From the NCBI GenBank assembly GCA_937923405.1, contig CALDUY010000002.1, positions 496,001-560,000 on the forward strand: a stretch of 64,000 nt of DNA, in the 5' to 3' direction. The number at the start of each line of letters is the position of its first letter. Positions within the stretch are counted from its first letter, which is position 1. This stretch comes from an uncultured Gemmataceae bacterium. GTDB lineage: Bacteria; Planctomycetota; Planctomycetia; Gemmatales; Gemmataceae. Shown piece by piece: positions 1-64,000 of this stretch. A program made the translations under genes and the position numbers. The notes beneath the pieces were generated by a model. It was not told the origin of the DNA. It was given only the letters and a program-made list of their open reading frames with translations, and did no database searches.

Positions 1-926
1 GTTGAGACCTCGAGTGGGCGAGCAATCGCAGAAGCCAGGGCCACGGCAAAACTTTGCATGTTGACATGGCGATTCTGCGGATTCCGCTCCAGGGCGCGCA
101 GACAAACTTGAGCAAGTCGGGGCGGCACTTCGGGGCGGAGTTGTCGCGGGTCGATCAACGGATACGCCTGCAACCGCCCCATGAAGTGTTCTCGCAGGTC
201 TGTGCGCTCTGGCCAGGGAAGTCGACCAGTCAATAGCTGATAGAGGATCACCCCCAAGGAATACACGTCCCAGGTGATATGAGGGAAGATTGCTGGGGGA
301 TCAGGAAGGAGTACCGCCTCGACAACTTCGGGCGGAATGTAGTCCCGAGTGCCGCCAATTCGACGAGTGATTCGCGCAAACGGATCGGTTAGCGACAGGG
401 CCAATCCAAAATCGACAATGATCGGTTCGCTATCTCTCGTGATGAGGATGTTCGCTGGTTTCAGGTCACGATGCAGGACGCCGGCATCGTGGGCATGCTG
501 CATGGCCGTGGCCAGCGTGTGAACCAGTGTCGCGGCATTGACAGGTGAAAATCCTCCGCCGCGGTGCAGCACTGTGGCCAGTGATTCGCCCACGATCAAA
601 GGCATTTCTAGATAGGGAACACCTTCCACCTCGCCCGCTTCCACCAAGCCACAAAGATTGGGATGGTGCCGCAAATTCCTCAGCGCTCGTACTTCTTCGT
701 CGAACTGTACGCGGCTTTCTTCACTTCGGAACTCGTCTTTGGGGATTTTTACGGCGCAATGTCGTTGGTGATTCTGATGGTAAGCACAATAGACCACGGC
801 CATGCCGCCATTTCCGAGTTGGCCTCTCAAGACATATGGCCCAAAGTACCTAGGCAATGGATCCCTTTCTGTCGCTTTCGGATCCGAGTGAGTCATCCAG
901 TCGCCCGTAGGATCGTCATGGCTCAT
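1..926 (-). CDS. Ser/Thr protein kinase, 3' end outside window
   Basis: Hanks-type Ser/Thr kinase reading from an ATG at 926 and leaving the window still open, so only the first ~308 residues are seen. Visible motifs in order: glycine-rich loop LGNGGMAVVY (about 37-46), catalytic Lys60 in CAVKIPK, HRDLKPANIL with Asp154, DFG at 172-174, an activation segment ending GTRDYIPPEV, and DVYSLGVILYQLLTG of helix F. All core catalytic residues are present, so an active kinase is expected. The start codon lies inside the last codons of the upstream TDO-like gene (11-bp overlap), which suggests translational coupling. It is the third gene of a minus-strand operon with a TrpRS-like and a TDO-like protein. 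Substrates and the C-terminal part cannot be seen. Family assignment is secure; partnership with the upstream genes is inferred from the overlap. Confidence 0.9.
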   Translation of the reverse strand, partial: MSHDDPTGDWMTHSDPKATERDPLPRYFGPYVLRGQLGNGGMAVVYCAYHQNHQRHCAVKIPKDEFRSEESRVQFDEEVRALRNLRHHPNLCGLVEAGEVEGVPYLEMPLIVGESLATVLHRGGGFSPVNAATLVHTLATAMQHAHDAGVLHRDLKPANILITRDSEPIIVDFGLALSLTDPFARITRRIGGTRDYIPPEVVEAVLLPDPPAIFPHITWDVYSLGVILYQLLTGRLPWPERTDLREHFMGRLQAYPLIDPRQLRPEVPPRLAQVCLRALERNPQNRHVNMQSFAVALASAIARPLEVS

Positions 927-2376
927 CGCGGGGCTCCCGATCCTCCGCTGCATCCCGAATTCGGTCATGTGGCTCCTGCTTCACCTGAGATGTCGACCAA
1001 CTCCACGAGTCGCTTTCCACCAGAGGCAGCAAGGGACGCCGTCCTACTTTTGGAGCGACTCGGCTGGCCACGATCCATTCGCTGGACAGCGCGCGTTCCA
1101 GATCGAGCAAGCTCTGCTGTTCGATTTCAGCGGCACGCTGCTCAGAATGGACGAATAACCCTTCGCGCAAGAACTGGCGAAGATAGTGGTAGCCCGATGT
1201 GCCTCCCGTCGCCGCTACCGCACCGTCTCCTGAGCCAGAGGGCCGGCCCAAATACTTGACGGCAAAGGCGACATGACGGCCACGCCAGCGCAGCAACGCT
1301 TCGTCGAAGTCAGCAGCGGCTTCGCGGACCTGATTCCAGCGAAGATCCCCTTGTTGTTCCAAGCGATGAATCTGTGTTCGCAAACTGACGAAGTCAGGGT
1401 GGTGATAGAGTCGCAAGTCGCGCAACGAGCGATTCTCTCGATAGATCGGTAACTTTCGCGCATCGACACCGCGCAAGTGGATATCCAAGAGTTGATAATT
1501 CCGTGATTGGACAGCGCTACCGCGTTCGGTGTACTCACGGAAAGCGAGGAAATGTTCGGGCGGCATGGTCCACAACACTTCAAAGGTGCGAAACAAAAAT
1601 TGTACGACGGCAGTGCCCTGACGCAGACTCTGCTCTGCCGCTTCCCATTGGCCCAGGCGTAGCTGTTCAATTGTCTCTAGCACGAGTACGCGCAAAGCAA
1701 AAAAGCAGAGTTCACTGATGTGAATGGTTCGTAGAAAGCACACTTCATCATGACAGATGGTCTGCGGAAAGCAAGAGAGATGCAGCAGGGCACTGGTTCC
1801 ACCCGGTTGGCGGGCATAGCCTTCCAGAGAGGCATATCGGGTACCCAAGAAATCAGTTTCGTTCCATTTGGGCAAACTAGATGCTTCGAGTTCCCTTTCA
1901 GACTCCTTGAGAACTCGTTCGATAAGCTCGATCCGTTGATGAACAATGGCAGGAGCGAAATCGTTGCACTGAAACCAAACTTCTCCTCGCTGGCTGGCAG
2001 ATTCAAACCGCGCCAGGTCTCGTAGCAATAACATCGCACCGCGTACCGCCTTGCCTTTGAGGATCTCAATTGGTGCATGACTGGGGGACAGATACCAATC
2101 GATCACCCCAGTGTCGGTGTACGAGTAATAGCTGATCGGTTGCGGCTGACTAAGCATATAGAGGGGAAACGTCACCTCACGCAAGAGAGCGGCGAGTCGT
2201 CGCGTCTCTCTGCCGAAGTCCTCACAACGTAACGCTCGAAGAGCCAAGCGGTAGCCTGGTTGCCAAGTAGCCAGAAGCTCGCTGGGAAGGCGGCGTCTTC
2301 CCCCGGCTCGCTGACCGAGAATCAATTCGGGCACGGCTAGGCGGTTGACTCGGCGAGTGAAGAGGCGTTCATTCAT
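916..2376 (-). CDS. Tryptophan 2,3-dioxygenase-fold protein with long N-terminal extension
   Basis: A 486-residue protein whose second half follows the tryptophan 2,3-dioxygenase (TDO) pattern. CHDEVCFLRTIHISELCF at 208-225 matches the HDEMLF...H..YELWFK block and His209 aligns with the distal substrate-contacting His. FREYTERGSAVQSRNYQLL at 279-297 matches FRD..GP.SGFQS, with Arg280 at the carboxylate-binding position. LRWRGRHVAFAVKYLG (362-377) supplies His368 at the proximal haem-ligand position, and ATGGTSGYHYLR (389-400) matches GTGGSSG..YL with Thr390 at the substrate-binding Thr. Haem binding and indole oxidation are therefore plausible. Unlike ordinary TDOs (~280-300 residues), it has ~180 extra N-terminal residues and a ~70-residue charged tail. 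Typical kynurenine-pathway genes are absent; the neighbours are a TrpRS-like protein 12 bp upstream and a kinase overlapping downstream. The substrate could be another indole. The fold call rests on motif alignment by eye. Confidence 0.72.
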   Translation of the reverse strand: MNERLFTRRVNRLAVPELILGQRAGGRRRLPSELLATWQPGYRLALRALRCEDFGRETRRLAALLREVTFPLYMLSQPQPISYYSYTDTGVIDWYLSPSHAPIEILKGKAVRGAMLLLRDLARFESASQRGEVWFQCNDFAPAIVHQRIELIERVLKESERELEASSLPKWNETDFLGTRYASLEGYARQPGGTSALLHLSCFPQTICHDEVCFLRTIHISELCFFALRVLVLETIEQLRLGQWEAAEQSLRQGTAVVQFLFRTFEVLWTMPPEHFLAFREYTERGSAVQSRNYQLLDIHLRGVDARKLPIYRENRSLRDLRLYHHPDFVSLRTQIHRLEQQGDLRWNQVREAAADFDEALLRWRGRHVAFAVKYLGRPSGSGDGAVAATGGTSGYHYLRQFLREGLFVHSEQRAAEIEQQSLLDLERALSSEWIVASRVAPKVGRRPLLPLVESDSWSWSTSQVKQEPHDRIRDAAEDREPRDEP

Positions 2377-2388
2377 AGTCTTGTTGGG

Positions 2389-3084
2389 TCAGAGACCAAG
2401 AAAGGCGCGGAACTCGTCGAGTGTCTCCACGGCCTGTTCTTTGGCCCTTAACGCGCCTAGTTTGAGGATGTCTTCCACATCGTCACTATGGGTTTGCCAA
2501 TATTGATATCGATCTCTCACCATCGCTTCACTAAGGTGCGGGGAGCAAGAGTCTGGTAGAATCTGCTCTATTTGAGGGAGAGGAAATAGCAAGTACTGTT
2601 GTCCGGTGTTGATCTGTCGAGCGAAGGAAGCGGCTCGTTCGATGGATCGGCTACAATCAGTGGTAGTGGTAAGGACAGCTCGGGTGACTCGAAAGGTCAG
2701 TAGCAGAGCCGCCTCAACGTCTATTGGAGAATTGGCTATGTTCTGGCTCGGCGCAATCGCTGACATCAGCACTGCCATCTCTGCGATCTGTGGCACTTCC
2801 GATTGACGGAACAACACTGTCTTGCGGGTGTCGACTCCAATTGCTAGCAGAGCGCACGTCGTATCCCGCAAACACTGCTGGCGTTGTGCCGCAGCGAGAG
2901 GGTGAGAGAGCAGGGCATGATCTTGCAAGGCCAAGAATGTTTGGCCGGGATACTGGTGCTGCATTCTCAGTAGAGGGGAGAGAATCTTCAAGTAGTGGTC
3001 GAGAACAACCACGGATTGCGGCATCGCGCTGGCAAGTATTCGAGTGGGAAAGGTACAGAGGCAGGCTAGTTCACCAGATAGCAT
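2389..3084 (-). CDS. Degenerate tryptophanyl-tRNA synthetase-like protein (no HIGH/KMSKS)
   Basis: The 231-residue product aligns along its length with bacterial TrpRS. RILASAMPQSVVVLDHYLKI corresponds to the strand carrying the HIGH-like motif, QYPGQTFLALQDHALLSH to the ..DQHA/DLHA segment, and LRDTTCALLAIGVDTRKT followed by LFRQSEVPQIAEMAVL to LR..T...LA.GIDP.K...F.QS.VPEHA. The C-terminal helix ending LKLGALRAKEQAVETLDEF also matches. The HIGH-type glycine is replaced and the whole segment with KMSKS and part of the anticodon-binding helices (~90 residues in E. coli TrpRS) is missing, so tRNA charging is unlikely. The ATG at 3084 was chosen because it has a GGGGAG site 8 nt upstream and TrpRS similarity begins right after it. 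The frame stays open back to 3405, but that extension lacks similarity and overlaps the divergent transporter. It might bind tryptophan, an adenylate or RNA; this is inference. Confidence 0.7.
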   Translation of the reverse strand: MLSGELACLCTFPTRILASAMPQSVVVLDHYLKILSPLLRMQHQYPGQTFLALQDHALLSHPLAAAQRQQCLRDTTCALLAIGVDTRKTVLFRQSEVPQIAEMAVLMSAIAPSQNIANSPIDVEAALLLTFRVTRAVLTTTTDCSRSIERAASFARQINTGQQYLLFPLPQIEQILPDSCSPHLSEAMVRDRYQYWQTHSDDVEDILKLGALRAKEQAVETLDEFRAFLGL

Positions 3085-3350
3085 AATTTTTGCTCCCCAG
3101 GGCCACTCTTTGACACCGAGGAGACCCTTTGAACCATTGGAATGAAGGAAACTCAGTTCAGCAAGCAAAAAGAGATAGAACTTCAGTAGCTGAGCTTGGA
3201 ATCGCTTGGTGGAGATGGGCCGATCGAGAAAAATCGAAAAAATCGTCGAAAAATGGCCACTCGCCATTCTCTTAACGATTGTAGATTTGTTAGTGTAATC
3301 TACTTGAAGGGAAGCCCGAACCATCGCCCGAGCGAAACAGAGAGAGAGCC

Positions 3351-4502
3351 TTGTCTTTCCGATTATCGGTGATGATGTTTTTGCAGTGGGCGGTGCCCGG
3401 CTCACTGATCCCGCTGTACAGCCTACGTCTGGAGCGACAGCTCCTGTTCGAGCCGAGGATTACCGGATTTTGTTGCGCCACCCAAGCCGCTGCCGGCGTC
3501 ATTTCCTCGTTACTAGCCGGTCAAATTGCCGATCGCTGGATGTCGGCGGAAAAGATCATGTCCTTGTGTGCCACGTTGGCTGGGCTAGATCTGTTCTTGT
3601 TGGCGGAGTTGCGCGAGCCGACCTCCGTGTTTTTCGCCACCTTATTTTTCTGGGTCGTGACGGGGCCGATGTTGTTGTATGGCACAACAATTTCGTTCGC
3701 TCATTTGCCCGAACCGGGCCGACAGTTCGGGCCGATTCGCATGTGGGGGACGATCGGCTGGATGGGGATCGGCTATGCGATCAGCTTTTACTCAGGAGAT
3801 GCCTTACACGTCGGCGGAGCAGTGGCGTTATTACTGGCGGTCTATGCGTTGACTCTGCCAGCCACTCCGCCGCGACGTCCCGATTCCAACGAACCTAACG
3901 TTCGATTTGCCCCACTGAAGGCGCTGGGACTGATGCGAAAACGCTCGTTCGCCATCTACGCTGTGTGCATGCTCGGAGCCTGTATCACCTTCCCCTTCAC
4001 GACTCAGAATAACTCGCTGTTGTTGGAAACCCTAGGTGTCGAGAAACGCTGGTTGACCTCGGTGCTGACTATTGCCCAGGCGACCGAGGTGATTGGTCTG
4101 GCTTTGTTGCCTACGATTTTGCTTACCTTCGGGGTACGCTGGACGATGGCGATCGGGCTGGCATCCTGGTTGGCCGCGATGTGCATTCTCTCGATCGGCG
4201 AACCGTTGGAACTGGTGCTAGGGTCGATGGCTCTCAATGGCTTGTACGTCGTTGGTTTTCTCATCGCGGGACAGGTCTACGTCAACAGCCTAGCTGAGGG
4301 CGACATTCGCGCGAGTGTGCAGGGATTGCTGGCGTGTATTGGCGGGATCGGCACCTTGTTGGGAAATGTGCTGGTTGGCTGGCTGCGCCAATTTAATCAT
4401 GGCGCACTACCTCCGACGTTCGCGGTGGCTGCGGGGATCACTGGCGGTATTCTGCTGCTGTTCATGCTCGGGTTCCATCAACCGCGGCGACCGTTGGAGT
4501 AA
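3351..4502 (+). CDS. MFS transporter, nucleoside:H+ symporter (NupG)-like
   Basis: A 383-residue polytopic membrane protein with about 11-12 hydrophobic segments. It opens with LSVMMFLQWAVPGSLIPLY, resembling the FLQFFIWGAW... start of the NupG/XapB nucleoside permease family, and contains the typical RMWGTIGWMGIGY segment of helix 4-5. The TTG at 3351 is taken as the start because GAGAGAG lies just upstream and it precedes the first helix; ATGs at 3372/3375 would cut into that helix. It is transcribed divergently from the TrpRS-like/TDO-like/kinase operon across a short gap and followed by a tRNA gene. The substrate could be a nucleoside or a related small molecule. MFS membership is secure and NupG-type specificity is tentative. 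Confidence 0.8.
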   Translation: MSFRLSVMMFLQWAVPGSLIPLYSLRLERQLLFEPRITGFCCATQAAAGVISSLLAGQIADRWMSAEKIMSLCATLAGLDLFLLAELREPTSVFFATLFFWVVTGPMLLYGTTISFAHLPEPGRQFGPIRMWGTIGWMGIGYAISFYSGDALHVGGAVALLLAVYALTLPATPPRRPDSNEPNVRFAPLKALGLMRKRSFAIYAVCMLGACITFPFTTQNNSLLLETLGVEKRWLTSVLTIAQATEVIGLALLPTILLTFGVRWTMAIGLASWLAAMCILSIGEPLELVLGSMALNGLYVVGFLIAGQVYVNSLAEGDIRASVQGLLACIGGIGTLLGNVLVGWLRQFNHGALPPTFAVAAGITGGILLLFMLGFHQPRRPLE

Positions 4503-4608
4503 CGCCGAACTCGCTTGCAAGATTTTCGCGTCAGGGGACTCCCCAAACGATCATTTTGTGCTTAAAATATTCAACAGGATTCGCCTTATTCGCCCTGGAA
4601 AGCCCATT

Positions 4609-4683
4609 GGCGGCGTAGCTCAGCCCGGTTAGAGCAGCGGCTTCATAAGCCGCGTGTCACTGGTTCAAATCCAGTCGCCGCTA
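4609..4683 (+). tRNA. tRNA-Met (CAU), elongator type
   Basis: A complete cloverleaf can be drawn: acceptor arm GGCGGCG pairing with CGCCGCT, D-stem GCTC/GAGC, anticodon stem GCGGC/GCCGC with loop TTCATAA (anticodon CAT), variable loop GTGTC, and T-arm ACTGG-TTCAAAT-CCAGT. The discriminator is A and no CCA is encoded. Position 1-72 is G-U, unlike the unpaired C-A of initiators, so this is elongator tRNA-Met or, less likely, a lysidine-modified tRNA-Ile(CAU). It stands 106 bp after the MFS gene. Confidence 0.93.
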
Positions 4684-4701
4684 CTGTACGCCCTTGCGCT
4701 A

Positions 4702-4787
4702 TGGTTTCAGCGATCCGGACGAACTACGAATTCAACGAATTAGCCGCCTGAATTCGTTAAATTCGTACTTCGTATAGCGTGAAACCA
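4702..4787. repeat. Large imperfect palindrome next to tRNA-Met
   Basis: Two nested inverted repeats. The outer arms TGGTTTCA (4702-4709) and TGAAACCA (4780-4787) match perfectly. The inner arms at 4720-4741 and 4751-4772 match at 20 of 22 positions around a 9-nt loop. There is no T-tract, so it is not a standard terminator. It sits between the tRNA-Met and the truncated 5' edge of the recombinase remnant, so it may mark an element end, a crossover site or a MITE insertion. Confidence 0.75.
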
Positions 4788-5553
4788 ACGTCACGGGCTG
4801 CCCAGCTCGACGTACGGTGTTGCCTACAAGCCGCACCAGATGACCTACGCCAGCGAACTGATCGAGTGCGGCCACTGCGGATGCCCGATCATCGGTGAGA
4901 CGAAGACGAAGAAGACGAAGACCAGCGAGCGGGAATACGTCTACTACCGCTGCACGAAGTGCCACAAGGGCGATCATCCCCGGACCCGGCTCACCGAGGG
5001 CGAGATCGACACCCAGATCCTCGGCCTGTTCGACCGGCTGCGGGTCGGGGACGACGAGTTCCGGCAGGTGTTTGTGGATGAGCTACGGCAGGCGACGAAC
5101 GGGGAGTTGAGCCGGTCGTCGCAGGAGGGGAGTGACCTGAAGAAACGCCACTCCGAGGTCGTGCGGCTTCAGGGGCAATTGCTGAACCTGCGGCTGAACC
5201 ACGAGATCGACGCCGAGACCTTCGCCGCCAAGGGGCGAGAACTGCGGGACGAGGAGGCGGCGTTGCGGCTGAGGATCGAGGCTTGCAGTCGGGGGCGGAA
5301 CGAGGCCATCGACCTCGCTGTGAAAGCGTTTGAACTCTCGCAAAACCTGCGTTCCCACTGGCTTGTGGCGGATTATGCCGAGAAGCGGCGGGTGCTGGAA
5401 ATCGTCTTTTTGAACTTCCTGCTGGATGACGCAAACCTTGTCCCGATAACAAGAAAGCCCTTCGACGTGCTCGCCGAAGGGCTTGTCTCGAAGAATAGTC
5501 GGGGCGACTGGATTCGAACCAGCGACCTCCTGAACCCCATTCAGGCGCGCTAG
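4783..5553 (+). pseudogene. C-terminal remnant of a large serine recombinase
   Basis: The open frame after a stop at 4780 reads YGVAYKPHQMTYASELIECG and then CGHCGCPIIGE...YVYYRCTKC, the zinc beta-ribbon (Recombinase_Zn_ribbon) with its Cys pairs. A basic linker and a long coiled coil rich in Glu/Arg/Leu (about 4.99-5.35 kb) follow, as at the C-terminus of large serine recombinases. The N-terminal resolvase domain with the catalytic Ser and the Recombinase domain are missing; the break falls at the palindrome. The last codons are not authentic: the frame runs through the terminator hairpin at 5455-5484 and into the antisense of tRNA-Pro, giving the familiar spurious GDWIRTSDLL tail. An ATG at 4840 exists, but a working protein is not expected. 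It is the relic of an integrative element between two tRNA genes. Confidence 0.85.
5455..5484 (-). terminator. Probable intrinsic terminator of tRNA-Pro
   Basis: A perfect 10-bp stem (5455-5464 with 5475-5484, AAGCCCTTCG/CGAAGGGCTT) with a 10-nt loop lies 15 bp beyond the tRNA-Pro 3' end. On the minus strand it is followed by TTCTTGTT, a short weak T-rich tract. It overlaps the 3' part of the recombinase remnant. Confidence 0.6.
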
Positions 5554-5573
5554 CCAAGCTGCGCCACGCCCCG
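5499..5573 (-). tRNA. tRNA-Pro (GGG)
   Basis: The minus strand folds as acceptor CGGGGCG/CGCCCCG, D-stem GCGC/GCGC, anticodon stem CCTGA/TCAGG with loop ATGGGGT (anticodon GGG), and T-arm GCTGG-TTCGAAT-CCAGT (one mismatch at the stem end) with discriminator A. CCA is not encoded. C1-G72 and the GGG anticodon fit proline. It converges with the recombinase remnant, whose reading frame runs into it, so its 3' half could be an old attachment site. Confidence 0.93.
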
Positions 5574-5581
5574 AGTGGTGT

Positions 5582-5614
5582 AAATGTTCTTCCTTAATCA
5601 ATTTAGGAACATTT
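5582..5614. repeat. Inverted repeat upstream of tRNA-Pro
   Basis: Arms AAATGTTC (5582-5589) and GAACATTT (5607-5614) are nested inside a second pair, GGTGTAA near 5577 and TTACACC near 5628. The AT-rich block is just upstream of the minus-strand tRNA-Pro and could hold its promoter or be a repeat scar. Nothing else is recognisable between 5574 and 5854. Confidence 0.4.
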
Positions 5615-5854
5615 CACCATCGGTATCTTACACCATGGTCGTACATTCGACAAGAGCGAACTTTCCTCCCCTTTCCCCTTGGTTCCGTTGCTTGCAGGCA
5701 GGCTCTGTCGTTCGCTGCACCAACAAATATCTATCGTGTGGTACTACTTCCCCTCTCGTTGCCGTTCTCAGCAGTCCGACTCTAGTCAGTCGCGATGTGG
5801 CTCCCGAGAATGATCCTCGACTCGATGCCCCGACCCGTAGTGGAGGATTGCTTT

Positions 5855-7009
5855 ATGTCACGTTGGGTTCGCGTTGGAGTGCTACTAGCGCTGACCGTAA
5901 GCCTGCTGTTCGTCGCTTCGGCCTCGCGTGCCGAGGATTCGGTTACTTCACTGATTGCTCAGATCAGCAAAGTTGGTCGTGAAGGGGTAGGCAACGAGCA
6001 AGCCGCTGTTGCCTGGAAAGCACTAGTACAGCAGGGCCCAAAAGCACTGGTGCCGATCCTCACCGCCATTCGGGACGATGCACCGGTCGCCAATAACTGG
6101 TTGAGGCCGGCATTCGAGGCCATCGCCGAGAAAGCTGTTGCCGAGGAGAAATTGGCTGCCGAGCCGCTCGCTAAATTCGTCGACGATACCATGCAAGCCG
6201 GCTCCGCTCGCGCCTTGGCTTACGCCTGGTTGGTCAAACTCGACAAATCCACTCCGGATCGTCTACTTCCCAAGATGTTGCAGGATCCCTCGGCGGAGTT
6301 GCGGCGACTGGCCATCGCTCGAGTGCTTCGCCAAGCCGAGACCTTTGTTGAGAACAACGACGACGTAGCGGCCAAGGCGACATTGGAGAAGTTGTTACCC
6401 GTGGTTGGCGATCCGGAACAACTCGACACCATCGCCAAGGGATTGGACAAATTCGGTGTCAAAATCGATCGGGCCAAAGTCGCTGGCTTTGTGACCACCT
6501 GGCATCTGATCGCTCCGTTCGATCATCGTAAGGGCATCGGCTGGGACGTGGCCTATCCGCCGGAAAAGGCGATCGATCTCGCGGCGACGCTACAAGGAAA
6601 GGAAGGCCAACCGATCCGCTGGATCGCCCATACGACTAAGAGCGCCACGGGCGTGGTCGATCTCAACCAGACGCTGGGCAAATTCAAAGGGGCAATCGCT
6701 TACGCCGTCGCCTTCGTGGAGTCCCCCGAGGAACGACAGGTGGAACTGCGGGCTGGCTGCATCAATGGCCTCAAAATCTGGCTCAACGGAAAACTGGTGT
6801 TCGCCAATGAAGAGTATCATCACGGCATGAACGTCGATCAGTACAAGGCGCGAGGCAAGCTCAACAAAGGCGTCAACACCATCCTGTTAAAGGTGGCTCA
6901 GAACGAACAGACGGAGAACTGGGCGCAAGAGTGGCAATTTCAGCTTCGCATCTGTGATTTCGTGGGAGCCGCCGTGCCGTTTTCGTTGGTCACCAAGGAG
7001 AGCAAGTAA
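5855..7009 (+). CDS. Secreted protein with HEAT-like region and C-terminal jelly-roll-like domain
   Basis: The 384-residue product starts at the ATG at 5855, with TGGAGGA 8 nt upstream; the frame extends to 5795 but without such a site. The N-terminus MSRWVRVGVLLALTVSLLFV followed by ASASRAED is a classical signal peptide. An alpha-helical, alanine/leucine-rich stretch (about 30-210) resembles HEAT-type repeats. The C-terminal domain contains LKIWLNGKLVFANEE and LNKGVNTILLKVAQNE, a pattern seen in carbohydrate-binding-like beta-sandwiches of planctomycete secreted proteins. The stop overlaps the start of the PQQ-propeller gene (TAATG), so the two are co-translated. A specific function cannot be given; a structural or binding role outside the cytoplasm is likely. 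Confidence 0.75.
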   Translation: MSRWVRVGVLLALTVSLLFVASASRAEDSVTSLIAQISKVGREGVGNEQAAVAWKALVQQGPKALVPILTAIRDDAPVANNWLRPAFEAIAEKAVAEEKLAAEPLAKFVDDTMQAGSARALAYAWLVKLDKSTPDRLLPKMLQDPSAELRRLAIARVLRQAETFVENNDDVAAKATLEKLLPVVGDPEQLDTIAKGLDKFGVKIDRAKVAGFVTTWHLIAPFDHRKGIGWDVAYPPEKAIDLAATLQGKEGQPIRWIAHTTKSATGVVDLNQTLGKFKGAIAYAVAFVESPEERQVELRAGCINGLKIWLNGKLVFANEEYHHGMNVDQYKARGKLNKGVNTILLKVAQNEQTENWAQEWQFQLRICDFVGAAVPFSLVTKESK

Positions 7010-8196
7010 TGAAGACTATCCGGATAGTAATATTGGCTCTTCTGAGCGGCTCGATCGGTCTGGCCGAGGAGTGGGGCGGCTTCCGCGGCACCACGGGCAG
7101 TGCCGTCTCCAACGAGACCTCGCTGCCGTTTAAGTGGAGCAAGGACGAAGGCCTCCGTTACAAGGTCGCTCTACCGGGACGCGGACTATCCAACCCGGTC
7201 ATCGCCGGCGGACGGATCTACTTGACGGCTTGTTCGGGATATCGTGAGACTCGATTACACGTTCTTTGTCTAGAAGAACAGACTGGCAAGCAACTCTGGG
7301 AGCGACAGTTCACCGCCACGGGTAGCACTGCCTGCCATCCCGTGTCCAACATGGCTGCTCCGACTCCCGTGACCGATGGCAAGGCTGTCTACGCGCTATT
7401 TGCCACTGGAGACTTGGCCGCTTTGGATCGCGACGGCAACCTGCTGTGGTATCGCTCTCTCGTTGGCGACTATCCAACCGTGTCTAACCAAGTGGGCATG
7501 GCTTCCTCGCCGAGGTTGGTCGGCAATATCGTATGTTTGACGATGGAAAATGTCGGCGATTCGTTCCTCGCGGGCCTCGACAAAAAAACAGGCAAAAACC
7601 GTTGGAAGATTCCGCGGCCTCGGGAGATTAACTGGACGACGCCAATCGTGCTGGATTCGGGATTGGTACTGTTCCAGAACGGCCAGGAGGCAACGGCGGT
7701 CGATCCGGAAACGGGCACGGTTCGCTGGAGGCTAAAGGGGAGTTGGTCGACGATTCCCTCGCCGACGGCCGGCGAGGGGGTGGTTTATCTGCCGGGGCAA
7801 CAGCTCAAAGCGGTCAAGCCGCGTCAAGGTAGTGACCAGCCCGACGAACTGTGGGAGGGAGGGGTAGTCACGGGCGGCTATGCCTCACCAGTCTATCATC
7901 GGGGACGTATCTACGGACTGACCAAGAACGCGGTCGTGTGCCTCTCGGCCAGCGATGGCAGTGAGCTTTGGCGCGAGCGAGTCAACGGACCTTTCGATGG
8001 TTCGCCTGTCATCGCCAACAACAAACTCTACGCAGTGAACGGCAAAGGGTTGACCTACGTCATCGAATTAGGCGAGAAGCCAACCATCATTGCACGCAAT
8101 GACATCGCCGACACCATCCAGGCAACGCCCGCAATTGCTAATGGTTGTATCTATTTAAGATCTGATAAGTATCTCTACTGTGTCGGTCCGAAATAG
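7009..8196 (+). CDS. PQQ-like beta-propeller protein (BamB/PQQ repeats), secreted
   Basis: A 395-residue protein with a signal peptide (MKTIRIVILALLSGSIGLAE) and then WGGFRGTTGSAVS, the usual W..FRG..G opening of planctomycete PQQ-propeller proteins. Several PQQ blades are visible from their ...TG...W... turns: EEQTGKQLWERQF, DRDGNLLWYRSL, DKKTGKNRWKIPR, DPETGTVRWRLKG and ASDGSELWRERV. Such propellers usually act as scaffolds or binding modules. No catalytic dehydrogenase partner or haem motif is present, so enzyme activity is doubtful. It overlaps the preceding secreted-protein gene by three bases, and the two probably work together. Confidence 0.85.
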   Translation: MKTIRIVILALLSGSIGLAEEWGGFRGTTGSAVSNETSLPFKWSKDEGLRYKVALPGRGLSNPVIAGGRIYLTACSGYRETRLHVLCLEEQTGKQLWERQFTATGSTACHPVSNMAAPTPVTDGKAVYALFATGDLAALDRDGNLLWYRSLVGDYPTVSNQVGMASSPRLVGNIVCLTMENVGDSFLAGLDKKTGKNRWKIPRPREINWTTPIVLDSGLVLFQNGQEATAVDPETGTVRWRLKGSWSTIPSPTAGEGVVYLPGQQLKAVKPRQGSDQPDELWEGGVVTGGYASPVYHRGRIYGLTKNAVVCLSASDGSELWRERVNGPFDGSPVIANNKLYAVNGKGLTYVIELGEKPTIIARNDIADTIQATPAIANGCIYLRSDKYLYCVGPK

Positions 8197-8270
8197 ACTA
8201 TCAGCAGCGAGGATTGGCCATTAATGTGCGTCGCAAGATGACGAAGCGGCAGCGGGATAAGAAGCTCTTG

Positions 8271-8380
8271 CGCAGGCTAAAGCCTGTGGCTACCTACGCA
8301 GGCTTTAGCCTGCGTGTGTGAAGCGCGGTCTAAAGCCCGCGGCTACCACAGGCAAGGTAGTCGCAGGCTTTAGCGTGCGC
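8271..8380. repeat. Cluster of palindromic REP-like repeats (GCAGGCTTTAGCC family)
   Basis: Four copies in alternating orientation: 8271-8294, 8295-8314, 8323-8347 and 8356-8380. Each is built on GGCTTTAGCC or its complement GGCTAAAGCC, usually flanked by GCTACC/GGTAG. Neighbouring inverted copies can form hairpins. A related half-copy lies at 17571-17596. The array follows the PQQ-propeller gene and may act as a transcript-end structure or be a spreading palindromic element. Confidence 0.85.
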
Positions 8381-8427
8381 TTCGCGACACCGGTTCGCAG
8401 AACGCTCTAGCCGAAAGCGGCCATTGC

Positions 8428-9303
8428 TCAGTTTACTCGTTGAGTCAGAGAGGCGTACATCTCGGGGCGACGATTGGCCAGGAAGCGCCAGGCACGTTGC
8501 AGGGCAGGGACGCGAGACAGGTCGCACTCGGTGAGGACGAGTTGCTCCTCGGAGCCGGCCCGATTCAGGACGTGGCCAGCAGGGCCGGCGACGAAGGAAC
8601 CGCCCCAGAAGGTGATGGCCCCCTCACGTCCCACGCGATTGACCGCGGCGACGTAGACGTTGTTCGCCGCCGCATGCCCGACCTGAGCGGCTCGCCACAT
8701 CTGCTCCCAGTCGCCAGTGATGTTCTCTTCGACCGATTCGTCGATCACGCCAATGGCAGTGGGATAAATCAGGAGTTCAGCGCCCTGTAAAGTCGCGATT
8801 CGAGCTGCTTCGGGATACCACTGGTCGTAGCAGATCAATGGAGCGAGGCGACCGACCGAGGTCGAAAAGACGCGAATGCCGGTATCTCCGGGAGTGAAGT
8901 AGTGCTGTTCGTGATACAGCAGGTCCTCGGGAATGTGCGTCTTGCGATAGTTGCCCAGCAGAGTGCCGTCGGCCTCGAAGACGCTGGCGGTGTTGTAGAA
9001 CTTGCCATCGCTGGCCTTCTCGAAGATCGAGCCGCCAACCAAGACGATGCGATGTCGACGGGCGGCCTGAGCGAGTGCTTCCGTCGTCGGACCTGGGATC
9101 ACTTCGGCGCGGTCGAAGGCGGTAAAGTCGTCTTTGCGTTGGCAAAAGTACGGACCGAGGAACAACTCTGGTAGGGCCACTAGTTGGGCTCCCGCGTGGG
9201 CGGCTTCGGCGACGTGTTTGAGGGCACGTTGGAGGTTGTCCGCTGGCGTACCATCGCAGGGCATTTGGACCAACGCTAACTTGATCGCTCGACTCGACAT
9301 CAT
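8428..9303 (-). CDS. aguB: Carbon-nitrogen hydrolase, N-carbamoylputrescine amidase (AguB)-like
   Basis: Nitrilase-superfamily enzyme with the full Glu-Lys-Cys triad: Glu46 in ALPELFLGPYFCQ, Lys121 in YRKTHIP and Cys158 in PLICYDQWYPEA. The GPYFCQ, HEQHYFTPGD and CYDQWYPEAAR segments are characteristic of N-carbamoylputrescine amidases, which convert N-carbamoylputrescine to putrescine, CO2 and ammonia in the agmatine route. Two tandem ATGs (9303 and 9300) follow a GAGGAA site; the frame is open to 9372, but that part overlaps the divergent gene's upstream region. Length (~291 aa) is normal. No agmatine deiminase (aguA), its usual partner, is seen here. A related omega-amidase role cannot be excluded. 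Confidence 0.85.
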   Translation of the reverse strand: MMSSRAIKLALVQMPCDGTPADNLQRALKHVAEAAHAGAQLVALPELFLGPYFCQRKDDFTAFDRAEVIPGPTTEALAQAARRHRIVLVGGSIFEKASDGKFYNTASVFEADGTLLGNYRKTHIPEDLLYHEQHYFTPGDTGIRVFSTSVGRLAPLICYDQWYPEAARIATLQGAELLIYPTAIGVIDESVEENITGDWEQMWRAAQVGHAAANNVYVAAVNRVGREGAITFWGGSFVAGPAGHVLNRAGSEEQLVLTECDLSRVPALQRAWRFLANRRPEMYASLTQRVN

Positions 9304-9370
9304 GGAAATTCCTCGGGGCAACTTTCGCTCTAGTCGTAAGTATACCCAGGAGAACCACGGAGGGCGATTC

Positions 9371-10141
9371 ATGCTCGAAGTTTGGCTCGAACGACTGTTC
9401 TCCAGCTGTCCGCTGTATCTACGCGAGATGGGCTATCTCGGCGAGATGCTGGGAATTCGTCGACGCCAACGGCGTTATCGCAAGGCTTGGGCGGAGCATT
9501 GCCGACGATCGCGACAGTTGATTCTGGCAGCGGCCCAACGCTGTTGGCAACGCCGACTGGCCGTCATCATCGGCTCGGGCTGGCTGCACGATGTGCCCTG
9601 GAAGGAATTGGCCAGGCAGTTTCAAGAGGTACACTTTGTCGATCTGTTTCATCCGGCATCGGTACGTTGGCATCTGTGGCGTCACCCGAAGATTCGACTC
9701 GTCGCTGCCGACGTGACCGGCGTGTTGGAACAAGTCTGGCGCTGCGGATTCGAGCGTCGCCCGCTGCCCACCTCCACCCCGAGCCTATATCTCGATCGTG
9801 CCGATCTCGATTTGACGGTGTCGTTGAACCTCCTGTCGCAATTGCCTTGCATGCCGGAACGCTATCTGCTCGCCTGTCGCTCACCTCACAGCATGGAGAC
9901 GCTGGCCTGGGGACGAGAACTGATCTGGGCACACTTGCGCTATCTGGAAGCGCTGCCCGGCGTAGTGACGCTTATCACTGACGTCGAGGTGTCCAGTGTT
10001 CGCGGCGTGAAAAACACGCTGTTCGGCCTGCCGTTGCCCTACGAGGGCGAAACGTGGACTTGGCCGTTGGTGCCCGGTAAGGAGTTGCTCCAAGTCGTCG
10101 GCATCGTGGATCTCAAACAGGCTCTCTCCCGTGATGCTTGA
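9371..10141 (+). CDS. Uncharacterised Rossmann-fold (SAM-methyltransferase-like) protein
   Basis: A 256-residue protein starting at the ATG at 9371 behind GGAGGG. After a basic helical N-terminus (MLEVWLERLFSSCPLYLREM..) it shows LAVIIGSGWLHDVPWKELAR, then VHFVDLFHPASVRWHLWRHP and IRLVAADVTG. This succession resembles motif I, the acidic end of beta-2 and motif II of class I SAM methyltransferases. The usual GxGxG is reduced to GSGW, so cofactor binding is unproven. The last 29 bp overlap the converging methyltransferase gene and 67 bp separate it from the divergent aguB gene. The family is one I recognise only as conserved hypothetical; no function can be assigned. Confidence 0.65.
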   Translation: MLEVWLERLFSSCPLYLREMGYLGEMLGIRRRQRRYRKAWAEHCRRSRQLILAAAQRCWQRRLAVIIGSGWLHDVPWKELARQFQEVHFVDLFHPASVRWHLWRHPKIRLVAADVTGVLEQVWRCGFERRPLPTSTPSLYLDRADLDLTVSLNLLSQLPCMPERYLLACRSPHSMETLAWGRELIWAHLRYLEALPGVVTLITDVEVSSVRGVKNTLFGLPLPYEGETWTWPLVPGKELLQVVGIVDLKQALSRDA

Positions 10142-10826
10142 TTTGGTACAAGGTACCTTTCTCGCGTCGTCCGCCAGGTTCGCCAGCGCGAAGCAACTGA
10201 GTGGTGTAGCTCAGTCCGGCGCGATCGAGCTGTTGTCGTAACAAATGTGCGGGCACACGCTCCAGATCGGTGAGCAAACAGATGCCGTCCTTGGTCAACA
10301 GATGTCGAATCAGTCCGACCAAGGGTTCGATGCTACTGTATTCATATAAGAGATCGGCAGCGAGTAACAACGGATAGTGGATACCCGAAGGGGGAAAACG
10401 CCAGTCGAGCTGTAGTGTGTCGAAGTCGCGGAAGCCATTGCGGCGAGCATTCTTAGCGGCGAAATGCAAAGCGGTGGCATCGTAATCACTGAAAGTCACG
10501 CGCATGCCGACCGCCAACCCGGCCAGACCAGGCAGGCCCAGGCCGCAGCCGATCTCCAGAGCGTGTAATCCAGCGGGCCAGGAGTGTCGCAGAATCCACT
10601 TGGCCAGCATCCGCGACGCAGGCCACAGGTCGGCCCAGTAAGGAACGTAGCCGTCCAGTTCGGGGCGACCCCGCACCGAGGGATGGCGCATCGCCTTGTC
10701 CGAGTCGCTGGGCTTTTCCAGCACGAAAACGCGATCTTCCAGCAGAACCTTTTCGAGGATACTCGGCCCCAATGCTTCCAGCGGCGTCGTAGGCATGGGA
10801 GGGCGAGAAGCAGAAACATCACTCAT
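10113..10826 (-). CDS. Class I SAM-dependent methyltransferase (METTL21/Nnt1-like)
   Basis: A 237-residue methyltransferase with motif I ALEIGCGLGLPGLAG, an acidic post-I motif VTFSDYDATAL and PLLLAADLLYEYSSIEPL as motif III/IV. The sequence VPYWADLWPASRMLAKWIL before motif I is the P.WA.LWPA block typical of the METTL21/Nnt1-like protein methyltransferases. The target is unknown; lysine side chains are the precedent in this family. The start ATG (10826) shares an ATGA overlap with the stop of the metallophosphoesterase gene, so the two are translationally coupled. The 3' end overlaps the convergent Rossmann-fold gene by 29 bp. Confidence 0.8.
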   Translation of the reverse strand: MSDVSASRPPMPTTPLEALGPSILEKVLLEDRVFVLEKPSDSDKAMRHPSVRGRPELDGYVPYWADLWPASRMLAKWILRHSWPAGLHALEIGCGLGLPGLAGLAVGMRVTFSDYDATALHFAAKNARRNGFRDFDTLQLDWRFPPSGIHYPLLLAADLLYEYSSIEPLVGLIRHLLTKDGICLLTDLERVPAHLLRQQLDRAGLSYTTQLLRAGEPGGRREKGTLYQIKHHGREPV

Positions 10827-11674
10827 GGCGAATCAAGCAGATGCACGCAGCCGGGCAACTCTTCAGGCAACAGGGGGCGATTCGCCGGAAGGAGGGCATA
10901 GGCTGCCGGACAACCCAAACAATCGAGAATCAACTGCCGAGGCGACGGCAGATCATAACCCTGCTCGCAGGGAATGTGCCCACTGACGAGCAGGTCGGCA
11001 TCGACCAAGCTCAAGAAACGCTCCAGCGTTGCCACACTAGTATCTCTTCCCCAGACGAGCGCGTATAACGAGCCACCCGGAGCAAGGTCGGCCTCTAGGC
11101 TGGGATCGTGCAGCAGGGCAGAGGGATCAAATTGATCGAGCAACCGCGGTGGGGGCAGGCTGTGGCTGAGGTAGATCCGATTCTTGGTCCGCAGGGCAAA
11201 GGGAATTACGGCGAACAGTTCCAGATATAGAGCATACACTTCGTCGGCTCGCTCGCCATAAGCGAGGCGAATCCCGTGGAGAAATTGTTCGTTCAGATCG
11301 TCCTCATGCTTCATCACTCGCTGTCCGGTGGCCTGGGCCAGTTCGTGATTGCCGATCAGATAGTGAACGCGGTCAGGATACTGACATTTCAGAGCGCAAA
11401 TAACATCGACGAGTTGATGCGACTTGTCGCCGCCCGTGGGGTAGCGAAACGGCCCGTGAATCAACTCTTGCACGAGGAAATGGCGGTGTGGGTGCCGGGC
11501 TAGATCGGCACGCTGGAGCAAGCGGCGGAAGTTCTCGACGTGCCCGTGTAAATCGCCGCTAACGAAGACCTCGTCGGCCTCCACAGCGATGAACCGTCCC
11601 TGTCGCCCCGGCGTGTCGCGGAAGGCACGCACGGCTCGGCGTAAGGTTTGTAGCCGCAGTTCCAGACCGGCCAT
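10823..11674 (-). CDS. Calcineurin-like metallophosphoesterase
   Basis: A 283-residue phosphoesterase with the metal-binding signatures GDLHGHVENF (GD.H motif), LIGNHELAQATG (GNHE), and histidines in YLSHSLPPP and SGHIPCEQG (GH.P) for the remaining metal ligands. The family hydrolyses phosphomono- or diesters with two divalent metal ions; the substrate is not predictable. The ATG at 11674 is preferred (AAGGA upstream, just after the DUF1080 stop at 11679), although the frame is open to 11773. It sits between a DUF1080 gene 4 bp upstream and a methyltransferase overlapped by ATGA, so all three probably share a transcript. Confidence 0.85.
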   Translation of the reverse strand: MAGLELRLQTLRRAVRAFRDTPGRQGRFIAVEADEVFVSGDLHGHVENFRRLLQRADLARHPHRHFLVQELIHGPFRYPTGGDKSHQLVDVICALKCQYPDRVHYLIGNHELAQATGQRVMKHEDDLNEQFLHGIRLAYGERADEVYALYLELFAVIPFALRTKNRIYLSHSLPPPRLLDQFDPSALLHDPSLEADLAPGGSLYALVWGRDTSVATLERFLSLVDADLLVSGHIPCEQGYDLPSPRQLILDCLGCPAAYALLPANRPLLPEELPGCVHLLDSP

Positions 11675-11678
11675 GGCC

Positions 11679-12452
11679 TTACTGTCCTTCCGGCCCTTTC
11701 TTGCCACCCGGCTTACCTTCGAGTTCCTTGAACTCGCGAATCCAGATGTTGCGGAAGCGGACTGGGTCGCCATGATACATCAACACCAACGGTTCTTTGT
11801 CGGCATGCTTGCTGTAAGTGTTGGGTCGATCATAGTGGGTACTGCCGAGAATCTCGGTATGGTTCTGAACTACCACGCCGTTATGCAGCACAGTGACGTA
11901 GGCGGGCTTTTCGACCGAGCCGTCAGCCTTGAAGCGCGGTGCGGTAAAGATGATGTCGTAGGTTTGCCATTCGCCTGGCTTACGCGAGGCATTGACCATC
12001 GGCGGGCGTTGATTGTAGACCGACGCAGCCTGTCCCTCAGGGTAGGTCTTATTGTTGTAGGAGTCGAGCACCTGTATCTCGTAGCGACCGCCCATGAGAC
12101 CGACGCCATTGTTTCCGCGTCCTTGGCCGCTGCCGCGAACTTCTTTGGGGGAGGCAAACTCGAGGTGAAGTTGACAGTCACCGAACTTCTGCTTGGTTAC
12201 AAGGTTGTCCTTGACGGTGAAGGCTCCGTCGGCGTCTACTTTGGTGCGACGAACCCCGTTCCAGGCATCGAGGTTTTTGCCGTCGAAGAGTACGATAGCG
12301 TCGGAGGGCGGACCGTTGCTCTCACCGGGAGTGACGACGGGCGGTTCGGGCCAAATGATGCCACTGAGATAGCGTTGGCTCAAGGCCGACCCGGTCAACC
12401 CCAACAGTGCTAGTGCTGTCAGTACTTTCAACCCAAGCAGCATTCGCGTCAT
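11679..12452 (-). CDS. DUF1080 (3-keto-disaccharide hydrolase-type) secreted protein
   Basis: A 257-residue protein with a signal peptide (MTRMLLGLKVLTALALLGLT, then GSALSQ) followed by AIVLFDGKNLDAWNG, the hallmark start of DUF1080. Further family signatures are GNNGVGLMGGRYEIQVLDSY and KPGEWQTYDIIFTAPRF, ending with VRFRNIWIREFK. The fold is a concanavalin-like beta-sandwich; some members hydrolyse 3-keto-glycosides, hence the current domain name. It is exported, presumably to the periplasm, and lies upstream of the phosphoesterase and methyltransferase genes. A glycan or keto-sugar substrate is inferred from the family only. Confidence 0.88.
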   Translation of the reverse strand: MTRMLLGLKVLTALALLGLTGSALSQRYLSGIIWPEPPVVTPGESNGPPSDAIVLFDGKNLDAWNGVRRTKVDADGAFTVKDNLVTKQKFGDCQLHLEFASPKEVRGSGQGRGNNGVGLMGGRYEIQVLDSYNNKTYPEGQAASVYNQRPPMVNASRKPGEWQTYDIIFTAPRFKADGSVEKPAYVTVLHNGVVVQNHTEILGSTHYDRPNTYSKHADKEPLVLMYHGDPVRFRNIWIREFKELEGKPGGKKGPEGQ

Positions 12453-12769
12453 GATTCCGCTCCGTAAATAAGTGGCAAAAATGGCACGGATAGCTTACTA
12501 GAGCAACAGGCCAAGGGCAGTAGAAGAATCTTGAAGAAAATCGAGATCAGGGGACAGATTTTTCTGGCGCGAGGCGGCGATAACGCTGTCGAGCGTCTGT
12601 CGTGAGTGATCGTCGCAATGCGTCGCTACTCGTGATCCCTTCCCAGACTTTGCTTGCTGATGGCTACATCCAATCCCTAGTCCGAGTCGATGAAGGGAAT
12701 GTCGCGCTACCAGAGGGGTAACGCGGCCACAGGCGGCGCGGTCGCGCCGATCATCAGGAGGATGCACCC
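12453..12769. other. Intergenic region, divergent promoter space
   Basis: This 317-bp gap separates the divergent DUF1080 and BON-domain genes and should hold both promoters. A GGGGACAGATTTTT stretch near 12550 resembles short sequences sometimes found at REP-like element remnants, but no complete repeat is visible. A CAGGAGG ribosome-binding site at 12755-12761 serves the downstream GTG start. The minus-strand open frame across this gap shows no recognisable protein. Confidence 0.4.
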
Positions 12770-13492
12770 GTGACCTTACGTCGTCTCGCATGGACGGCGG
12801 TAGTGGGGCTAGCTGTCTTCGGCAACAGCGGATATGCCGAACCACCCGCTCCTATCAATCTGCCTGCCGGAAACATTAACCAAACCTTGGCCGACTCCAT
12901 CGCGAACAACCTACGGCAGAGCGCGATCTTGCGGAACTTTACGGTGGACGTCTCGGTTCAGGGAGGCGATGTCGAGCTTCGCGGCATGATCGCCAATCAG
13001 GCCCAGCGTGAGGAAGTGCTGCGGCTGGTACAAGGGGTACCTGGCGTGGTTCGCGTGATCGATCAGATGACGCTGGCCAGCCAGGCCAAGGGAATCGTTC
13101 GTGTGCAAGGCCCTTCCCTGCCCTCGACGATGCCGCCCGCAGCCACCAACGGCAGCGAAGCGAAGGACGGAGCGGGTGCCTTAGGAAGCGGCAACGGCAT
13201 GTTGCCCGAACCGATGGCTCTGGGACCGTCGCCTTTGGGGGCAATCGGACAACAGAATCCGCCGCGCATGCCGCCCTACGCTTGGCCAACCTACGCCCCG
13301 TACAACAACTTCTCGCGGGTGGCTTATCCCGAGGCGTACCCCTGGCAATCGTGGCCGTTCATCGGACCGGTCTACCCCTTCCCGAAAGTGCCGCTCGGCT
13401 GGCGGTCGGTGAAGTTGGAGTGGGACGACGGCTACTGGTGGTACGGCCAGGTCGGCAACAAGTACAACTGGTGGAAACTGCGTTACTGGTGA
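12770..13492 (+). CDS. BON-domain secreted protein
   Basis: A 240-residue protein beginning at GTG 12770 with CAGGAGG 8 nt upstream. A signal peptide (MTLRRLAWTAVVGLAVFGNS, cleavage near GYAEPP) is followed by one BON domain (about 45-105): LADSIANNLRQSAILRNF, VDVSVQGGDVELRGMI, and VPGVVRVIDQM. BON domains bind phospholipid or other envelope ligands. The rest is Pro/Tyr/Trp-rich (YAWPTYAPYNNF, YPWQSWPFIGPVYPF), ending WWYGQVGNKYNWWKLRYW, a pattern seen in planctomycete envelope proteins. An envelope or lipid-associated role is likely. Confidence 0.85.
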   Translation: MTLRRLAWTAVVGLAVFGNSGYAEPPAPINLPAGNINQTLADSIANNLRQSAILRNFTVDVSVQGGDVELRGMIANQAQREEVLRLVQGVPGVVRVIDQMTLASQAKGIVRVQGPSLPSTMPPAATNGSEAKDGAGALGSGNGMLPEPMALGPSPLGAIGQQNPPRMPPYAWPTYAPYNNFSRVAYPEAYPWQSWPFIGPVYPFPKVPLGWRSVKLEWDDGYWWYGQVGNKYNWWKLRYW

Positions 13493-13597
13493 GATTCGCT
13501 TGCGTCTGACTTCACGGCCGCGGGGCAGGAGACGGTCTCCTTCCAGCCTCGCGGCTTGATCGTTTGATTTTTACCACATACGGGATCGATAATTTCG

Positions 13598-14372
13598 TCA
13601 TTTCTGCATCCGCTTCAGCACCTGAACCGCTTCCTGAGTGAGCGGAGCCTCCTTCGAGCCGCGTGCCAGCTGTTCGACCACCTGACGAGCGGTTGGTGTG
13701 CCAGCGTACTCCAGAACAGCCAACGCTCGGCTGTCGCGGCGACGTTCGTCGGAGCGCATGTTTCGTTGGATCAACCCCTCCACTCGGCGACGGACTTCAG
13801 TACTGGGCTTTTGCTCCAGGGCTTGCTCTAGCCCAGCGATGGCTCAACTGCCGAGGAACTCCAGTTGCCGCATAGCTGCTTCGCGGGTGACGAACTTGTC
13901 CGAATCAAGATCGATGACGAGTTTGGAAACGTCGGCATTCTTGACTGGTTTGAGCTGCTCGCGCACCACAGAAACGCCATCGGGAGAGAAGGCCAAGCCG
14001 TAGATGCCGCGATGCCCACTCTGCCAGCTGCGTTCGAGCTTGCCAGTGCGGGTACTCCAGAACTGGATCGTGGGATCTGCATATTCGCCAACCAGGGCCA
14101 GAAACTCGCCAGCCGGCAATGGATTCGCGCCAGTCGTGTCATGCATCTTGCCGAGACAGGGCGAGAAACGTCGCCTGGTAGGCATCCTCGGCGTCGTCAC
14201 GATGGCCCAGCACCCGCTCGCAAACACCCAATACCATTGGACCATGTCGACGTACTAGAATGACGAAAGCAGACTCGTCGCCCGAGTTGAAGCGTTCCAG
14301 CAGTTGGTGATCACTGCTGGTCTCCTCGCCGCGCAGATGTTCCAGAAACGAGGTTAGGGTCGAAGTACGCAT
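13598..14372 (-). pseudogene. Decayed ECF sigma factor-WD40 fusion gene
   Basis: Read on the minus strand, 14372-14139 encodes the start of an ECF sigma factor of the planctomycete type (LLERFNSGDESAFVILVRR, then HGPMVLGVCERVL and DDAEDAYQATFLAL), stopping where region 2 should continue. The next frame has a single WD40 remnant (PTIQFWSTRTGKLERSW, GHRGIYGLAFSPDG) and a helical tail, VIDLDSDKFVTREAAMRQLE, interrupted by an in-frame TGA near 13846. After the stop, AIAGLEQALEQKPSTEVRRR and RALAVLEYAGTPTARQVVEQ match the usual C-terminal end of these long proteins. Most of the sigma domain and nearly all WD40 repeats have been deleted, with at least one frame change and one nonsense codon. It is almost certainly non-functional. 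Confidence 0.8.
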
Positions 14373-14464
14373 CGGTGGAATTCTCAGTAGCCTGTGGGTT
14401 CGCTACTATCTTTCCAGGTGAGGGAGCGGATCCGCCAACAATTTTCTCGTCCGGGAGGCTGACG

Positions 14465-15286
14465 ATGTCGAACGCGCGTGTGGCGATCATCACCGGAGCC
14501 AGTCGGGGGATTGGTCGGGCGTTGGCTCTGGGGTTGGCCCGGGACGGCTATGCCATCGTGGTCGCCGCCAAAAGCACCATCTCTAGTGACAAACTGCCGG
14601 GATCGATTTTCACGGTGGCCGAAGAGATCGAGGCACTCGGCGGTCAGTCGCTGCCGGTCCAACTGGATGTGCGCGACGAAAGCCAGATTGAAGCGATGAC
14701 CGCCAAAACGCTGGAACGATTCGGACGAATCGACGTCCTCATCAACAATGCCGGAGCGCTGTTCTGGCAGCCGTTGTTGCAGACCCCCGCCAAGCGATTC
14801 GATCTGGTAATGGCGGTCAATGCTCGGGCCGCGTTTCTCTGCTGTCAGAAAGTTATTCCCGCCATGAGCGAGCGAAAATGGGGACATATTCTCAATTTCT
14901 CTCCACCGATGGACCTGAGCATTATACCTGGCCGTATCGCCTATGCGATCAGCAAACTAGGCATGACCATGCTGACGCTGGGACTTGCCGAAGAGATCCG
15001 TGCCCAGAATATCGCGGTCAACTCGCTTTGGCCGGTGACCATCATCGAAAGTCAGGCCAGCATCAATCACGCCCTGGGGACGCCAGCGATGTGGCGTAAG
15101 CCGGACATTCTCGTCGATTGCGTGCGGCGAATCGTGGCAAAGGAACCGAACAGCTTCACTGGTCAGGTGTTGTTGGACGAACCGTTTCTGCGTAGCGAAG
15201 GCGTGCAGGATTTCTCCGACTATGCCTGCGTTCCGGGAAGCGAACCGCCGCCGCTGAGCTGGTCGATCTCACCGCCGAGAGCTTGA
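14465..15286 (+). CDS. Short-chain dehydrogenase/reductase, HSDL2-like
   Basis: A 273-residue SDR from ATG 14465 (GGGAGG 7 nt upstream). The nucleotide-binding motif TGASRGIG is at 10-17, NNAG at 94-97, and catalytic Ser146, Tyr160 and Lys164 lie in ILNFSPP and YAISK. SPPMDLSIIPGRIAYAISKL and the C-terminal block SFTGQVLLDEPFLRSEGVQD closely follow the pattern of hydroxysteroid dehydrogenase-like protein 2 (HSDL2) and its bacterial relatives, which usually precede an SCP2 domain; none is present here. AAKS after beta-2 suggests NADP preference. The substrate is unknown, possibly a fatty acyl or sterol-like compound. Confidence 0.85.
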   Translation: MSNARVAIITGASRGIGRALALGLARDGYAIVVAAKSTISSDKLPGSIFTVAEEIEALGGQSLPVQLDVRDESQIEAMTAKTLERFGRIDVLINNAGALFWQPLLQTPAKRFDLVMAVNARAAFLCCQKVIPAMSERKWGHILNFSPPMDLSIIPGRIAYAISKLGMTMLTLGLAEEIRAQNIAVNSLWPVTIIESQASINHALGTPAMWRKPDILVDCVRRIVAKEPNSFTGQVLLDEPFLRSEGVQDFSDYACVPGSEPPPLSWSISPPRA

Positions 15287-15442
15287 ACCAAGCGCATCAG
15301 CCTAGCGACGTACTCCAGGTAGTTTGGGCGAGTTGGGCTTCCTCGCGCCTTTGGAGATCCTTAGCGCGGGATCACTGGACAGAACGTCTCCCTCGGGGTA
15401 TAGGCTGCGCAGTTCGCCCGTGTCGCGTTCGGAGTACGTCCT

Positions 15443-17404
15443 ATGCTGTCGCGCTGCTGGGGGCTGTTGCTCGCTCTAATCGTTCTCGCTCCACTGCAAG
15501 CGCAAGATACTCCCGCGGTTCCCAAAGGCGTTGAAGTGCTGGCGCGTGGTCCGGTGCATGAAGCCTACGCCAGTCCGACGACGGAACCCGCACCGACCAA
15601 ACCGATCGGCAAGCAACCGCCCGCTCCCATCGAGGAGGTGCCGCCCGACGAGAAACCCGAGGGGGATGTGGTCTGGATCAGCGGCTACTGGGCCTATGAT
15701 GAGGAACGCGATGACTTTCTCTGGGTCTCGGGCATCTGGCGTGTTGTGCCCCCCGGTCGGCAATGGGTGGCCGGTTACTGGCGCGAAGAGAACGGCCAAT
15801 GGCAGTGGATCCCGGGGTTCTGGACTGCTGTCAAGAAGGAAGCCGACAAACAAGAGATCACCTACTTGCCGGCTCCGCCCGCCGCGCCGGAGGTAGCTCC
15901 TCCAGGCAAACCGCCGAGCGAAGACAGCTTCTTTGTGCCGGGGGTTTGGATCTGGACAGGAGATCGCTACGTCTTCCGGGCCGGCTATTGGGCCAGGGTA
16001 CAGCCCGGCTACGTCTGGGTGCCGGATCATTATCGCTGGACGCCGTTGGGCTATGTCTACGTCCCGGGCTACTGGGATCTAGCGTTGAAGCGACGCGGCA
16101 TTCTCTACGCTCCGGTGGTCATCGATCCGGTCGTGCGCGTCGGCTTCGTCTACACCCCGGCCTATGCAGTGCGCGATACGGTTGTGATCGAGTCGTTGTT
16201 CGTCCGACCTGCCGTTTGTCATTACTACTTTGGCGATTATTACGCTCCGAGTTATCGTCATTTAGGCTACGAAAGCTGCTTCATCTATAGTCGCCGACGC
16301 TATGATTCGATCATCGTTTATGAGACCTACGAGCGCCGTGATCCAACCTGGATCAGCTTCCAGATCAACCTGTTCAACGACCGCTGCGCTGGCCGTGTTC
16401 CCCGTCCACCGAGAACCCTGATCCAACAAAATACCGTCGTCAATAACACGGTCATCAACAACAACACAACCATCGTGAACAATCACACGACCAGCGTGAA
16501 TAACAACACGCTGGTCGCCCCTACCAAACAAGTCGCCGTCACTAAGAATACCAACCTCGTCAAACTGGACGAAGCGACGCGACAAAAGGCACGAGCACAA
16601 GCGGCGAGCGTGCAACAGGTCGGCCAGCAACGCGCGAACACCGAGGTGACGCTGAAACCTGGAACTCCACGAGCGCCCCGAACTGCGGCATTGGCGGTGC
16701 CGAAGACCGAACCGGTCAAACCCGAGATGAGCGTACCGGCGGTTCGCCCCACTCCACCGCCAGACGCGACTGCAGCGCGTCACACTCCGCCTGTTGGCCG
16801 AGCAAACGAGAGGAACTCTTTGTCAGCGACTGCCTCTGCGAAGGCCAATGGACCGAATTCCGCCCACCCAGCGAGATCAGATGGACCGAGTCCTACTGCT
16901 CCAGCAAGACCAAATGGGCCGAATGGTCCCGTTGTTGCCGGACGCACTAAGCCATCGAATAACCCAGCGTCGACGGGACGCATGGTCGGGCAACCCGTTG
17001 CTTCAGCAAGTTCAGAGGCCAAGGCGACCAACCCGACTTCTCAGCCAGTGACTTTGGCGCGACCAATGCCGGCTTCCGGTACGAAACCTAGCCAAGTCAA
17101 CACCGTCAACGCGACTCCCGGAGCGAAACCGTCCCCACCTCCAGTCACGAGGCCGGCCCAGGATAAGGCAGTACAACCAGCGGCCCGTTGGCTACCTGCG
17201 GTGCCTACCAACGGCAAGCCCGGACAGTCTCCGGCCCAACCGCCGACGGCTCCGGTACGTCCAGGAGCAACTCCTACTCGACCTGGCGTGCCCGCTGCCC
17301 GTCCCGGCATCGCTCAACCGAACCCCAACGCGCCGAAGCACGCTCCACCTCCGACCCGACGACCACCGCCGCCGAAAGAGGAAAAGGAGAAACCGAAACT
17401 CTGA
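15443..17404 (+). CDS. YXWGXW-type secreted protein with Asn-rich linker and Pro/Ala-rich tail
   Basis: A 653-residue exported protein (signal MLSRCWGLLLALIVLAPLQA, then QDTPAV; GGAG upstream of the ATG). Residues ~70-220 carry repeated W..GYW units: VWISGYWAYDEERDDFLWVS, QWVAGYWREENGQWQWIPGF and YVWVPDHYRWTPLGYVYVPG, the YXWGXW repeat pattern. Next comes a Tyr-rich domain, then an Asn/Thr/Val tract at ~330-360 with repeats of VNN/INN, and about 270 residues of low-complexity Pro/Ala/Thr/Lys. The tail predicts an extended, disordered segment, probably spanning the envelope or binding anionic polymers. Many Trp/Tyr residues suggest a beta-rich surface or cell-wall role. No enzymatic motif was found. 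Confidence 0.78.
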   Translation: MLSRCWGLLLALIVLAPLQAQDTPAVPKGVEVLARGPVHEAYASPTTEPAPTKPIGKQPPAPIEEVPPDEKPEGDVVWISGYWAYDEERDDFLWVSGIWRVVPPGRQWVAGYWREENGQWQWIPGFWTAVKKEADKQEITYLPAPPAAPEVAPPGKPPSEDSFFVPGVWIWTGDRYVFRAGYWARVQPGYVWVPDHYRWTPLGYVYVPGYWDLALKRRGILYAPVVIDPVVRVGFVYTPAYAVRDTVVIESLFVRPAVCHYYFGDYYAPSYRHLGYESCFIYSRRRYDSIIVYETYERRDPTWISFQINLFNDRCAGRVPRPPRTLIQQNTVVNNTVINNNTTIVNNHTTSVNNNTLVAPTKQVAVTKNTNLVKLDEATRQKARAQAASVQQVGQQRANTEVTLKPGTPRAPRTAALAVPKTEPVKPEMSVPAVRPTPPPDATAARHTPPVGRANERNSLSATASAKANGPNSAHPARSDGPSPTAPARPNGPNGPVVAGRTKPSNNPASTGRMVGQPVASASSEAKATNPTSQPVTLARPMPASGTKPSQVNTVNATPGAKPSPPPVTRPAQDKAVQPAARWLPAVPTNGKPGQSPAQPPTAPVRPGATPTRPGVPAARPGIAQPNPNAPKHAPPPTRRPPPPKEEKEKPKL

Positions 17405-17703
17405 CTCAACACGGCCCAGCGTTCCTACAACTGAGACATCAGGGCGAAACTCGCCGATGCCGCGGCTGCTCGACCGCTTCCTTGCGCCGAGCAGAGAGCC
17501 AAGTTAGTACGCGTTACAACATGGTGTAGTGGAGCGCAGACGAATGCCTGCGACTACCGATTCGGATGGCCAGCTAGCCGCAGGCTTTAGCCGGCGAAAG
17601 CAAATTTCCGGCTGCGAACGCGCTTCATCCCTCGTTGCCTCTACACTATTTGGAGAAGCGCTCTAATCTACTTACAATAATTTCTATCTCTTATATTATC
17701 TAT
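17405..17703. other. Intergenic region with a half REP-like repeat
   Basis: No gene is visible in the ~300 bp between the converging YXWGXW gene and the giant membrane-protein gene. At 17571-17596 a copy of the GGCTTTAGCC palindrome family seen at 8271-8380 is present, flanked by GCTAGCC and CCGGCG. The last 60 bp before the minus-strand stop are AT-rich. No strong terminator stem was found. Confidence 0.5.
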
Positions 17704-20700
17704 CTACCAGTTGAACACACTCAGCAGGTTCGAGTAATCATCCGTCCAGACTTTGACGCGCTTGGCGATGCGTTGTTTTTCGGGGATGCTCCTCAGCGTG
17801 TTCTCTAAACGCTCCTGACGGTTATCCAGCGAGCGTTGCACTCGTTCCAGCCAGCGCTTCGAGCGGGTCGCATCGTCGACCTGATCCTGCAGCTTGTGCT
17901 GCTGGTCGGCCAGTGGGATACGCTTCAGTTCCATGTCAAAGAGAGATTTACTCGATTTCTCGATCTCTTTGCCGACCTCCTCGGAGATGTCTTTCGCTCG
18001 TACCAGTTCTCGGAAGGCCGTGTCGAACTCGCGCGAACGCAGCGTGGCCCAACGCGTCAGAGCCCGAGCGTCGTCTTCATTGTCTTGACGGAAGTAGACC
18101 TCGTTTTCGATTGGCGGCAAACGTCGCTTGGCCTGTGCGTTGAGCGTCTCGATCGCCTTGCTCAATCTCGGGATGGTCTTAGTGCGCAATTCCTCGACCT
18201 CTTTGTCGATCGACTCGATTTTGCTGGTCAGAGCTTTGACCGAGCTATCATCGCTAGCTGGCTTTTCCTTCTGCTGCGCCTTGAGGGTGACTAGCTCCTC
18301 CAGTAGCGTCAACTGTTTCTTCTCCGCATCGGCTAACTTGGTGTTCAACTCCTTCAGGCCGCGCGTCAGCACATTGCCCAACTCCTTCATTTCCTTGTCG
18401 ATGTCTTCGTCAAGTTTCTTGATCTGCTCCTTCAACTTGTCGATTTCCGGTTGGAGTTTGTCCGAGACGCGCTTGGCCGTATCACGGGCCTCGGTAAGCG
18501 ACCGATCGACTTCCTGGCGTCGCCGCTCCAGATGCTCGATCTGCTCGGCGAGTTCTTGCTCGCGCGCTTGCAGCGCTCCGGGTTGGTCGAGCGGCTCCCA
18601 GTGCAGTTGCACCAGACTGAGATCTCCCGTCTTGCCCTCAGCGGCGGCCAACATCTGCTCCTGTTGATCCGTCAGCGTCAAAAAGGCCTGCGACAACCCC
18701 GAAGTCACCATGCCGGGCACCGGGGGGAAGATCGAGCCGGGATACGGTGTGATCGCTGCACCCATCAGGGCTAGCTCGTCCTCATCCACATTCCAGCGCT
18801 TCTGTTCCAGCACGCGCGATAGATATTCCTTCTTGCGAACGATGGCCACCCAGTGCGCGCTGTTCTTGCCAACGACGTCGTTTTCGCCATCGCTCATGTG
18901 GTAGCCGATCAGCCCGAGCTTGTCGGTGATGTTGGCTAAAACCGGCTGAAGATCCAGATGCCGGTTCGAGATGTGCATCAACAGGATGCCATCCTCCACC
19001 AGCCGTTCCATGTAAATTTTCACCGCTTGCTCGGTGATCAAATGGACGGGAATCGCATCGGAACTGAAGGCATCAACGACGATGAAGCCGTACTTGTAGT
19101 CGTCGGTCAACGGCTTGCCGTACTGTCGCTGAGGGGTGGGATTGTCCTTCGATTTCCGCAACGGTTTCAGTCGTACTTTGTCCCCCGTCGGTTGGAATGT
19201 TAGTCGAGCATCGCCCAGAATCAGATTGACATCGGCTCCACGATTTTCCGCATCCTCGACGAAGGAGAAATACTTCCGCGTGTCGAAGCTGATGTCCACA
19301 ACGACCGGATCGATGTCGTAAAAGTCGAGGGTCTGACCCGGTTTGACGTAACAGGCCATCGTACCGGTACCCAGGCCGATGACGGCAATCGGACGCAGAT
19401 GATCCTCGCCGTCGCGGGGGACGTTGTAGAAGCGGAAGATTTGTCCCACGGGACCGGAGCCGTGGTAGTAGCTCGAGGGGAGATCGCGCAGTCCGTCGAT
19501 CTCGAACTGCTTACCGTGCAGAGTGGTCCCGTGAACCAAGCGCGTAAAAGGATAGAAATAGCCTTCTTTCATCGCTCCGCCATCCTCGACGCGGAGAACA
19601 CCGAAGAAACTCCGCTGCTGGTAGATCGGTGGATCTTCGAGATAGTTGGAGTAACCCGCGGCGAGCAGAATAGCTCCCACCCCCAGACCGAAGCGAACCG
19701 AGCGTTCGACGAAGGTGTAGCACAAGACAGCAGGCAGGCCAAAAATCAGGATGACCTTGAACTGGCGCGGTTCAAGTTTGAGCATACTGGCGAAGTTGGT
19801 AATGCGTCCCTCGACGCCCTTGGCAGGCAGTCCCCAGAACAGACCGAGTACTAGCAGAAACAGCGCCGCGGGTAACACCACGTCGAGAATCCGGTCGAGC
19901 CAGTGATCGGGCTCGTCGTCACTGGTCCGACTCTCGCCACCCCAACCGCGCCAGGCTGCCACTGCACCGACGAGCAAGCCGAGTACCAGAGCGGCCACGC
20001 CCCATTGCCAGGGACCCTCCCACAACGGTTGCAGATTGGGCCGGTTGGCCTCATCTCGCCATCGCATGTAGAGCAGTAGTCCCCCCACTAGGAGGAAGAC
20101 CGCGGCCAGGGCCAGATCGGCCAGGCGTGCCCAGTAGCTAGCGCGGCCAACGCCCAGCGGAGGCAAGAGCAGACATGCGACCATCAACAGGAGCGGATAC
20201 TCGACGAGGGAGTTGAACGCCACAGGCGCGAACAGGGCGTTGAACAATCCGCCGAGTACGCCGCCGGTCGACATCAACAGGAAGAACTCGGTCAGATGCT
20301 TTGGCTCGGGACGATCATTGGCCAACTCGCCGTGACAGACCATCGCCACGATGAACATTGTTGCCAGATGCAGCAGAATGTTGGGCACAATCCCGGGACG
20401 AATGTCTGAAAGCATCATGAAGATCAGTAGCAGCACCAACAGCGGCATGACCATAATCATGACGCGATGGATCAACTTGGTGTCGCGCACCTTGAGCAGT
20501 TGAAGGCTGAACGCCAGCACCCCCAACCCGATCAGACGCACTAGCCAGAGCATGCTCGGTTCCGTGACGAACTTCGGCAAGATGCTAACCAACGTGACTC
20601 CCATCAGCACGGCGAAGCTAGCCAGTGTCACGATGCTCTGAGTCAGCGGGGCGATCTTGGCAAACACAATGATGAACGTCAGCAGATACAACGTCAGGGG

Positions 20701-21621
20701 CAACACCCACAGAAGCGGAATCGAGGCAATGTCGGTGGTGATGTAGGTAGTCGTGCCAAGCATCAAGCTCGACGGTACCAAGGCCAGCGCGATCCAGTAG
20801 AAACGCCGCGCCCAGGTAACCGGCTGCGTCGACGGACGGTTTTCCTCCTCGACCAAGGGAGGAACGGAGGCCCGAGCGAGGTCAGGTTTGTTCGGTTTGC
20901 GAGAGGCGGACTTGGTGGAGGCTGGGCCGGGGTTGCTATGAAAGATAGCGACATCGTTGGGAAGGCCGGCCAAAGCCAGTGAGCCTGCTGGACGTGAACC
21001 CCACATCAACAGGGCACAGGCGACGATCAACAGCGACAGCAAGGCCAAGCCGACGACCCAAATCAGTTGCTGCTCTTTGAGCGTCAAGTAGGGTTCGACG
21101 AGAAAAATATACCCCCACAGTCCGAGCATACTGCCGAAGTTGCTCGCTCCATAGAGAAAGTAGGGATCGCTGGCCGCAGGATGGTCGGTGCTACTGAACC
21201 AACGCTGTAACAGCGGAGCCACCGTGCAGATGAGGAACATCGGTAAGCCAATCGACAGCGATAGCACCAGCAACAGCGCGGGAATCGGATTGGCCTCTTG
21301 TCCGAGGATCAATTTCTCATTGGGAGCAAGCAGTCCGCTGTAGAACAGCCCATTGATGGCGATAGCAAAGAACGGAAAGATGAGGATGGTGAGTTGCAAG
21401 CGGGCTTGTCCTCGTGCCCCGAGCCATTGCGTCGACCAGTGCGCGAACGCATAACCAAGCAGAAGGATCGCCTGATAGTAGACCATGCAGGTGTTCCACA
21501 CCGCCGGAGTCCCGCCCAGCAGTGGCAGCATCATCTTGCCGACCATCAGTTCCAGGAAGAACATCAGGGTGGCGCTGAGAAAAAGCGTGAAGGCAAAGGT
21601 CAAAAGCATGACGGCGGGCAA
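17704..21621 (-). CDS. Giant membrane protein: MFS-like helices + spermidine-synthase-like domain + coiled coil
   Basis: A 1305-residue protein starting at TTG 21621 (GGAGGA 7 nt upstream; ATG 21609 is an alternative). The first ~620 residues hold about 14-16 hydrophobic helices beginning FFLELMVGKMMLPLLGGTPA, the usual opening of fused MFS/spermidine synthase proteins. Residues ~650-960 form a SAM-binding, polyamine-synthase-like domain with IAVIGLGTGTMACYVKPGQT (motif I), LDFYDIDPVVV and GFIVVDAFSSDAIPVHLIT. From ~1000 to the end is a charged coiled coil (for example REQELAEQIEHLERRRQEV). Ordinary members end after the synthase domain, so the ~300-residue coiled-coil tail is unusual. The acidic aminopropyl-acceptor residues are not clearly preserved, so polyamine synthesis is not assured. 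Likely inner-membrane; function unknown. Confidence 0.8.
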   Translation of the reverse strand: MPAVMLLTFAFTLFLSATLMFFLELMVGKMMLPLLGGTPAVWNTCMVYYQAILLLGYAFAHWSTQWLGARGQARLQLTILIFPFFAIAINGLFYSGLLAPNEKLILGQEANPIPALLLVLSLSIGLPMFLICTVAPLLQRWFSSTDHPAASDPYFLYGASNFGSMLGLWGYIFLVEPYLTLKEQQLIWVVGLALLSLLIVACALLMWGSRPAGSLALAGLPNDVAIFHSNPGPASTKSASRKPNKPDLARASVPPLVEEENRPSTQPVTWARRFYWIALALVPSSLMLGTTTYITTDIASIPLLWVLPLTLYLLTFIIVFAKIAPLTQSIVTLASFAVLMGVTLVSILPKFVTEPSMLWLVRLIGLGVLAFSLQLLKVRDTKLIHRVMIMVMPLLVLLLIFMMLSDIRPGIVPNILLHLATMFIVAMVCHGELANDRPEPKHLTEFFLLMSTGGVLGGLFNALFAPVAFNSLVEYPLLLMVACLLLPPLGVGRASYWARLADLALAAVFLLVGGLLLYMRWRDEANRPNLQPLWEGPWQWGVAALVLGLLVGAVAAWRGWGGESRTSDDEPDHWLDRILDVVLPAALFLLVLGLFWGLPAKGVEGRITNFASMLKLEPRQFKVILIFGLPAVLCYTFVERSVRFGLGVGAILLAAGYSNYLEDPPIYQQRSFFGVLRVEDGGAMKEGYFYPFTRLVHGTTLHGKQFEIDGLRDLPSSYYHGSGPVGQIFRFYNVPRDGEDHLRPIAVIGLGTGTMACYVKPGQTLDFYDIDPVVVDISFDTRKYFSFVEDAENRGADVNLILGDARLTFQPTGDKVRLKPLRKSKDNPTPQRQYGKPLTDDYKYGFIVVDAFSSDAIPVHLITEQAVKIYMERLVEDGILLMHISNRHLDLQPVLANITDKLGLIGYHMSDGENDVVGKNSAHWVAIVRKKEYLSRVLEQKRWNVDEDELALMGAAITPYPGSIFPPVPGMVTSGLSQAFLTLTDQQEQMLAAAEGKTGDLSLVQLHWEPLDQPGALQAREQELAEQIEHLERRRQEVDRSLTEARDTAKRVSDKLQPEIDKLKEQIKKLDEDIDKEMKELGNVLTRGLKELNTKLADAEKKQLTLLEELVTLKAQQKEKPASDDSSVKALTSKIESIDKEVEELRTKTIPRLSKAIETLNAQAKRRLPPIENEVYFRQDNEDDARALTRWATLRSREFDTAFRELVRAKDISEEVGKEIEKSSKSLFDMELKRIPLADQQHKLQDQVDDATRSKRWLERVQRSLDNRQERLENTLRSIPEKQRIAKRVKVWTDDYSNLLSVFNW

Positions 21622-21893
21622 GGGTCTGTCCTCCGCGACCGCGAATTTTCCTGAATCGACGAATCAGTTCCGAGTGCGACGCTCCTTGTCCCGCACCTGC
21701 CGCGAGCACGGCAACCGGGCGTTCTAGTCGATGTTAGAGATTCAACCCCGAAAAGCGAGAGGTGGTCCGCCTTCTGTCTAAGAAACTCTTTCTCGACTCC
21801 TGGGGCTTGCTTCTGTTGCTGTCGAACTGACGAATCCTCACGGCCAAAACAGTTTGGCTGTGGACGTGCAGGAAGAGTCACCCCCTCGGATTC

Positions 21894-23978
21894 TTAATCC
21901 ACATAGGGATTCGCTGGTGGATCGATCCGTTTGACCAACTCGCTCAAGGGTTCACGTTCATTAGGAGACAGAACAAGAACTGTGCGGTAGTTCCCGCTTC
22001 CTTTTCGTTCTTCAAAGAACTGCATCTGTCCAATGACACGCACCCATTTTCCTTCTAGTTCCTTGGCGGGAAGTGTTTCCTTACGTCCCGGTTCGAGTAC
22101 GAAGGTCACATTCATCGGCTGCGCATCAGCCGCACAGCAATTCATGCGATAACGAGTCAGTCGGAAGGTCGTTTCCGTCCCGGTATAACGGCCCACCACT
22201 CCAATGCGTTTTCCGCTGTAGTACTGTCGTCGCTCTGGAGTTTGCGAGGCCGATTCCAACTGAGTGAAGGTCATATCCGGAACGGCGTAGGTGGTAGGAA
22301 GAATGGCCATGGCACAGACAGACGGCACTTCTCCTAATAGCGAACCTCCCGGCCAGGCACTGCTAACTAGCCCTACTGTCTGAGCCGCGCGAACCGCAGC
22401 ATCTTCGCGCTCTTTCTCCGTGATTTTGGCAGTGTTTTGACGTTGTGGAGTTATCAGATCCGGTGCATAGGTTTCCCAGAACCAATGAACTCCCACACAG
22501 TACACAAAGGTTTGAATTGATACCGCAAGATAGATAGTCAGAATCAATCGTGGTCGAAAGATTCGTGTGTACAGAGCATACAGTTTGATGTCGATCATTG
22601 GGCCGAGTACAAGGAAGGCCAACTTCGCCGAGGGACGCAAGGTGACGAAACTGGCGGCAACGAAGGCATCGACCTCGCTGCACAGACACAACACCACGGC
22701 CAACCCCATCATGGCGAGAATGGCTAGGTAGGTATAGTTTTCCCCGAGAGTCGACACATCTTCGTTGGTCAGGAAGAGTCGCGTAATGGCCGCTAACAAC
22801 GCCCCGAGGATGAGAAAGACCGTGATATCGACAAAGTCGTGCATCGCGGTTTCGGTCACTTTATTTACTCGCTGCCAAAGTGATCTTTTCTCCGTCTCTT
22901 CTTCCTCAACCATTGGCAAATTGCTTGGCCTGGCCAGAGGAGTCAGTAGGGAGTCTCCGTGTTTGTTGTACTGCCAGTCGACAAGCAGTGCGGTAATGAC
23001 GGCGATCAGATAGGCCATCCCCGAGCGAAAGCCGAGCATCCACCAGCCGCCCATTTGGTAGCTAGGCACCGATTGACCATCCTTCATCTCGAAGACGTTT
23101 TCCATCCCCGAGAAGGCGGCAAAAGTGCTTAACATGACCACAATGTTGATGACAGGGCCAGCGAGCAGATAAGCGATGCAACACGAGAGAGGTAAGCCTT
23201 TGCGCAACAGTCGCCGCATAATCGGAATGATACCGCACTCGCACATCGGAAAAACGATGCCCAGCAGACCGCCTATACAGATCGCGACGAATCGACTCTT
23301 GGGCAACACCGCGGCTAGAAACCGTTGGGGGAGTAATTCTTCCAACAAACCTGCCAACACCGCCCCCAGAATGATGAACGGTAAAGCCTCCCAGAAGATC
23401 CCACGAAAAATCACGATGAAGTTAATCATCGCATTCAACAAGTTCTTCTGAAAATTCTCGCTTTCGGTCCACCATTGGCTAGGAAGAGGGATCGGCTCGC
23501 GATCGAAATTGGGATTAGAGAGTACCAGGAAATACAACGCGACCGGCAGCAACAACACAACGTAACGCCACGGAGCGTAGTTGTGCTCGTGCCCATCTCC
23601 GTGAGAGTGCGAATGCGAGTGACTGTGCGAATGCGAATGACTGTGACTATGGCTGTGGGAATGAGAGGGGCTGTCGCCGTGGGAATGTTCACACGTTTCG
23701 CTGTGCTGATGGCCGGACTCTTTGGCTGAGATGCTGGAAGTCTCCTCTTCATCCACGGACTGCCAGACCGCGATGGCTCGCAATACCACCACGATCAAAA
23801 GTGAGAATGCGCCCAGAGCTACCCAGAGGTGGAACTTCGGATGCAGCATTTTTCCCAGCAGGTCGGAGTACCACAGCATGAGAGTCACGCCAGCAATCGC
23901 TCCGCAAACCCCGATGGAAAACAACTGGTCGTAGTAATATGCCGCACGATCGTCGCGGTCGTGAATCGCGTCAGCCAT
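21894..23978 (-). CDS. Fused YcgR/YcgQ-type (DUF318 + TIGR03943) metal permease with His-rich loop
   Basis: A 694-residue membrane protein. Two N-terminal helices (about 20-65) precede a cytosolic or periplasmic loop with ~11 consecutive Ser-His pairs and extra HQH/HEH groups (about 88-132), an obvious Zn/Ni/Co-binding tract. Residues ~165-490 form a DUF318/UPF0718 permease with LPFIILGAVLAGLLEELLPQ, the diagnostic FPMCECGIIPIMRRLLRKGL and AGPVINIVVM, and CSEVDAFVAASF with GPMIDIKL in the second half. The C-terminal ~150 residues (VGRYTGTETTFRLTRYRMNC, RVIGQMQFFEERKGSGNYRT) match the soluble end of TIGR03943/DUF1980. YcgQ and YcgR are usually two genes, linked in other bacteria to zinc homeostasis; here one chain combines them. 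The metal-permease gene is upstream. Confidence 0.78.
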   Translation of the reverse strand: MADAIHDRDDRAAYYYDQLFSIGVCGAIAGVTLMLWYSDLLGKMLHPKFHLWVALGAFSLLIVVVLRAIAVWQSVDEEETSSISAKESGHQHSETCEHSHGDSPSHSHSHSHSHSHSHSHSHSHSHGDGHEHNYAPWRYVVLLLPVALYFLVLSNPNFDREPIPLPSQWWTESENFQKNLLNAMINFIVIFRGIFWEALPFIILGAVLAGLLEELLPQRFLAAVLPKSRFVAICIGGLLGIVFPMCECGIIPIMRRLLRKGLPLSCCIAYLLAGPVINIVVMLSTFAAFSGMENVFEMKDGQSVPSYQMGGWWMLGFRSGMAYLIAVITALLVDWQYNKHGDSLLTPLARPSNLPMVEEEETEKRSLWQRVNKVTETAMHDFVDITVFLILGALLAAITRLFLTNEDVSTLGENYTYLAILAMMGLAVVLCLCSEVDAFVAASFVTLRPSAKLAFLVLGPMIDIKLYALYTRIFRPRLILTIYLAVSIQTFVYCVGVHWFWETYAPDLITPQRQNTAKITEKEREDAAVRAAQTVGLVSSAWPGGSLLGEVPSVCAMAILPTTYAVPDMTFTQLESASQTPERRQYYSGKRIGVVGRYTGTETTFRLTRYRMNCCAADAQPMNVTFVLEPGRKETLPAKELEGKWVRVIGQMQFFEERKGSGNYRTVLVLSPNEREPLSELVKRIDPPANPYVD

Positions 23979-24050
23979 CGCCGCGGGTCTCCCACATTAA
24001 GTAAGAATCAGGACGAACTTAAGGAATGCCGATTCGTTCCCTTTGTTACG

Positions 24051-24998
24051 TCAAAAAGCAGTTCGGCGTTCACGCAGATACGGCCCGATCACGGCGGAAA
24101 CGATGAACATGGCCACACTCAGCAGAATCACGGTTCCGGGGATGCCCAACTCCGGACCGCCTCGTATCTCCACCTCCCAAGCCAATAAGCTTCCACCAAC
24201 ACTGGCTGTCAAGCATAGCAACAGAGTCCACCAAAAAACCTGTCGGAGATTCTGCCCCAGATTCGCCGCCGTTGCTGCCGGAACTACCAGAAGCGCATTG
24301 ATCAGCAGTACTCCAACCGTGCGCACACAGAGATTCACTATCAACGCCAGCAACATGATGAACAGGTAACTGACGAACTGAATCGGCACTTTGCGCGATA
24401 GTGCCAGACTAGTGTTGAACCCTGCAAGTAGCAGATGATTGTATGTCAGACAAAGGACGATACCTGTCACGCAAGCAAGAATAAACAGATAAAAAAGATC
24501 TTCAACTTGTGCTACTAATGGATTGCCGAAAAGAAAGCTTTCTAACTGGAAGAGTTCTCGACTTTTCTTGATACGTGAGATGGTGGCAGCCAAGCCAATC
24601 GCGAAGGCAAACACCACCCCAATGACCGTGTCGCTGGCCAGACCCGTTCGTTGGCGAAAGTAAACAATGCCATACCCTACAATCAGGCCGAACACCAGCA
24701 TGATGGGGGTCACCCAGTCCCAGAAGTCGGCACGGGGATAAAAATGCACCACGACCGTGGTGAAGAGTACAAACCCAATCGAGACTCCAGCGAAGGCGCA
24801 ATGAGCCAGAGCATCGCTAAAAAAGGCCATGCGTCCGCCGACCACCAGCGAGCCTACGGTTCCACAACTTAAACTCACCAGGATCAGCGCCAGTAATCCG
24901 TTAAGATTCCCCGGAGCGTGCAGAAAACTCCCTTCCGGGGCCAACGACACTGTATCCGACAGCCATTGATCCAGTCGAGTAAAGACATTAAGCACCAT
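24051..24998 (-). CDS. Metal ABC transporter permease (ZnuB/MntB, ABC-3 family)
   Basis: A 315-residue protein from ATG 24998 (GAGGG upstream; longer frame to 25094 starts inside a hairpin repeat and is rejected). About eight hydrophobic segments carry ABC-3 features: GGRMAFFSDALAHCAFAGVS (family G...DA..H..L.G), ASDTVIGVVFAFAIGLA and RTVGVLLINALLVVPAATA. Family members import Zn, Mn or Fe with a separate ATPase and a solute-binding protein. Neither is next to it: a TIGR03067 gene is upstream and the His-rich YcgR/YcgQ-type permease is 72 bp downstream. This suggests zinc-related co-regulation. The ATPase must be encoded elsewhere. Confidence 0.85.
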   Translation of the reverse strand: MVLNVFTRLDQWLSDTVSLAPEGSFLHAPGNLNGLLALILVSLSCGTVGSLVVGGRMAFFSDALAHCAFAGVSIGFVLFTTVVVHFYPRADFWDWVTPIMLVFGLIVGYGIVYFRQRTGLASDTVIGVVFAFAIGLAATISRIKKSRELFQLESFLFGNPLVAQVEDLFYLFILACVTGIVLCLTYNHLLLAGFNTSLALSRKVPIQFVSYLFIMLLALIVNLCVRTVGVLLINALLVVPAATAANLGQNLRQVFWWTLLLCLTASVGGSLLAWEVEIRGGPELGIPGTVILLSVAMFIVSAVIGPYLRERRTAF

Positions 24999-25050
24999 GA
25001 CGTCCCTCAAAACCCAGAAAGCGACAATTTCCTCTGCCGCCGACAAGAAC

Positions 25051-25091
25051 GGCGAAGCGAAACTGGAGCCTGGCTCGAGTCTCGCTTCGCC
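25051..25091. repeat. 20-bp-arm hairpin upstream of the metal permease
   Basis: The outer 10 bp of the arms pair perfectly (GGCGAAGCGA with TCGCTTCGCC), and the inner part pairs at 8 of 10 positions (AACTGGAGCC/GGCTCGAGTC), leaving almost no loop. It is about 50 bp upstream of the metal permease start and 45 bp beyond the stop of the minus-strand TIGR03067 gene, so it may terminate that gene's transcript or be a dispersed palindrome. It accounts for the misleading ORF extension of the permease. Confidence 0.65.
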
Positions 25092-25135
25092 CAACGATAA
25101 CCGGAACGAGTCTACTCATGCCCGGCGGATGAGAT

Positions 25136-25573
25136 TCACTCGTCTTTCTGTTTCTTCTTTTTATAGATCGCCAAGACAGTATTTCGATCTGTCGACTTGA
25201 ACTCGGTGGGGCGTTCGGCTCCCATGGGGCGGAAACACAGCGTAAGTGTATCGTTTTCTATCTTGTAAATACCTTTTAGAGTCATACCTTTCGCTCGTCC
25301 ATCGGCTGGAATGAAATCGATATGGTTCTTGCCCGGTTCCGTTTTGAAGCTGCCCTTAAGACTGATGCGATTGATCCCCTTGGGAAACTCATACGTTCCC
25401 TTACTGATGACTAACTCCGTGTTGACTTCGTTTTTGCCGATGATGCCATCTCCTCGCTGCCACGAGGTGGCAATCCAAGTGCCTTGTAACTTCTCGGCCT
25501 GCTGATCGTTTTGCGACCATACAGGAGTCATTCCTCCGAGAACCGCTAGTCCAAAAACGAGGGATCGCAGCAT
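25136..25573 (-). CDS. TIGR03067 domain protein, secreted
   Basis: A 145-residue protein with a signal peptide (MLRSLVFGLAVLGGMTPVWS, then QNDQQA) and the TIGR03067 pattern found mainly in planctomycetes: LQGTWIATSWQRGDG, a central beta-rich part, GMTLKGIYKIENDTLTLCFR and RPTEFKSTDRNTVLAIYKKK. The function of the family is unknown; a lipocalin-like beta-barrel is suspected. It ends 138 bp before the start of the metal permease on the same strand. Confidence 0.85.
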   Translation of the reverse strand: MLRSLVFGLAVLGGMTPVWSQNDQQAEKLQGTWIATSWQRGDGIIGKNEVNTELVISKGTYEFPKGINRISLKGSFKTEPGKNHIDFIPADGRAKGMTLKGIYKIENDTLTLCFRPMGAERPTEFKSTDRNTVLAIYKKKKQKDE

Positions 25574-25909
25574 TAGTAGATTGCTCCGTGAAGTGTGGCG
25601 GAAGTACCGCGGCTCAGCAACTCGATCAGCAGGAAGTCACTTCGTGAGATCGACCTGGCTGTTCGCATGTGGAACATCTCCCGCCAAGGAATGCCCGAAT
25701 AATAGGTAGGAGAAGATACTCTTCGTTAAATGTCAATCAGGTTCGATTGCCAACCCAAAAAATGAAAATCAAAGGGGGATTCCGGTCAGACTGAATTCGC
25801 ATGCAAAAGCAAGAAAGCATAGTTGGGGTGGTCGAGGCTCACGCTTGTCAGTGGTGTTGACCTTGGGTATCCTCAAAAACAAGGAGATTGGTCTGTTCGA
25901 GGTGACCTA
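25574..25909. other. Divergent intergenic region before the sirtuin gene
   Basis: 336 bp separate the TIGR03067 gene (minus) and the sirtuin gene (plus). The centre is AT-richer (around 25700-25800) and probably carries the promoters. AAGGAG at 25881-25886 and GAGGTGA at 25899-25905 are candidate ribosome-binding sites; only the second has an in-frame start (GTG 25910) at proper spacing. No repeat or RNA gene is apparent. Confidence 0.45.
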
Positions 25910-26668
25910 GTGCATCATTCCATCGATGAGATTGAAGACCGCTTGGATCGCGCCACGAACTTGCTTCGTCAGGCCAAGAATGTCGCGGTTTTGACCGGTG
26001 CGGGAATCTCGGCAGAGAGCGGAGTACCGACCTTTCGTGGAGGAGGCGGCCTTTGGGAAGGGCATCCTATTGAGGAAGTGGCGACTCCTGAAGGTTTTGC
26101 TCGTAATCCTGCGTTGGTTTGGCGTTTCTACAACATGCGTCGCGAGGCGTTGCGACAAGTCCTTCCCAACCCAGGTCATCTTGCTTTGGTGGCCCTGGAA
26201 CAACGGCTTCGCGATCGTTTCACTCTGATCACTCAGAATGTCGATGGTTTGCACGCCATTGCCGGCAACCAGCGATTACTAGAGATTCACGGACGCTTAA
26301 GCCGAGTCCGCTGCACTTCCTGCGAGTTTTCTCGTGACTGTCCCGGCGAGTCGCTTCCCGCTCTTCCCAAATGTCCCGACTGTGGGGACTTATTGCGTCC
26401 CGATGTGGTCTGGTTTCACGAAATGTTACCCCAGGACATCTGGCGCAAAGCGGAGCTGGCCGTTACTCGATGCGACTGCTTCTTAGTAGTGGGAACCAGT
26501 GCGGTGGTCTATCCTGCTGCTGGATTGGTGCAAACGGCGAGACAACACGGAGCCTCGGTGATCGAGTTCAACCTCGAACAGACTCCCGCCAGCGCGCTGG
26601 CCCATGTTAGCCTCTTTGGCCCTTCGGGCAAGACACTCCCGGAGGTGATGCAGCGGCTGAGAACCTGA
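25910..26668 (+). CDS. cobB: NAD-dependent protein deacylase, class III sirtuin (CobB/SIRT5-like)
   Basis: A 252-residue sirtuin starting at GTG 25910 (GAGG 7 nt upstream; the frame is open to a TTG at 25823 with no similarity). GAGISAESGVPTFRG (30-44) and QNVDGLH (109-115) form the NAD site, His127 in EIHG is the catalytic base, and zinc is held by Cys135, Cys138, Cys155 and Cys158. FYNMRRE places Tyr74 and Arg77 at the positions that in SIRT5 and E. coli CobB bind acidic acyl groups, so desuccinylation or demalonylation besides deacetylation is expected. folD begins within 5-17 bp after the stop, indicating an operon. Confidence 0.93.
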   Translation: MHHSIDEIEDRLDRATNLLRQAKNVAVLTGAGISAESGVPTFRGGGGLWEGHPIEEVATPEGFARNPALVWRFYNMRREALRQVLPNPGHLALVALEQRLRDRFTLITQNVDGLHAIAGNQRLLEIHGRLSRVRCTSCEFSRDCPGESLPALPKCPDCGDLLRPDVVWFHEMLPQDIWRKAELAVTRCDCFLVVGTSAVVYPAAGLVQTARQHGASVIEFNLEQTPASALAHVSLFGPSGKTLPEVMQRLRT

Positions 26669-26684
26669 CAGGATGGTAGACGAG

Positions 26685-27557
26685 ATGAAGGCACGCATAC
26701 TGGATGGCAAAAAGCTCGCCCTGACCATGCAAGGAGAGCTGGCCAACGATGTCAATCGATTTGTCGATCAACACAGAATTCGCCCTGGATTGGCCACGAT
26801 TCTGGTAGGAGAAAATCATCCGGGTCGGCTCTACGTCAAAAACAAAATCCGTGCTTGCGAGGCCGTCGGCATTCACAGTGTGCATCGGGAATTGTCCGGG
26901 AAATGCAGCACTCAGGATATTGTGGAGGTTATTCATCGCTTAAATCAGGACCCTACAGTTCATGGGATTCTCATCCAATTGCCCCTGCCCAAACATTTGG
27001 ATGAAGACACAATTATCGAAACGGTCAATCCGATGAAGGATGTTGACGGCTTTGGCCCAGCCAGCTTGGGATTGTTGGCCGCTGGACGTCCTCGGTATCT
27101 GGCCTGTACTCCTTATGGAGTCATGCAATTGCTCGCTCGACACGACATTTCGACTGTGGGCAAGCATGTTGTGGTGGTTGGTCGAAGTAACATTGTGGGC
27201 AAACCGCTAGCTCTCATTCTGGTCCAGAAGGGAATCGACGCTACTGTATCCGTTTGTCATTCGCGCACTTCCAACGTGGCCAACTTCACTCGACAAGCCG
27301 ACATCGTGGTCATGGCGATTGGTCAGGCTGAGTTTCTCCGCGCAAACATGATCAAACCCGGAGCAGTGGTGATTGATGTGGGAATGAATCGCCGGGCCGA
27401 CAACTCTTGGACCGGCGACGTAGCCTTTGCGGAAGTGGCGGAAGTTGCTTCGGCCATCACTCCGGTCCCTGGAGGGGTTGGACCGATGACCATTACTATG
27501 TTGCTGTACAATACTCTACAAGCCGCGAGGCTCCACCAAGCTCAGGTCAAGATTTGA
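26685..27557 (+). CDS. folD: Bifunctional methylenetetrahydrofolate dehydrogenase/cyclohydrolase FolD
   Basis: FolD interconverts 5,10-methylene-THF and 10-formyl-THF in one-carbon metabolism. Signatures are complete: LYVKNKIRACEAVGI with the catalytic Lys, ILIQLPLPKHLDE, PMKDVDGF, CTPYGVMQLL, VVVGRSNIVGKPLALIL of the NADP site, and TPVPGGVGPMTITMLLYNT. About 290 residues is the normal size. The frame opens at 26673, but the ATG at 26685 gives the usual MKARILDGK start and better spacing from AGGA at 26670. It lies between the sirtuin and a membrane transporter whose ATG directly follows its stop, so all three are probably co-transcribed. Confidence 0.96.
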   Translation: MKARILDGKKLALTMQGELANDVNRFVDQHRIRPGLATILVGENHPGRLYVKNKIRACEAVGIHSVHRELSGKCSTQDIVEVIHRLNQDPTVHGILIQLPLPKHLDEDTIIETVNPMKDVDGFGPASLGLLAAGRPRYLACTPYGVMQLLARHDISTVGKHVVVVGRSNIVGKPLALILVQKGIDATVSVCHSRTSNVANFTRQADIVVMAIGQAEFLRANMIKPGAVVIDVGMNRRADNSWTGDVAFAEVAEVASAITPVPGGVGPMTITMLLYNTLQAARLHQAQVKI

Positions 27558-28746
27558 ATGAATGAAACCGCCACGCAGCCAAGCCCAGCCTTGCGATGGG
27601 GGCAGAATGGTTTGATCTTGTTTGCTCTCACGCTCGCTCTTTATCTGGGCCGGTCGATCCTCATTCCGGCCGTTCTGGCTCTGCTCTTAACGTGTTTGCT
27701 CTGGCCAATGGTTGTGGGGCTACATCGACTTCGTTTCCCGTGGTGGTTAGCTTGTACGGCCACGGTCTCGTTGGTTGTGATTTTGGTGGCCTGCTCAGCG
27801 CTGGCGATCACCTTACTGATTCCTCAACTCGTCGAATCTCTGCCCAATACCCCCTCCAAAGCCAACGCTTATTACTCCCATTTGCGATCTAAACTAGGAG
27901 AAATTAGTCCTCTCTCTCTCGATGAGCACTATCTGCCAGAAAACGCCGACGATTCTGCTTTGATGGCTTATCTTCGCTCTGCACTAGATCCAAAAACGCC
28001 CGGATTCGTTCTCGATCTGCTAAAAGGGCTTTTCGGTTTCGGCACCTATTGGCTTGTTCAGTCTGTACTGGTCCTGTTCACTCTGTTCTTTTTCCTTCTG
28101 GAGGGCAACTTGTTAACCCGGAGGATCGTCGAACTTTTCGGGACCAACCAGCAAACCCAGCAACGAGTTCTCTTGGCCTTGCGCGACATGGCCGCTCAGG
28201 TGCGCACGTTTCTAGTCTGGCGGACCCTCGTAAATGTCGCTGTCGCGATTATTATGGGGCTGCTGTATTATTTATTTACTAGGTTTGTCGCATCCGTTGA
28301 TCTGGGCCTTACTTACTGTCGTGTTGCTTTACGTTCCCTATCTGGGTACGGTTCTAGCTGGGATCCCGCCCCTCCTCGACGCTTTGTTGACCTGTTCTTC
28401 TCCCTGGGTGGCCATTTGGCTTACCCTCTTTTACATGGCTTTGACAACGGTCGAAGGCTACTTCATCGTGCCTCTGGTGATGGGACGAAGCATGGATCTC
28501 AACGCCACAACGGTCATGCTTTCCTGTCTGTTTTGGGAATTAGTCTGGGGGCCGGCAGGTTTGTTTCTTGCCATGCCGGTAATGGCTGCGGCAAAAACCG
28601 TCTGCTATCATGTTCCCGGTTGGCGTCCCTGGGCCAATCTCATGGATACTTATTCAGGTCCGCTTAACGAACAACCATCTAATGAGGTGTCAGTTCCCTT
28701 AATGGCGAATCAGGATATCTCAATCTGCCGCCCAGAAGAAGCTTGA
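27558..28746 (+). pseudogene. AI-2E family transporter interrupted by a frameshift
   Basis: The N-terminal ~240 residues (27558 to ~28280) show membrane helices typical of the AI-2E/PerM family, for example LILFALTLALYLGRSILIPA and LVQSVLVLFTLFFFLLEGNL. Near 28265-28290, in an AT-rich run, family similarity jumps to the +1 frame: LGLSHPLIWALLTVVLLYVP, PYLGTVLAGIPPLL, EGYFIVPLVMGRSMDLN and WGPAGLFLAMPVMAAAK, ending at 28746. The original frame stays open by chance to 28667 with no similarity. Joined, the parts would give a full-length ~395-residue transporter. The cause may be mutation, a base-calling error or recoding. The start ATG abuts the folD stop; the last 37 bp overlap the convergent histidine kinase gene. 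Confidence 0.85.
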
Positions 28747-31112
28747 GCCTGCAATGCTTCTCGGATTTTTCGTCCTAATAACGATCTCGAAAACGGTTTG
28801 GGAAGGATTGCGGAAATCCCACGAGTGGCAAATCGCTCGTGAACTTCTAGTTGATGAAATCCCGACATCAGAATTATAGGTAAGTTCGGAGCCAATCGGC
28901 GAACCTCTTCGAGCATTTGTTCGCCATCCAATCGCGGCATCGTTAAATCTAAAAGTGCTAGTCGAATTTGTCCCTTATATTTGCCAATTAGTTGGACTGC
29001 CTCAAATCCATCTCGCGCAATCAAGGTATCAAATCCGAACGAACGCACCAACGTGTTTGCTACGTCCAGCACAGTTTCTTCATCATCGGCAATGATAACT
29101 AAGCCATTTTCGGACCAGTTTAGCTGACCTTGATCAGATGAACGAGAATGCTCGGATAATTGACTCACAGCAGGAAAATAGAGTCGAAATGTACTGCCTT
29201 TTCCTGGAGTGCTTCGGAGAGTGAGGATTCCATGATGACTACGAACGATTCCCAGAACCGCAGACAATCCCAATCCACGACCTGTAAACTTGGTGGTGAA
29301 AAAGGGTTCGAAGATTCGCGATCGAGTGCTTTCATCCATGCCACAGCCCGTATCGCTCACTTCCAGATACACTAACTCGTTTTCCACTACGGGGTCGCCG
29401 ACAACGACGTCCCGCAAAGATCCATCCTGAACTGAGTGCAGTCCCGTCGAAACCGCGATAAGCCCTTCCTGATCGCCGAGCGCCTCCGAGGCGTTAATAA
29501 CCAGATTCATCAACACTTGGCGGAGTTGTGTCGCATCTCCTCGGATAAAGGGGAGATCGGCGCGTGTCGTAAAAGTCAAAGTCGCCTTTTTGGAAACTGC
29601 GGAGAGACGCAACAGATTAGCCGATTCGTTAACCAACAGACTTAAATTGACAGGTCGAATTAAGAGTTGTCCTTTGCCTGCGTAGGCTAACATCTGGCGA
29701 CACAAATCCGCGGCACGCTTCGTCGCTTCTTCGATCTGTCTTACCGATTCAAGTACGGAAGAATGATCGGGAGACATTAATTTGATTAATTCCGCATTGC
29801 CGAGGATGCCCGTTAACAAATTATTAAAGTCATGAGCAATACCACCAGCTAAGACTCCTAAGGATTCTAATTTTTGAGTTTGAAGTAAATTTCGCTGGAA
29901 TGATTCTCGCTCGATTTCGGCCTGTTTGAACTCGGTAATGTCTCTGGCAGAAACAAGTAAGCGAATGGGGCGTTCAATAGTATCTTCAATGAGCGTTAAT
30001 CGTATGTCCCACCAACAAGGCTTCCCATCTCGATTGGTTGAAGCGAGTTGGAAATAGGATTCTCGACTTTGTCGAGCAGCTTCTAATGCCTCCTGTAATT
30101 GCTTTTGGCACTCTGTAGACCATAATTCGTGCCAATATCGGCCTAGGATTGGCTCAGACACGCCTAGATTGAGTAACTCTCGCCCTCGTGGATTGATGCT
30201 CTGGATTCGTCCTTCAAAATTGAGTTCAAGCAAACAGTCTGGACTAGATTCGATTAACCGACGTTTTTCCGATTCGCTCAACCGCAATGCTTCTTCAGAT
30301 ACTTTAAGGCGAGAAATATCCTGAAGTGACCCATATAGTTTAATTGGCCCATTGACGCCAAAGTCGACTATTCCCTGTGTTCGCACCCAGACACGCCGTT
30401 GCTTAGCCGTGATTAATTCTAGCTCTAAATCATGGGGCACCCCTTCGTTCATTCCACGTTCAATCGCTTTCCGAATGATAGGAGCAGCCCACGGCATGTA
30501 AAACTGAGGCAACGTTTCGATGGAAGGCGAGTATTCCTCAGGAGTGAGATCATGAATCCGATACGTTTCCGACGTCCAGTAGACCTTTCTAGTGGCAATG
30601 TCGATTTCCCATCCGCCGATCTGAGCGGTGCGCGCACTCTGTTCTAACAAACTCAACCTGCGGATAATGTTGGTCAGGTCACGAAGGAGGTATAATTCCT
30701 GCGGTTTATTATCAACAAGCAATCTTCGCTCGAATAAGCGAATCTCGCCATCAGAACGACAAAATTTATACACTTGCGACCCGAACAGTTCCAAGTTTTC
30801 AGTCTGGTTGGTAGCATCAAAGTGTTGATCGAGAGAAAATAGCTTAAATCGATCATGCCAACTAGATTGACTCAATACCACCTCTTGGCCGCACTCCAGA
30901 AACGATTGAGCGGCAGCGTTTAGATAGTGTTGATCCTCCATTGTCAACACTGCAGGAAGAGAAAGAAGTTCCAAGCACTCTCGGAGAGAAGACTTCAGCC
31001 ACGTTGAGGAGGTTTGAAGTTGCTCATTCTCGGTTTGGAGAAGTCTTGCCAGACGATCGGGGATCTCAACGTCATCGCGTACATGCTCCTGCGCAGGCGA
31101 ATTCATGGCCAT
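28710..31112 (-). CDS. Hybrid sensor histidine kinase with PAS domains and receiver
   Basis: An 800-residue soluble hybrid kinase. An N-terminal sensing region (1-150) is followed by PAS-type domains: one with WEIDIATRKVYWTSETYRIH (~170-290), one with SSPDCLLELNFEGRIQSINP (~310-430) and its PAC-like end RLLVSARDITEF. The phosphoacceptor box is LGVLAGGIAHDFNNLLTGIL, and HATPase signatures are LMNLVINASEAL, DTGCGMD and GRGLGLSAVLGIVRSHHG. The C-terminal receiver has DDEE and the phospho-Asp in LALLDLTMPRLDG. No membrane helix is seen, so the signal is probably cytoplasmic. No DNA-binding partner adjoins. It is visibly AT-richer than its neighbours. ATGs at 31112 and 31106 are both possible starts. 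Confidence 0.92.
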   Translation of the reverse strand: MAMNSPAQEHVRDDVEIPDRLARLLQTENEQLQTSSTWLKSSLRECLELLSLPAVLTMEDQHYLNAAAQSFLECGQEVVLSQSSWHDRFKLFSLDQHFDATNQTENLELFGSQVYKFCRSDGEIRLFERRLLVDNKPQELYLLRDLTNIIRRLSLLEQSARTAQIGGWEIDIATRKVYWTSETYRIHDLTPEEYSPSIETLPQFYMPWAAPIIRKAIERGMNEGVPHDLELELITAKQRRVWVRTQGIVDFGVNGPIKLYGSLQDISRLKVSEEALRLSESEKRRLIESSPDCLLELNFEGRIQSINPRGRELLNLGVSEPILGRYWHELWSTECQKQLQEALEAARQSRESYFQLASTNRDGKPCWWDIRLTLIEDTIERPIRLLVSARDITEFKQAEIERESFQRNLLQTQKLESLGVLAGGIAHDFNNLLTGILGNAELIKLMSPDHSSVLESVRQIEEATKRAADLCRQMLAYAGKGQLLIRPVNLSLLVNESANLLRLSAVSKKATLTFTTRADLPFIRGDATQLRQVLMNLVINASEALGDQEGLIAVSTGLHSVQDGSLRDVVVGDPVVENELVYLEVSDTGCGMDESTRSRIFEPFFTTKFTGRGLGLSAVLGIVRSHHGILTLRSTPGKGSTFRLYFPAVSQLSEHSRSSDQGQLNWSENGLVIIADDEETVLDVANTLVRSFGFDTLIARDGFEAVQLIGKYKGQIRLALLDLTMPRLDGEQMLEEVRRLAPNLPIILMSGFHQLEVHERFATRGISAILPKPFSRSLLGRKIREALQAQASSGRQIEIS

Positions 31113-31784
31113 AAATACTCGTTAGGTGCAACCGCACCTCATTGAGCAGTTGCTGGACCAAAAATATCGCCTTTGCTGGGGATCGCTTCACCATTGAACA
31201 CAGCCACCCTTGACTCAACAATGGTGACAAAAGGCGACGAACTATCGTTCTGACACAGGTGTAATTTGCTAGAAGCTACGCTACTGGTTGCTTGAGTGAT
31301 GGAGTTTGGCTTTCTCCAGTGAGAAGAAGGCGGAGGGCCCTCCAGCCCCATCGGCATAACCTCTAGTTGTTTCGACGAAGAAAGTTTACGTTAGATCCCC
31401 AGAAAGATACAGAAAAAAGTACCGTATGAGGAAAATTCTGCGCTCTTGGGAGTTACGCAGTTGACATCTGTGAGCTTGGGTTCCCGTCCCTCAGGGGAAG
31501 GAGTTTCCCCTCATCCCCCTTCTCCCCTGAGGGGAAAAGGGGGAAAGAACCCAGGAGAAGGGGGAAAGAGTGCGTCTGGACGTTTCAACTGCATAACGTC
31601 TAGTTTCCACGAAAAACTCGAGCCTGACTGGTTACTATCGCGACCACTCGCAAGAAGGCGGGTTGTTCTCAATCGCTTGGCGGGTGACTAGGAATACGGT
31701 CAGATTGATTGCATGGTTCCGCTTACGATGATAGAATTTTAAGGTACGCAATCGCAAACTAACCTCATCGGGTGAGCCGCCGCG
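31113..31784. other. Long intergenic region with G/C-tract palindromes
   Basis: No convincing gene lies in these 672 bp. A minus-strand frame at 31139-31357 (72 codons) and a plus-strand one at 31446-31691 lack similarity and signals. The region 31481-31570 consists of repeated CCCCTCAGGGG-type blocks, and 31515-31543 folds back on itself. Further on, near 31612, a CTCGAGCCTG stretch recalls part of the hairpin at 25051-25091. The block probably consists of element remnants plus the divergent promoters of the histidine kinase and the site-2 protease. Confidence 0.5.
31515..31543. repeat. C/G-tract palindrome (CCCCTGAGGGG core)
   Basis: Arms CCCCCTT and TCCCC pair with GGGGA and AAGGGGG across one internal mismatch around a TGA centre. 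A further inverted copy (CCCTCAGGGGAAGGAG) lies at 31488-31503 and a partial AGAAGGGGGAAAG copy at 31556-31568. This resembles dispersed intergenic palindromes common in many bacterial genomes. Confidence 0.6.
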
Positions 31785-32900
31785 ATGCAAGATCCTCTAT
31801 CTTGGTCTATTCCGTTTGGACAGCTGTTCGGTGTCAAGTTACGGATTCACTGGTTGTTTCCCTTTGTGGCGATTGGCTGGATCTTGCACACGGCGTTATA
31901 CAAACCAACTCCGGAGTACAAAATACCGGAGGGGTTGTGGATCGATGCTTGCATTCTGATGTTGATTCTGTTTCTTTCCACGATTTTGCACGAATTCGGC
32001 CATTGTTTTGCTGCGCGACTTTGTGGTGGGGAGGCAAACGAAATCCTGCTTTGGCCGCTTGGAGGACTGGCTCAGGTTGAACTGCCTCAACGTCCGTTCG
32101 CTCACTTCATGACGGCGGCAGCGGGGCCGGCAGTGAATTTCCTTTTAGTTGGTTTCTGTACAGTTGCGCTGTTGGTGGCGGATTCTTCAAAAGGTCCACT
32201 GCAACCTTCGTGGAATCCAATGCCCGGTGGATGGCCAGCCCGAGGTCATGCCGTGGACACGAATAAGGTCGGCCCCGTGGATGTGCAGTTGCGGAGCTGG
32301 GATGGCACAGACTTTACCTTCACCCCTTATGAACTACCGGTATGGCTGGCTCGAATTGCCTGGGTCAATTGGTTTTTGGGGGTACTGAATGTTATTCTGA
32401 TTGGTTTTCCGCTCGATGGAGGGCGTATGCTACAGAGCGTTCTTTGGCCGTCTCTGGGGCATAAATCGGCCACGCTGGCAGCGGTGTTCTCCGGATTTGG
32501 GGTGGTCTTTCTCGTTGGCATCTATGCCTTGGTGTTCAAGGAAACCTTGGCTTTGGCACTAGCTTTGTTCATCTTCGTAGCCTGCCAACGCCAATGGGTT
32601 TCGATCGAACATGGAAGCGAAGACACGCTATTTGGCTATGATTTCTCCCAGGGGTACACTAGCCTGGAACGTGATCAAATCCATCAAGCCGCTCCGCCTC
32701 GTCCACGGGTTAGTTGGTGGCGACGGTGGCTGAATAGTCGGGCGGCTCGTCGGTTGCAACGCGAACTCGAACAACGTGAAGCTGAAGAACGACGCATGGA
32801 TGAGTTGCTCGACAAGGTCCATCGCCAAGGTCGACAGTCGCTTACTGAAGAGGAAGAACGCTTTTTGAAGCGTGTCAGTGATCGTTACAAGAGAAAGTAA
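31785..32900 (+). CDS. Site-2 protease family (M50) membrane metalloprotease with C-terminal tail domain
   Basis: A 371-residue intramembrane protease. HEFGH at 69-73 supplies two zinc His ligands and the catalytic Glu; the third ligand is the Asp in IGFPLDGGRML (~206-216). About six hydrophobic segments surround them, and the N-terminal region FGQLFGVKLRIHWLFPFVAI is typical of the family. The cytosolic tail is basic and coiled, ending MDELLDKVHRQGRQSLTEEE followed by ERFLKRVSDRYK, a pattern matching the DUF6576 module found behind some rhomboid-type proteases. No PDZ or CBS domain is present. The substrate is unknown. hisS starts 7 bp after the stop, so the two are likely co-transcribed. 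Confidence 0.88.
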   Translation: MQDPLSWSIPFGQLFGVKLRIHWLFPFVAIGWILHTALYKPTPEYKIPEGLWIDACILMLILFLSTILHEFGHCFAARLCGGEANEILLWPLGGLAQVELPQRPFAHFMTAAAGPAVNFLLVGFCTVALLVADSSKGPLQPSWNPMPGGWPARGHAVDTNKVGPVDVQLRSWDGTDFTFTPYELPVWLARIAWVNWFLGVLNVILIGFPLDGGRMLQSVLWPSLGHKSATLAAVFSGFGVVFLVGIYALVFKETLALALALFIFVACQRQWVSIEHGSEDTLFGYDFSQGYTSLERDQIHQAAPPRPRVSWWRRWLNSRAARRLQRELEQREAEERRMDELLDKVHRQGRQSLTEEEERFLKRVSDRYKRK

Positions 32901-32907
32901 ATAGCTG

Positions 32908-34236
32908 ATGGCTGAACTTATCTCGCCGCGCACTCTTAAGGGATTTCGCGACTATCTCCCTCACTTGATGATCCCTCGGGAGCGTCTGCTGGAACAGGCT
33001 CGTGCGGTCTTCCGCTCTTACGGATTTGCTCCAATCGATACGCCTGCCTTGGAATACGCAGAGATTCTGCTGGGAAAAGGCGGCGAAGAGTCTGATCGTT
33101 TGGTCTACCGCTTTCAGGATCACGGCGCTCGTGACGTCGCCCTACGGTTTGATCTGACGGTGCCGTTTGCCCGATTCGCGGCCCAGCACATTGGCCAGTT
33201 AGGCACTCCGTTTAAGCGCTATGCCATGGGGCCAGTCTGGCGCGGAGAGAACACCGCCCATGGGCGCTATCGCGAATTTTGGCAAGTTGATTTCGACCTG
33301 ATCGGCGTGACCTCGAATGCCGCGGACCTTGAAGTTGCTCTGGTCATCCACGATCTGTTCACCGCTTTGGGATTTGATCGATTTCAGATCCGCGTGAACA
33401 ATCGTCTGGTGCTTAACGGACTACTGGAAGAGTTCGGCTTAGCTGACTCAGCGGTGGCGATTCTCCGCGTCCTGGACAAGTTGCCGAAAGTCGGTCCCGA
33501 TGCCGTTCTTGCCGAAATGGTCGAGAAGGCCGGCGTCACCCCAGAGCAAGCCGCCCAGGTGTTGTCGATGGCCCAGGTGCGCGGCAGCAATTGCGAGATT
33601 CTCGATCGGTTACAGAGTGAATTCGGCAAAAACGCCAAAGCGGCCGAGGGCATCGCGCGACTTCGCGAATTGAACTCCGTCCTGCAAGCTTGTGGTGTTC
33701 CCGAAGCTCGCCTGCGTCTGGATCTATCCATCTGCCGTGGACTGGACTACTACACGGGTACGATTTACGAGACCTTTTTACTGGATAAAGAAGATATTGG
33801 TAGTGTCTGTTCCGGAGGACGCTACGACAATCTGGCAGGATTGTACACACGGCAAGCTCTGCCTGGCGTTGGAGCCTCGTTGGGGTTGGATCGCTTGCTG
33901 GCGGCGATGGAGGAACTAGGGCTACTGCCCACCGCTTCCACTCCTGCTCCGGTACTCGTGTTGCAACTCAGCCCTAGCCTGCTTGGGGAGTATCAGCGAG
34001 TTGCGCGGCAACTGCGAGCCACCGGGATTGGTGTCGAGGTGTTTCCCGAACCGAAGAAGTTGGGACAACAATTCAAATACGCCGAGTCGCGCGGCTTCAC
34101 ACTGGCCCTGCTCGCCGGTGAAGATGAGATCGCCAAGGGAACCTGGAAACTGAAACAGCTGGCCAGCAAAACCGAACAAGAAGTCCAGGCATCGGAGTTA
34201 CTGCCCACCATTCGCCGACTGCTCCAACAGACCTGA
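32908..34236 (+). CDS. hisS: Histidyl-tRNA synthetase
   Basis: HisRS attaches histidine to tRNA-His. The 442-residue product has all class II features: motif 1 around PRERLLEQARAVFRSYGF, motif 2 FKRYAMGPVWRGENTAHGRY with REFWQVDFD, the histidine-specific LSICRGLDYYTGTIYE, and motif 3 PGVGASLGLDRLLAAM. A C-terminal anticodon-binding domain (~335-440) follows: APVLVLQLSPSLLGEYQRVA and GVEVFPEPKKLGQQFKYAES. Length is normal. It directly follows the site-2 protease gene and converges on scpB with a 15-bp gap. Confidence 0.97.
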   Translation: MAELISPRTLKGFRDYLPHLMIPRERLLEQARAVFRSYGFAPIDTPALEYAEILLGKGGEESDRLVYRFQDHGARDVALRFDLTVPFARFAAQHIGQLGTPFKRYAMGPVWRGENTAHGRYREFWQVDFDLIGVTSNAADLEVALVIHDLFTALGFDRFQIRVNNRLVLNGLLEEFGLADSAVAILRVLDKLPKVGPDAVLAEMVEKAGVTPEQAAQVLSMAQVRGSNCEILDRLQSEFGKNAKAAEGIARLRELNSVLQACGVPEARLRLDLSICRGLDYYTGTIYETFLLDKEDIGSVCSGGRYDNLAGLYTRQALPGVGASLGLDRLLAAMEELGLLPTASTPAPVLVLQLSPSLLGEYQRVARQLRATGIGVEVFPEPKKLGQQFKYAESRGFTLALLAGEDEIAKGTWKLKQLASKTEQEVQASELLPTIRRLLQQT

Positions 34237-34251
34237 GCGTACTTCGGATTC

Positions 34252-34800
34252 TCAGATTCGCTGCACGTCCTGCGGTCGAGGTAAATCCTCCAGGTTCTTC
34301 AGCCCGAATAGCCGAAGGAATCGCGAAGTAGTCACGTACTGAACCTCCTTTTGTTGGGCTTGGCCACGTTGGATCGCGATTAGTCCTAATCGAACTAATT
34401 GTCGTAGTGCGGTGAGCGAATCGCCTCCTCGTAAGGAATCGACTTGCTGTCGAGTGACTGGCTGATGATAGGCCACTAAGGAGAGCGTATCCAAAGCGAC
34501 GGAAGAAAGACGAGTTTCACGCCGTGCCCCTTGCAAACGCTCTTGCACGGAAAAAAATTGAGGGCGAATGGCTAGTTCGTATCCTTCCTCACGTTTGTGA
34601 ACGCGGTAAGGACGTGCCTGCTCTTGATATTCCTGATTCAATTGCGCGACCGCTTGGGTCAGCTGTTCCGCAGTGAGGCCACGAAGAACTTCGCAAACCC
34701 GAGGATAGTTCAATAAGGCCCCACCAACGAATAACATCGCTTCGAGAATTCGTGGGATTGGTGGAGGCGGAGAATCCTCCGAAGAAAACGCATCCTTCAT
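34252..34800 (-). CDS. scpB: Segregation and condensation protein ScpB
   Basis: ScpB is the winged-helix subunit of the SMC-ScpA-ScpB condensin. The 182-residue product shows IPRILEAMLFVGGALLNYPR, the first winged helix, then YRVHKREEGYELAIRPQF and LSSVALDTLSLVAYHQPVTR, LTALRQLVRLGLI and YVTTSRFLRLFGLKNLEDLP, all conserved positions. Size is normal. ScpA and SMC are not in this window. The ATG overlaps the stop of the upstream DUF420 gene by 4 bp (ATGA). Confidence 0.94.
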   Translation of the reverse strand: MKDAFSSEDSPPPPIPRILEAMLFVGGALLNYPRVCEVLRGLTAEQLTQAVAQLNQEYQEQARPYRVHKREEGYELAIRPQFFSVQERLQGARRETRLSSVALDTLSLVAYHQPVTRQQVDSLRGGDSLTALRQLVRLGLIAIQRGQAQQKEVQYVTTSRFLRLFGLKNLEDLPRPQDVQRI

Positions 34801-35207
34801 GGCGCATCCGTGGGAAGGAAAAAGATCCCCGTGACAAAAGTGCCTGCCCAGGCGATGGCAAATAGCGTCGCCAGCAGCAGATGAAGTCCCCGTCGGTGCG
34901 TTAACCCCGTGTACAGCATGGCTGGCATAAGCAGCAGTGCGGGAACGGAAAACAGAAGATGTATATTCAAAGCTCGAAGAAGATCTGGATTGTTCTTGAT
35001 ATAGTCAAACGTCGCAGGCTCGATCACTCGAATGATCAGCTCAAATCCGAGTACCGCAGCCAGAGTGAGAATGAAAAAAGCCAGATTCAACCGCCCGTGC
35101 AGTTTCAACTTACCTTGCCACAGTGCTAGCAAGGAGGCTAGTAGCAGCACGGTCACCGCCGCGACGGCGATTTTCAACGCCAGAATTACAGTTGGTCCCG
35201 ACAGCAC
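34797..35207 (-). CDS. DUF420-type small membrane protein
   Basis: A 136-residue protein with four hydrophobic segments: near 5-28, 38-60 (LNLAFFILTLAAVLGFELII), 80-105 (ALNIHLLFSVPALLLMPAML) and 110-130. LKLHGRLNLAFF and the histidines in NIHLLF and GLTHRRGLHLLLA fit the DUF420 pattern. Some members (CtaM/YozB) help cytochrome oxidase assembly in Gram-positive bacteria; no oxidase genes are nearby, so a role here is open. It overlaps scpB by ATGA. Confidence 0.7.
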   Translation of the reverse strand: MLSGPTVILALKIAVAAVTVLLLASLLALWQGKLKLHGRLNLAFFILTLAAVLGFELIIRVIEPATFDYIKNNPDLLRALNIHLLFSVPALLLMPAMLYTGLTHRRGLHLLLATLFAIAWAGTFVTGIFFLPTDAP

Positions 35208-35274
35208 ATCAACTTCCTTCGCAAAAGATCAATCGCGTATGGCCTTCCCATTTAGCAGTAGCAGCACGACTGAT

Positions 35275-36207
35275 TCAAGCGGCTCGATTTGCTCGAACTT
35301 TGGGCTGATGCTTCCAGCGACGATGCAGCCAAAAATACTGCTCGGGATGACGGCGAATCATTCGCTCTAGTGCTTTGGTGTAGCGCTGGGTAATAGCACG
35401 AACCGCGTCTGGATCGTTAGCGTACTCTCTGGGATGGATCACGTCTTCTAGATAAAGTGCGAACCGCATCTGTCCGGAAACTCGTGCAGCTCCCATGACC
35501 AACATAGGGGCCTGATATTCCAGGCACAACAAGGCAATCGATTTGAACGTCGACGCGGGGCGACCTAAGAAGTCAACGAACAACCCACGCGGTCCGGCAT
35601 CCTGATCGCCGACCATTCCCAATCGACCGCCCTTGGCTAATTCCTGCAGAATCAGTTCATAATCTTGATTCTTATCCAAAATCCGTTGTCCAGTCTTCTG
35701 GCGAAACTCACGCAGAAACCGATCCAGATAGGGATTATCGAGCCGCCTTGCTACCACCGATCCAACCGATCCATAAAGTCCCAAGACATAGCTGAGCGCT
35801 TCAAAGTTCCCGAAGTGACCGGAGACCAACATCACAGGTTTGGCGGTAGCGCACAAATACTCGGCCAAATGCCGTTGTTCGGGCACGGGATAATGCACAT
35901 GCTCGTACAAATTCGTTCGATGAATGGTTCGTGGCAGGCGGATCATCTCGACAAGTACCAACGCCCAATGCTGGTAACAGTTGTATACGAGATCTTCTAT
36001 ATCTTTTTCAGACTTTTCAGCAAAAGCATGGCGCAAATTTTCACTAGCTACTAAGCGATGGCGACGATCGATTCGATGTGCGAGCCAACCAAGACCAACC
36101 GCTAACGCCTTCGCTTGTGGCCAACTGAGGAGCTGAACGACACAGACCAATGTTCGCACCAGAAGATAAACTGCATAATCTACCTGCCAGGGTCGCTTCG
36201 CTGCCAT
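35275..36207 (-). CDS. LpxL/HtrB-type lipid acyltransferase
   Basis: A 310-residue acyltransferase from ATG 36207 (AGGAGG 7 nt upstream; frame open to 36273 without a site). After an N-terminal membrane-associated helix (YAVYLLVRTLVCVVQLLSW), MLVSGHFGNFEALSYVLGL contains the H(x4)E catalytic motif of the LpxL/HtrB family (His and Glu in HFGNFE), followed by RRLDNPYLDRFLREFRQKTG, MVGDQDAGPRGLFVDFLGRP and the C-terminal PEQYFWLHRRWK signature. It should add a secondary acyl chain to lipid A or a related glycolipid at the inner membrane. Presence fits an LPS-like outer membrane, as reported for planctomycetes. Confidence 0.9.
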   Translation of the reverse strand: MAAKRPWQVDYAVYLLVRTLVCVVQLLSWPQAKALAVGLGWLAHRIDRRHRLVASENLRHAFAEKSEKDIEDLVYNCYQHWALVLVEMIRLPRTIHRTNLYEHVHYPVPEQRHLAEYLCATAKPVMLVSGHFGNFEALSYVLGLYGSVGSVVARRLDNPYLDRFLREFRQKTGQRILDKNQDYELILQELAKGGRLGMVGDQDAGPRGLFVDFLGRPASTFKSIALLCLEYQAPMLVMGAARVSGQMRFALYLEDVIHPREYANDPDAVRAITQRYTKALERMIRRHPEQYFWLHRRWKHQPKVRANRAA

Positions 36208-36277
36208 ACTTGGCCTCCTCAGTTTCCTTGGCCTAGCAAACCCGAAGTGTACCTCGGAGGCGGAATCTGCCACAAGA

Positions 36278-37342
36278 TCAACTCAATTCCAGAACTCGAC
36301 CGGTAGCCGCCGATTGGTAAATCGCTTGGATGATGGCCACCGCTTTTCGGCCTTCTTGTCCGTCGACGAGTGGTTTCCCTCCAGTGCGAATCGCCTGAAG
36401 GAAATCAGCCAGTTGGCGGCGATGTCCTTCGTGTGAAATCGCCGCGGGATTGCTGGCCCCGCCCGAGGCACCGCTCTTCTGCGCGAATCGTTGCCGAATC
36501 GAGTGATCGAGTTCTTGTTCGGGCTTAAATTCCCAGCGTAAAATATCATCTTGCTCGATGACGACTGTTCCACAATCACCATGAATTCCAATTGTCTTGG
36601 GAAGACCTGGATAGACGCTGGTCGTGGCCTGGATAACGCCCAACGCTCCATTAGCAAAACGAAGACAGGCCACCGCGGTATCCTCGACTTCGATTCGTTC
36701 ATGGGCGAGCATGGCCGTGAAGCCAGAAACGTGAGTCACTTTTCCCATCATCCACTGAAGTAGATCCACCTGATGAATCGCCTGATTCATCAGCGCCCCT
36801 CCGCCATCCAGCGCCTGCGTGCCTTTCCACCCCCCCTCATCGTAATACTGCTGGGATCGCCACCATTTACAGGTTGTCTCGCCGAGTGTCAATCGCCCAA
36901 AGCGATGCGAATCGATGGCTCGCTTTAACTCACTGTTGGCATCCCCGAAGCGAGAGGGGAAAATGGTACACAATTGAACTTTGTATTCCGCACAGGTTTG
37001 AATGATCTGATCGCAGCGATCAGTAGTAATCTCTAATGGCTTTTCTATCACGACGTGCTTGCCGGCTTTTGCCGACAGAATGGCTGGTTCTAAATGAGCA
37101 CCCGAAGGCGTAGTAATGATTACGATATCAATATCTCTACTATCTAGCGCTTGCTGGAGATGAACAAAACATTGCACGGGATGAGGAAGTTCGCTAGCGA
37201 ATTTCTGCGCGGAAGATTCGGTTCGGCTGACTAACGCAACTAACCGAGCTTCGGGAATTTCCGCTAAGGCTCGTGCATGAAAGCGAGCAATCATTCCACA
37301 GCCAACAATGGCAACGCCAAGCGGATTTGAAGAAATGGTCAT
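36278..37342 (-). CDS. Gfo/Idh/MocA family NAD(P)-dependent oxidoreductase
   Basis: A 354-residue dehydrogenase with a Rossmann start (VAIVGCGMIARFHARALAEI), the EKPLEIT motif with the conserved Lys (HVVIEKPLEITTDRCDQIIQ), and a C-terminal domain containing DGGGALMNQAIHQVDLLQWM with the usual G..H..D pattern. Family members oxidise or reduce sugars, inositols or related alcohols with NAD(P). It lies 46 bp downstream of the intact Rieske oxygenase on the same strand, so it may act on the oxygenase product or simply share a transcript. The substrate is not predictable. Confidence 0.92.
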   Translation of the reverse strand: MTISSNPLGVAIVGCGMIARFHARALAEIPEARLVALVSRTESSAQKFASELPHPVQCFVHLQQALDSRDIDIVIITTPSGAHLEPAILSAKAGKHVVIEKPLEITTDRCDQIIQTCAEYKVQLCTIFPSRFGDANSELKRAIDSHRFGRLTLGETTCKWWRSQQYYDEGGWKGTQALDGGGALMNQAIHQVDLLQWMMGKVTHVSGFTAMLAHERIEVEDTAVACLRFANGALGVIQATTSVYPGLPKTIGIHGDCGTVVIEQDDILRWEFKPEQELDHSIRQRFAQKSGASGGASNPAAISHEGHRRQLADFLQAIRTGGKPLVDGQEGRKAVAIIQAIYQSAATGRVLELS

Positions 37343-37387
37343 GCTTGTTCAGTCCTTAGATCGGGTTACGTTTTGAAGGGAATAGCC

Positions 37388-38530
37388 TTATCTCGATGAG
37401 GGATCGAGTACCGGCAAGGCATGTGATTTTGGCTCCACGATGCCACATTTGCGACGAATCCAATCTTGAAAGGCCCAGACTCGTTCCTCACGCCGGCCAA
37501 TAACCCCAGAAACTGGACTCGATTCCATGCCCTTTTGAGCAGCCGCAAATATGGAAGCATCTTCTTCCAGGATCTTACGCGCCCCTTCCTTGGCGACCAG
37601 AGTGTTTAACCGAGCAGAGATCCAGGCTAGCGGAGTTCGCCGCGGTCCGTAGGGACCGAATACGCGAACGATGGCTTGTGAAGTCGTCGGCGAAGTGGGA
37701 ACCACCATCTTAGCAAGACTAAACGTATCCATCAAAATAAACACGAGATTTGGGTAGACATGGTATTGCGTATACATTCCCCTGAAGGGAAGTCCCAATG
37801 CACGAGCTGTGCGTCGAGCATTGCTTTTAATCCACGGATTGACATCCTCGGTGTAGAAACTAGTCCAACGATCATTCATTTCATGAATAATCATTTCTTC
37901 GGGAGGCATTACTCCAAAGGTTTTTTGATGTAAGCAAGGAATGTGATAAGATTCGAGCAAATTTTCGATAGCTATTTTCCAGTTGGCAGGATAAGTTGTG
38001 TTCCATCCCCAAATCTGTCGAAATGGCTGTGAGAATGCATCGGCAATTGGCTGATACGTTTCTGCCAATTGATCTTTCAATGATGGTCCATCTGAACTGA
38101 GATTCACAAAAATCAAATCGCCACATCGTTCGGAACGATACTTCAGAATTCGAGCATTTTCTCGATCAAAAGGTCGAAACGATTGTGCATCCGGAATTTT
38201 TGCGGTTCGGCCATCACATTGATATTCCCAGCCATGATATTGACAGCGAAAGGCCTTTTCATGTCCTTTGGGCTTGCTAACGAGCATACAGTGGCGATGG
38301 CCACAAATATTGAGATAAACGTGAGCTTCACCGTCGATGCGTCGGACAAGTAAAGGTTTATTAAACAAATCTAGGGTAACGTAATCTCCGTCACGCTTGA
38401 AATCCCCCATCGAAGCAACTAAGTGCCAGCCCGATAACAGGCATCGATCGAGTTCTTGTTGGTATTGTTCCGGAGCAAAGTAGGCACGAGGAGGTAAAAC
38501 ATGCCTCAGTTGACTTTCATGGAGAAACAT
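37388..38530 (-). CDS. Rieske non-haem iron oxygenase alpha subunit, intact
   Basis: A 380-residue ring-hydroxylating-type oxygenase. The Rieske [2Fe-2S] ligands are Cys76 and His78 (CGHRHC) plus Cys96 and His99 (CQYHGW), a C-x-H-x17-C-x2-H arrangement. The mononuclear iron site has His196 and His201 (ESYHIPCLH) with Asp324 as the likely third ligand (EEDASIFAAAQKGM). Glu193 occupies the bridging position usually filled by Asp, as in carnitine oxygenase CntA. The overall pattern resembles GbcA/CntA-like monooxygenases of quaternary amines rather than aromatic dioxygenases, but no substrate can be fixed. No reductase gene is adjacent. A tandem paralogue lies upstream (38578-39639), and a Gfo/Idh/MocA gene follows. 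Confidence 0.92.
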   Translation of the reverse strand: MFLHESQLRHVLPPRAYFAPEQYQQELDRCLLSGWHLVASMGDFKRDGDYVTLDLFNKPLLVRRIDGEAHVYLNICGHRHCMLVSKPKGHEKAFRCQYHGWEYQCDGRTAKIPDAQSFRPFDRENARILKYRSERCGDLIFVNLSSDGPSLKDQLAETYQPIADAFSQPFRQIWGWNTTYPANWKIAIENLLESYHIPCLHQKTFGVMPPEEMIIHEMNDRWTSFYTEDVNPWIKSNARRTARALGLPFRGMYTQYHVYPNLVFILMDTFSLAKMVVPTSPTTSQAIVRVFGPYGPRRTPLAWISARLNTLVAKEGARKILEEDASIFAAAQKGMESSPVSGVIGRREERVWAFQDWIRRKCGIVEPKSHALPVLDPSSR

Positions 38531-38577
38531 GTAATCCCTCTCCGCGGCATAGGAGTAACCAATTTACAGGGAGCATT

Positions 38578-39639
38578 TTATTCAGGATTATTCGGAGAAG
38601 ACAAGCGAGAGACATACTCCTGAAACGCCCAAACACGTTCTTCGCGCCTTCCAATCACACCTGAGAACGGACTGGCCTGGATCCCTCGTTGTACTGCGGG
38701 AAAGATGGGCGCATCCTCGGCAAGGACCCGCTTGGCCACTTCCCGAGAGGCCCAGGCGTTCCCCTTGGCAAAGAGCCAAGGAATCATTCCGCGCCGTGGA
38801 CCAAATGGCGTAAACAGCCACACCATCGTACGCGAGGTGGTAGGCGAAGTCGGCACGACAATTTGAGCCAAACTCATCAAGTCCATTAGAACAAAGGTCA
38901 GATTGGGAAAAACGTGGTAGTGAGTATACTGCCCGGTAAAAGGCAACCCCAGCCATCGGGTGGTGCGACGAATACTGTTTTTTACCCACCTATCCATCTC
39001 ATTGGTCCGATACGAGGTCCACTCAGGATGGATTTCGTGATCGATGTTTTCTTCTCGTGGATAATTGCGAAACGTGGCAGCATGCAGACAAGGAATGTGG
39101 TAGGATTCGACGCCGTTCTCCAACGGAATTTTCCAATTAGCCTCATAATCGCAGATCCAACTCCACACCTGTCGAAACGGTGCTGAGAAGCCTCGTTCGA
39201 TCTGGGGAAATGTTGCTCCTAGCTGATCGCGCAATCGAATCGGGGAAGCAGAGAAGTTCACGAAGATCAGTTCCCCACAGCGAGCACTTGCATATTGTTG
39301 ATATCCAGGATCGGTTAAATCCACTTTAAGCAGTGACTCATTATGTTGGCTTAGCCTGATGTCACGAATCGACCCTTGTCGTTGAGTCGACAACGGGGTA
39401 TATTGTCCAGGACGTTGGTTCCGAATCGCGAGAAACTCTCCCTCCTGACGTACCACCATCACTGGCTGGTCAAGTAAGAACAACGTAACGAAATCTCCCT
39501 CCTTACTGAGATCAAATGTGGTTGTCACGAAATGCCAACTTGGCCGCAAGAGGTTATTCAATTCACGCTGATACTGTAGCGGCGAATAGTATTCTTCTGC
39601 GGACAATACGTGAGTCAACCGATTGGGATGGATGAACAT
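38578..39639 (-). CDS. Rieske oxygenase paralogue lacking all Rieske ligands
   Basis: The 353-residue product is clearly homologous to the downstream gene along most of its length (shared RCGELIFVNFS, ENGVESYHIPCLH, GLPFTGQYTHYHVFPN, VVPTSPTTS, SGVIGRREERVWAFQ). In the Rieske domain the C-x-H and C-x2-H segments are replaced by AIRNQRPGQYTPLS and DIRLSQHNESLLK, so no [2Fe-2S] cluster can form. The mononuclear iron ligands remain: His181 and His186 in ESYHIPCLH and the Asp of AEDAPIFPAVQRG. There is no frameshift and the length is normal, so this is not simple decay. It could receive electrons from the paralogue's cluster in a mixed trimer, or bind a ligand without turnover; both are hypotheses. 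The ATG at 39639 matches the paralogue's start. Confidence 0.85.
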   Translation of the reverse strand: MFIHPNRLTHVLSAEEYYSPLQYQRELNNLLRPSWHFVTTTFDLSKEGDFVTLFLLDQPVMVVRQEGEFLAIRNQRPGQYTPLSTQRQGSIRDIRLSQHNESLLKVDLTDPGYQQYASARCGELIFVNFSASPIRLRDQLGATFPQIERGFSAPFRQVWSWICDYEANWKIPLENGVESYHIPCLHAATFRNYPREENIDHEIHPEWTSYRTNEMDRWVKNSIRRTTRWLGLPFTGQYTHYHVFPNLTFVLMDLMSLAQIVVPTSPTTSRTMVWLFTPFGPRRGMIPWLFAKGNAWASREVAKRVLAEDAPIFPAVQRGIQASPFSGVIGRREERVWAFQEYVSRLSSPNNPE

Positions 39640-39765
39640 TAGTCGATCAATCGTGGCCTAAGATTTCTTTACGATCATTCCTTTAGTGTACTGCCGTCCT
39701 ACGGGTCAAGAATGACAAATTAAAGTCACCGATTATCTTTGTTGCTGGGTGATCGGTGCAAAGTT

Positions 39766-39792
39766 TTGATTGCGAGCAAGATGCTGTATGAT
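39766..39792 (+). promoter_or_regulatory. Possible sigma70-type promoter for the cytochrome/DUF1549 gene
   Basis: TTGATT at 39766-39771 and TATGAT at 39787-39792 are separated by 15 bp; TATACT at 39792-39797 is an alternative -10. Transcription would start near 39800, just before the ATG at 39827. Spacing is short of the 17-bp optimum, so this is a weak prediction. Confidence 0.3.
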
Positions 39793-39826
39793 ATACTCAA
39801 CGACAATCCACCAAGGTAAAGCAACA

Positions 39827-42523
39827 ATGACCCACAGATTATCTCTGTTGATATTGGTTGCGCTAGGAGGTGCAGCACCCGGAGCGGCTCCTCCGGCGCG
39901 AATTGACTATTTACGAGATATTAAACCTGTTTTGAAAGAACGATGCTACGCCTGTCATGGCAGCCTGCAACAGAAAGGCGGCCTGCGTCTGGACACGGTG
40001 CAACTGCTGCGACAAGGCGGTGATAATGGATCGATCCTTGCCGAAGGAGAACTATTTGATCGCTTGACGACCAAGGTTCCCTCTCGACGTATGCCGCGTG
40101 ACGGCGAACCGCTCACCGAACAGCAGATTGAAGCGATTCGTGTATGGATTCGTCAAGGAACACCCGGTCCAACTCATGAGCAACCTGAGCCGGATCCTTT
40201 GAGTCACTGGGCGTTTCAGAAACCGATTCGCCCAGTGGTCCCCGCAGGCAGTTCACCCAATCCGATTGATTGCTTTCTGGAAGCGGCTTGGGCGCGGTAT
40301 CAATTGCAACCCGCGCCGCCTGCCGATCGAGCCACTCTGATTCGTCGCGTCTATTTTGATCTGACCGGATTGCCACCTACACGCGATGAGTTGCTCGCCG
40401 CTTTGAACGATCCCTCGCCGCAAGCCTACGAACATCTGGTCGATCGGCTGTTGGCTTCGCCGCGCTATGGCGAACGCTGGGGCCGTCATTGGATGGACGT
40501 TTGGCGTTATTCCGACTGGTATGGTCGGCGAAATGTGCCGGATGTGCTGAATAGTTATGGCATGATCTGGCGATGGCGTGATTGGATCGTTCGCTCGCTG
40601 AACGAAGATAAGCCGTATGATCGCATGGTGCAGGAAATGCTCGCCGCCGATGAATTGGCTCCAGGAGATCGGGAAAACGGCGTGGCCACTGGCTTTCTCG
40701 TGCGGAACTTCTATCGCTGGAACTACAACAATTGGATGCGTGACAACGTCGAGCATACCGGCAAAGCCTTCCTCGGTCTGACGCTACAATGTGCCCACTG
40801 TCATGATCACAAATATGATCCGATCACGCAGGTAGAATACTTCCGCTTCCGTGCCTTTTTTGAACCTTTAGAGATCCGCCATGACCGTTGGCCTGGTGAG
40901 CCGGATCCCGGTGTTTATCCCAAGTACAGCTACGGGGCCTCCTACGCCCCCATCCAGAGCGGTCTGGTTCGCGTCTTCGACGAAAAGCTCAACGCAGAAA
41001 CCTGGATGTACAGTAAAGGGGACGAACGCGATCGCGTGCCCGGCAAGCCGCCTATGAAACCCGGAGCTCCCGCTTTCCTTCGGGGCGACAAACTGAAAAT
41101 CACGCCAGTTGCCCTGCCGCCTCAGGTACATTCACCAGGCTTGCAAGCCTTCGTACTGGAGGAAGAACAACAAAAGCGTCGAGCCACGATCGAAGCCAAA
41201 CGGCGTGAGCGACAAACTGCTCGGGCCAAAGTGGATCAGCTGGAAAAGCAACTCGCCGACGTGGCATCATTGAACCAACGTCAGCACGAGTTACGCAAAG
41301 CTCGGGCCGCGGAAATGATTAGTACTGCGGAGTTGGCCGCTGCTGAAGCCGAATGGCTCGCGCTGCAAGCACGCATCGACGCCGAGAAAATCAAGCACGG
41401 CCTGCAGCCTGGCGATCGAGTTCAGTCCGCGAAAGCAGCGGCGAAAGCGGAACGCCTCGCTAGTTGGCATCAGGCGGTGGCCACACTGACACAACTAGAG
41501 CAAAATCTACTCGTACAGCAGACCGCCACTCCCCCCGATCCCCAGGTGGCCAATACGATCAAAGCCATTCAGGCTCAGCGTGCCGTCGTGGATAAAGCAC
41601 GGGAAGCGGCGGCCAATCCTGGCGAGACCTATACTCCGTTAGGCCCATCTTACCCGACGCAAAGCACAGGACGACGACTGGCACTGGCTCGATGGATCAC
41701 CAGTTCGGACAATCCTCTAACGGCTCGCGTCGCGGTCAATCACATCTGGAACTGGCATTTCGGCCAACCGCTCGTCGAAACCACGGCCAATTTCGGACGT
41801 CAAGGTTCGCCGCCGACTCATCCTGAGTTGCTCGACTGGCTAGCCGTCGAGTTCATGGAGCAGGGGTGGCGGATGAAACACCTGCATCGACTTATCGTGC
41901 TGTCCCGAGCTTATCAGATGGCCTCGACTCATCCCGAGGATCAGGCCAATCGGCAACGCGATCCCGACAACAAAAAGTTGTGGAAATATCCACTGCGCCG
42001 ACTCGAAGCCGAGGCAGTACGCGATAGTTTACTGCATGCCGCTGGTGAACTCGACCTCCGCCTGGGCGGTCCCGACATTCCTCATGAGCAGGGCCTAACC
42101 AATCCACGACGGAGCCTGTACTTTACGCATCATGGCGAAACGCGGATGGCCTTTCTGGAACTGTTCGATGCCGCCAATCCCCTGGATTGCTATCGTCGCA
42201 CTGAGTCCATCCGGCCACAACAGGCACTAGCGTTGGTCAACAGCGAATTGGTGCCGCTGATGGCACGAAAGCTGGCAGGACGTCTGGCGGCACTAGACGA
42301 GCCGACCTTTTTACAGACGAGTTTTGAAACGATCCTCTCTCGCCCGCCGACCATTGCCGAACTTCGAGCCTCTCAAAAGTATCTTTTTGAGCAGATCGAA
42401 CTGTTTCGTGGGAAGAAACTGCTTCCGGTCGAGAATGGACCCTCCGTGGATCCGGCGCAACGGGCTCGCGAGCACCTACTAACTGCTTTGTTCAATCACA
42501 CCGACTTTGTGACACTTCGCTGA
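39827..42523 (+). CDS. Planctomycete cytochrome-DUF1549-DUF1553 protein (PSCyt1-PSCyt2-PSD1)
   Basis: An 898-residue secreted protein from ATG 39827 (signal MTHRLSLLILVALGGAAPGA; the frame opens at 39770 without a signal). Domains in order: a cytochrome c-like PSCyt1 with DIKPVLKERCYACHG (CxxCH haem site, ~20-110); DUF1549 (~140-340) with FDLTGLPPTRDEL, LLASPRYGERWGRHWMDVWR and the second CAHCHDHKYDPI motif; a charged coiled coil (~410-600); and DUF1553 (~615-890) with ARVAVNHIWNWHFGQPLVE, FGRQGSPPTHPELLDWLAVE and RRLEAEAVRDSLL. The family is abundant in planctomycetes and verrucomicrobia, and is often linked to polysaccharide use or extracellular electron transfer without a proven reaction. 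It is followed after 9 bp by its usual DUF1501 partner. Confidence 0.93.
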   Translation: MTHRLSLLILVALGGAAPGAAPPARIDYLRDIKPVLKERCYACHGSLQQKGGLRLDTVQLLRQGGDNGSILAEGELFDRLTTKVPSRRMPRDGEPLTEQQIEAIRVWIRQGTPGPTHEQPEPDPLSHWAFQKPIRPVVPAGSSPNPIDCFLEAAWARYQLQPAPPADRATLIRRVYFDLTGLPPTRDELLAALNDPSPQAYEHLVDRLLASPRYGERWGRHWMDVWRYSDWYGRRNVPDVLNSYGMIWRWRDWIVRSLNEDKPYDRMVQEMLAADELAPGDRENGVATGFLVRNFYRWNYNNWMRDNVEHTGKAFLGLTLQCAHCHDHKYDPITQVEYFRFRAFFEPLEIRHDRWPGEPDPGVYPKYSYGASYAPIQSGLVRVFDEKLNAETWMYSKGDERDRVPGKPPMKPGAPAFLRGDKLKITPVALPPQVHSPGLQAFVLEEEQQKRRATIEAKRRERQTARAKVDQLEKQLADVASLNQRQHELRKARAAEMISTAELAAAEAEWLALQARIDAEKIKHGLQPGDRVQSAKAAAKAERLASWHQAVATLTQLEQNLLVQQTATPPDPQVANTIKAIQAQRAVVDKAREAAANPGETYTPLGPSYPTQSTGRRLALARWITSSDNPLTARVAVNHIWNWHFGQPLVETTANFGRQGSPPTHPELLDWLAVEFMEQGWRMKHLHRLIVLSRAYQMASTHPEDQANRQRDPDNKKLWKYPLRRLEAEAVRDSLLHAAGELDLRLGGPDIPHEQGLTNPRRSLYFTHHGETRMAFLELFDAANPLDCYRRTESIRPQQALALVNSELVPLMARKLAGRLAALDEPTFLQTSFETILSRPPTIAELRASQKYLFEQIELFRGKKLLPVENGPSVDPAQRAREHLLTALFNHTDFVTLR

Positions 42524-42532
42524 GGTGCTGCC

Positions 42533-43984
42533 ATGCACTGCGGAAGAATCGATCGCCGAACTTTTCTAGCTGATGTGGGACTAGGTTTTACGGGCCTGGC
42601 TCTGGGCACATTGCTACACGCCGATGAGGGAGCCGCTCGCTGGACCCCTCCAGATAGCAAGCCGCATTTTCCGCCCAAGGCCAAATCGGTGATCTGGATC
42701 TTTCTCTCGGGCGGCGTCAGTCAGATGGAGACCTGGGATCCCAAGCCAGCTCTGACTAAGTACGGTGGCAAGACTTTTTCGGAGACTCCCTATCCCGATC
42801 CTCTGAAATCTCCGTTGTTCCGCCTTCGCTCGCGCGACGTGGTCGGCGGGGAGCGCCCGTATCCGAAAATTTTCCCCCTGCAAGTGGGCTTCAAGAAGCA
42901 CGGGAAATCCGGCATCGAATTGTCTGACTGGTGGCCGCATCTGGCAACTTGTGTCGATGAACTGGCCTTCGTCCGCTCCATGTACACCACGGACAACGAT
43001 CACGGAGCCGAGTTTCAGATGCACACCGGCCGGCACGTCTTGGAAGAGAACCAACCTGTGATCGGCTCGTGGATTCACTATGGTCTGGGCACCCTTAATG
43101 AGAATCTGCCCAAGTTTGTTTTCCTGGGCCAGTATAAAGATACTCGAGTGCGAAAGAATTTTGATGCCGACTATCTGGGACCTGAGCACTCTGGAATCGA
43201 ACTCTCGCTCGATCCATCGTCGCCGCTGCCTTTCGCCAAGCCGGCCAAGGGGATCACTAATGAGGAGCAGAAAAAACTGTTCGAGTTCACTGCTGAGTTA
43301 AACCAGCTCTCTGCCGTGCGCTATCCTGACGATCCCCACGTCCGGGCGCGGATCCGCTCCTATGAACTAGCGTTTCGTATGCAAATGGAGGCTCCCAAGG
43401 TACTCGATCTCTCAAAAGAGACTCAAGAGACCCAAAAACTCTACGGTATCGATAATCCCAAGACCGCGATCTATGGGCGGCGGTTGTTAGCATCGCGGCG
43501 ACTAGTTCAACATGGTGTCCGCTTTGTGTTGTGCTATCTCAGCGACTACGGCGAATGGGATTCGCACACGGAACTGAAGACCAATCATGCCCGCTCCTGC
43601 GAACGGGTCGATAAACCCCTCGCGGGACTGATTCAGGATCTCAAGCGTACTGGGCTGGACAAGGACGTGCTCGTGGTCTGTGCCACCGAGTTCGGTCGGA
43701 CTCCCGGACTGGAGACGCGCGAAGCGTACAAGATGCCGACTGGCCGCGATCATCATCCCCACGGTTTCACGGTTTGGCTGGCCGGCGCAGGCATCAAAAA
43801 GGGCATCGTTCACGGAGCCACTGACGAACTAGGGTTCCATGCGGTGGAAAGTCCCCACTACGTCACCGATCTACATGCCACGGTACTGAATCGGCTCGGC
43901 CTCGACTCGCGCAAACTGACCGTTCCAGGACGCAAGCGTCTCGATCTGGACTACGGCAAGCCGATTCACGAAATTCTGGCGTGA
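42533..43984 (+). CDS. DUF1501 protein with twin-arginine signal
   Basis: A 483-residue protein starting MHCGRIDRRTFLADVGLGF, a Tat-type signal (DRRTFL), so export in folded form is expected. Alkaline-phosphatase/sulfatase-like features of DUF1501 are present: SVIWIFLSGGVSQMETWDPK, ELAFVRSMYTTDNDHGAEFQ, DYGEWDSHTELKTNHA, VVCATEFGRTPGLE and GRDHHPHGFTVWLAGAG, with His/Asp metal-type ligands. No formylglycine Cys/Ser motif is apparent. It is 9 bp downstream of the DUF1549/DUF1553 gene; this pairing is conserved in planctomycetes and implies joint function on an exported substrate. It converges on uvrB, stopping 3 bp short of it. Confidence 0.93.
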   Translation: MHCGRIDRRTFLADVGLGFTGLALGTLLHADEGAARWTPPDSKPHFPPKAKSVIWIFLSGGVSQMETWDPKPALTKYGGKTFSETPYPDPLKSPLFRLRSRDVVGGERPYPKIFPLQVGFKKHGKSGIELSDWWPHLATCVDELAFVRSMYTTDNDHGAEFQMHTGRHVLEENQPVIGSWIHYGLGTLNENLPKFVFLGQYKDTRVRKNFDADYLGPEHSGIELSLDPSSPLPFAKPAKGITNEEQKKLFEFTAELNQLSAVRYPDDPHVRARIRSYELAFRMQMEAPKVLDLSKETQETQKLYGIDNPKTAIYGRRLLASRRLVQHGVRFVLCYLSDYGEWDSHTELKTNHARSCERVDKPLAGLIQDLKRTGLDKDVLVVCATEFGRTPGLETREAYKMPTGRDHHPHGFTVWLAGAGIKKGIVHGATDELGFHAVESPHYVTDLHATVLNRLGLDSRKLTVPGRKRLDLDYGKPIHEILA

Positions 43985-43987
43985 CTG

Positions 43988-46009
43988 TTAGCGTCGCTTG
44001 CGACCGCGTGGCCGCTTCGCCTCAGCTTGTGGAGTGGCCACCGCTTCGCCTTTGAGTTTGCGCATCTGATCACGAAACTTGGCGGCATCCTCGTAACGCT
44101 GTTCCGCCGCTGCCTTGAGCATTTCGCGGTGTAACTCTTCGAGCAATTCTTCCACCTCTACATCAGAAGCCCCTTGTCCTGCTGCATCCCGAGTCATCTT
44201 CCGCGCTTCGATCTCCTCTTCGATGCCGGTCTCGATAGCCGCCTGCACGGATTGCGGCGTGATGCCGTGTTCTTCGTTGTACTTCAGCTGCAACGCTCTT
44301 CGCCGGTTCGTCTCCTCGATAGCATGTTTCATCGAGTCAGTGGTCTTGTCGGCATAAAGGATGACCTCAGCATTGACGTTGCGTGCGGCTCGACCGATGG
44401 TTTGAATAAGCGATGTTCCCGAGCGTAAAAATCCTTCTTTGTCGGCGTCGAGAATGGCTACCAACGAGACTTCTGGTAGGTCCAACCCTTCGCGGAGCAG
44501 ATTAACGCCAACAAGTACGTCGAACGCGCCTTGCCGCAGTTCGCGCAACACCTGCACACGCTCGATGGCGTCTAGTTCACTGTGCAGCCACTTGCAGCGA
44601 AGACCAGCCTCCCGAAAGTAGTTGGCGAGATCCTCGGCCAGCCGTTTAGTCAGCGTCGTCACCAAGGTACGCTCGCCGCGCTCCACTCGTTTGCGAATCT
44701 CGGTCAACAGATCGGTCACTTGTCCCTTGGCTGGGCGAACGTGCAAGAGCGGATCGACCAGACCGGTGGGGCGGATGATCTGCTCGACGACTTCGCCGCC
44801 GGTTCGCTCTAGTTCATAGGGGCCGGGAGTTGCCGAGAGGAACAACGCTTGCTTGACGCGACGTTCCCATTCATCAAACCGATAAGGACGGTTATCCAGC
44901 GCGCTGGGGAGTCGAAACCCATGTTCGACGAGTGTCATCTTGCGGCTGTGGTCGCCAAAGTACATACCGCGTAGCTGCGGTAAGGTGACATGCGATTCAT
45001 CGACGATCATCAGGAAATCGTCGGGAAAGAAGTCCAGCAAGGTGTAGGGCGGTTCCCCAGGTTTTTTGCCTGAGAAGTAGCGGGCATAATTTTCGATACC
45101 GGGACAGTGGCCGACCTCCAACAGCATCTCGATGTCGAAATTCGTTCGAGCGGTTAGCCGCTGTTCTTCCAGCAATTTGCCTTGTGCCCGCAGCTCTTCG
45201 CGGCGCGCTTCCAGATCCTGACGAATCTGCTCAACGGCTTCCTTAATGCGTTCCTCGGGAGTGACGAAGTGCTTGGCCGGATAGATGTACAGTTCGTCCT
45301 GTTCCCGCAGGGTTTCGCCAGAGGTGGGATGAATGATGGCCAGCCGTTCGATCTCGTCGCCGAATAGTTCGATGCGTAGAGCAAACTCCTCGTAGGCAGG
45401 CCAGACCTCAACGGTATCGCCGCGTACTCGGAAAGTGCCGCGTGTAAAGGCCACGTCATTCCGTTGATACTGAATGTCTACTAGTCGCAATAAAAGATAA
45501 TAACGATCGACAATCTCTGATTTAGTCAGATAGACCATCATCCGTTTGTAATCGCTGGGGGATCCTAGGCCATAGATGCACGACACGCTAGCGACGATGA
45601 TTACGTCCTCGCGGCTGACCAGAGCGGAGGTCGCTGCCAACCGCAGGCGATCGATGTTTTCGTTGATGAGAGCATCTTTCTCGATGTAGATGTCGCGCTG
45701 AGGAATGTAGGCTTCTGGTTGGTAGTAGTCATAATAGCTGACGAAGTAATGGACGGCGTTCTTGGGAAAGAAGCCGCGAAACTCTTTGTATAACTGGGCC
45801 GCTAGTGTCTTGTTGTGAGCCAGGACCAGAGTCGGCTTGCCGAGTTTCTCGATGATCCAGGAAGCGACCGCGGTCTTCCCAGTGCCTGTAGCTCCCATCA
45901 ACACCTGGACCGCTTTGCCTTCGGAAAAACCGCGCAGGATAGAGGCAATTGCTTTGGGTTGGTCTCCCGCAGGGCGAAACTTGCTAACCATTTCGAACCT
46001 GGCGGCCAT
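43988..46009 (-). CDS. uvrB: Excinuclease ABC subunit B
   Basis: UvrB is the damage-verifying helicase-like subunit of nucleotide excision repair. The 673-residue sequence has Walker A LMGATGTGKTAVASWI, the beta-hairpin YYDYYQPEAYIPQRDIYIEK, IVASVSCIYGLGSP, Walker B-like FLMIVDESHVTLPQL, VGVNLLREGLDLPEVSLVAI and QTIGRAARN (motif VI). The C-terminal UVR domain (LLEELHREMLKAAAEQRYED, AAKFRDQMRKLKGE) binds UvrC, and a basic tail KRPRGRKRR follows. Size is normal. The ComEA-like gene ends 4 bp before its ATG, so they share a transcript. Confidence 0.98.
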   Translation of the reverse strand: MAARFEMVSKFRPAGDQPKAIASILRGFSEGKAVQVLMGATGTGKTAVASWIIEKLGKPTLVLAHNKTLAAQLYKEFRGFFPKNAVHYFVSYYDYYQPEAYIPQRDIYIEKDALINENIDRLRLAATSALVSREDVIIVASVSCIYGLGSPSDYKRMMVYLTKSEIVDRYYLLLRLVDIQYQRNDVAFTRGTFRVRGDTVEVWPAYEEFALRIELFGDEIERLAIIHPTSGETLREQDELYIYPAKHFVTPEERIKEAVEQIRQDLEARREELRAQGKLLEEQRLTARTNFDIEMLLEVGHCPGIENYARYFSGKKPGEPPYTLLDFFPDDFLMIVDESHVTLPQLRGMYFGDHSRKMTLVEHGFRLPSALDNRPYRFDEWERRVKQALFLSATPGPYELERTGGEVVEQIIRPTGLVDPLLHVRPAKGQVTDLLTEIRKRVERGERTLVTTLTKRLAEDLANYFREAGLRCKWLHSELDAIERVQVLRELRQGAFDVLVGVNLLREGLDLPEVSLVAILDADKEGFLRSGTSLIQTIGRAARNVNAEVILYADKTTDSMKHAIEETNRRRALQLKYNEEHGITPQSVQAAIETGIEEEIEARKMTRDAAGQGASDVEVEELLEELHREMLKAAAEQRYEDAAKFRDQMRKLKGEAVATPQAEAKRPRGRKRR

Positions 46010-46013
46010 GTCT

Positions 46014-46658
46014 TCACTCCTTCACGGTCACATACGGTTTGATCTTCGCGAAGGTTTTCGTTCCAATCCCTTTTACCTTCAAAAGATCTTCAATAGCGAC
46101 AAATGGCCTGGCCTCGATGATGCGACGTGCGAGAATGGGACCGACTCCCGGAAGCTGGACTAGCTCGGCTTCGCTAGCATTGTTGAGATCCAAGAGTTCG
46201 TTGGGCGATTCTTTTCTGATCGATCGACTGTCTTCTTCCAGGTTAGGTTTGGCGCGCACCACGCGCGGCGGCAGTGACTCGGGATCGACGCAGACGTGCG
46301 GTTGCAACTTGCGAAACGTTTCTGAGCCAATGCCGGGGATCGAGCGAAGTTCCTCAACAGAACGAAATGGCCGATGCTCGAGAATACGTTTGGCCAACAC
46401 CGGACCGATGCCGGGCAGCAGACACAAATCAATCTCGTCGGCCTGATTCAGGTCGACCGGCGCTCGCTGAAGCGGCAAGGGTTGAGTGCTAAATCGTGTC
46501 AGACCATAACCACGCCAAGCTATAAGAGCCAATCCGACTGAAGCAAGTATCGCCATGCACCACTGTGCGCCAGGGGGCCACACGGGAGGATCAGGAAGTG
46601 AAGAAGCCATCGAGGAACGCAGGGAACCGGCTTGGATCTGCTGCGAAGGGCCGGTCAT
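46014..46658 (-). CDS. ComEA-like membrane-anchored helix-hairpin-helix protein
   Basis: A 214-residue protein with one N-terminal transmembrane segment (WCMAILASVGLALIAW, ~33-48) and two ComEA-type HhH modules: DLNQADEIDLCLLPGIGPVL ... LRSIPGIGSETFRKLQPHV (~68-120) and DLNNASEAELVQLPGVGPIL ... LLKVKGIGTKTFAKIKPYV (~158-212). HhH pairs bind double-stranded DNA without sequence specificity, as ComEA does during DNA uptake. Two tandem modules rather than one is less usual. ComEC and pilus genes are not nearby. It precedes uvrB by 4 bp. Confidence 0.85.
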   Translation of the reverse strand: MTGPSQQIQAGSLRSSMASSLPDPPVWPPGAQWCMAILASVGLALIAWRGYGLTRFSTQPLPLQRAPVDLNQADEIDLCLLPGIGPVLAKRILEHRPFRSVEELRSIPGIGSETFRKLQPHVCVDPESLPPRVVRAKPNLEEDSRSIRKESPNELLDLNNASEAELVQLPGVGPILARRIIEARPFVAIEDLLKVKGIGTKTFAKIKPYVTVKE

Positions 46659-46747
46659 AACTGAATCACTCCTGTGGATCAGTCACACTTGAACTCATTG
46701 TAGTCGTTGTCGCTGAACCCGCAAACTCCACAGGCTCGACGAGCAGA

Positions 46748-47506
46748 TTAATCACGCGGTAAGGTCAGGACGACGTAGCGACACCAGCGATGCAGTGTGG
46801 GTACCTGACGCAACAACCGATCGTCACACCAAGCCAACGCGCGCACTAACGGTCCTTGACCCAGCACGCGACCAGCCATCGAGAGGAGCTGATAGCCTTG
46901 CACCTGCAAGCGTGGAAAGTGTTCACGGAGTGTGTCCAGCTGTGACGCACGCAAGGGCCGCTCATCACGAGTGCGCGATTTGCCAGGATAAGGCAGGCGC
47001 TGACGAGCCCACTCCAAGAGCGGATTTTCTCCCCAGGGTTCAGCGAAAACTGCAACGCCGCCGGGCCGCAATACACGGTGGATCTCATGGGCAACCGTAT
47101 CGAGGTGCAGATGATGCAAAATGGCATTGCCCCAGATGCGATCGAACGAAGCATTAGTAAAGGGGAGACGCTCAGCGTCGGCTTGCACCAACTCTAGTTT
47201 CACTCCGTTGCGGTGCGCACGTCGTTGCGCTTCGGCGAGATACCCCGATGACAAATCGAGGGCGGTCACCCGTGCGCCGACTCGGGCAAAGACGATGGCA
47301 GCCATCGCATGGCCACAACCCAGATCCAGTAAGTCGCAATTGCGAATCTCGCCTAGTTTTTCAATCGCGGGTCGAATCCAGGATTCGTGCTCTAGATAGG
47401 TTTCGTTCGAGAAAGCAAGATCCGCTTCACGGAGACGTTCGGCTCGTTCGTGAGCTTGCTGGTCGTGAAAGCGAATCTCTTCGAGCAATCGATCGCTGGC
47501 TTCCAT
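46748..47506 (-). CDS. Class I SAM-dependent methyltransferase (Methyltransf_11 type)
   Basis: A 252-residue methyltransferase: motif I DLLDLGCGHAMAAIVFARVG, acidic motif VTALDLSSGYLAEAQRRAHR, motif II LVQADAERLPFTNASFDRIW, then GNAILHHLHLDTVAHEIHRV and LRPGGVAVFAEPWGENPLLE. This is the pattern of small-molecule (ubiquinone/sugar-type) methyltransferases; the target cannot be told. The C-terminal third is helical and basic. It lies 24 bp downstream of the TPR-kinase gene and could be co-transcribed with it. Confidence 0.88.
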   Translation of the reverse strand: MEASDRLLEEIRFHDQQAHERAERLREADLAFSNETYLEHESWIRPAIEKLGEIRNCDLLDLGCGHAMAAIVFARVGARVTALDLSSGYLAEAQRRAHRNGVKLELVQADAERLPFTNASFDRIWGNAILHHLHLDTVAHEIHRVLRPGGVAVFAEPWGENPLLEWARQRLPYPGKSRTRDERPLRASQLDTLREHFPRLQVQGYQLLSMAGRVLGQGPLVRALAWCDDRLLRQVPTLHRWCRYVVLTLPRD

Positions 47507-47530
47507 GCACAGATCACTTTCTAGATCGGT

Positions 47531-50500
47531 TTAGGGGGTCTTGTTAGCTTGATTGACCTGATTTAACAGTCGCTGAAACCCTTCGTATTTACGAAGAAAG
47601 TCTAAATCTTTGTCTTCGCGCAGAGCAGAACGATACTCCTCTTGGTCAAAAAATTTGAGCAGTCGTGCTTGCTCCAGGTACTGAATCGCTAGCTTGACGT
47701 AGCGTTCAGTTAATTTCGTTCGCTCCATCGGAGCGAGTTGGGCATTGACGGAAGCGGCCTGAGCCGACAGCGAACCGACGCAGGCCATGTCGAAGAGAAT
47801 TGTTCCGCGCGATTCAGCGGAACCACGGCTCTGTTGGATTAACTCTTCGGCTAATTGCATGGCCTGGTAATGATTGCCGCTCCACGCTAGCGCGAAGCAG
47901 CGATCACGACGAATCATGTTGTATTCGGGATCCCCAGGAGCGGTTAGTTTTAGAGCCTTGTCGAGATAGGCCAATCCTTGAAGTGGCTCTTTCAGAGCAA
48001 GAGTAAGCAACTCTCCCAACCCCCAGTAAGCGCGCATGCGAAGTGGAGTGATCTCGAAATGCTCACTCTGTTGCGAACTCAATTTCTCTAGCAACGCAAT
48101 TGCTTTAGTATACCAATCGCGGGCTTCCAGGGACCGAGTTTCCTGTTTTTGTAGGGAGCGTGCCAGACTGACGTAAGCCGTGGCTTGATCAATTTGCCCC
48201 TCGATGGGATCGATGTAGTATTTTTCAAAGATTCCCACTGCTTGCCGCTGGAGTTGGATCCCTTGGTCAAACTGTTCCTTGTGCATGGTGAGCAAATGGC
48301 CTTTGGCCAACAGTGCCCGAGCCTGGTCGATCTGAAACTCGATCACTTCCGGTTCGTCTTTGCAGACGACTTCCAAAGTTTGTAGAGCCTGCTCTACATG
48401 ATTCAGCGCATCGGAAAGCAACCCTTCCTGCTCTAGCAATCTCGCCAGGTACAAGCGAGTTCGTGCATGATTGGCGCGATGATCGCTGTTGGTGGGGAAG
48501 AAATGAATAAGTTTTTCACGATAAAAAAGAGATTCTTTATAATAATTTAAGGCTTCTGGCACGGTCTCCGGGATGCGAGAGTGGAGTTCGCCCAGGTTTT
48601 GGTAGGCGGAGGCCAAGGCCGCGTTATACTGTTGATTACGCGGCTCTTTTTCTACCAGTTTCAGGAGCTTGAGCCTGGCTTGGTCAAGCAGACTTTTGGT
48701 ACGGTGGAAATCATTTCGGTGCAATACTCCGAGATTGATGTAAGTGCCAGCTAGATCAAATTGATACTCCGCATGATCCGGATGTTGTAGGGCAAGTTGT
48801 TCACGCACCTGTAAGGCCTGCTCATACGATTGCTTGGCCTCGTGACCCGATTGTAGAGTGCCGAGATTATTCAGCGTGCGTCCGAGATTGACTTGATAAT
48901 CTCGATCTTCTGGGAAATCGTGAAGTAGTTTCTTGAAAATATCGCGAGCATCCTGATAAGCTTTAATCGCTTCTTCCTTTTTGCCGATCTTGTCGAGAAT
49001 TACCGCAATGCGAAATTGATTGTCCGCATAGTCTTCGTCAATGGAATCATCGTTGGGTTTGCGATAGCGAGCTTCTTTGTAGAACTCCAGAGCCTTCTCC
49101 AGCAGTTCCTTGCGCACCCCGCGCATCTTAGATTGCTGGAGCTGCGGATTCTCTGTGGCGACGACGAAACATTCCTTGATCGCCTTCTGTGCAAATCGCA
49201 AATTTCGATCTGCAATGTCGCCCTTAATTTTGGTCAAGGCTCGTTCCTGATTGACGGCATACAAACCGACCGTCAAGCCGATCAAGGCAGTGACCATCAA
49301 CACGGTGGTGGCATAGACCAATGTGCGATGGCGTCGCGTCCAACGGCTGACACGATCGAGGAACGGTTCACGGTAGGCGTAAACGGGTTCATCGGCCAGC
49401 CAGCGCTCTAGATCCGAGGCCAGTTGATTTGCGGTGGCGTAGCGATCCTCGGGATGAAAAGCCATCGCTTTCAGTACGATCGCCTCCAGAGGTGGGGGAA
49501 TCCAGCGCTGGACCTGTCGCGGGGGCGGAAAGGAGTGCCGCTGGACCTGCTTTAACACGTCAGCTGCTCGTCCCGTAAAGGCAGGTACGCCGGCTAGCAA
49601 GTTATAGAGCGTAGCACCAAGGGAGTAAACATCTGAAGCAGGTCCGACCAGGTCAACACGTCCCATAGCCTGTTCGGGCGGCATGAACGCGGGCGTTCCG
49701 ACGGCTTGCCCTAGCATGGTGGCTTCCGTGGAATGCGAGGACTGAGGATGGACCGGCAGTTCCATCGAGTCTGGCGTCATGGGTTGATCAAAGGCTTTGG
49801 CCAAGCCCCAGTCCACGACCAGCGTTTCGCCATACGGTCCCAGCATGATGTTGGATGGCTTGATGTCGCGATGGATCACGCCGCGTGCATGAGCATAGGC
49901 AATGGTGTTACAAACCGCGATAAAGCGAATCAACAAACCTCGCAATTGCAAGGCTCGTTCTGAGGGATCGTAATTCTCCTTGAATCTCGCGTGAAAGTTC
50001 TCAATGGCATCGTGTAGGCTTTGGCCCTTGATGAATCGCATCGTGTAGAAAGGGCGACCATCGGCGTGGGCCCCTAAACTGTAGACCGGCACCACACCTG
50101 GATGTTCCAAACTTCCAGTGATCTCGGCTTCAAGAATAAACCGCGCACGGCTGTCAGGAAGATTGGCGTAGGGTTCTTGAATCTCCTTTAGAGCGACCTC
50201 GCGGTTGAGTTCCTCGTCCTGAGCGACGAAAACTTGCCCCAGGGCTCCGCGTGCATGAGGTCGCACAATCCGATAGCGGTTCCGCGCGGACTGTACTGGA
50301 AAAGCTAGGGGAGGACCGTCCCCTTGAGCCTGAAGCGTGGAATGGAAGGGTAACGTCCCCTGATCCTTGGCCAGAGTTGGCATCGCCAAGTTCCAGAGAT
50401 CTGCAGGTATTGGTCGGTAAGCACAGGCCGCTTCCAATCCCCGCGACACGTCCATGCCATATTGGGAGAGATACTCGCGAAACAGTTCATCCAGTAACGA

Positions 50501-50683
50501 GCGTCGACGAGGCGGTAACGCCTGCTGTTCAACGAGCAATTGAGCCAACGAGCGATTACGTTCCTCACGCCAAGCGATCAGCGCAACTTGGAGATCCTCT
50601 CGACTAACAAAATTCAGTTGCAGGGCCAACACCCCATACAAGAGTTCTCGTTTGGCGTCAGTGGGAAGGTCAGCACGTGCCAT
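47531..50683 (-). CDS. Membrane Ser/Thr protein kinase with C-terminal TPR repeats
   Basis: A 1050-residue planctomycete-type kinase from ATG 50683 (GAGGAA 8 nt upstream; the frame is open to a TTG at 50866 inside the divergent gene). An N-terminal helical domain (~1-120; FVSREDLQVALIAWREERNR) precedes the kinase (~137-430) with ARGALGQVF, Lys166 in VALKEIQE, HRDIKPSNIML (Asp273), DWG in place of DFG at 291-293, GTPAFMPPEQAMGRVDL and DVYSLGATLYNLLAG. The retained Asp291 suggests activity. A transmembrane helix lies at ~455-477, and the remaining ~560 residues are TPR-like repeats outside the membrane (for example IKAYQDARDIFKKLLHDFPE). The signal is probably protein binding by the TPR part. 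A methyltransferase gene follows and a coiled-coil membrane protein diverges. Confidence 0.92.
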   Translation of the reverse strand: MARADLPTDAKRELLYGVLALQLNFVSREDLQVALIAWREERNRSLAQLLVEQQALPPRRRSLLDELFREYLSQYGMDVSRGLEAACAYRPIPADLWNLAMPTLAKDQGTLPFHSTLQAQGDGPPLAFPVQSARNRYRIVRPHARGALGQVFVAQDEELNREVALKEIQEPYANLPDSRARFILEAEITGSLEHPGVVPVYSLGAHADGRPFYTMRFIKGQSLHDAIENFHARFKENYDPSERALQLRGLLIRFIAVCNTIAYAHARGVIHRDIKPSNIMLGPYGETLVVDWGLAKAFDQPMTPDSMELPVHPQSSHSTEATMLGQAVGTPAFMPPEQAMGRVDLVGPASDVYSLGATLYNLLAGVPAFTGRAADVLKQVQRHSFPPPRQVQRWIPPPLEAIVLKAMAFHPEDRYATANQLASDLERWLADEPVYAYREPFLDRVSRWTRRHRTLVYATTVLMVTALIGLTVGLYAVNQERALTKIKGDIADRNLRFAQKAIKECFVVATENPQLQQSKMRGVRKELLEKALEFYKEARYRKPNDDSIDEDYADNQFRIAVILDKIGKKEEAIKAYQDARDIFKKLLHDFPEDRDYQVNLGRTLNNLGTLQSGHEAKQSYEQALQVREQLALQHPDHAEYQFDLAGTYINLGVLHRNDFHRTKSLLDQARLKLLKLVEKEPRNQQYNAALASAYQNLGELHSRIPETVPEALNYYKESLFYREKLIHFFPTNSDHRANHARTRLYLARLLEQEGLLSDALNHVEQALQTLEVVCKDEPEVIEFQIDQARALLAKGHLLTMHKEQFDQGIQLQRQAVGIFEKYYIDPIEGQIDQATAYVSLARSLQKQETRSLEARDWYTKAIALLEKLSSQQSEHFEITPLRMRAYWGLGELLTLALKEPLQGLAYLDKALKLTAPGDPEYNMIRRDRCFALAWSGNHYQAMQLAEELIQQSRGSAESRGTILFDMACVGSLSAQAASVNAQLAPMERTKLTERYVKLAIQYLEQARLLKFFDQEEYRSALREDKDLDFLRKYEGFQRLLNQVNQANKTP

Positions 50684-50841
50684 TACGCGAGTTCCTCGGG
50701 CGGGCAGCCTAGTGTCAGTCGGCTGTCCAACCTGATTGTACCACTCTAGATCCGATTGCGCGAAGCTATCCCAAATGTGGTACAATCCTTGCGGCACTTC
50801 CAAATACTTCAATTGCCAAGGGGTTCTCTTCGGAGCCAACG

Positions 50842-52320
50842 ATGCGCCGCCTATTGGACTGGACAATCAGCGGTTTGGAACTGGTCATTGCTGTGGTACT
50901 GCTGGTGTTCGCCTGGCAGCTACCTGGACGTGAAGAGGTCGAAGAACTGTCGGAGCGGCTCGGCTCGGTTACTCGTGATGCCGGAGTTCAGATCCGCAAT
51001 CTGCGCGATGAGTGTGCCCGGCTGCGTCAACGACAACCCGAATTAGAAACCTTGGCCAGTCGTCTGGAAAAACAGATCCGAGCCGTTGGCACGAATCTGC
51101 AAGGGCATTCGCTCAACGGCGAAGGACTAGCGGCCATGTCGGAATCGCTGGGGCAGATCGCCGAAGGACTGGAGGGCATCGGAACCTCATTAGATGCAAA
51201 TGGAGTGGCGAATATCGCCAAAGGGTTGGGAGCGACCGCGGTTTATTTGGAGGAGAAGCTAATGCCGGTCTCCGCCGCCGCCGCCGCTTCTCTAGAAAAA
51301 GCCGCCACTGGACTGAAGACCGATGCCACTCGACTCGCCAAGTTACTACAGGAAAAACCCACCGATTTCAAAGCCGTCAAGCTGATCCTTGACCAACTCG
51401 CGCGTTTTGAGGAAGGACTTGGACGCATGTCCAACGTCACGCAAGTCGAGAACTTCGAGAAGATGCGCACGGGAATGGAAGGACTGCATACGGCGCTGAA
51501 CTCTGGAGCTGAGCAAGTTGATCACATGGGCACCTTCAAGCTTCCGCAGATGAGCTTCCGTGGCTTGGTTCCCTCGGTGGTCGAGAAAGACTTTTGGCCC
51601 AACGCGAAAACTGTCGCCGAGGGCATGCGGAAAGCGGCCAAGGGCTGTGAGGCAGCTGGCAAGGAGATGGAATCGTTCAACAAGGAGTTGCCCAAATTTT
51701 CCGCTTCACTCAAGCAGAGTCAGAAAGTCGTTGCTTCGATACGCGAGGTGCTGACCAAGGCCATCGAACAAGAGGAAATGCTGGAACCTCTGTTGCGTCG
51801 TCTGCCCAAACAACTCGCACAGCTCACCGAGGATCTGCCGCGATTGACCGAGGAATTAGCCAAGATTTTACGCGAGACCGACAAACTCAAAGAAATCGCC
51901 ACCGCCATGCGACAGGCTGAGAAGAGTATGCAGATCGTTGTCGAGCGTTGGCCCGAACTGCGCAAAGGACTCGAAAAATCCTCGCTACTACTACGTCAAA
52001 CTCGCAAGCAATTGAACACCGTTCTAGCACGACGGGACGAGTTCGAGGAGATGATCAATCAGTCGGTGCAGCTTACGACGATGTTCGCGGCAGCGCTGCC
52101 GCTACTGATCGGCAATCTCGAGTCTGGCTTGGAACGGCAGGAGAACTCCCTGCACGAACTCGGTCAGAGCATCGATCGCGTGGCAGAAACCATTCCCGCA
52201 GCGTCCAGCACGGCAAAGCGCTTGTTGACCATTACACGATGGTTGTTGACTCTGGTCTCTCTGATGGTGGCGTTGCATGCCGCCTATGTCCTCCTAGGCG
52301 AGAGACGACGCTTGTCATGA
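50842..52320 (+). CDS. Coiled-coil membrane protein, function unknown
   Basis: A 492-residue protein with an N-terminal transmembrane helix (WTISGLELVIAVVLLVFAWQ, ~7-27) and a C-terminal hydrophobic segment (LLTITRWLLTLVSLMVALHA, ~462-485). Everything between is alpha-helical, rich in Ala/Leu/Glu/Lys with heptads, for example LAQLTEDLPRLTEELAKILR and LSERLGSVTRDAGVQIRNLR, so a long coiled-coil or four-helix arrangement in the periplasm is likely. The stretch QTRKQLNTVLARRDEF resembles signalling or MlaD/MCE-like helical arms, but no MCE domain is present. It diverges from the TPR kinase gene over 158 bp, hinting at a shared regulatory region. No family is recognised. Confidence 0.65.
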   Translation: MRRLLDWTISGLELVIAVVLLVFAWQLPGREEVEELSERLGSVTRDAGVQIRNLRDECARLRQRQPELETLASRLEKQIRAVGTNLQGHSLNGEGLAAMSESLGQIAEGLEGIGTSLDANGVANIAKGLGATAVYLEEKLMPVSAAAAASLEKAATGLKTDATRLAKLLQEKPTDFKAVKLILDQLARFEEGLGRMSNVTQVENFEKMRTGMEGLHTALNSGAEQVDHMGTFKLPQMSFRGLVPSVVEKDFWPNAKTVAEGMRKAAKGCEAAGKEMESFNKELPKFSASLKQSQKVVASIREVLTKAIEQEEMLEPLLRRLPKQLAQLTEDLPRLTEELAKILRETDKLKEIATAMRQAEKSMQIVVERWPELRKGLEKSSLLLRQTRKQLNTVLARRDEFEEMINQSVQLTTMFAAALPLLIGNLESGLERQENSLHELGQSIDRVAETIPAASSTAKRLLTITRWLLTLVSLMVALHAAYVLLGERRRLS

Positions 52321-52419
52321 CAAACTAGCACGGTAGGGACACCTGTTGCGGTTTTCGCTACAACATCATGACACTAAAACGAGTGTTTTATAGTTTGCCG
52401 TCTAGTCAGAGGGAAGCTG

Positions 52420-53343
<924 letters not shown>

Positions 53344-53412
53344 TCCTACCATGGGTGACTGCTCGATCCCTCAAGCGACAAGCGAACTCTCGGTTTAGCC
53401 AACGTAACCGAC

Positions 53413-53730
53413 TTAATAGCGCGGCATGGTGGGATCAATGCGCGTGGCCCAAGCATGGATTCCGCCGCTGAGATTGTGCAGCTTTGTGAAGCCTAGCTGC
53501 GAAAGATAGGCAATCGCGTGCTGACTGCGAATGCCGTGATGACAGATCACTACCCATTCCTTCTGAGGGTCCAGCTCACTGTGCCGATGCGGCAACTCCC
53601 CCAGTGGAAGCAAGACCGAACCGGGAAGATGACAGAGATTCCACTCCTCCGGCTGACGCACATCCAGCAGAGCTAACTGTTCGCCGTTGTCCAGCCGTGC
53701 TTTTAGCTCTTCCACACTTATCTGACGCAT
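53413..53730 (-). CDS. Single-domain rhodanese sulfurtransferase
   Basis: A 105-residue rhodanese from ATG 53730 (GAGGAG 9 nt upstream). The frame extends to 53946 only through the repeat cluster upstream, so the longer start is rejected. LALLDVRQPEEWNLCHLPGS, the active loop CHHGIRS with Cys63, and YLSQLGFTKLHNLSGGIHAW are hallmarks of PspE/GlpE-type proteins. It should carry persulfide sulfur from thiosulfate or another donor. No sulfur-pathway partners are adjacent. Confidence 0.93.
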   Translation of the reverse strand: MRQISVEELKARLDNGEQLALLDVRQPEEWNLCHLPGSVLLPLGELPHRHSELDPQKEWVVICHHGIRSQHAIAYLSQLGFTKLHNLSGGIHAWATRIDPTMPRY

Positions 53731-53752
53731 CGATGGAGACTCCTCACATAAA

Positions 53753-53899
53753 CCACGGAGAACTGACTCCTTCCGCTCAGTAGCGCACACCACGCAGGGC
53801 TGACGCCCTCCGCTGGGATCGGAGTAAGCGTTTCGTCTGAGCGGAGGACGTAAGTCCTCCGTGATTGTCACGACACACGGAGAGCTGACACCCTCCGCT
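53753..53899. repeat. Cluster of four inverted CGGAGG..CCTCCG repeats
   Basis: Copies at 53753-53777, 53791-53814, 53840-53863 (inverted) and 53874-53899 share the consensus CACGGAGRGCTGACNCCCTCCGCT with small variants; each is itself a short palindrome (CGGAGG/CCTCCG ends). A further partial GGAGG copy is near 53910-53925. They lie upstream of the rhodanese and between two divergent units. This family differs from the GGCTTTAGCC repeats. They may be non-autonomous elements or hairpins. Confidence 0.75.
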
Positions 53900-53983
53900 A
53901 GGACGAGTCGCCTCCGGGCGGAGGAAACGAGAAAGCGACTTCTCATGACGCTTTAATCGTCGTTCGATTAGCATTTATATAAG

Positions 53984-54057
53984 CGGGTAGTTCACCCGTG
54001 GACGCAAGAGAGTGGCTGGGGACGAGTCTGATCGGTACCCCAACTCGTCTCCGCCAC
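53984..54057. repeat. Two hairpins upstream of the two-component operon
   Basis: CGGGT-agttc-ACCCG at 53984-53998 is a small perfect hairpin. A larger one pairs GTGGC...GACGAGT (54012-54027) with ACTCGTC..GCCAC (54043-54057) over a 15-nt loop. They stand 59 bp before the response-regulator start and could be a leader structure, a terminator of the divergent side, or repeats. Confidence 0.4.
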
Positions 54058-54115
54058 GGTCTCTTAACTCTCCCAGTTAGCCCGAAAGGCTGATCTCACC
54101 TGGAGGTCTGCTACA

Positions 54116-54913
54116 ATGATACAAACCGGGCATCAACCTCCCACCTCGTCGAACGTGTCGGTTGGCCCCAATGATCTCTCTCGACTTGGAGCAACTGCCA
54201 CTCGTTCAGACGTTTCTGCTCCGTCGGAGATCACGTCCATGCGCGTGCTACTCGTTGAAGATCACAAACCTTTACTCCGAGCGCTTCGCCAAGGGTTGGA
54301 AGAAGAAGGATTTGCTGTGGATGTCGCCCAGGATGGAGAAGAAGCCGACATCAAAGCTCGCAACACCGCTTATGACGTCATTGTGCTCGATGTGATGCTG
54401 CCTAAAATCGATGGGTTGACGCTGCTGGAACGCTGGCGACGAGATGGGCTGAAGACCCATGTGCTGATTCTGACAGCTCGTGGCAGTGTTGAAGACCGTG
54501 TCAAAGGGTTGGATCTGGGAGCCGATGACTATCTGACCAAACCGTTCGAGTTGGAAGAGTTGCTGGCCCGGGTCCGGGCGTTGATCCGTCGGGATTATCA
54601 GAGCAAAGACCCGGTGATTCGGATTCACGACCTGGAAATCGACACTGCCTCGCGCACGGTCAAACGGGCTGGACAAGCGATCGCTCTGACGCCGCGTGAG
54701 TATTCCTTGCTGGAGTTTCTCGCCTATCATCGAGGCAAGGTCGCTACTCGCACGATGATTTGGGAACATCTCTACGACGAGCAGGATGAGAGTACCTCCA
54801 ACGTCGTCGACGTCTACATTCGTTACCTGAGAAACAAGATCGATAAAGGCTTCGACCCACCATTGATTCTGACTCGCTGGGGCGAAGGGTACATGCTGAG
54901 AGGCGAAGACTGA
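54116..54913 (+). CDS. OmpR-family DNA-binding response regulator
   Basis: A 265-residue regulator. Receiver domain (~42-155): MRVLLVEDHKPLLRALRQGL, phospho-Asp92 in VIVLDVMLPKIDG, the conserved Thr/Lys in LILTAR and DYLTKPFELEELLARV. Winged-helix output domain (~170-262) with LTPREYSLLEFLAYHRGKVA and STSNVVDVYIRYLRNKID, ending ILTRWGEGYML. The ATG at 54116 has GGAGG 9 nt upstream; an internal ATG at 54239, also behind GGAG, would remove a 41-residue Ser/Thr-rich leader. The sensor kinase gene begins 4 bp after the stop, so they form a two-component pair. Confidence 0.95.
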   Translation: MIQTGHQPPTSSNVSVGPNDLSRLGATATRSDVSAPSEITSMRVLLVEDHKPLLRALRQGLEEEGFAVDVAQDGEEADIKARNTAYDVIVLDVMLPKIDGLTLLERWRRDGLKTHVLILTARGSVEDRVKGLDLGADDYLTKPFELEELLARVRALIRRDYQSKDPVIRIHDLEIDTASRTVKRAGQAIALTPREYSLLEFLAYHRGKVATRTMIWEHLYDEQDESTSNVVDVYIRYLRNKIDKGFDPPLILTRWGEGYMLRGED

Positions 54914-54916
54914 GTC

Positions 54917-56785
54917 ATGCGCTCGATCCGCCTGTCGTTACTGGTTTACTTTTTACTGCTGTTGACGGCGGGCCTGGGGGTGGCGTCGTTACTGGCGTAC
55001 AACATTATAGAAAGCACTCTTCGAGCCCGAGAGGAGGCCGCCAGCGCTCTGGTCAAGGCTCGCTATGAAGAGCTGTGCCAGGAGGCCCGTACTCAAATTT
55101 ACGAGCGGATGTTGGCCACCGCGCGTTCGCTAGCAGGACGGGTTCGGCCCCGCTTTCGTGGACCACGAGATTCGATCCCCCACACGCACAGTGCCGTTTT
55201 GGGAATGTTGGGAGCCAATCTCGCTCCTAATGCGCACATGCTGGCTCCACAATTGTGGTGGTTGGCTCAGGGCTATCCCTACCGCGACAGCCGTGGTTGG
55301 CCGCGAGTCACCGATCTGCAAACCTATATCTGGCGGCGCGACTTGGTAATCCTTAGTCTCGGCGATGAAGTCGAACTGGACGAAGATCATAAATTCCCAC
55401 GCATCTCCTGGTACATTCAGACCAACAACTGGGGCATGCCGTTACCTCCACGCGGCGAATTGAACTTGCCCGATGAGGCGGACTTCGCGCCGGAGGAGCG
55501 TGTCTACTGGGAACCCGACGAGATCGTACTCCCTGATGGTCACAAGGTCTGTCGTGTGCGTTTCCGCACTGTGCTGACGCTGCAGGATGGTGGTTGGCCG
55601 GCACCTCCTCCCCGGCGCGGCGGAGGCGGAGTCGCTAGCTCGTCGCCCCGTCCTGGGTCCTCTTCGACAAGTGGCTCGTTTGGCTCCAACCCTCGCTCGA
55701 AGGAGCTTCTGCCCAAACCAGCTCTAATTATTCAATGTGCTGCTCGTGCCAGCGACCTCGAAGAATCGCTGATTCCCTTCCGTGAGCAACGCGACGAGGA
55801 TCTTGCCCGGATTCGTAGCGAGACCGCCGAATCTTTGCGGCATCAACGCCAACTGTTATTGCTAATCTTCGGACTAACCTTCGGAGCTACTGTGCTGGGT
55901 TGTGTCGGGCTGGTTTGGCTGGGACTACTGCCGTTGCATCGGTTGTCGGATGCTGTCAGCGAAATCTCGCCGAAGAACTTCACCCTGGCCATCAATGCCA
56001 AGCAACTGCCCACGGAATTGCAACCAATTGCAGAACGATTGGAAGCCACTCTCGATCAGCTTAAACGCGCCTTCGCCCGAGAGAAGCAAGCCACCGCCGA
56101 CATCTCGCATGAACTACGGACACCATTGGCGGCTTTGTTGACCACGCTTGAACTAGCACTACGACGCGATCGCTCAGCCGAGCAGTATCGTGAGATGCTC
56201 CAGGAGTGTCACACCAGTGCCACTCACATGCATCAGATCGTCGAGAGGCTGCTGACGTTGGCCCGACTCGATGCTGGAGTCGACCGTTTGCGTGCCCGGG
56301 TCATTGATGTCAGCGATTTGGCCGAACAGTGTGCCACCGTAGTTCGGCCTCTGGCCGAGGCGCGGGGATTGCGACTGTCTGTAGTCAACGCTTGTCCTTC
56401 GCAACGCGACAACGAACCGTTCGTTCATACCGATCCGGACAAACTCCGTGAAGTGCTGAGCAATCTGCTGCATAACGCCATCCAGTACAACCGACCCCAA
56501 GGCGCGATCGATCTGGTGGTAGGACGCGAAAACGGCCAAGTCTGCGTTGAGGTTCGCGATACCGGAATTGGCATCGCTCCAGAAGCTAAAGATCGCATCT
56601 TTGAGCGGTTCTATCGAGCCGATCCCTCGCGTGCTTGCGATGGACTGAACGCGGGATTGGGACTAGCGATCGTCAAGGAGTATGTCGATCTAATGGGGGG
56701 TAGGATCAGCGTTGAAAGCGCGCCGGGTCAGGGAAGTACGTTTCGAGTCGAGCTACCAGTACACAGCCCAGCGTCCGCCGCCTGA
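54917..56785 (+). CDS. Membrane sensor histidine kinase (EnvZ/OmpR-type partner)
   Basis: A 622-residue sensor. Transmembrane helix 1 (LLVYFLLLLTAGLGVASLLA) and helix 2 (~308-335, LLLIFGLTFGATVLGCVGLV) enclose a ~275-residue extracytoplasmic domain with a Gly/Ser/Pro-rich loop near 230-260 (PPPRRGGGGVASSS). A HAMP-like linker follows, then the His box ATADISHELRTPLAALLTTL, N box NLLHNAIQYN, DTGIGIAPEAKDRIFERFYR and GLGLAIVKEYVDLMGGRISV. It should autophosphorylate and pass phosphate to the adjacent regulator (4-bp gap). Its sensor domain matches no family I recognise. An ECF sigma factor gene begins 14 bp downstream. Confidence 0.94.
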   Translation: MRSIRLSLLVYFLLLLTAGLGVASLLAYNIIESTLRAREEAASALVKARYEELCQEARTQIYERMLATARSLAGRVRPRFRGPRDSIPHTHSAVLGMLGANLAPNAHMLAPQLWWLAQGYPYRDSRGWPRVTDLQTYIWRRDLVILSLGDEVELDEDHKFPRISWYIQTNNWGMPLPPRGELNLPDEADFAPEERVYWEPDEIVLPDGHKVCRVRFRTVLTLQDGGWPAPPPRRGGGGVASSSPRPGSSSTSGSFGSNPRSKELLPKPALIIQCAARASDLEESLIPFREQRDEDLARIRSETAESLRHQRQLLLLIFGLTFGATVLGCVGLVWLGLLPLHRLSDAVSEISPKNFTLAINAKQLPTELQPIAERLEATLDQLKRAFAREKQATADISHELRTPLAALLTTLELALRRDRSAEQYREMLQECHTSATHMHQIVERLLTLARLDAGVDRLRARVIDVSDLAEQCATVVRPLAEARGLRLSVVNACPSQRDNEPFVHTDPDKLREVLSNLLHNAIQYNRPQGAIDLVVGRENGQVCVEVRDTGIGIAPEAKDRIFERFYRADPSRACDGLNAGLGLAIVKEYVDLMGGRISVESAPGQGSTFRVELPVHSPASAA

Positions 56786-56799
56786 GGAGTGATGTCAGC

Positions 56800-57441
56800 A
56801 TGCCAGTGATGACGACCGTGCGCCGCAAGAAAGCTCCCTCACCCAACTCGCGGATGCGGGCAGCCTGGCGCAACGATCCCGACGTGCGATTGATGCAGCG
56901 CGTCAAAGCCGGTGATAATGACGCGTTCTCGCAACTTCAACAACGCTACGCCGCCCGGATCTTCGGTTATTTGTATCGTCAGCTGCGAGATCGCTCCGAA
57001 GCCGAGGACTACACTCAGGAAGTGTTCCTTCGTCTGTACCGCTCTCGGCTGCGTTATGAGCCGCGTGCTCGTTTTGCCACCTGGATCTTTCACATCACTC
57101 AGAATGTCGCTCGCAACGCGCTGCGCTCTCGGCGACGCCATCCATCGGTCAACCTCGATCCGGTGATATCGACCAGTCAACAACTGTTTGAAGTGATGCT
57201 CTGTGATCGAGGCGATTCGCCGTCTCGACCGCTGGAGCGCGACGAGATTGCCGGTGTGGTTCGCGCTGCCGTCGCCGAACTAGCGCAACGGCAACGCGAA
57301 GCGGTGGAGTTGCACCAGTTCCACAACCGCACCTACGCTCAGGTGGCCGAGGAACTGGACATGACTCCAAAAGCAGCCAAGAGTCTTCTCTATCGCGCCC
57401 GCAATCAGCTGCGTGAGGTACTGACTCCGTTCATGTCCTGA
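56800..57441 (+). CDS. ECF-type RNA polymerase sigma factor
   Basis: A 213-residue sigma70-family protein. Region 2 is LMQRVKAGDNDAFSQLQQRY, YRQLRDRSEAEDYTQEVFLR with RARFATWIFHITQNVARNAL; region 4 is VAELAQRQREAVELHQFHNR, TYAQVAEELDMTPKAAKSLL and YRARNQLREVL. It has a basic 25-residue N-terminal extension (TVRRKKAPSPNSRMRAAWRN). No anti-sigma gene adjoins; it is preceded by a sensor kinase on the same strand, so activation by that two-component system is possible. Confidence 0.93.
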   Translation: MPVMTTVRRKKAPSPNSRMRAAWRNDPDVRLMQRVKAGDNDAFSQLQQRYAARIFGYLYRQLRDRSEAEDYTQEVFLRLYRSRLRYEPRARFATWIFHITQNVARNALRSRRRHPSVNLDPVISTSQQLFEVMLCDRGDSPSRPLERDEIAGVVRAAVAELAQRQREAVELHQFHNRTYAQVAEELDMTPKAAKSLLYRARNQLREVLTPFMS

Positions 57442-57515
57442 ACGCTAGCCAATATGGTCGAATGTCCCTACGATGTTAGGTGGATACCCTCTCCGAAAGG
57501 TAACATCGCGGCATC

Positions 57516-58472
57516 GTGACGACGACTCTGCTTCCATTCACCGATTATTCCTCTCGATTAAGTCGCCTTCGTGACGCTGTCGCTGGAGTGCTGCTGGGCA
57601 AACCGGAAGGGATTCAGTTAGCTCTTGTCGCTCTCCTCGCTGAGGGTCATTTGCTCATTGAGGATGTACCAGGGATTGGTAAAACGCTGCTGGCCAAAGC
57701 GCTGGCTCGCAGTCTGGGTTGCACCTTTCATCGCATCCAGTTTACGCCGGATCTGTTGCCTTCCGATTTGCTGGGCACGAGTGTCTACCATCAAGCAACG
57801 GGGCAGTTCGTCTTTCAACCGGGGCCGCTCTTTGCTCAGGTGGTGCTGGCCGATGAAATCAACCGTGCCACACCACGAACCCAGTCTGCCTTACTGGAAG
57901 CCATGAGCGATCGGCAGGTGTCTCTGGATGGGCAGACGCATACGCTAGGCCCGCCATTCTTCGTGTTGGCCACGCAGAATCCTTACGAGTTCGAGGGCAC
58001 TTATCCGTTGCCGGAAAGCCAGCTCGATCGTTTTCTGATCCGCATTCGGCTGGGCTATCCCGATCGGAAGGCGGAGAAGTTGATTCTCGATGGGCACCGC
58101 GACGGAGAGCCAGTAGATAAGCTCGCTCCAGTATGGACTGGTGAGGAGGTCGCTGCGTTGCAACAGGCGGTGCGACAGGTACGTGTTGAGGACAGTTTGT
58201 CGGACTATCTGCTAGACATTCTCGAGGCAACCCGCGATCATGCAGAGATCCAATTGGGGGCCAGCACTCGTGCCGGACTGGGATTGTACCGTGCCAGTCA
58301 GGCGCTGGCTTTGATCGAAGGACGCGACTACGTCATTCCTGATGATATTAAACGCTTGGCTCGTCCGGTACTGGCGCATCGTATTCTGGTACGTCGAGCC
58401 AGGGCCAATCAGGCCGACGCCGCTGGCCAAATCATCGATACCATCGTCCGACAAACACCTGTTCCAAGTTGA
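57516..58472 (+). CDS. MoxR-family AAA+ ATPase
   Basis: A 318-residue MoxR ATPase starting at GTG 57516. Walker A is DVPGIGKTLLAKALARSLGC, Walker B VVLADEINRATPRTQSALLE, and sensor 1 sits in FFVLATQNPYEFEGTYPLPE, with ESQLDRFLIRIRLGYPDRKA of the sensor 2 region. MoxR ATPases act as chaperones with the von Willebrand/DUF58 and transglutaminase partners encoded next to them. The next gene, DUF58, starts 26 bp downstream and a DUF3488/transglutaminase follows, the classical MoxR-DUF58-TgpA arrangement. Only a weak GAAAGG site is seen upstream of the GTG. Confidence 0.95.
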   Translation: MTTTLLPFTDYSSRLSRLRDAVAGVLLGKPEGIQLALVALLAEGHLLIEDVPGIGKTLLAKALARSLGCTFHRIQFTPDLLPSDLLGTSVYHQATGQFVFQPGPLFAQVVLADEINRATPRTQSALLEAMSDRQVSLDGQTHTLGPPFFVLATQNPYEFEGTYPLPESQLDRFLIRIRLGYPDRKAEKLILDGHRDGEPVDKLAPVWTGEEVAALQQAVRQVRVEDSLSDYLLDILEATRDHAEIQLGASTRAGLGLYRASQALALIEGRDYVIPDDIKRLARPVLAHRILVRRARANQADAAGQIIDTIVRQTPVPS

Positions 58473-58498
58473 TCCTCTAGTTCTGACGAGAGCTGCTC

Positions 58499-59632
58499 GT
58501 GTCTGACACTGCCGACTCGCTTCGCCGTGCCCATTGGACCGGATGGCGTCCTACGCACGAGGGACGTTACTGGCTGGGGATCGTGGTTATTCTCTTGACG
58601 GTCGGCATCGTCAAGAACATCAATCTGCTCACGCTGGTGGGCTTCGTGATGTTGGCCATCATCGCCCTAAGCAGTCTGGTGGTGGGGCGTCGTCTCAAAT
58701 GGCTCGAAGGTCGTCGGGTGCTGGAAGAAACGATATTGGCTGGCTCGCCCACGCGGTTGGAAGTTCGCCTGACTAATTCCTCGACGAAACCAATCCGAGC
58801 TGTCCGATTGGAGGATGGCGGCGAGGCGCATCAGTTTGGCTGGTATCTGGATAAAATTGATCCTAAAAATCGGCAAAATTTTCTTACCGAGGTCACTCTA
58901 CCTCAACGCGGCTGGTACAACTTCGCCCCGCTTGCGGCGATCAGTTCGTACCCATTCGGGCTGTGGCAGCGACGGGTATTCATCGGTACTCCGACTCGTG
59001 TTCTGGTTCTGCCCCGGCCGGGAAAACTGCAGCGCGATCGCCTGCGCCAGTACTTGAGGGGGCGCGACCCCTACGGGGAACGGATTCGACGACATGGTTG
59101 GCGGCACGAAACCGCTCAGGCGGATTTTCACGGTCTGCGGCCGTTTCGCCTCGGAGACAGTCCGCGCTGGATTCACTGGCGGACCAGTGCCCGCCGAGGC
59201 GAATTGATGGTCCGCGAGTTTGAGGACATCCCCGGCGAGGATCTGTTGTTGGTGCTCGATAGCGCTGAGGGGAGTGAACAAGTGGAGGCGTTGATCAGTC
59301 TGGCTGCTACCATAATCTGGGAGTGGAATCAACGTCGGGGGGATCGCTTCCTGCTTGGTCTAGGCGGCGAACCTGCCGAGTTGCACGACGGTCTGACGGG
59401 ACCGGAACATCTGCGTGCCTTGCTGGAACGCCTCGCCTTGTTACCTCGCGATAACCTGGGGCCGGCTCCTGTAGCGCTGCTGTCCGAGGCGATTCCTCCC
59501 ACGGTAGCCGTTGTCGTGCTTAGTCTGGGCGAAACGGATCTGACCGCGCAAGTCGAGGCTCGGCTACATCGCCCGGTGACATTGTTGATCCCAGAACAAC
59601 TCGAAGGTTCGGGAGTGTATACTCCGCCATGA
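58499..59632 (+). CDS. DUF58 domain membrane protein
   Basis: A 377-residue protein with two N-terminal helices (YWLGIVVILLTVGIVKNINL, LVGFVMLAIIALSSLVVGRR) and a soluble DUF58 region: ETAQADFHGLRPFRLGDSPR and WIHWRTSARRGELMVREFED, the diagnostic G...R.Y..GD..R.I.W..SAR motif. A MIDAS-like Asp-x-Ser (VLDSAEGSEQ) follows. GTG 58499 is the start (GAGAG upstream). The last bases overlap the start of the transglutaminase gene by 4 bp. It is assumed to be a substrate or adaptor of the MoxR ATPase. Confidence 0.92.
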   Translation: MSDTADSLRRAHWTGWRPTHEGRYWLGIVVILLTVGIVKNINLLTLVGFVMLAIIALSSLVVGRRLKWLEGRRVLEETILAGSPTRLEVRLTNSSTKPIRAVRLEDGGEAHQFGWYLDKIDPKNRQNFLTEVTLPQRGWYNFAPLAAISSYPFGLWQRRVFIGTPTRVLVLPRPGKLQRDRLRQYLRGRDPYGERIRRHGWRHETAQADFHGLRPFRLGDSPRWIHWRTSARRGELMVREFEDIPGEDLLLVLDSAEGSEQVEALISLAATIIWEWNQRRGDRFLLGLGGEPAELHDGLTGPEHLRALLERLALLPRDNLGPAPVALLSEAIPPTVAVVVLSLGETDLTAQVEARLHRPVTLLIPEQLEGSGVYTPP

Positions 59633-61887
59633 CTCGTTCACGAACTGCAAACTTTTTCTCGCATCTGACCTTGGCCTTCGCTGGACTCGCTCTCGCCGTC
59701 TCGGAGATTGACTTCATTCCCGAGATGATTGTTCTAGTGCTGATCTACCTAGTGTTCCTGGTTCTAGCTTATCACCTGAGTAGTCGATGGACCTTGCCAG
59801 GTTGGTCGATCAACATGCTGGGATTGCTCATCGCTTTTGTGGTCAGTGTTTGGATCGCGGTGCGACTCGGAGATGCGGAGACGAGTCTCTGGCAACAGGA
59901 GGTGCCATTCCTGGTAGCGGTTGTGCCGTACTTTGGACCGTTGTTGATGGCGTTAACTATCGTTCGACTGTTTTGCCCACGTGGGCGGAGTGATTTCTGG
60001 GTGATCCAAGGGTTGGGACTGCTTCAGATTTGTCTAGGCTGTGTGCTGGCGGCGGGATCGTGGTTCGGTTGGCTGCTGCTGGCGTATCTACTCAGTGCCC
60101 TGTGTACCCTGGCCACCCAAGAGCGACAGAGCCAGCTGCACCGCTCTGACTTGCTGCTACCGACAAAATCAGAAGCTGGAGTATGGAACGAGCGACTCCG
60201 CTGGTTGGGCTTCAGTGCCCGCTGGACCGTGGCGGTGGGACTGGTGGCGCTGCCGCTGTTCCTGCTGACGCCACGAACAGATAATCCAGACTGGGATCCG
60301 TGGAGCCGTTTCGGCTTCCGGCAGCCGGATCATGTGGTAGCACGCACCGGGTTTAGCGAGGAAATCGATCTGACAAAGTCTAGTAGTCTTGAAGAGGACA
60401 ACTCTGTTGCCTTCACCGTTCACGTCACAGATTTTGAAGGAAACCCCGTTCGTGGACTAGCTCTGGATACGCGCTGGCGTGGCATTGTGCTGGATCGTTA
60501 CGACAATGGTCGCTGGAGCAGTAGCCTAACCTGGTCTCGACCAGCCCTAGTCTCTCGCGGCTTGATGCAGCATCTGGACGAAGCCCCCGATCTACTCCGC
60601 TTTGATTTCAAGGTTCCTGGTCGCGCGGGCGGACTGTTTCTCGCCGAACCGCTTCGCCTCGGCCCAACGGTGGACGTGCTGCCGGTCTGGACCACAAACA
60701 CCAACAAGGGACCGGCTCGTGTGCATACCCTATTTTATGAGGATCAGGGCACGATCTCTCCGCTGATTCCGCCCAGCAGCCTAGCCCGAGGCGAGTACCG
60801 CTACTCTCAGCTGGTGCCACGTAATCCGCGCGAGCGAACCCGATCTGATCGGAATCGAGGCGACTACTTGCAGCAGATCGTCCGCAATCATCCGCTGCGA
60901 ATGGAGGCCTGGACGCGGGACCGACTGTTGTTGCTGACGGCCAACGTCCCGCGCTACCAAGCGTTGCATCAGGCGGTAAGGGCAAATATCCGTACCGCCG
61001 ATCCGCTGCCCCCACAATACTGGGAGCCGGTCGCTCGCCTATTGAGCGACCATCTCGCTTATTCCGGACAATATGGCTACAGTATGTCCTACTCTCCAGC
61101 AGGAGAAGACGCTGATCCGGTCTTGGACTTTTTGCTTCACGTCCGTAGCGGACCTTGCGAACGCTTCGCCACTGCGTTGACTTTGATGTTGCGAGCGGTG
61201 GGAATCCCGGCCCGAGTGGTTAAAGGGTTTCGTGGTCTGGACGAGGGGAACGACGGCAATTATCAAATTCGTAATTCCTACGCCCATGCCTGGGTGGAAG
61301 CAATGGTGCTGGCGGAGGACACCGAGGAACTCCACTTTGACTGGGTTTCGCTCGACCCTACCCCAGAGAACAGTTTTAATCCGAGCAGATCGGATCCCCT
61401 GAATCGCCTCTGGGCGCTGCAACAGAGCAGCCAAGCGCTCTGGCAAGAGTTGATCGTCGGCTACAATCCAGTCAAGCAGGCCGATCTCTGGAATGAACTG
61501 TTTGCCAGCCGACGCTGGATTTTGCTGGCTCCGTGGGTGGGGCTGGGGTTGGTGGTTTTGCTGGGCAGTATGCTCTGGCAGCGTCGTCGCCGCGCTCCCA
61601 CCCACCAGAGGGGAATAGCGGGACTGTATCAACAGTTGATCGATACTCTAAATGATCGTTTGCAGCTGACCGCGCGGTCTGACGAAACGCCGCGTGAACT
61701 GGCTCAACGTGCCCGAGAAGTGCTTTGCCGTCGCGAAAGAGTCGCCATCTTAGCTGAGCTTCCCGAGCAAGTCGTCGAACTATACTACGCCGCTCGGTTT
61801 GGCAGTCGCTTCCCACTCCAAGCAGATCTGGCCCTGTTGCGCACTCGTTTACGCCAACTAGACGAAGGATTGCAGGCGACGGGTTGA
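59629..61887 (+). CDS. DUF3488/transglutaminase-like membrane protein (TgpA type)
   Basis: A 752-residue protein with about six N-terminal hydrophobic helices (~1-215), an extracytoplasmic beta-rich part, and a transglutaminase core (~480-595): SGPCERFATALTLMLRAVGI carries the catalytic Cys, NSYAHAWVEAMV the His and WVSLDPTP the Asp. A further helix (WILLAPWVGLGLVVLLGSML) anchors the C-terminus, and ~100 residues follow, including DETPRELAQRAREVL (DUF4129-like). Such proteins may cross-link or cleave amide bonds in the periplasm. It overlaps DUF58 by ATGA, completing the MoxR-DUF58-TgpA set; HtrA starts 49 bp later. Confidence 0.94.
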   Translation: MTRSRTANFFSHLTLAFAGLALAVSEIDFIPEMIVLVLIYLVFLVLAYHLSSRWTLPGWSINMLGLLIAFVVSVWIAVRLGDAETSLWQQEVPFLVAVVPYFGPLLMALTIVRLFCPRGRSDFWVIQGLGLLQICLGCVLAAGSWFGWLLLAYLLSALCTLATQERQSQLHRSDLLLPTKSEAGVWNERLRWLGFSARWTVAVGLVALPLFLLTPRTDNPDWDPWSRFGFRQPDHVVARTGFSEEIDLTKSSSLEEDNSVAFTVHVTDFEGNPVRGLALDTRWRGIVLDRYDNGRWSSSLTWSRPALVSRGLMQHLDEAPDLLRFDFKVPGRAGGLFLAEPLRLGPTVDVLPVWTTNTNKGPARVHTLFYEDQGTISPLIPPSSLARGEYRYSQLVPRNPRERTRSDRNRGDYLQQIVRNHPLRMEAWTRDRLLLLTANVPRYQALHQAVRANIRTADPLPPQYWEPVARLLSDHLAYSGQYGYSMSYSPAGEDADPVLDFLLHVRSGPCERFATALTLMLRAVGIPARVVKGFRGLDEGNDGNYQIRNSYAHAWVEAMVLAEDTEELHFDWVSLDPTPENSFNPSRSDPLNRLWALQQSSQALWQELIVGYNPVKQADLWNELFASRRWILLAPWVGLGLVVLLGSMLWQRRRRAPTHQRGIAGLYQQLIDTLNDRLQLTARSDETPRELAQRAREVLCRRERVAILAELPEQVVELYYAARFGSRFPLQADLALLRTRLRQLDEGLQATG

Positions 61888-61936
61888 GTGGACTTCTGGA
61901 TTTGCCTACGATGAACAAGAAATCTTCCTTGGGTTA

Positions 61937-63115
61937 GTGAGTTCAGCTATGTCGTTTGAACCTCATTCTTCTTGGCCGCCACGTCGTCCTCCTGCCACCA
62001 ACGTGGCACCTTGGTTTCTGGTTCTGTTGTTGGTTTCGATTTTGTTGGTTGGTGGGTGGTTCGCTAACCAGGCTTGGCAACGTTTCAGCTACGCCCGCTA
62101 CGCCGCCGAGGCCCAACCTCGCCCCGTTGTCCCCCGCGGAGAACTCACCGATCTAGAGCAAACCAACATTCGCATCTATAAAGAAGCGCGAATGTCCGTG
62201 GTCCACATCACCACTCTCGCCGTCCGTACCGATTTCTTCCGCCAATCATTCGAAGTGCCCGAAGGAACTGGCTCCGGCTTCATCTGGGACGAGAAGGGAC
62301 ACGTCATCACGAACTATCATGTGATTCGCAACGCCTCCTCGGCCAAGGTAACGCTGTCCGATCAGTCGACTTACAATGCTCGTTACGTCGGCGGGGCCCA
62401 GGACAAGGATTTGGCCGTGTTGCTCATCGACGCTCCGCGCAACAAACTCAAGCCGATTGCCATCGGCTCTAGCGACGACTTGCAAGTTGGTCAGCTGGTC
62501 TACGCTATTGGCAATCCGTATGGCTTCGATCAAACGCTGACGACTGGCATCATCAGTGCCCTAGGACGCGAACTACCTGTCGAACGAGACAGCACCACGC
62601 TCAAGAACATGATTCAAACCGATGCCGCCATCAATCCCGGGAATTCCGGCGGTCCGCTGCTGGACTCTGCAGGTCGGCTCATTGGGATCAACACAGCGAT
62701 CTACAGCCGCTCGGGCGCTTCGGCGGGCATCGGCTTCGCCATCCCCGTGGACGAGGTCAATCGCGTTGTGCCGCAGCTGATTCGACATGGCCGAGTGATT
62801 CGTCCTAGCCTACAGGCTAAGCTCGCTTCCGATCAACTAGCGCGAGAACTTGGCGTTCGCGAAGGAGCCCTGGTGATTCGTCCCATCGAAGGCGGAGCAG
62901 CTCACAAGGCCGGGTTACGGCCAAGCTATCGCGAGTTCGACGGACGAGCCGTACTTGGCGACGTGATTGTCGCCGTCGACAACAAGCGAGTAAAACGGCT
63001 CCGCGATCTATTCGATCATTTAGAGAATTACAAGGTCGGCGATGTCGTTGAATTAACTATCGTTCGCGACGAGGAGCTTCTCAAAGTCAAAGTGACGCTC
63101 GGCCCTGGCGACTGA
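61937..63115 (+). CDS. HtrA/DegP-type trypsin-like serine protease with PDZ domain
   Basis: A 392-residue S1C protease. An N-terminal membrane anchor (PWFLVLLLVSILLVGGWFAN, ~25-44) precedes a protease domain (~75-290) with the triad His128 (TNYHVIRN), Asp158 (DKDLAVLLID) and Ser237 (NPGNSGGPLLD), and a C-terminal PDZ domain (~295-390; AGLRPSYREFDGRAVLGDVI, VGDVVELTIVRDEE). It resembles DegS-like quality-control proteases facing the periplasm. GTG 61937 or ATG 61949 may be the start; neither has a strong site. Its 3' end overlaps the convergent DNA-methylase gene by 29 bp. Confidence 0.95.
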   Translation: MSSAMSFEPHSSWPPRRPPATNVAPWFLVLLLVSILLVGGWFANQAWQRFSYARYAAEAQPRPVVPRGELTDLEQTNIRIYKEARMSVVHITTLAVRTDFFRQSFEVPEGTGSGFIWDEKGHVITNYHVIRNASSAKVTLSDQSTYNARYVGGAQDKDLAVLLIDAPRNKLKPIAIGSSDDLQVGQLVYAIGNPYGFDQTLTTGIISALGRELPVERDSTTLKNMIQTDAAINPGNSGGPLLDSAGRLIGINTAIYSRSGASAGIGFAIPVDEVNRVVPQLIRHGRVIRPSLQAKLASDQLARELGVREGALVIRPIEGGAAHKAGLRPSYREFDGRAVLGDVIVAVDNKRVKRLRDLFDHLENYKVGDVVELTIVRDEELLKVKVTLGPGD

Positions 63116-64000
63116 TCGCGCTGGGCAGTGGCAAGCCGCGCAGAAACTCCTTAGTGATGGTCGTTAACCCCGCTCCCATTGCCCGAGCGACGAGCTGCTC
63201 CACGACGTGCTGGCCTACGCTTGCGCTGTTGAGATAGGCTTCCAACCTTTCCAGCGCGTACAGGTCGTCATCAGGGTCAAAAATGCTGAATGTGGAGACG
63301 GCCCCAACCAGGTGTCCACCTCGATCCAGCAGCGATTCGAGGCGATGTCCCGGACCAGCGACTCCGGCCACGAGTAATTTCGGGCGAGCGACCTGCTTCA
63401 GCCGTCGTTGCAGGGCAGTGGGCATCGACGGATCGAGGCGGATTCGCGGATGCTGGAAGTGGCTTTTTAAGTAACGACAGCGTCGCTTTCCCCACAAACT
63501 CGCGCTAGGATCGATTAGCCCTGTGGTGAGTAACCGCGGTCGTGTCCCAGTGGCTTCATCGGTCAGGTAGGGAAGCAGTTCGTAGGCCATCGCGGCGGTC
63601 ATACTGGCGATCACCTCGAAGCGTTCGTGGAGCCGCTCCGTCGGTTTGAGCGAGGGCTTAGCACGAGTAAGCGGCTGCCACCAGTTGCAGGAGCAAACTT
63701 TCCACGGTCGCAGCGGTAGGCGGGAGCCGCCAACACAGACCGAACCGCCCCCCAAGACCAGTGCCGTGATGCGCACGTTGGTAGCGTGGAACAAGTGAGC
63801 ATCTTCGGGACAAAAGATCGTCGTGGGAGGACGTTCCTCAAGCAACCGTTGCCTCAGCGAGTCGGCCGCCGGAGCATTGAGAAACGCTCGGGGTAGAATC
63901 AGACCAATTGTCCCATCAGGGCGAACGACTTCGTGACTGCGTGCGACAAAGTAATAGGCCAGATCAGCAGCACCGCGCACCTCCGGATAGCGGCCACGCA
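63087..64000 (-). CDS. N6-adenine DNA methylase-like protein, C-terminal part (runs off the edge)
   Basis: The minus-strand frame is open from the window edge (GRYPEVRGAADLAYYFVARS...) and ends at 63087, at least 303 residues. RGAADLAYYFVARSHEVVRP and DGTIGLILPRAFLNAPAADS resemble the region after the NPPY motif in Eco57I/type IIG-type adenine methylases (..G..DLY..FIE.....L..GG..G.I.P..FL....). The later part, with WGKRRCRYLKSHFQHPRIRL, LLVAGVAGPGHRLESLLDRG and ITKEFLRGLPLPS, looks like a target-recognition region. The NPPY and AdoMet motifs would lie outside the window, so activity cannot be judged. It might belong to a defence system starting beyond 64 kb. Confidence 0.6.
   Translation of the reverse strand, partial: RGRYPEVRGAADLAYYFVARSHEVVRPDGTIGLILPRAFLNAPAADSLRQRLLEERPPTTIFCPEDAHLFHATNVRITALVLGGGSVCVGGSRLPLRPWKVCSCNWWQPLTRAKPSLKPTERLHERFEVIASMTAAMAYELLPYLTDEATGTRPRLLTTGLIDPSASLWGKRRCRYLKSHFQHPRIRLDPSMPTALQRRLKQVARPKLLVAGVAGPGHRLESLLDRGGHLVGAVSTFSIFDPDDDLYALERLEAYLNSASVGQHVVEQLVARAMGAGLTTITKEFLRGLPLPSAISRQGRASL

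Follow-up and report, generated by a model that had tools for sequence, protein, structure and literature searches.

The two genes heading an operon at one end of the 64,000-nucleotide stretch of Gemmataceae DNA analysed here (the window) encode P0001, a degenerate TrpRS paralogue, and P0002, an extended protein of the tryptophan 2,3-dioxygenase (TDO) superfamily. They may well be a diverged version of a two-component module of which we found no description, in which a tryptophan-tailoring haem enzyme is paired with a non-catalytic, TrpRS-derived partner within a small peptide-type biosynthetic operon. The operon is more likely to make a small tryptophan-derived molecule than to sense tryptophan. 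An extended branch of the TDO superfamily that lacks the distal histidine recurs widely in apparent natural-product gene clusters, and the genes of one clade of this branch are accompanied by a TrpRS copy, which in most cases no longer resembles a working synthetase. This raises the question of a TrpRS-derived protein passing substrate on to a haem oxygenase; should tRNA take part, translation machinery would be linked to haem chemistry in a new way.

Operon layout and host genome

Positions 1-3084 of the window hold three tightly packed open reading frames (ORFs) on the minus strand, as a preliminary description of this DNA had reported. These are P0001 (2389..3084; 231 aa; an internally deleted TrpRS paralogue in which HIGH, the Trp pocket and KMSKS are lost), P0002 (916..2376; 486 aa; assigned as an extended TDO-fold haem-enzyme-like protein from profile matches, a structure model and a PDB search) and P0004, a 730-aa Ser/Thr kinase-DHH-like fusion of which the N-terminal 322 aa (1..968) lie within the window and the rest beyond its edge. 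P0001 and P0002 are spaced by 12 bp. The 11-bp overlap previously given for the kinase gene and P0002 applies with an internal ATG at 926 but not with the longest ORF, which starts at 968 and overlaps by 53 bp.

The kinase gene is cut by the window edge, and locus L005, which adds 12 kb past the left edge, revealed two further co-directional genes after it, giving a five-gene operon headed by the P0001/P0002 pair. An ATP-grasp gene (P0005) follows the kinase-DHH gene after 11 bp, and a FemAB-like gene (P0006) lies 72 bp further. The kinase motifs of P0004 were intact by sequence and Pfam, and its C-terminal region gave a weak DHH match (E 0.0018). P0005 was closest to the L-amino acid ligase BL00235 (E 1.4e-23) and BacD, and P0006 matched FemAB_like. 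With a ligase, a transferase and an oxidative tailoring enzyme all in one operon, the gene content fits amino-acid/peptide biosynthesis. An MFS transporter was left out of the operon because related transporters occur in 100 of 102 genomes of the order.

Canonical versions of both enzymes are encoded elsewhere in the host genome, TrpRS at L006 and TDO at L007, the latter adjoining a formamidase-like gene. A defence-library search returned generic kinase matches only, and a regulatory RNA search found a tRNA alone. Integration at tRNA-Met was rejected, as the tRNA end is not duplicated and base composition is without anomaly. Among 101 other genomes of the order there were no orthologues of P0002, P0005 or P0006; the ATP-grasps (best 28% identity) and FemAB-like proteins found there were distant only. 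Among 343 genomes of the phylum, just 2 others had the DHH-like region, joined there to different signalling-type proteins, and the operon genes were missing. Given the lack of orthologues in order relatives and the rarity of the DHH-like region in the phylum, the operon appears to have been acquired as a unit. No relatives were found in viral contigs, and no plasmid searched carried P0001 or the DHH-like region.

An extended TDO-fold protein beside a degenerate TrpRS

P0002 is a member of an extended (~400-490 aa) TDO-fold family and not an ordinary TDO. Its Pfam TDO match (55.8 bits) was above cut-off, whereas its score against TIGR03036 (59.4 bits) did not reach the equivalog cut-off of 390.7. 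Pfam, structure search and alignment placed the TDO-fold core at residues 204-408 (1153..1767, minus strand), preceded by an all-helical N-terminal extension (residues 1-203; 1768..2376, minus strand) that is common to the extended family and gave no Pfam match. An AlphaFold2 model built from an alignment of 34 sequences (pLDDT 82.9, pTM 0.84) returned TDO structures as its top PDB matches, at modest E-values (0.002 and up) with probability 1.00; target-normalised TM-scores for bacterial TDOs were ~0.55-0.68, and the family profile found TDOs at E ~1e-26. The TDO fold proposed earlier was thus borne out by both the Pfam score and the predicted-structure search. Compared to TDO (TIGR03036/PF03301), P0002 shares the core fold, the HDE motif, the proximal haem His, the substrate Arg and the FR..S..QS segment, but it differs in its ~200-residue N-terminal extension, in having Ile/Leu for the distal His and in its TrpRS neighbour.

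In an active-site alignment of 35 extended members and 4 canonical TDOs, the HDE His, Phe214, Phe276, Arg280, Trp364 and His368 were invariant. Arg280 (1537..1539, minus strand) aligned with the carboxylate-binding Arg of TDO and His368 (1273..1275, minus strand) with its proximal haem ligand, as the preliminary description had it. His209, which it had also aligned with TDO residues, is instead the His of the HDE motif, and its placement of Thr390 is made uncertain by an insert. P0002 thus has the proximal haem His and carboxylate Arg of TDO but not the distal His that contacts indole. At that position the extended members carry Leu (33/35) or Ile (2/35), and the following residue is Gln in 30/35 and His in exactly 5, all from the TrpRS-linked clade; in P0002 the two are Ile218 and the clade-specific His219 (1720..1725, minus strand). 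MarE, the oxindole-forming monooxygenase of the maremycin pathway, is likewise a TDO-fold haem enzyme in a biosynthetic pathway and gave a weak structural and profile match, but it is only ~270-286 aa long and keeps its distal His55. There, His55 makes contact with the indole and Arg118 with the carboxylate; the H55A variant still forms product (PMC11904535), so loss of the distal His does not by itself abolish activity. Its absence from P0002 suggests that the chemistry may differ from ordinary N-formylkynurenine formation or be slower. A hydrazine-forming haem family was set aside on its description as a nitrite-using heme/ferredoxin complex of a previously unidentified family (PMC12154649).

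P0001 matched TrpRS only (best NCBIfam E 8e-16, far below the cut-offs; PDB TrpRS E 3e-9), and Pfam returned only tRNA-synt_1b, at E up to 1. Compared to bacterial TrpRS (TIGR00233), it retains the FRQS(D/E)VPQ segment as well as the C-terminal helix (residues 186-231; 2392..2529, minus strand), which over 42 aa shares 43% identity with the L060 TrpRS described below, but it has lost both catalytic signatures and the Trp pocket. VLDH stands opposite the HLGN of relatives, the HIGH-type site itself (residues 28-31; 2992..3003, minus strand) reading LDHY; the pocket Asp of (M)AAD and Gln of GKDQ are both gone; and the KMSKS loop is missing with ~110 residues, as is most of the C-terminal tRNA-binding domain. 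Because catalytic and Trp-binding residues are absent, P0001 is not a synthetase, in agreement with the earlier claims that it is a TrpRS paralogue without HIGH and KMSKS and that one of the two tryptophan-fold proteins is non-catalytic.

The retained halves of P0001 are only ~50 bases apart, which indicates that the gap is a real deletion and not a frameshift. Its base composition by codon position (0.62/0.43/0.55) was coding-like, neighbouring genes giving 0.65/0.45/0.58 and 0.67/0.44/0.60, and the open frame upstream of its ATG was flat in this respect; P0001 therefore looks like a coding gene starting at 3084. Its structure model was poor (pLDDT 43.8). Cyclodipeptide synthases are short and lack synthetase signatures, as does P0001, but P0001 retains the TrpRS C-terminal helix and matched tRNA-synt_1b only; membership of that family was rejected, as the Pfam scan gave no match to it. 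Both P0001 and P0002 sit on long branches.

Recurrence of the pair in unrelated bacteria

A genome-contig scan with a single sequence gave no matches, but one guided by the family alignment found at least 80 extended TDO-like loci, mostly in actinomycetes, and ATP-grasp genes lay near ~17 of the 80 listed. The scan was pattern-seeded, so these counts are lower bounds and the TrpRS-linked clade is under-sampled. By tblastn against plasmids, extended TDO-like proteins were also found in Streptomyces, Micromonospora and Nonomuraea clusters. The actinomycete members (annotated 'tryptophan 2,3-dioxygenase family protein' or hypothetical) adjoin NRPS, short TDO, class V aminotransferase, MFS or ATP-grasp genes; they share the architecture and distal Leu/Ile of P0002 but have no TrpRS neighbour, and Gln rather than His follows the distal position. 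No reaction was reported for any extended-family member in the literature searched, which included few subscription journals.

Among the loci listed, the best match to P0002 was at L060, a locus in a metagenome-assembled genome labelled Gammaproteobacteria, followed by L061 and L062 from two Bradyrhizobium species. Together with G756 (locus L211), from a third Bradyrhizobium, these formed one clade with P0002 (bootstrap/SH-aLRT 100/100), which was kept after long-branch rows were removed. At all five clade loci, the window included, the His219-type extended TDO adjoins a TrpRS-family gene; this was true of 0 of the ~80 other extended loci listed and, with shorter flanks, of 1 of ~75 canonical-TDO loci (L012, with a TrpRS-TDO-kynureninase-like arrangement). 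A B3/4 (PheRS editing-type) domain was adjacent or fused at four of the five (L060, L061, L062 and G756), with no match in the window or L005. At L060, the extended TDO, a B3/4-domain protein (a match 2 bits below the Pfam cut-off, E 3e-6) and a complete TrpRS lie beside conjugation-type genes. At L061 and L062, the extended TDO is fused to a B3/4-like domain and followed by the TrpRS paralogue, an arrangement repeated at L211; overall, 3 of 196 Bradyrhizobium genomes carried the module.

Decay of the TrpRS copy is graded across these loci. The L060 protein is intact, with HLGN and KMSKS present; the Bradyrhizobium copies keep HLGN but read RMSQT, TMSRT and PMSST at KMSKS, all three having lost both lysines, and have Glu for the pocket Gln; the window copy is fully degenerate. 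The hosts of L060, L061 and L062 have separate canonical TrpRS genes, and in the hosts of L060 and L061 no other TrpRS or TyrRS copy lies beside an extended TDO. No kinase homologue was found near L060, L061 or L062, and none was seen in L211; the conserved module does not include the kinase.

Whether homologues are neighbours elsewhere was the test set in advance for this association, and the recurrence of the TDO-fold/TrpRS-family pairing in unrelated bacteria indicates that it is a real unit. In other planctomycetes the homologues do not occur side by side, since the extended TDO-like gene was itself missing from all those searched: samples of 392 genomes from the phylum, 102 from the order and 398 from the class yielded canonical TDOs only. 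We found no description of a TDO-TrpRS module in the literature searched (few subscription journals), in keeping with the preliminary description, which knew of no described system of this make-up.

Proposed function and alternative readings

In the module that we propose, one part would be a TDO-superfamily haem enzyme in its extended, two-domain form, and the other a TrpRS paralogue that seems, in most lineages, to have lost the ability to aminoacylate. The haem protein would most likely bind and oxidise tryptophan itself, or an amino acid or peptide derived from it; we infer a Trp-type substrate because the haem His, substrate Arg and aromatic pocket are conserved. P0001 would serve as a structural or substrate-handling partner. 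The ATP-grasp enzyme, of the L-amino-acid-ligase type, may then couple the oxidised amino acid, the FemAB-like transferase may modify the product, and the kinase-DHH fusion would be a local, probably regulatory, addition. Since these three genes accompany the pair in the window genome only, their link to it rests on operon structure and on their co-absence in relatives. The 'dedicated modification pathway' that had been suggested as one option fits this content, the remainder of the operon encoding ligase- and acyltransferase-type enzymes.

Because TrpRS and B3/4 recur in the clade, a tRNA-linked reaction keeps a place among the candidates, although we think it improbable that the haem enzyme acts on or uses Trp-tRNA. 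In such a scheme the TrpRS paralogue would present the tRNA or aminoacyl end, B3/4 would release or proofread the product and, in the window, the FemAB-like protein would take the aminoacyl group. Both clade-conserved neighbours are tRNA-charging parts (TrpRS 5/5, B3/4 4/5), L060 has a complete TrpRS and the window operon has the FemAB_like match; however, P0001 lacks all catalytic signatures and most of the tRNA-binding C-terminal domain, neither the window nor L005 has a B3/4 match, and PF04339 proteins are not, to our knowledge, generally tRNA-dependent. There is precedent for aaRS-like enzymes that use aminoacyl-tRNA in the cyclodipeptide synthases, relatives of the TyrRS and TrpRS catalytic domain (PMC4159871). 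The specific form in which the TDO-superfamily enzyme oxidises tryptophan borne on tRNA, or on a carrier derived from TrpRS, and in which a repurposed TrpRS and B3/4 act as dedicated partners, is unlikely to a similar degree, and no aminoacyl-tRNA-dependent oxidative pathway of this kind was described in the literature searched.

An intact TrpRS at L060 would also suit self-protection, in which the module makes a toxic tryptophan analogue, the TrpRS paralogue is the resistant target, B3/4 clears mischarged tRNA and the window copy has decayed; in the chuangxinmycin cluster a trpRS gene was flagged as a potential resistance gene (PMC12087186). We consider this distinctly unlikely, as all three Bradyrhizobium copies have lost the KMSKS lysines and changed the pocket Gln to Glu, and the window copy, without any catalytic signature, is a dead synthetase that cannot replace an inhibited one. 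The tryptophan or indole sensor wired to phosphorylation, which the preliminary description had raised alongside a pathway, fared worst and now seems very unlikely. A catalytically dead TrpRS-like protein could in principle sense, and the kinase gene is co-directional and overlapping, but P0001 has lost the Trp-pocket Asp and Gln while the haem and substrate residues of P0002 are in place, no kinase was seen at the other four clade loci, and the other operon genes look biosynthetic. Planctomycete genomes are rich in such kinases and this one is local, so the wiring to phosphorylation is unsupported beyond operon membership. It is likewise distinctly unlikely that P0001 is a functionless remnant of the module's TrpRS, leaving only P0002 and the downstream enzymes to matter here. 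The internal deletion, low identity, single copy and poor structure model of P0001 would agree with a relic, but its 231-codon ORF is intact with coding-like composition by codon position, it lies 12 bp from P0002, and its C-terminal helix is well conserved.

Neighbouring genes in the window

A divergent gene at 3351-4502 of the window encodes a nucleoside-permease-like MFS transporter (PF03825) that probably lies outside the private operon of the TrpRS paralogue and extended TDO-like gene, because related transporters were present in 100 of the 102 genomes of the order. Between tRNA-Met and tRNA-Pro (window 4609-5573), a 237-aa ORF carries a recombinase zinc-ribbon domain and is possibly what is left of a site-specific recombinase gene.

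The DHH-like domain

The DHH-like domain, which was poorly covered by Pfam, was located at 10777-12024 of L005 (the extended window locus), where it is fused to the Ser/Thr kinase, and in two other planctomycetes (L163 7657-10920 and L164 9443-12190), where its fusion partners are other signalling-type proteins. At all three loci the DHH motif comes first and a PDLDA-type motif follows.

TDO and TrpRS genes at other loci

In Bradyrhizobium G756, the TDO/TrpRS module lies a few kb from genes of a GTPase-associated system (DO-GTPase1 and GAP1-N1) and IS66-like transposase genes (L211 289-6866). A Micromonospora zamorensis plasmid (L057 9095-17352) groups a short TDO, a class V aminotransferase, an extended TDO-like gene and an MFS gene. 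Genes for a nitric oxide synthase oxygenase and for a globin-domain protein adjoin them, and the whole is possibly a cluster joining NO with tryptophan oxidation. The TrpRS-TDO adjacency in planctomycete G020 (L012 401-3392), a tandem of complete TrpRS, canonical-type TDO and kynureninase-like PLP enzyme, is independent.

Follow-up and report, generated by a model that had tools for sequence, protein, structure and literature searches.

Two adjacent minus-strand genes in a 64,000-nucleotide stretch of an uncultured Gemmataceae genome (hereafter, the window) encode sister Rieske oxygenases, one of which has lost most of its [2Fe-2S] ligands and keeps its mononuclear iron site. The upstream gene (38578..39639) encodes the clusterless paralogue P0001 (353 aa), recognized by its open reading frame, Pfam match, alignment and a predicted full-length two-domain fold. 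The downstream gene (37388..38530), 47 bp away, encodes the intact sister P0002 (380 aa), supported by open reading frame, Pfam match, alignment and a confident AlphaFold2 model. The two proteins are 48% identical and form a sister pair with 100/99 support in a catalytic-domain tree. There is about an even chance that P0001 is an iron-bearing clusterless subunit that is fed electrons in trans by P0002 within a mixed trimer.

In the alignment, P0002 carries all four [2Fe-2S] ligands, C76-x-H78 and C96-x2-H99 (38234..38305, minus strand). The same columns of P0001 hold R76, G78, L96 and H99, and three of the four ligands are therefore gone: R76-P77-G78 (39406..39414, minus strand) replaces the first-loop Cys and His, and L96-x-x-H99 (39343..39354, minus strand) lacks the second-loop Cys and retains a His in the fourth ligand column (H99, 39343-39345), which is invariant in the alignment. 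The initial annotation had reported both Cys and both His as lost; this is correct for both Cys and the first His, but the second His column is still occupied. A single His is unable to hold a [2Fe-2S] cluster. In other oxygenases, the position of this surviving His would face the bridging acid of the neighbouring subunit. Pairwise alignment further places a deletion of 15 residues relative to P0002 immediately after residue 100 (residues 100-101, 39337..39342, minus strand), in a region of low model confidence (97-104), and the C-terminal tail of P0001 is also the shorter one; the length, which had been described as conserved, is thus not fully so.

Profile scores follow the same division. 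The Pfam Rieske model scores 63 bits in P0002 and 15.7 bits in P0001, under the 20.3 cut-off, whereas the Ring_hydroxyl_A model scores the two proteins alike (85.8 and 88.8 bits in P0001 and P0002). By the C-x-H...C-x2-H signature of Rieske oxygenase alpha subunits, P0002 is a member and P0001, with R-x-G...L-x2-H, is not. The full C-H-C-H set is present in all 76 other complete subfamily homologues and in further ones checked later, so its loss in P0001 is not due to chance. A compensated frameshift or misassembly was also considered as the cause and rejected: the ligand motifs are absent from the other frames of the segment, and the lesion is therefore not a pair of compensating indels, in agreement with the earlier statement that the gene carries no frameshift.

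The second metal site is complete. P0001 keeps the mononuclear iron ligands H181 and H186 (39082..39099, minus strand) and the carboxylate ligand D309 (38713..38715, minus strand), as had been noted from the sequence, and the alignment adds the bridging carboxylate E178 (39106..39108, minus strand), which aligns to 6y8j as the equivalent of CntA E205. The corresponding residues of P0002 are E193, H196 and H201 (37928..37954, minus strand) and D324, so that both proteins possess the 2-His-1-Asp site together with the bridging acidic residue. In CntA, a head-to-tail α3 trimer, the cluster and iron of one chain lie 44 Å apart, and electrons must therefore cross to the neighbouring subunit; E205 carries them between subunits over 12.2 Å, and all E205 mutants are inactive (PMC7948474).

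The AlphaFold2 model of P0001 has a mean pLDDT of 90.9 and a pTM of 0.90, with a stretch of values under 50 only at residues 97-104, the loop around H99, which is disordered in the model; the P0002 model reaches a pLDDT of 94.0. Foldseek and VIA-align searches found that the P0001 model resembles Rieske oxygenases along its whole chain, with CntA as the best match (Z 31.9, 314 residues, 2.7 Å, spanning residues 4-349). P0001 is accordingly predicted to retain the two-domain architecture of a Rieske-like domain and an SRPBCC fold.

CntA, a carnitine monooxygenase of group V, is the best match by both structure and profile, and it shares with P0001 and P0002 a bridging Glu instead of Asp; unlike P0001, its cluster is intact. 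The group V aromatic residue two positions before the bridging Glu, which in CntA is the substrate-binding Tyr203, is replaced by Gly176 in P0001 and Leu191 in P0002. A quaternary-ammonium substrate is therefore not predicted.

Substitution patterns provide further evidence on the state of the stripped copy. Of the positions that are conserved across 90% or more of the subfamily, both P0001 and P0002 retain 25/25 in the catalytic domain. In the Rieske part, P0001 retains 10/23 and P0002 21/23, and the difference between the two halves of P0001 is significant (Fisher p = 6e-6). Relative-rate counts, the mean numbers of P0001-specific and P0002-specific changes over 74 outgroups that are related to each other and hence not independent samples, localize this loss. 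They are equal over residues 1-73 (8.5 versus 8.5), strongly skewed toward P0001 over residues 74-101 (9.4 versus 1.0) and 102-130 (5.1 versus 0.3), and again even over the catalytic domain (17.8 versus 18.1). Counts made with five single outgroups agree, with p values of 0.5-1 for the catalytic domain in all five and of 0.0002-0.12 for the Rieske part. The end branch of the stripped copy in the catalytic-domain tree is also the shorter one (0.34, against 0.44 for P0002). Synonymous sites of the pair are saturated and give no usable dN/dS ratio.

These comparisons indicate that the catalytic half of P0001 and part of its Rieske scaffold are being maintained, with constraint gone from the cluster-binding segment alone. 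A pseudogene reading is rejected by the rates, the conserved positions and the branch lengths, and the earlier view that P0001 is not decaying is thereby upheld. Relaxation confined to the cluster segment, with constraint on the catalytic site, the bridging Glu and the N-terminal portion of the Rieske domain, is the pattern expected if the cluster of a neighbour feeds the P0001 iron.

Under the mixed-trimer mechanism, a tandem duplication would have been followed by P0001 giving up its own [2Fe-2S] cluster and staying an iron-binding oxygenase subunit. P0001 and P0002 would assemble as mixed head-to-tail trimers in which electrons pass from each cluster to the iron of the following subunit, those from P0002 reaching the P0001 iron via Glu178. 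An iron site placed just after P0001 in the ring would be left without electrons. A ring would then have as many live sites as it has P0002 subunits, and P0001 would draw electrons away to an active site of its own that has diverged. The argument for such feeding is that a protein with an iron site and bridging Glu but no cluster can be an oxygenase only if the cluster of another protein supplies it. P0002, adjacent and co-oriented, is the obvious donor, and the spacing of the tandem genes on one strand favours co-expression. Metal binding by P0001, heteromer formation, in-trans electron transfer and any substrate are features that we infer.

The match of the P0001 fold to an α3 trimer and the alignment of E178 with the inter-subunit electron carrier of CntA both favour the mixed trimer, and the caffeine N-demethylases NdmA and NdmB provide a known case of related oxygenase alpha chains joined in a hetero-complex. 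These two form one α3-α'3 complex, described as two different trimers joined, and both Ndm chains keep both centres; if P0001 and P0002 likewise formed separate joined trimers, P0002 would not feed P0001. Against the mixed trimer, Glu178 and the His pair could also be kept for folding or for other iron chemistry, the disordered loop around H99 is the one that would face the neighbour's bridging Glu, and the pair was found in a single genome. We propose, tentatively and at somewhat under even probability, that the pair represents an asymmetrically wired bacterial ring, in which the intact sister supplies its cluster to a clusterless, differently tuned site and subunit mixing splits electrons between two chemistries. 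The inter-subunit route of Rieske oxygenases has so far been inferred from homotrimer structures and mutants. With a natural pair whose one member has the acceptor but no donor, that route could be tested directly on wild-type proteins; such a pair would also be a template for oxygenases in which the active site of one chain is powered by the cluster of another.

It is unlikely that P0001 is instead a non-catalytic structural or regulatory pseudo-subunit that binds P0002 or substrate, its iron site being a relic or structural only. Pseudo-enzymes commonly arise when one of two essential centres is lost. Precedent for such a role also exists in the beta-subunits of many oxygenases, which are non-catalytic scaffolds (PMC12445004). 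A scaffold, however, needs neither iron ligands nor a bridging Glu nor an unbroken set of conserved catalytic positions, all of which P0001 keeps at 45% catalytic-domain divergence.

Rather improbable is a P0001 homotrimer fed by a separate Rieske protein and not by P0002, for example a small Rieske ferredoxin from another locus of the genome. The model for this arrangement is NdmC of the NdmCDE 7-methylxanthine N7-demethylase of Pseudomonas putida CBB5, which has no cluster and takes its electrons from the Rieske domain of NdmD (PMC10380055), and the genome does encode one small free-standing Rieske protein, at contig C5:215599. That gene, however, is not near the pair, and genes of similar size are widespread among the PF00355 matches listed for 68 genomes of the family; moreover, the operon is without a reductase or ferredoxin gene. 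Besides this small soluble protein and the oxygenases, the genome encodes two Rieske proteins with a hydrophobic segment at the N-terminus. The likeness to NdmC lies in an iron-bearing catalytic domain without its own [2Fe-2S] centre, in-trans feeding being shown for NdmC and proposed for P0001. The NdmC donor is a reductase with an extra Rieske domain, whereas the candidate donor of P0001 is an intact sister oxygenase, and the first 73 residues of the Rieske-type domain, which are under constraint, are still present in P0001, unlike in NdmC.

Retention of the 2-His-1-carboxylate site with loss of electron input would also suit an iron enzyme independent of external electrons, such as an isomerase, a lyase or a cofactor-free dioxygenase; we consider this distinctly improbable, since P0001 also keeps the bridging Glu, a residue known for passing on electrons from the cluster of a neighbour. 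A decaying duplicate en route to loss, or a sequence artefact, is very improbable and already disfavoured: the lack of an orthologue in the other genomes searched and the single fast-changing segment speak for it, but rates equal to those of P0002 outside that segment, the full catalytic set, a branch shorter than that of P0002, and the lack of any stop, frameshift or alternative-frame motif speak against it.

In-trans feeding of clusterless oxygenases is already known, from NdmC/NdmD and from the chlorophyllide a oxygenase of Micromonas (MpCAO), which consists of two polypeptides (PMC9615114); the initial annotation named neither precedent. In the present pair, P0001 alone is stripped and P0002 keeps both centres, whereas MpCAO has the Rieske motif on one chain and the iron motif on the other; MpCAO is in addition eukaryotic and belongs to an unrelated subfamily. 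Searching the literature for oxygenases reported to be without a Rieske centre returned nothing past the NdmC and Micromonas precedents. The P0001/P0002 pair departs from these precedents in its presumed donor, an entire sister oxygenase, in how much of the Rieske scaffold the stripped chain keeps, and in having no dedicated reductase alongside.

The genomic context of the pair is compact. A Gfo/Idh/MocA-type oxidoreductase gene, identified by Pfam and profile match, starts 45 bp downstream of P0002 (36278..37342, minus strand), and a lipid A acyltransferase gene follows on the same strand 4 bp past it. With one strand and gaps of 45 bp and 4 bp, the P0001, P0002, oxidoreductase and acyltransferase genes are likely co-transcribed as a single transcript. 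A DUF420 gene is also among the operon neighbours by Pfam, and neither an NdmC-type dedicated reductase with an extra Rieske domain nor any other ferredoxin or reductase gene was found in the operon from the open reading frame list and the Pfam matches of neighbours. The Gfo/Idh-type oxidoreductase may act on the product of the oxygenases. Its nearest model is inositol 2-dehydrogenase, at 148 bits, far under the 355-bit cut-off. As a substrate clue, recurrence of the oxidoreductase and acyltransferase genes was sought by neighbourhood comparison, and they do not recur beside P0001/P0002 homologues.

No orthologue of P0001 was found in about 840 planctomycete genomes, covering the genus (one genome), the order (102 genomes), samples of the class and phylum, and two further families, nor in a GTDB contig scan, plasmids or viral contigs. 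The best match outside the source genome is 39% identical and has an intact cluster. The stripped-plus-intact pair is therefore found in one genome only, and the literature precedents differ from it. A search for the same pair in other genomes, proposed in the initial annotation, came back empty, which is weak evidence because the source genome (5.78 Mb) is the sole representative of its genus among those searched.

Tandem intact oxygenases of the same subfamily, in two or three copies, occur at three other loci: L061 (G332 C439), where one copy is cut by the contig end, L062 (G269 C80) and L114 (G762 C297). They are possible natural hetero-oligomers. In the tree, the copies at L061 and L062 belong to another clade than P0001/P0002, and these tandems therefore arose separately; both also adjoin a polyketide synthase-like gene. 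Such genes, grouped by single-linkage similarity, lie near members of the subfamily in 23/41 planctomycete loci examined, whereas the P0001/P0002 pair is not beside large genes of this type. The third copy in the source genome (L081, positions 2-10852 of G000 contig C5:46001-66000) lies inside a polyketide synthase cluster that encodes a KS-AT-KR-ACP protein, an AT-DH protein, a hydrolase/thioesterase and a MacB/FtsX permease.
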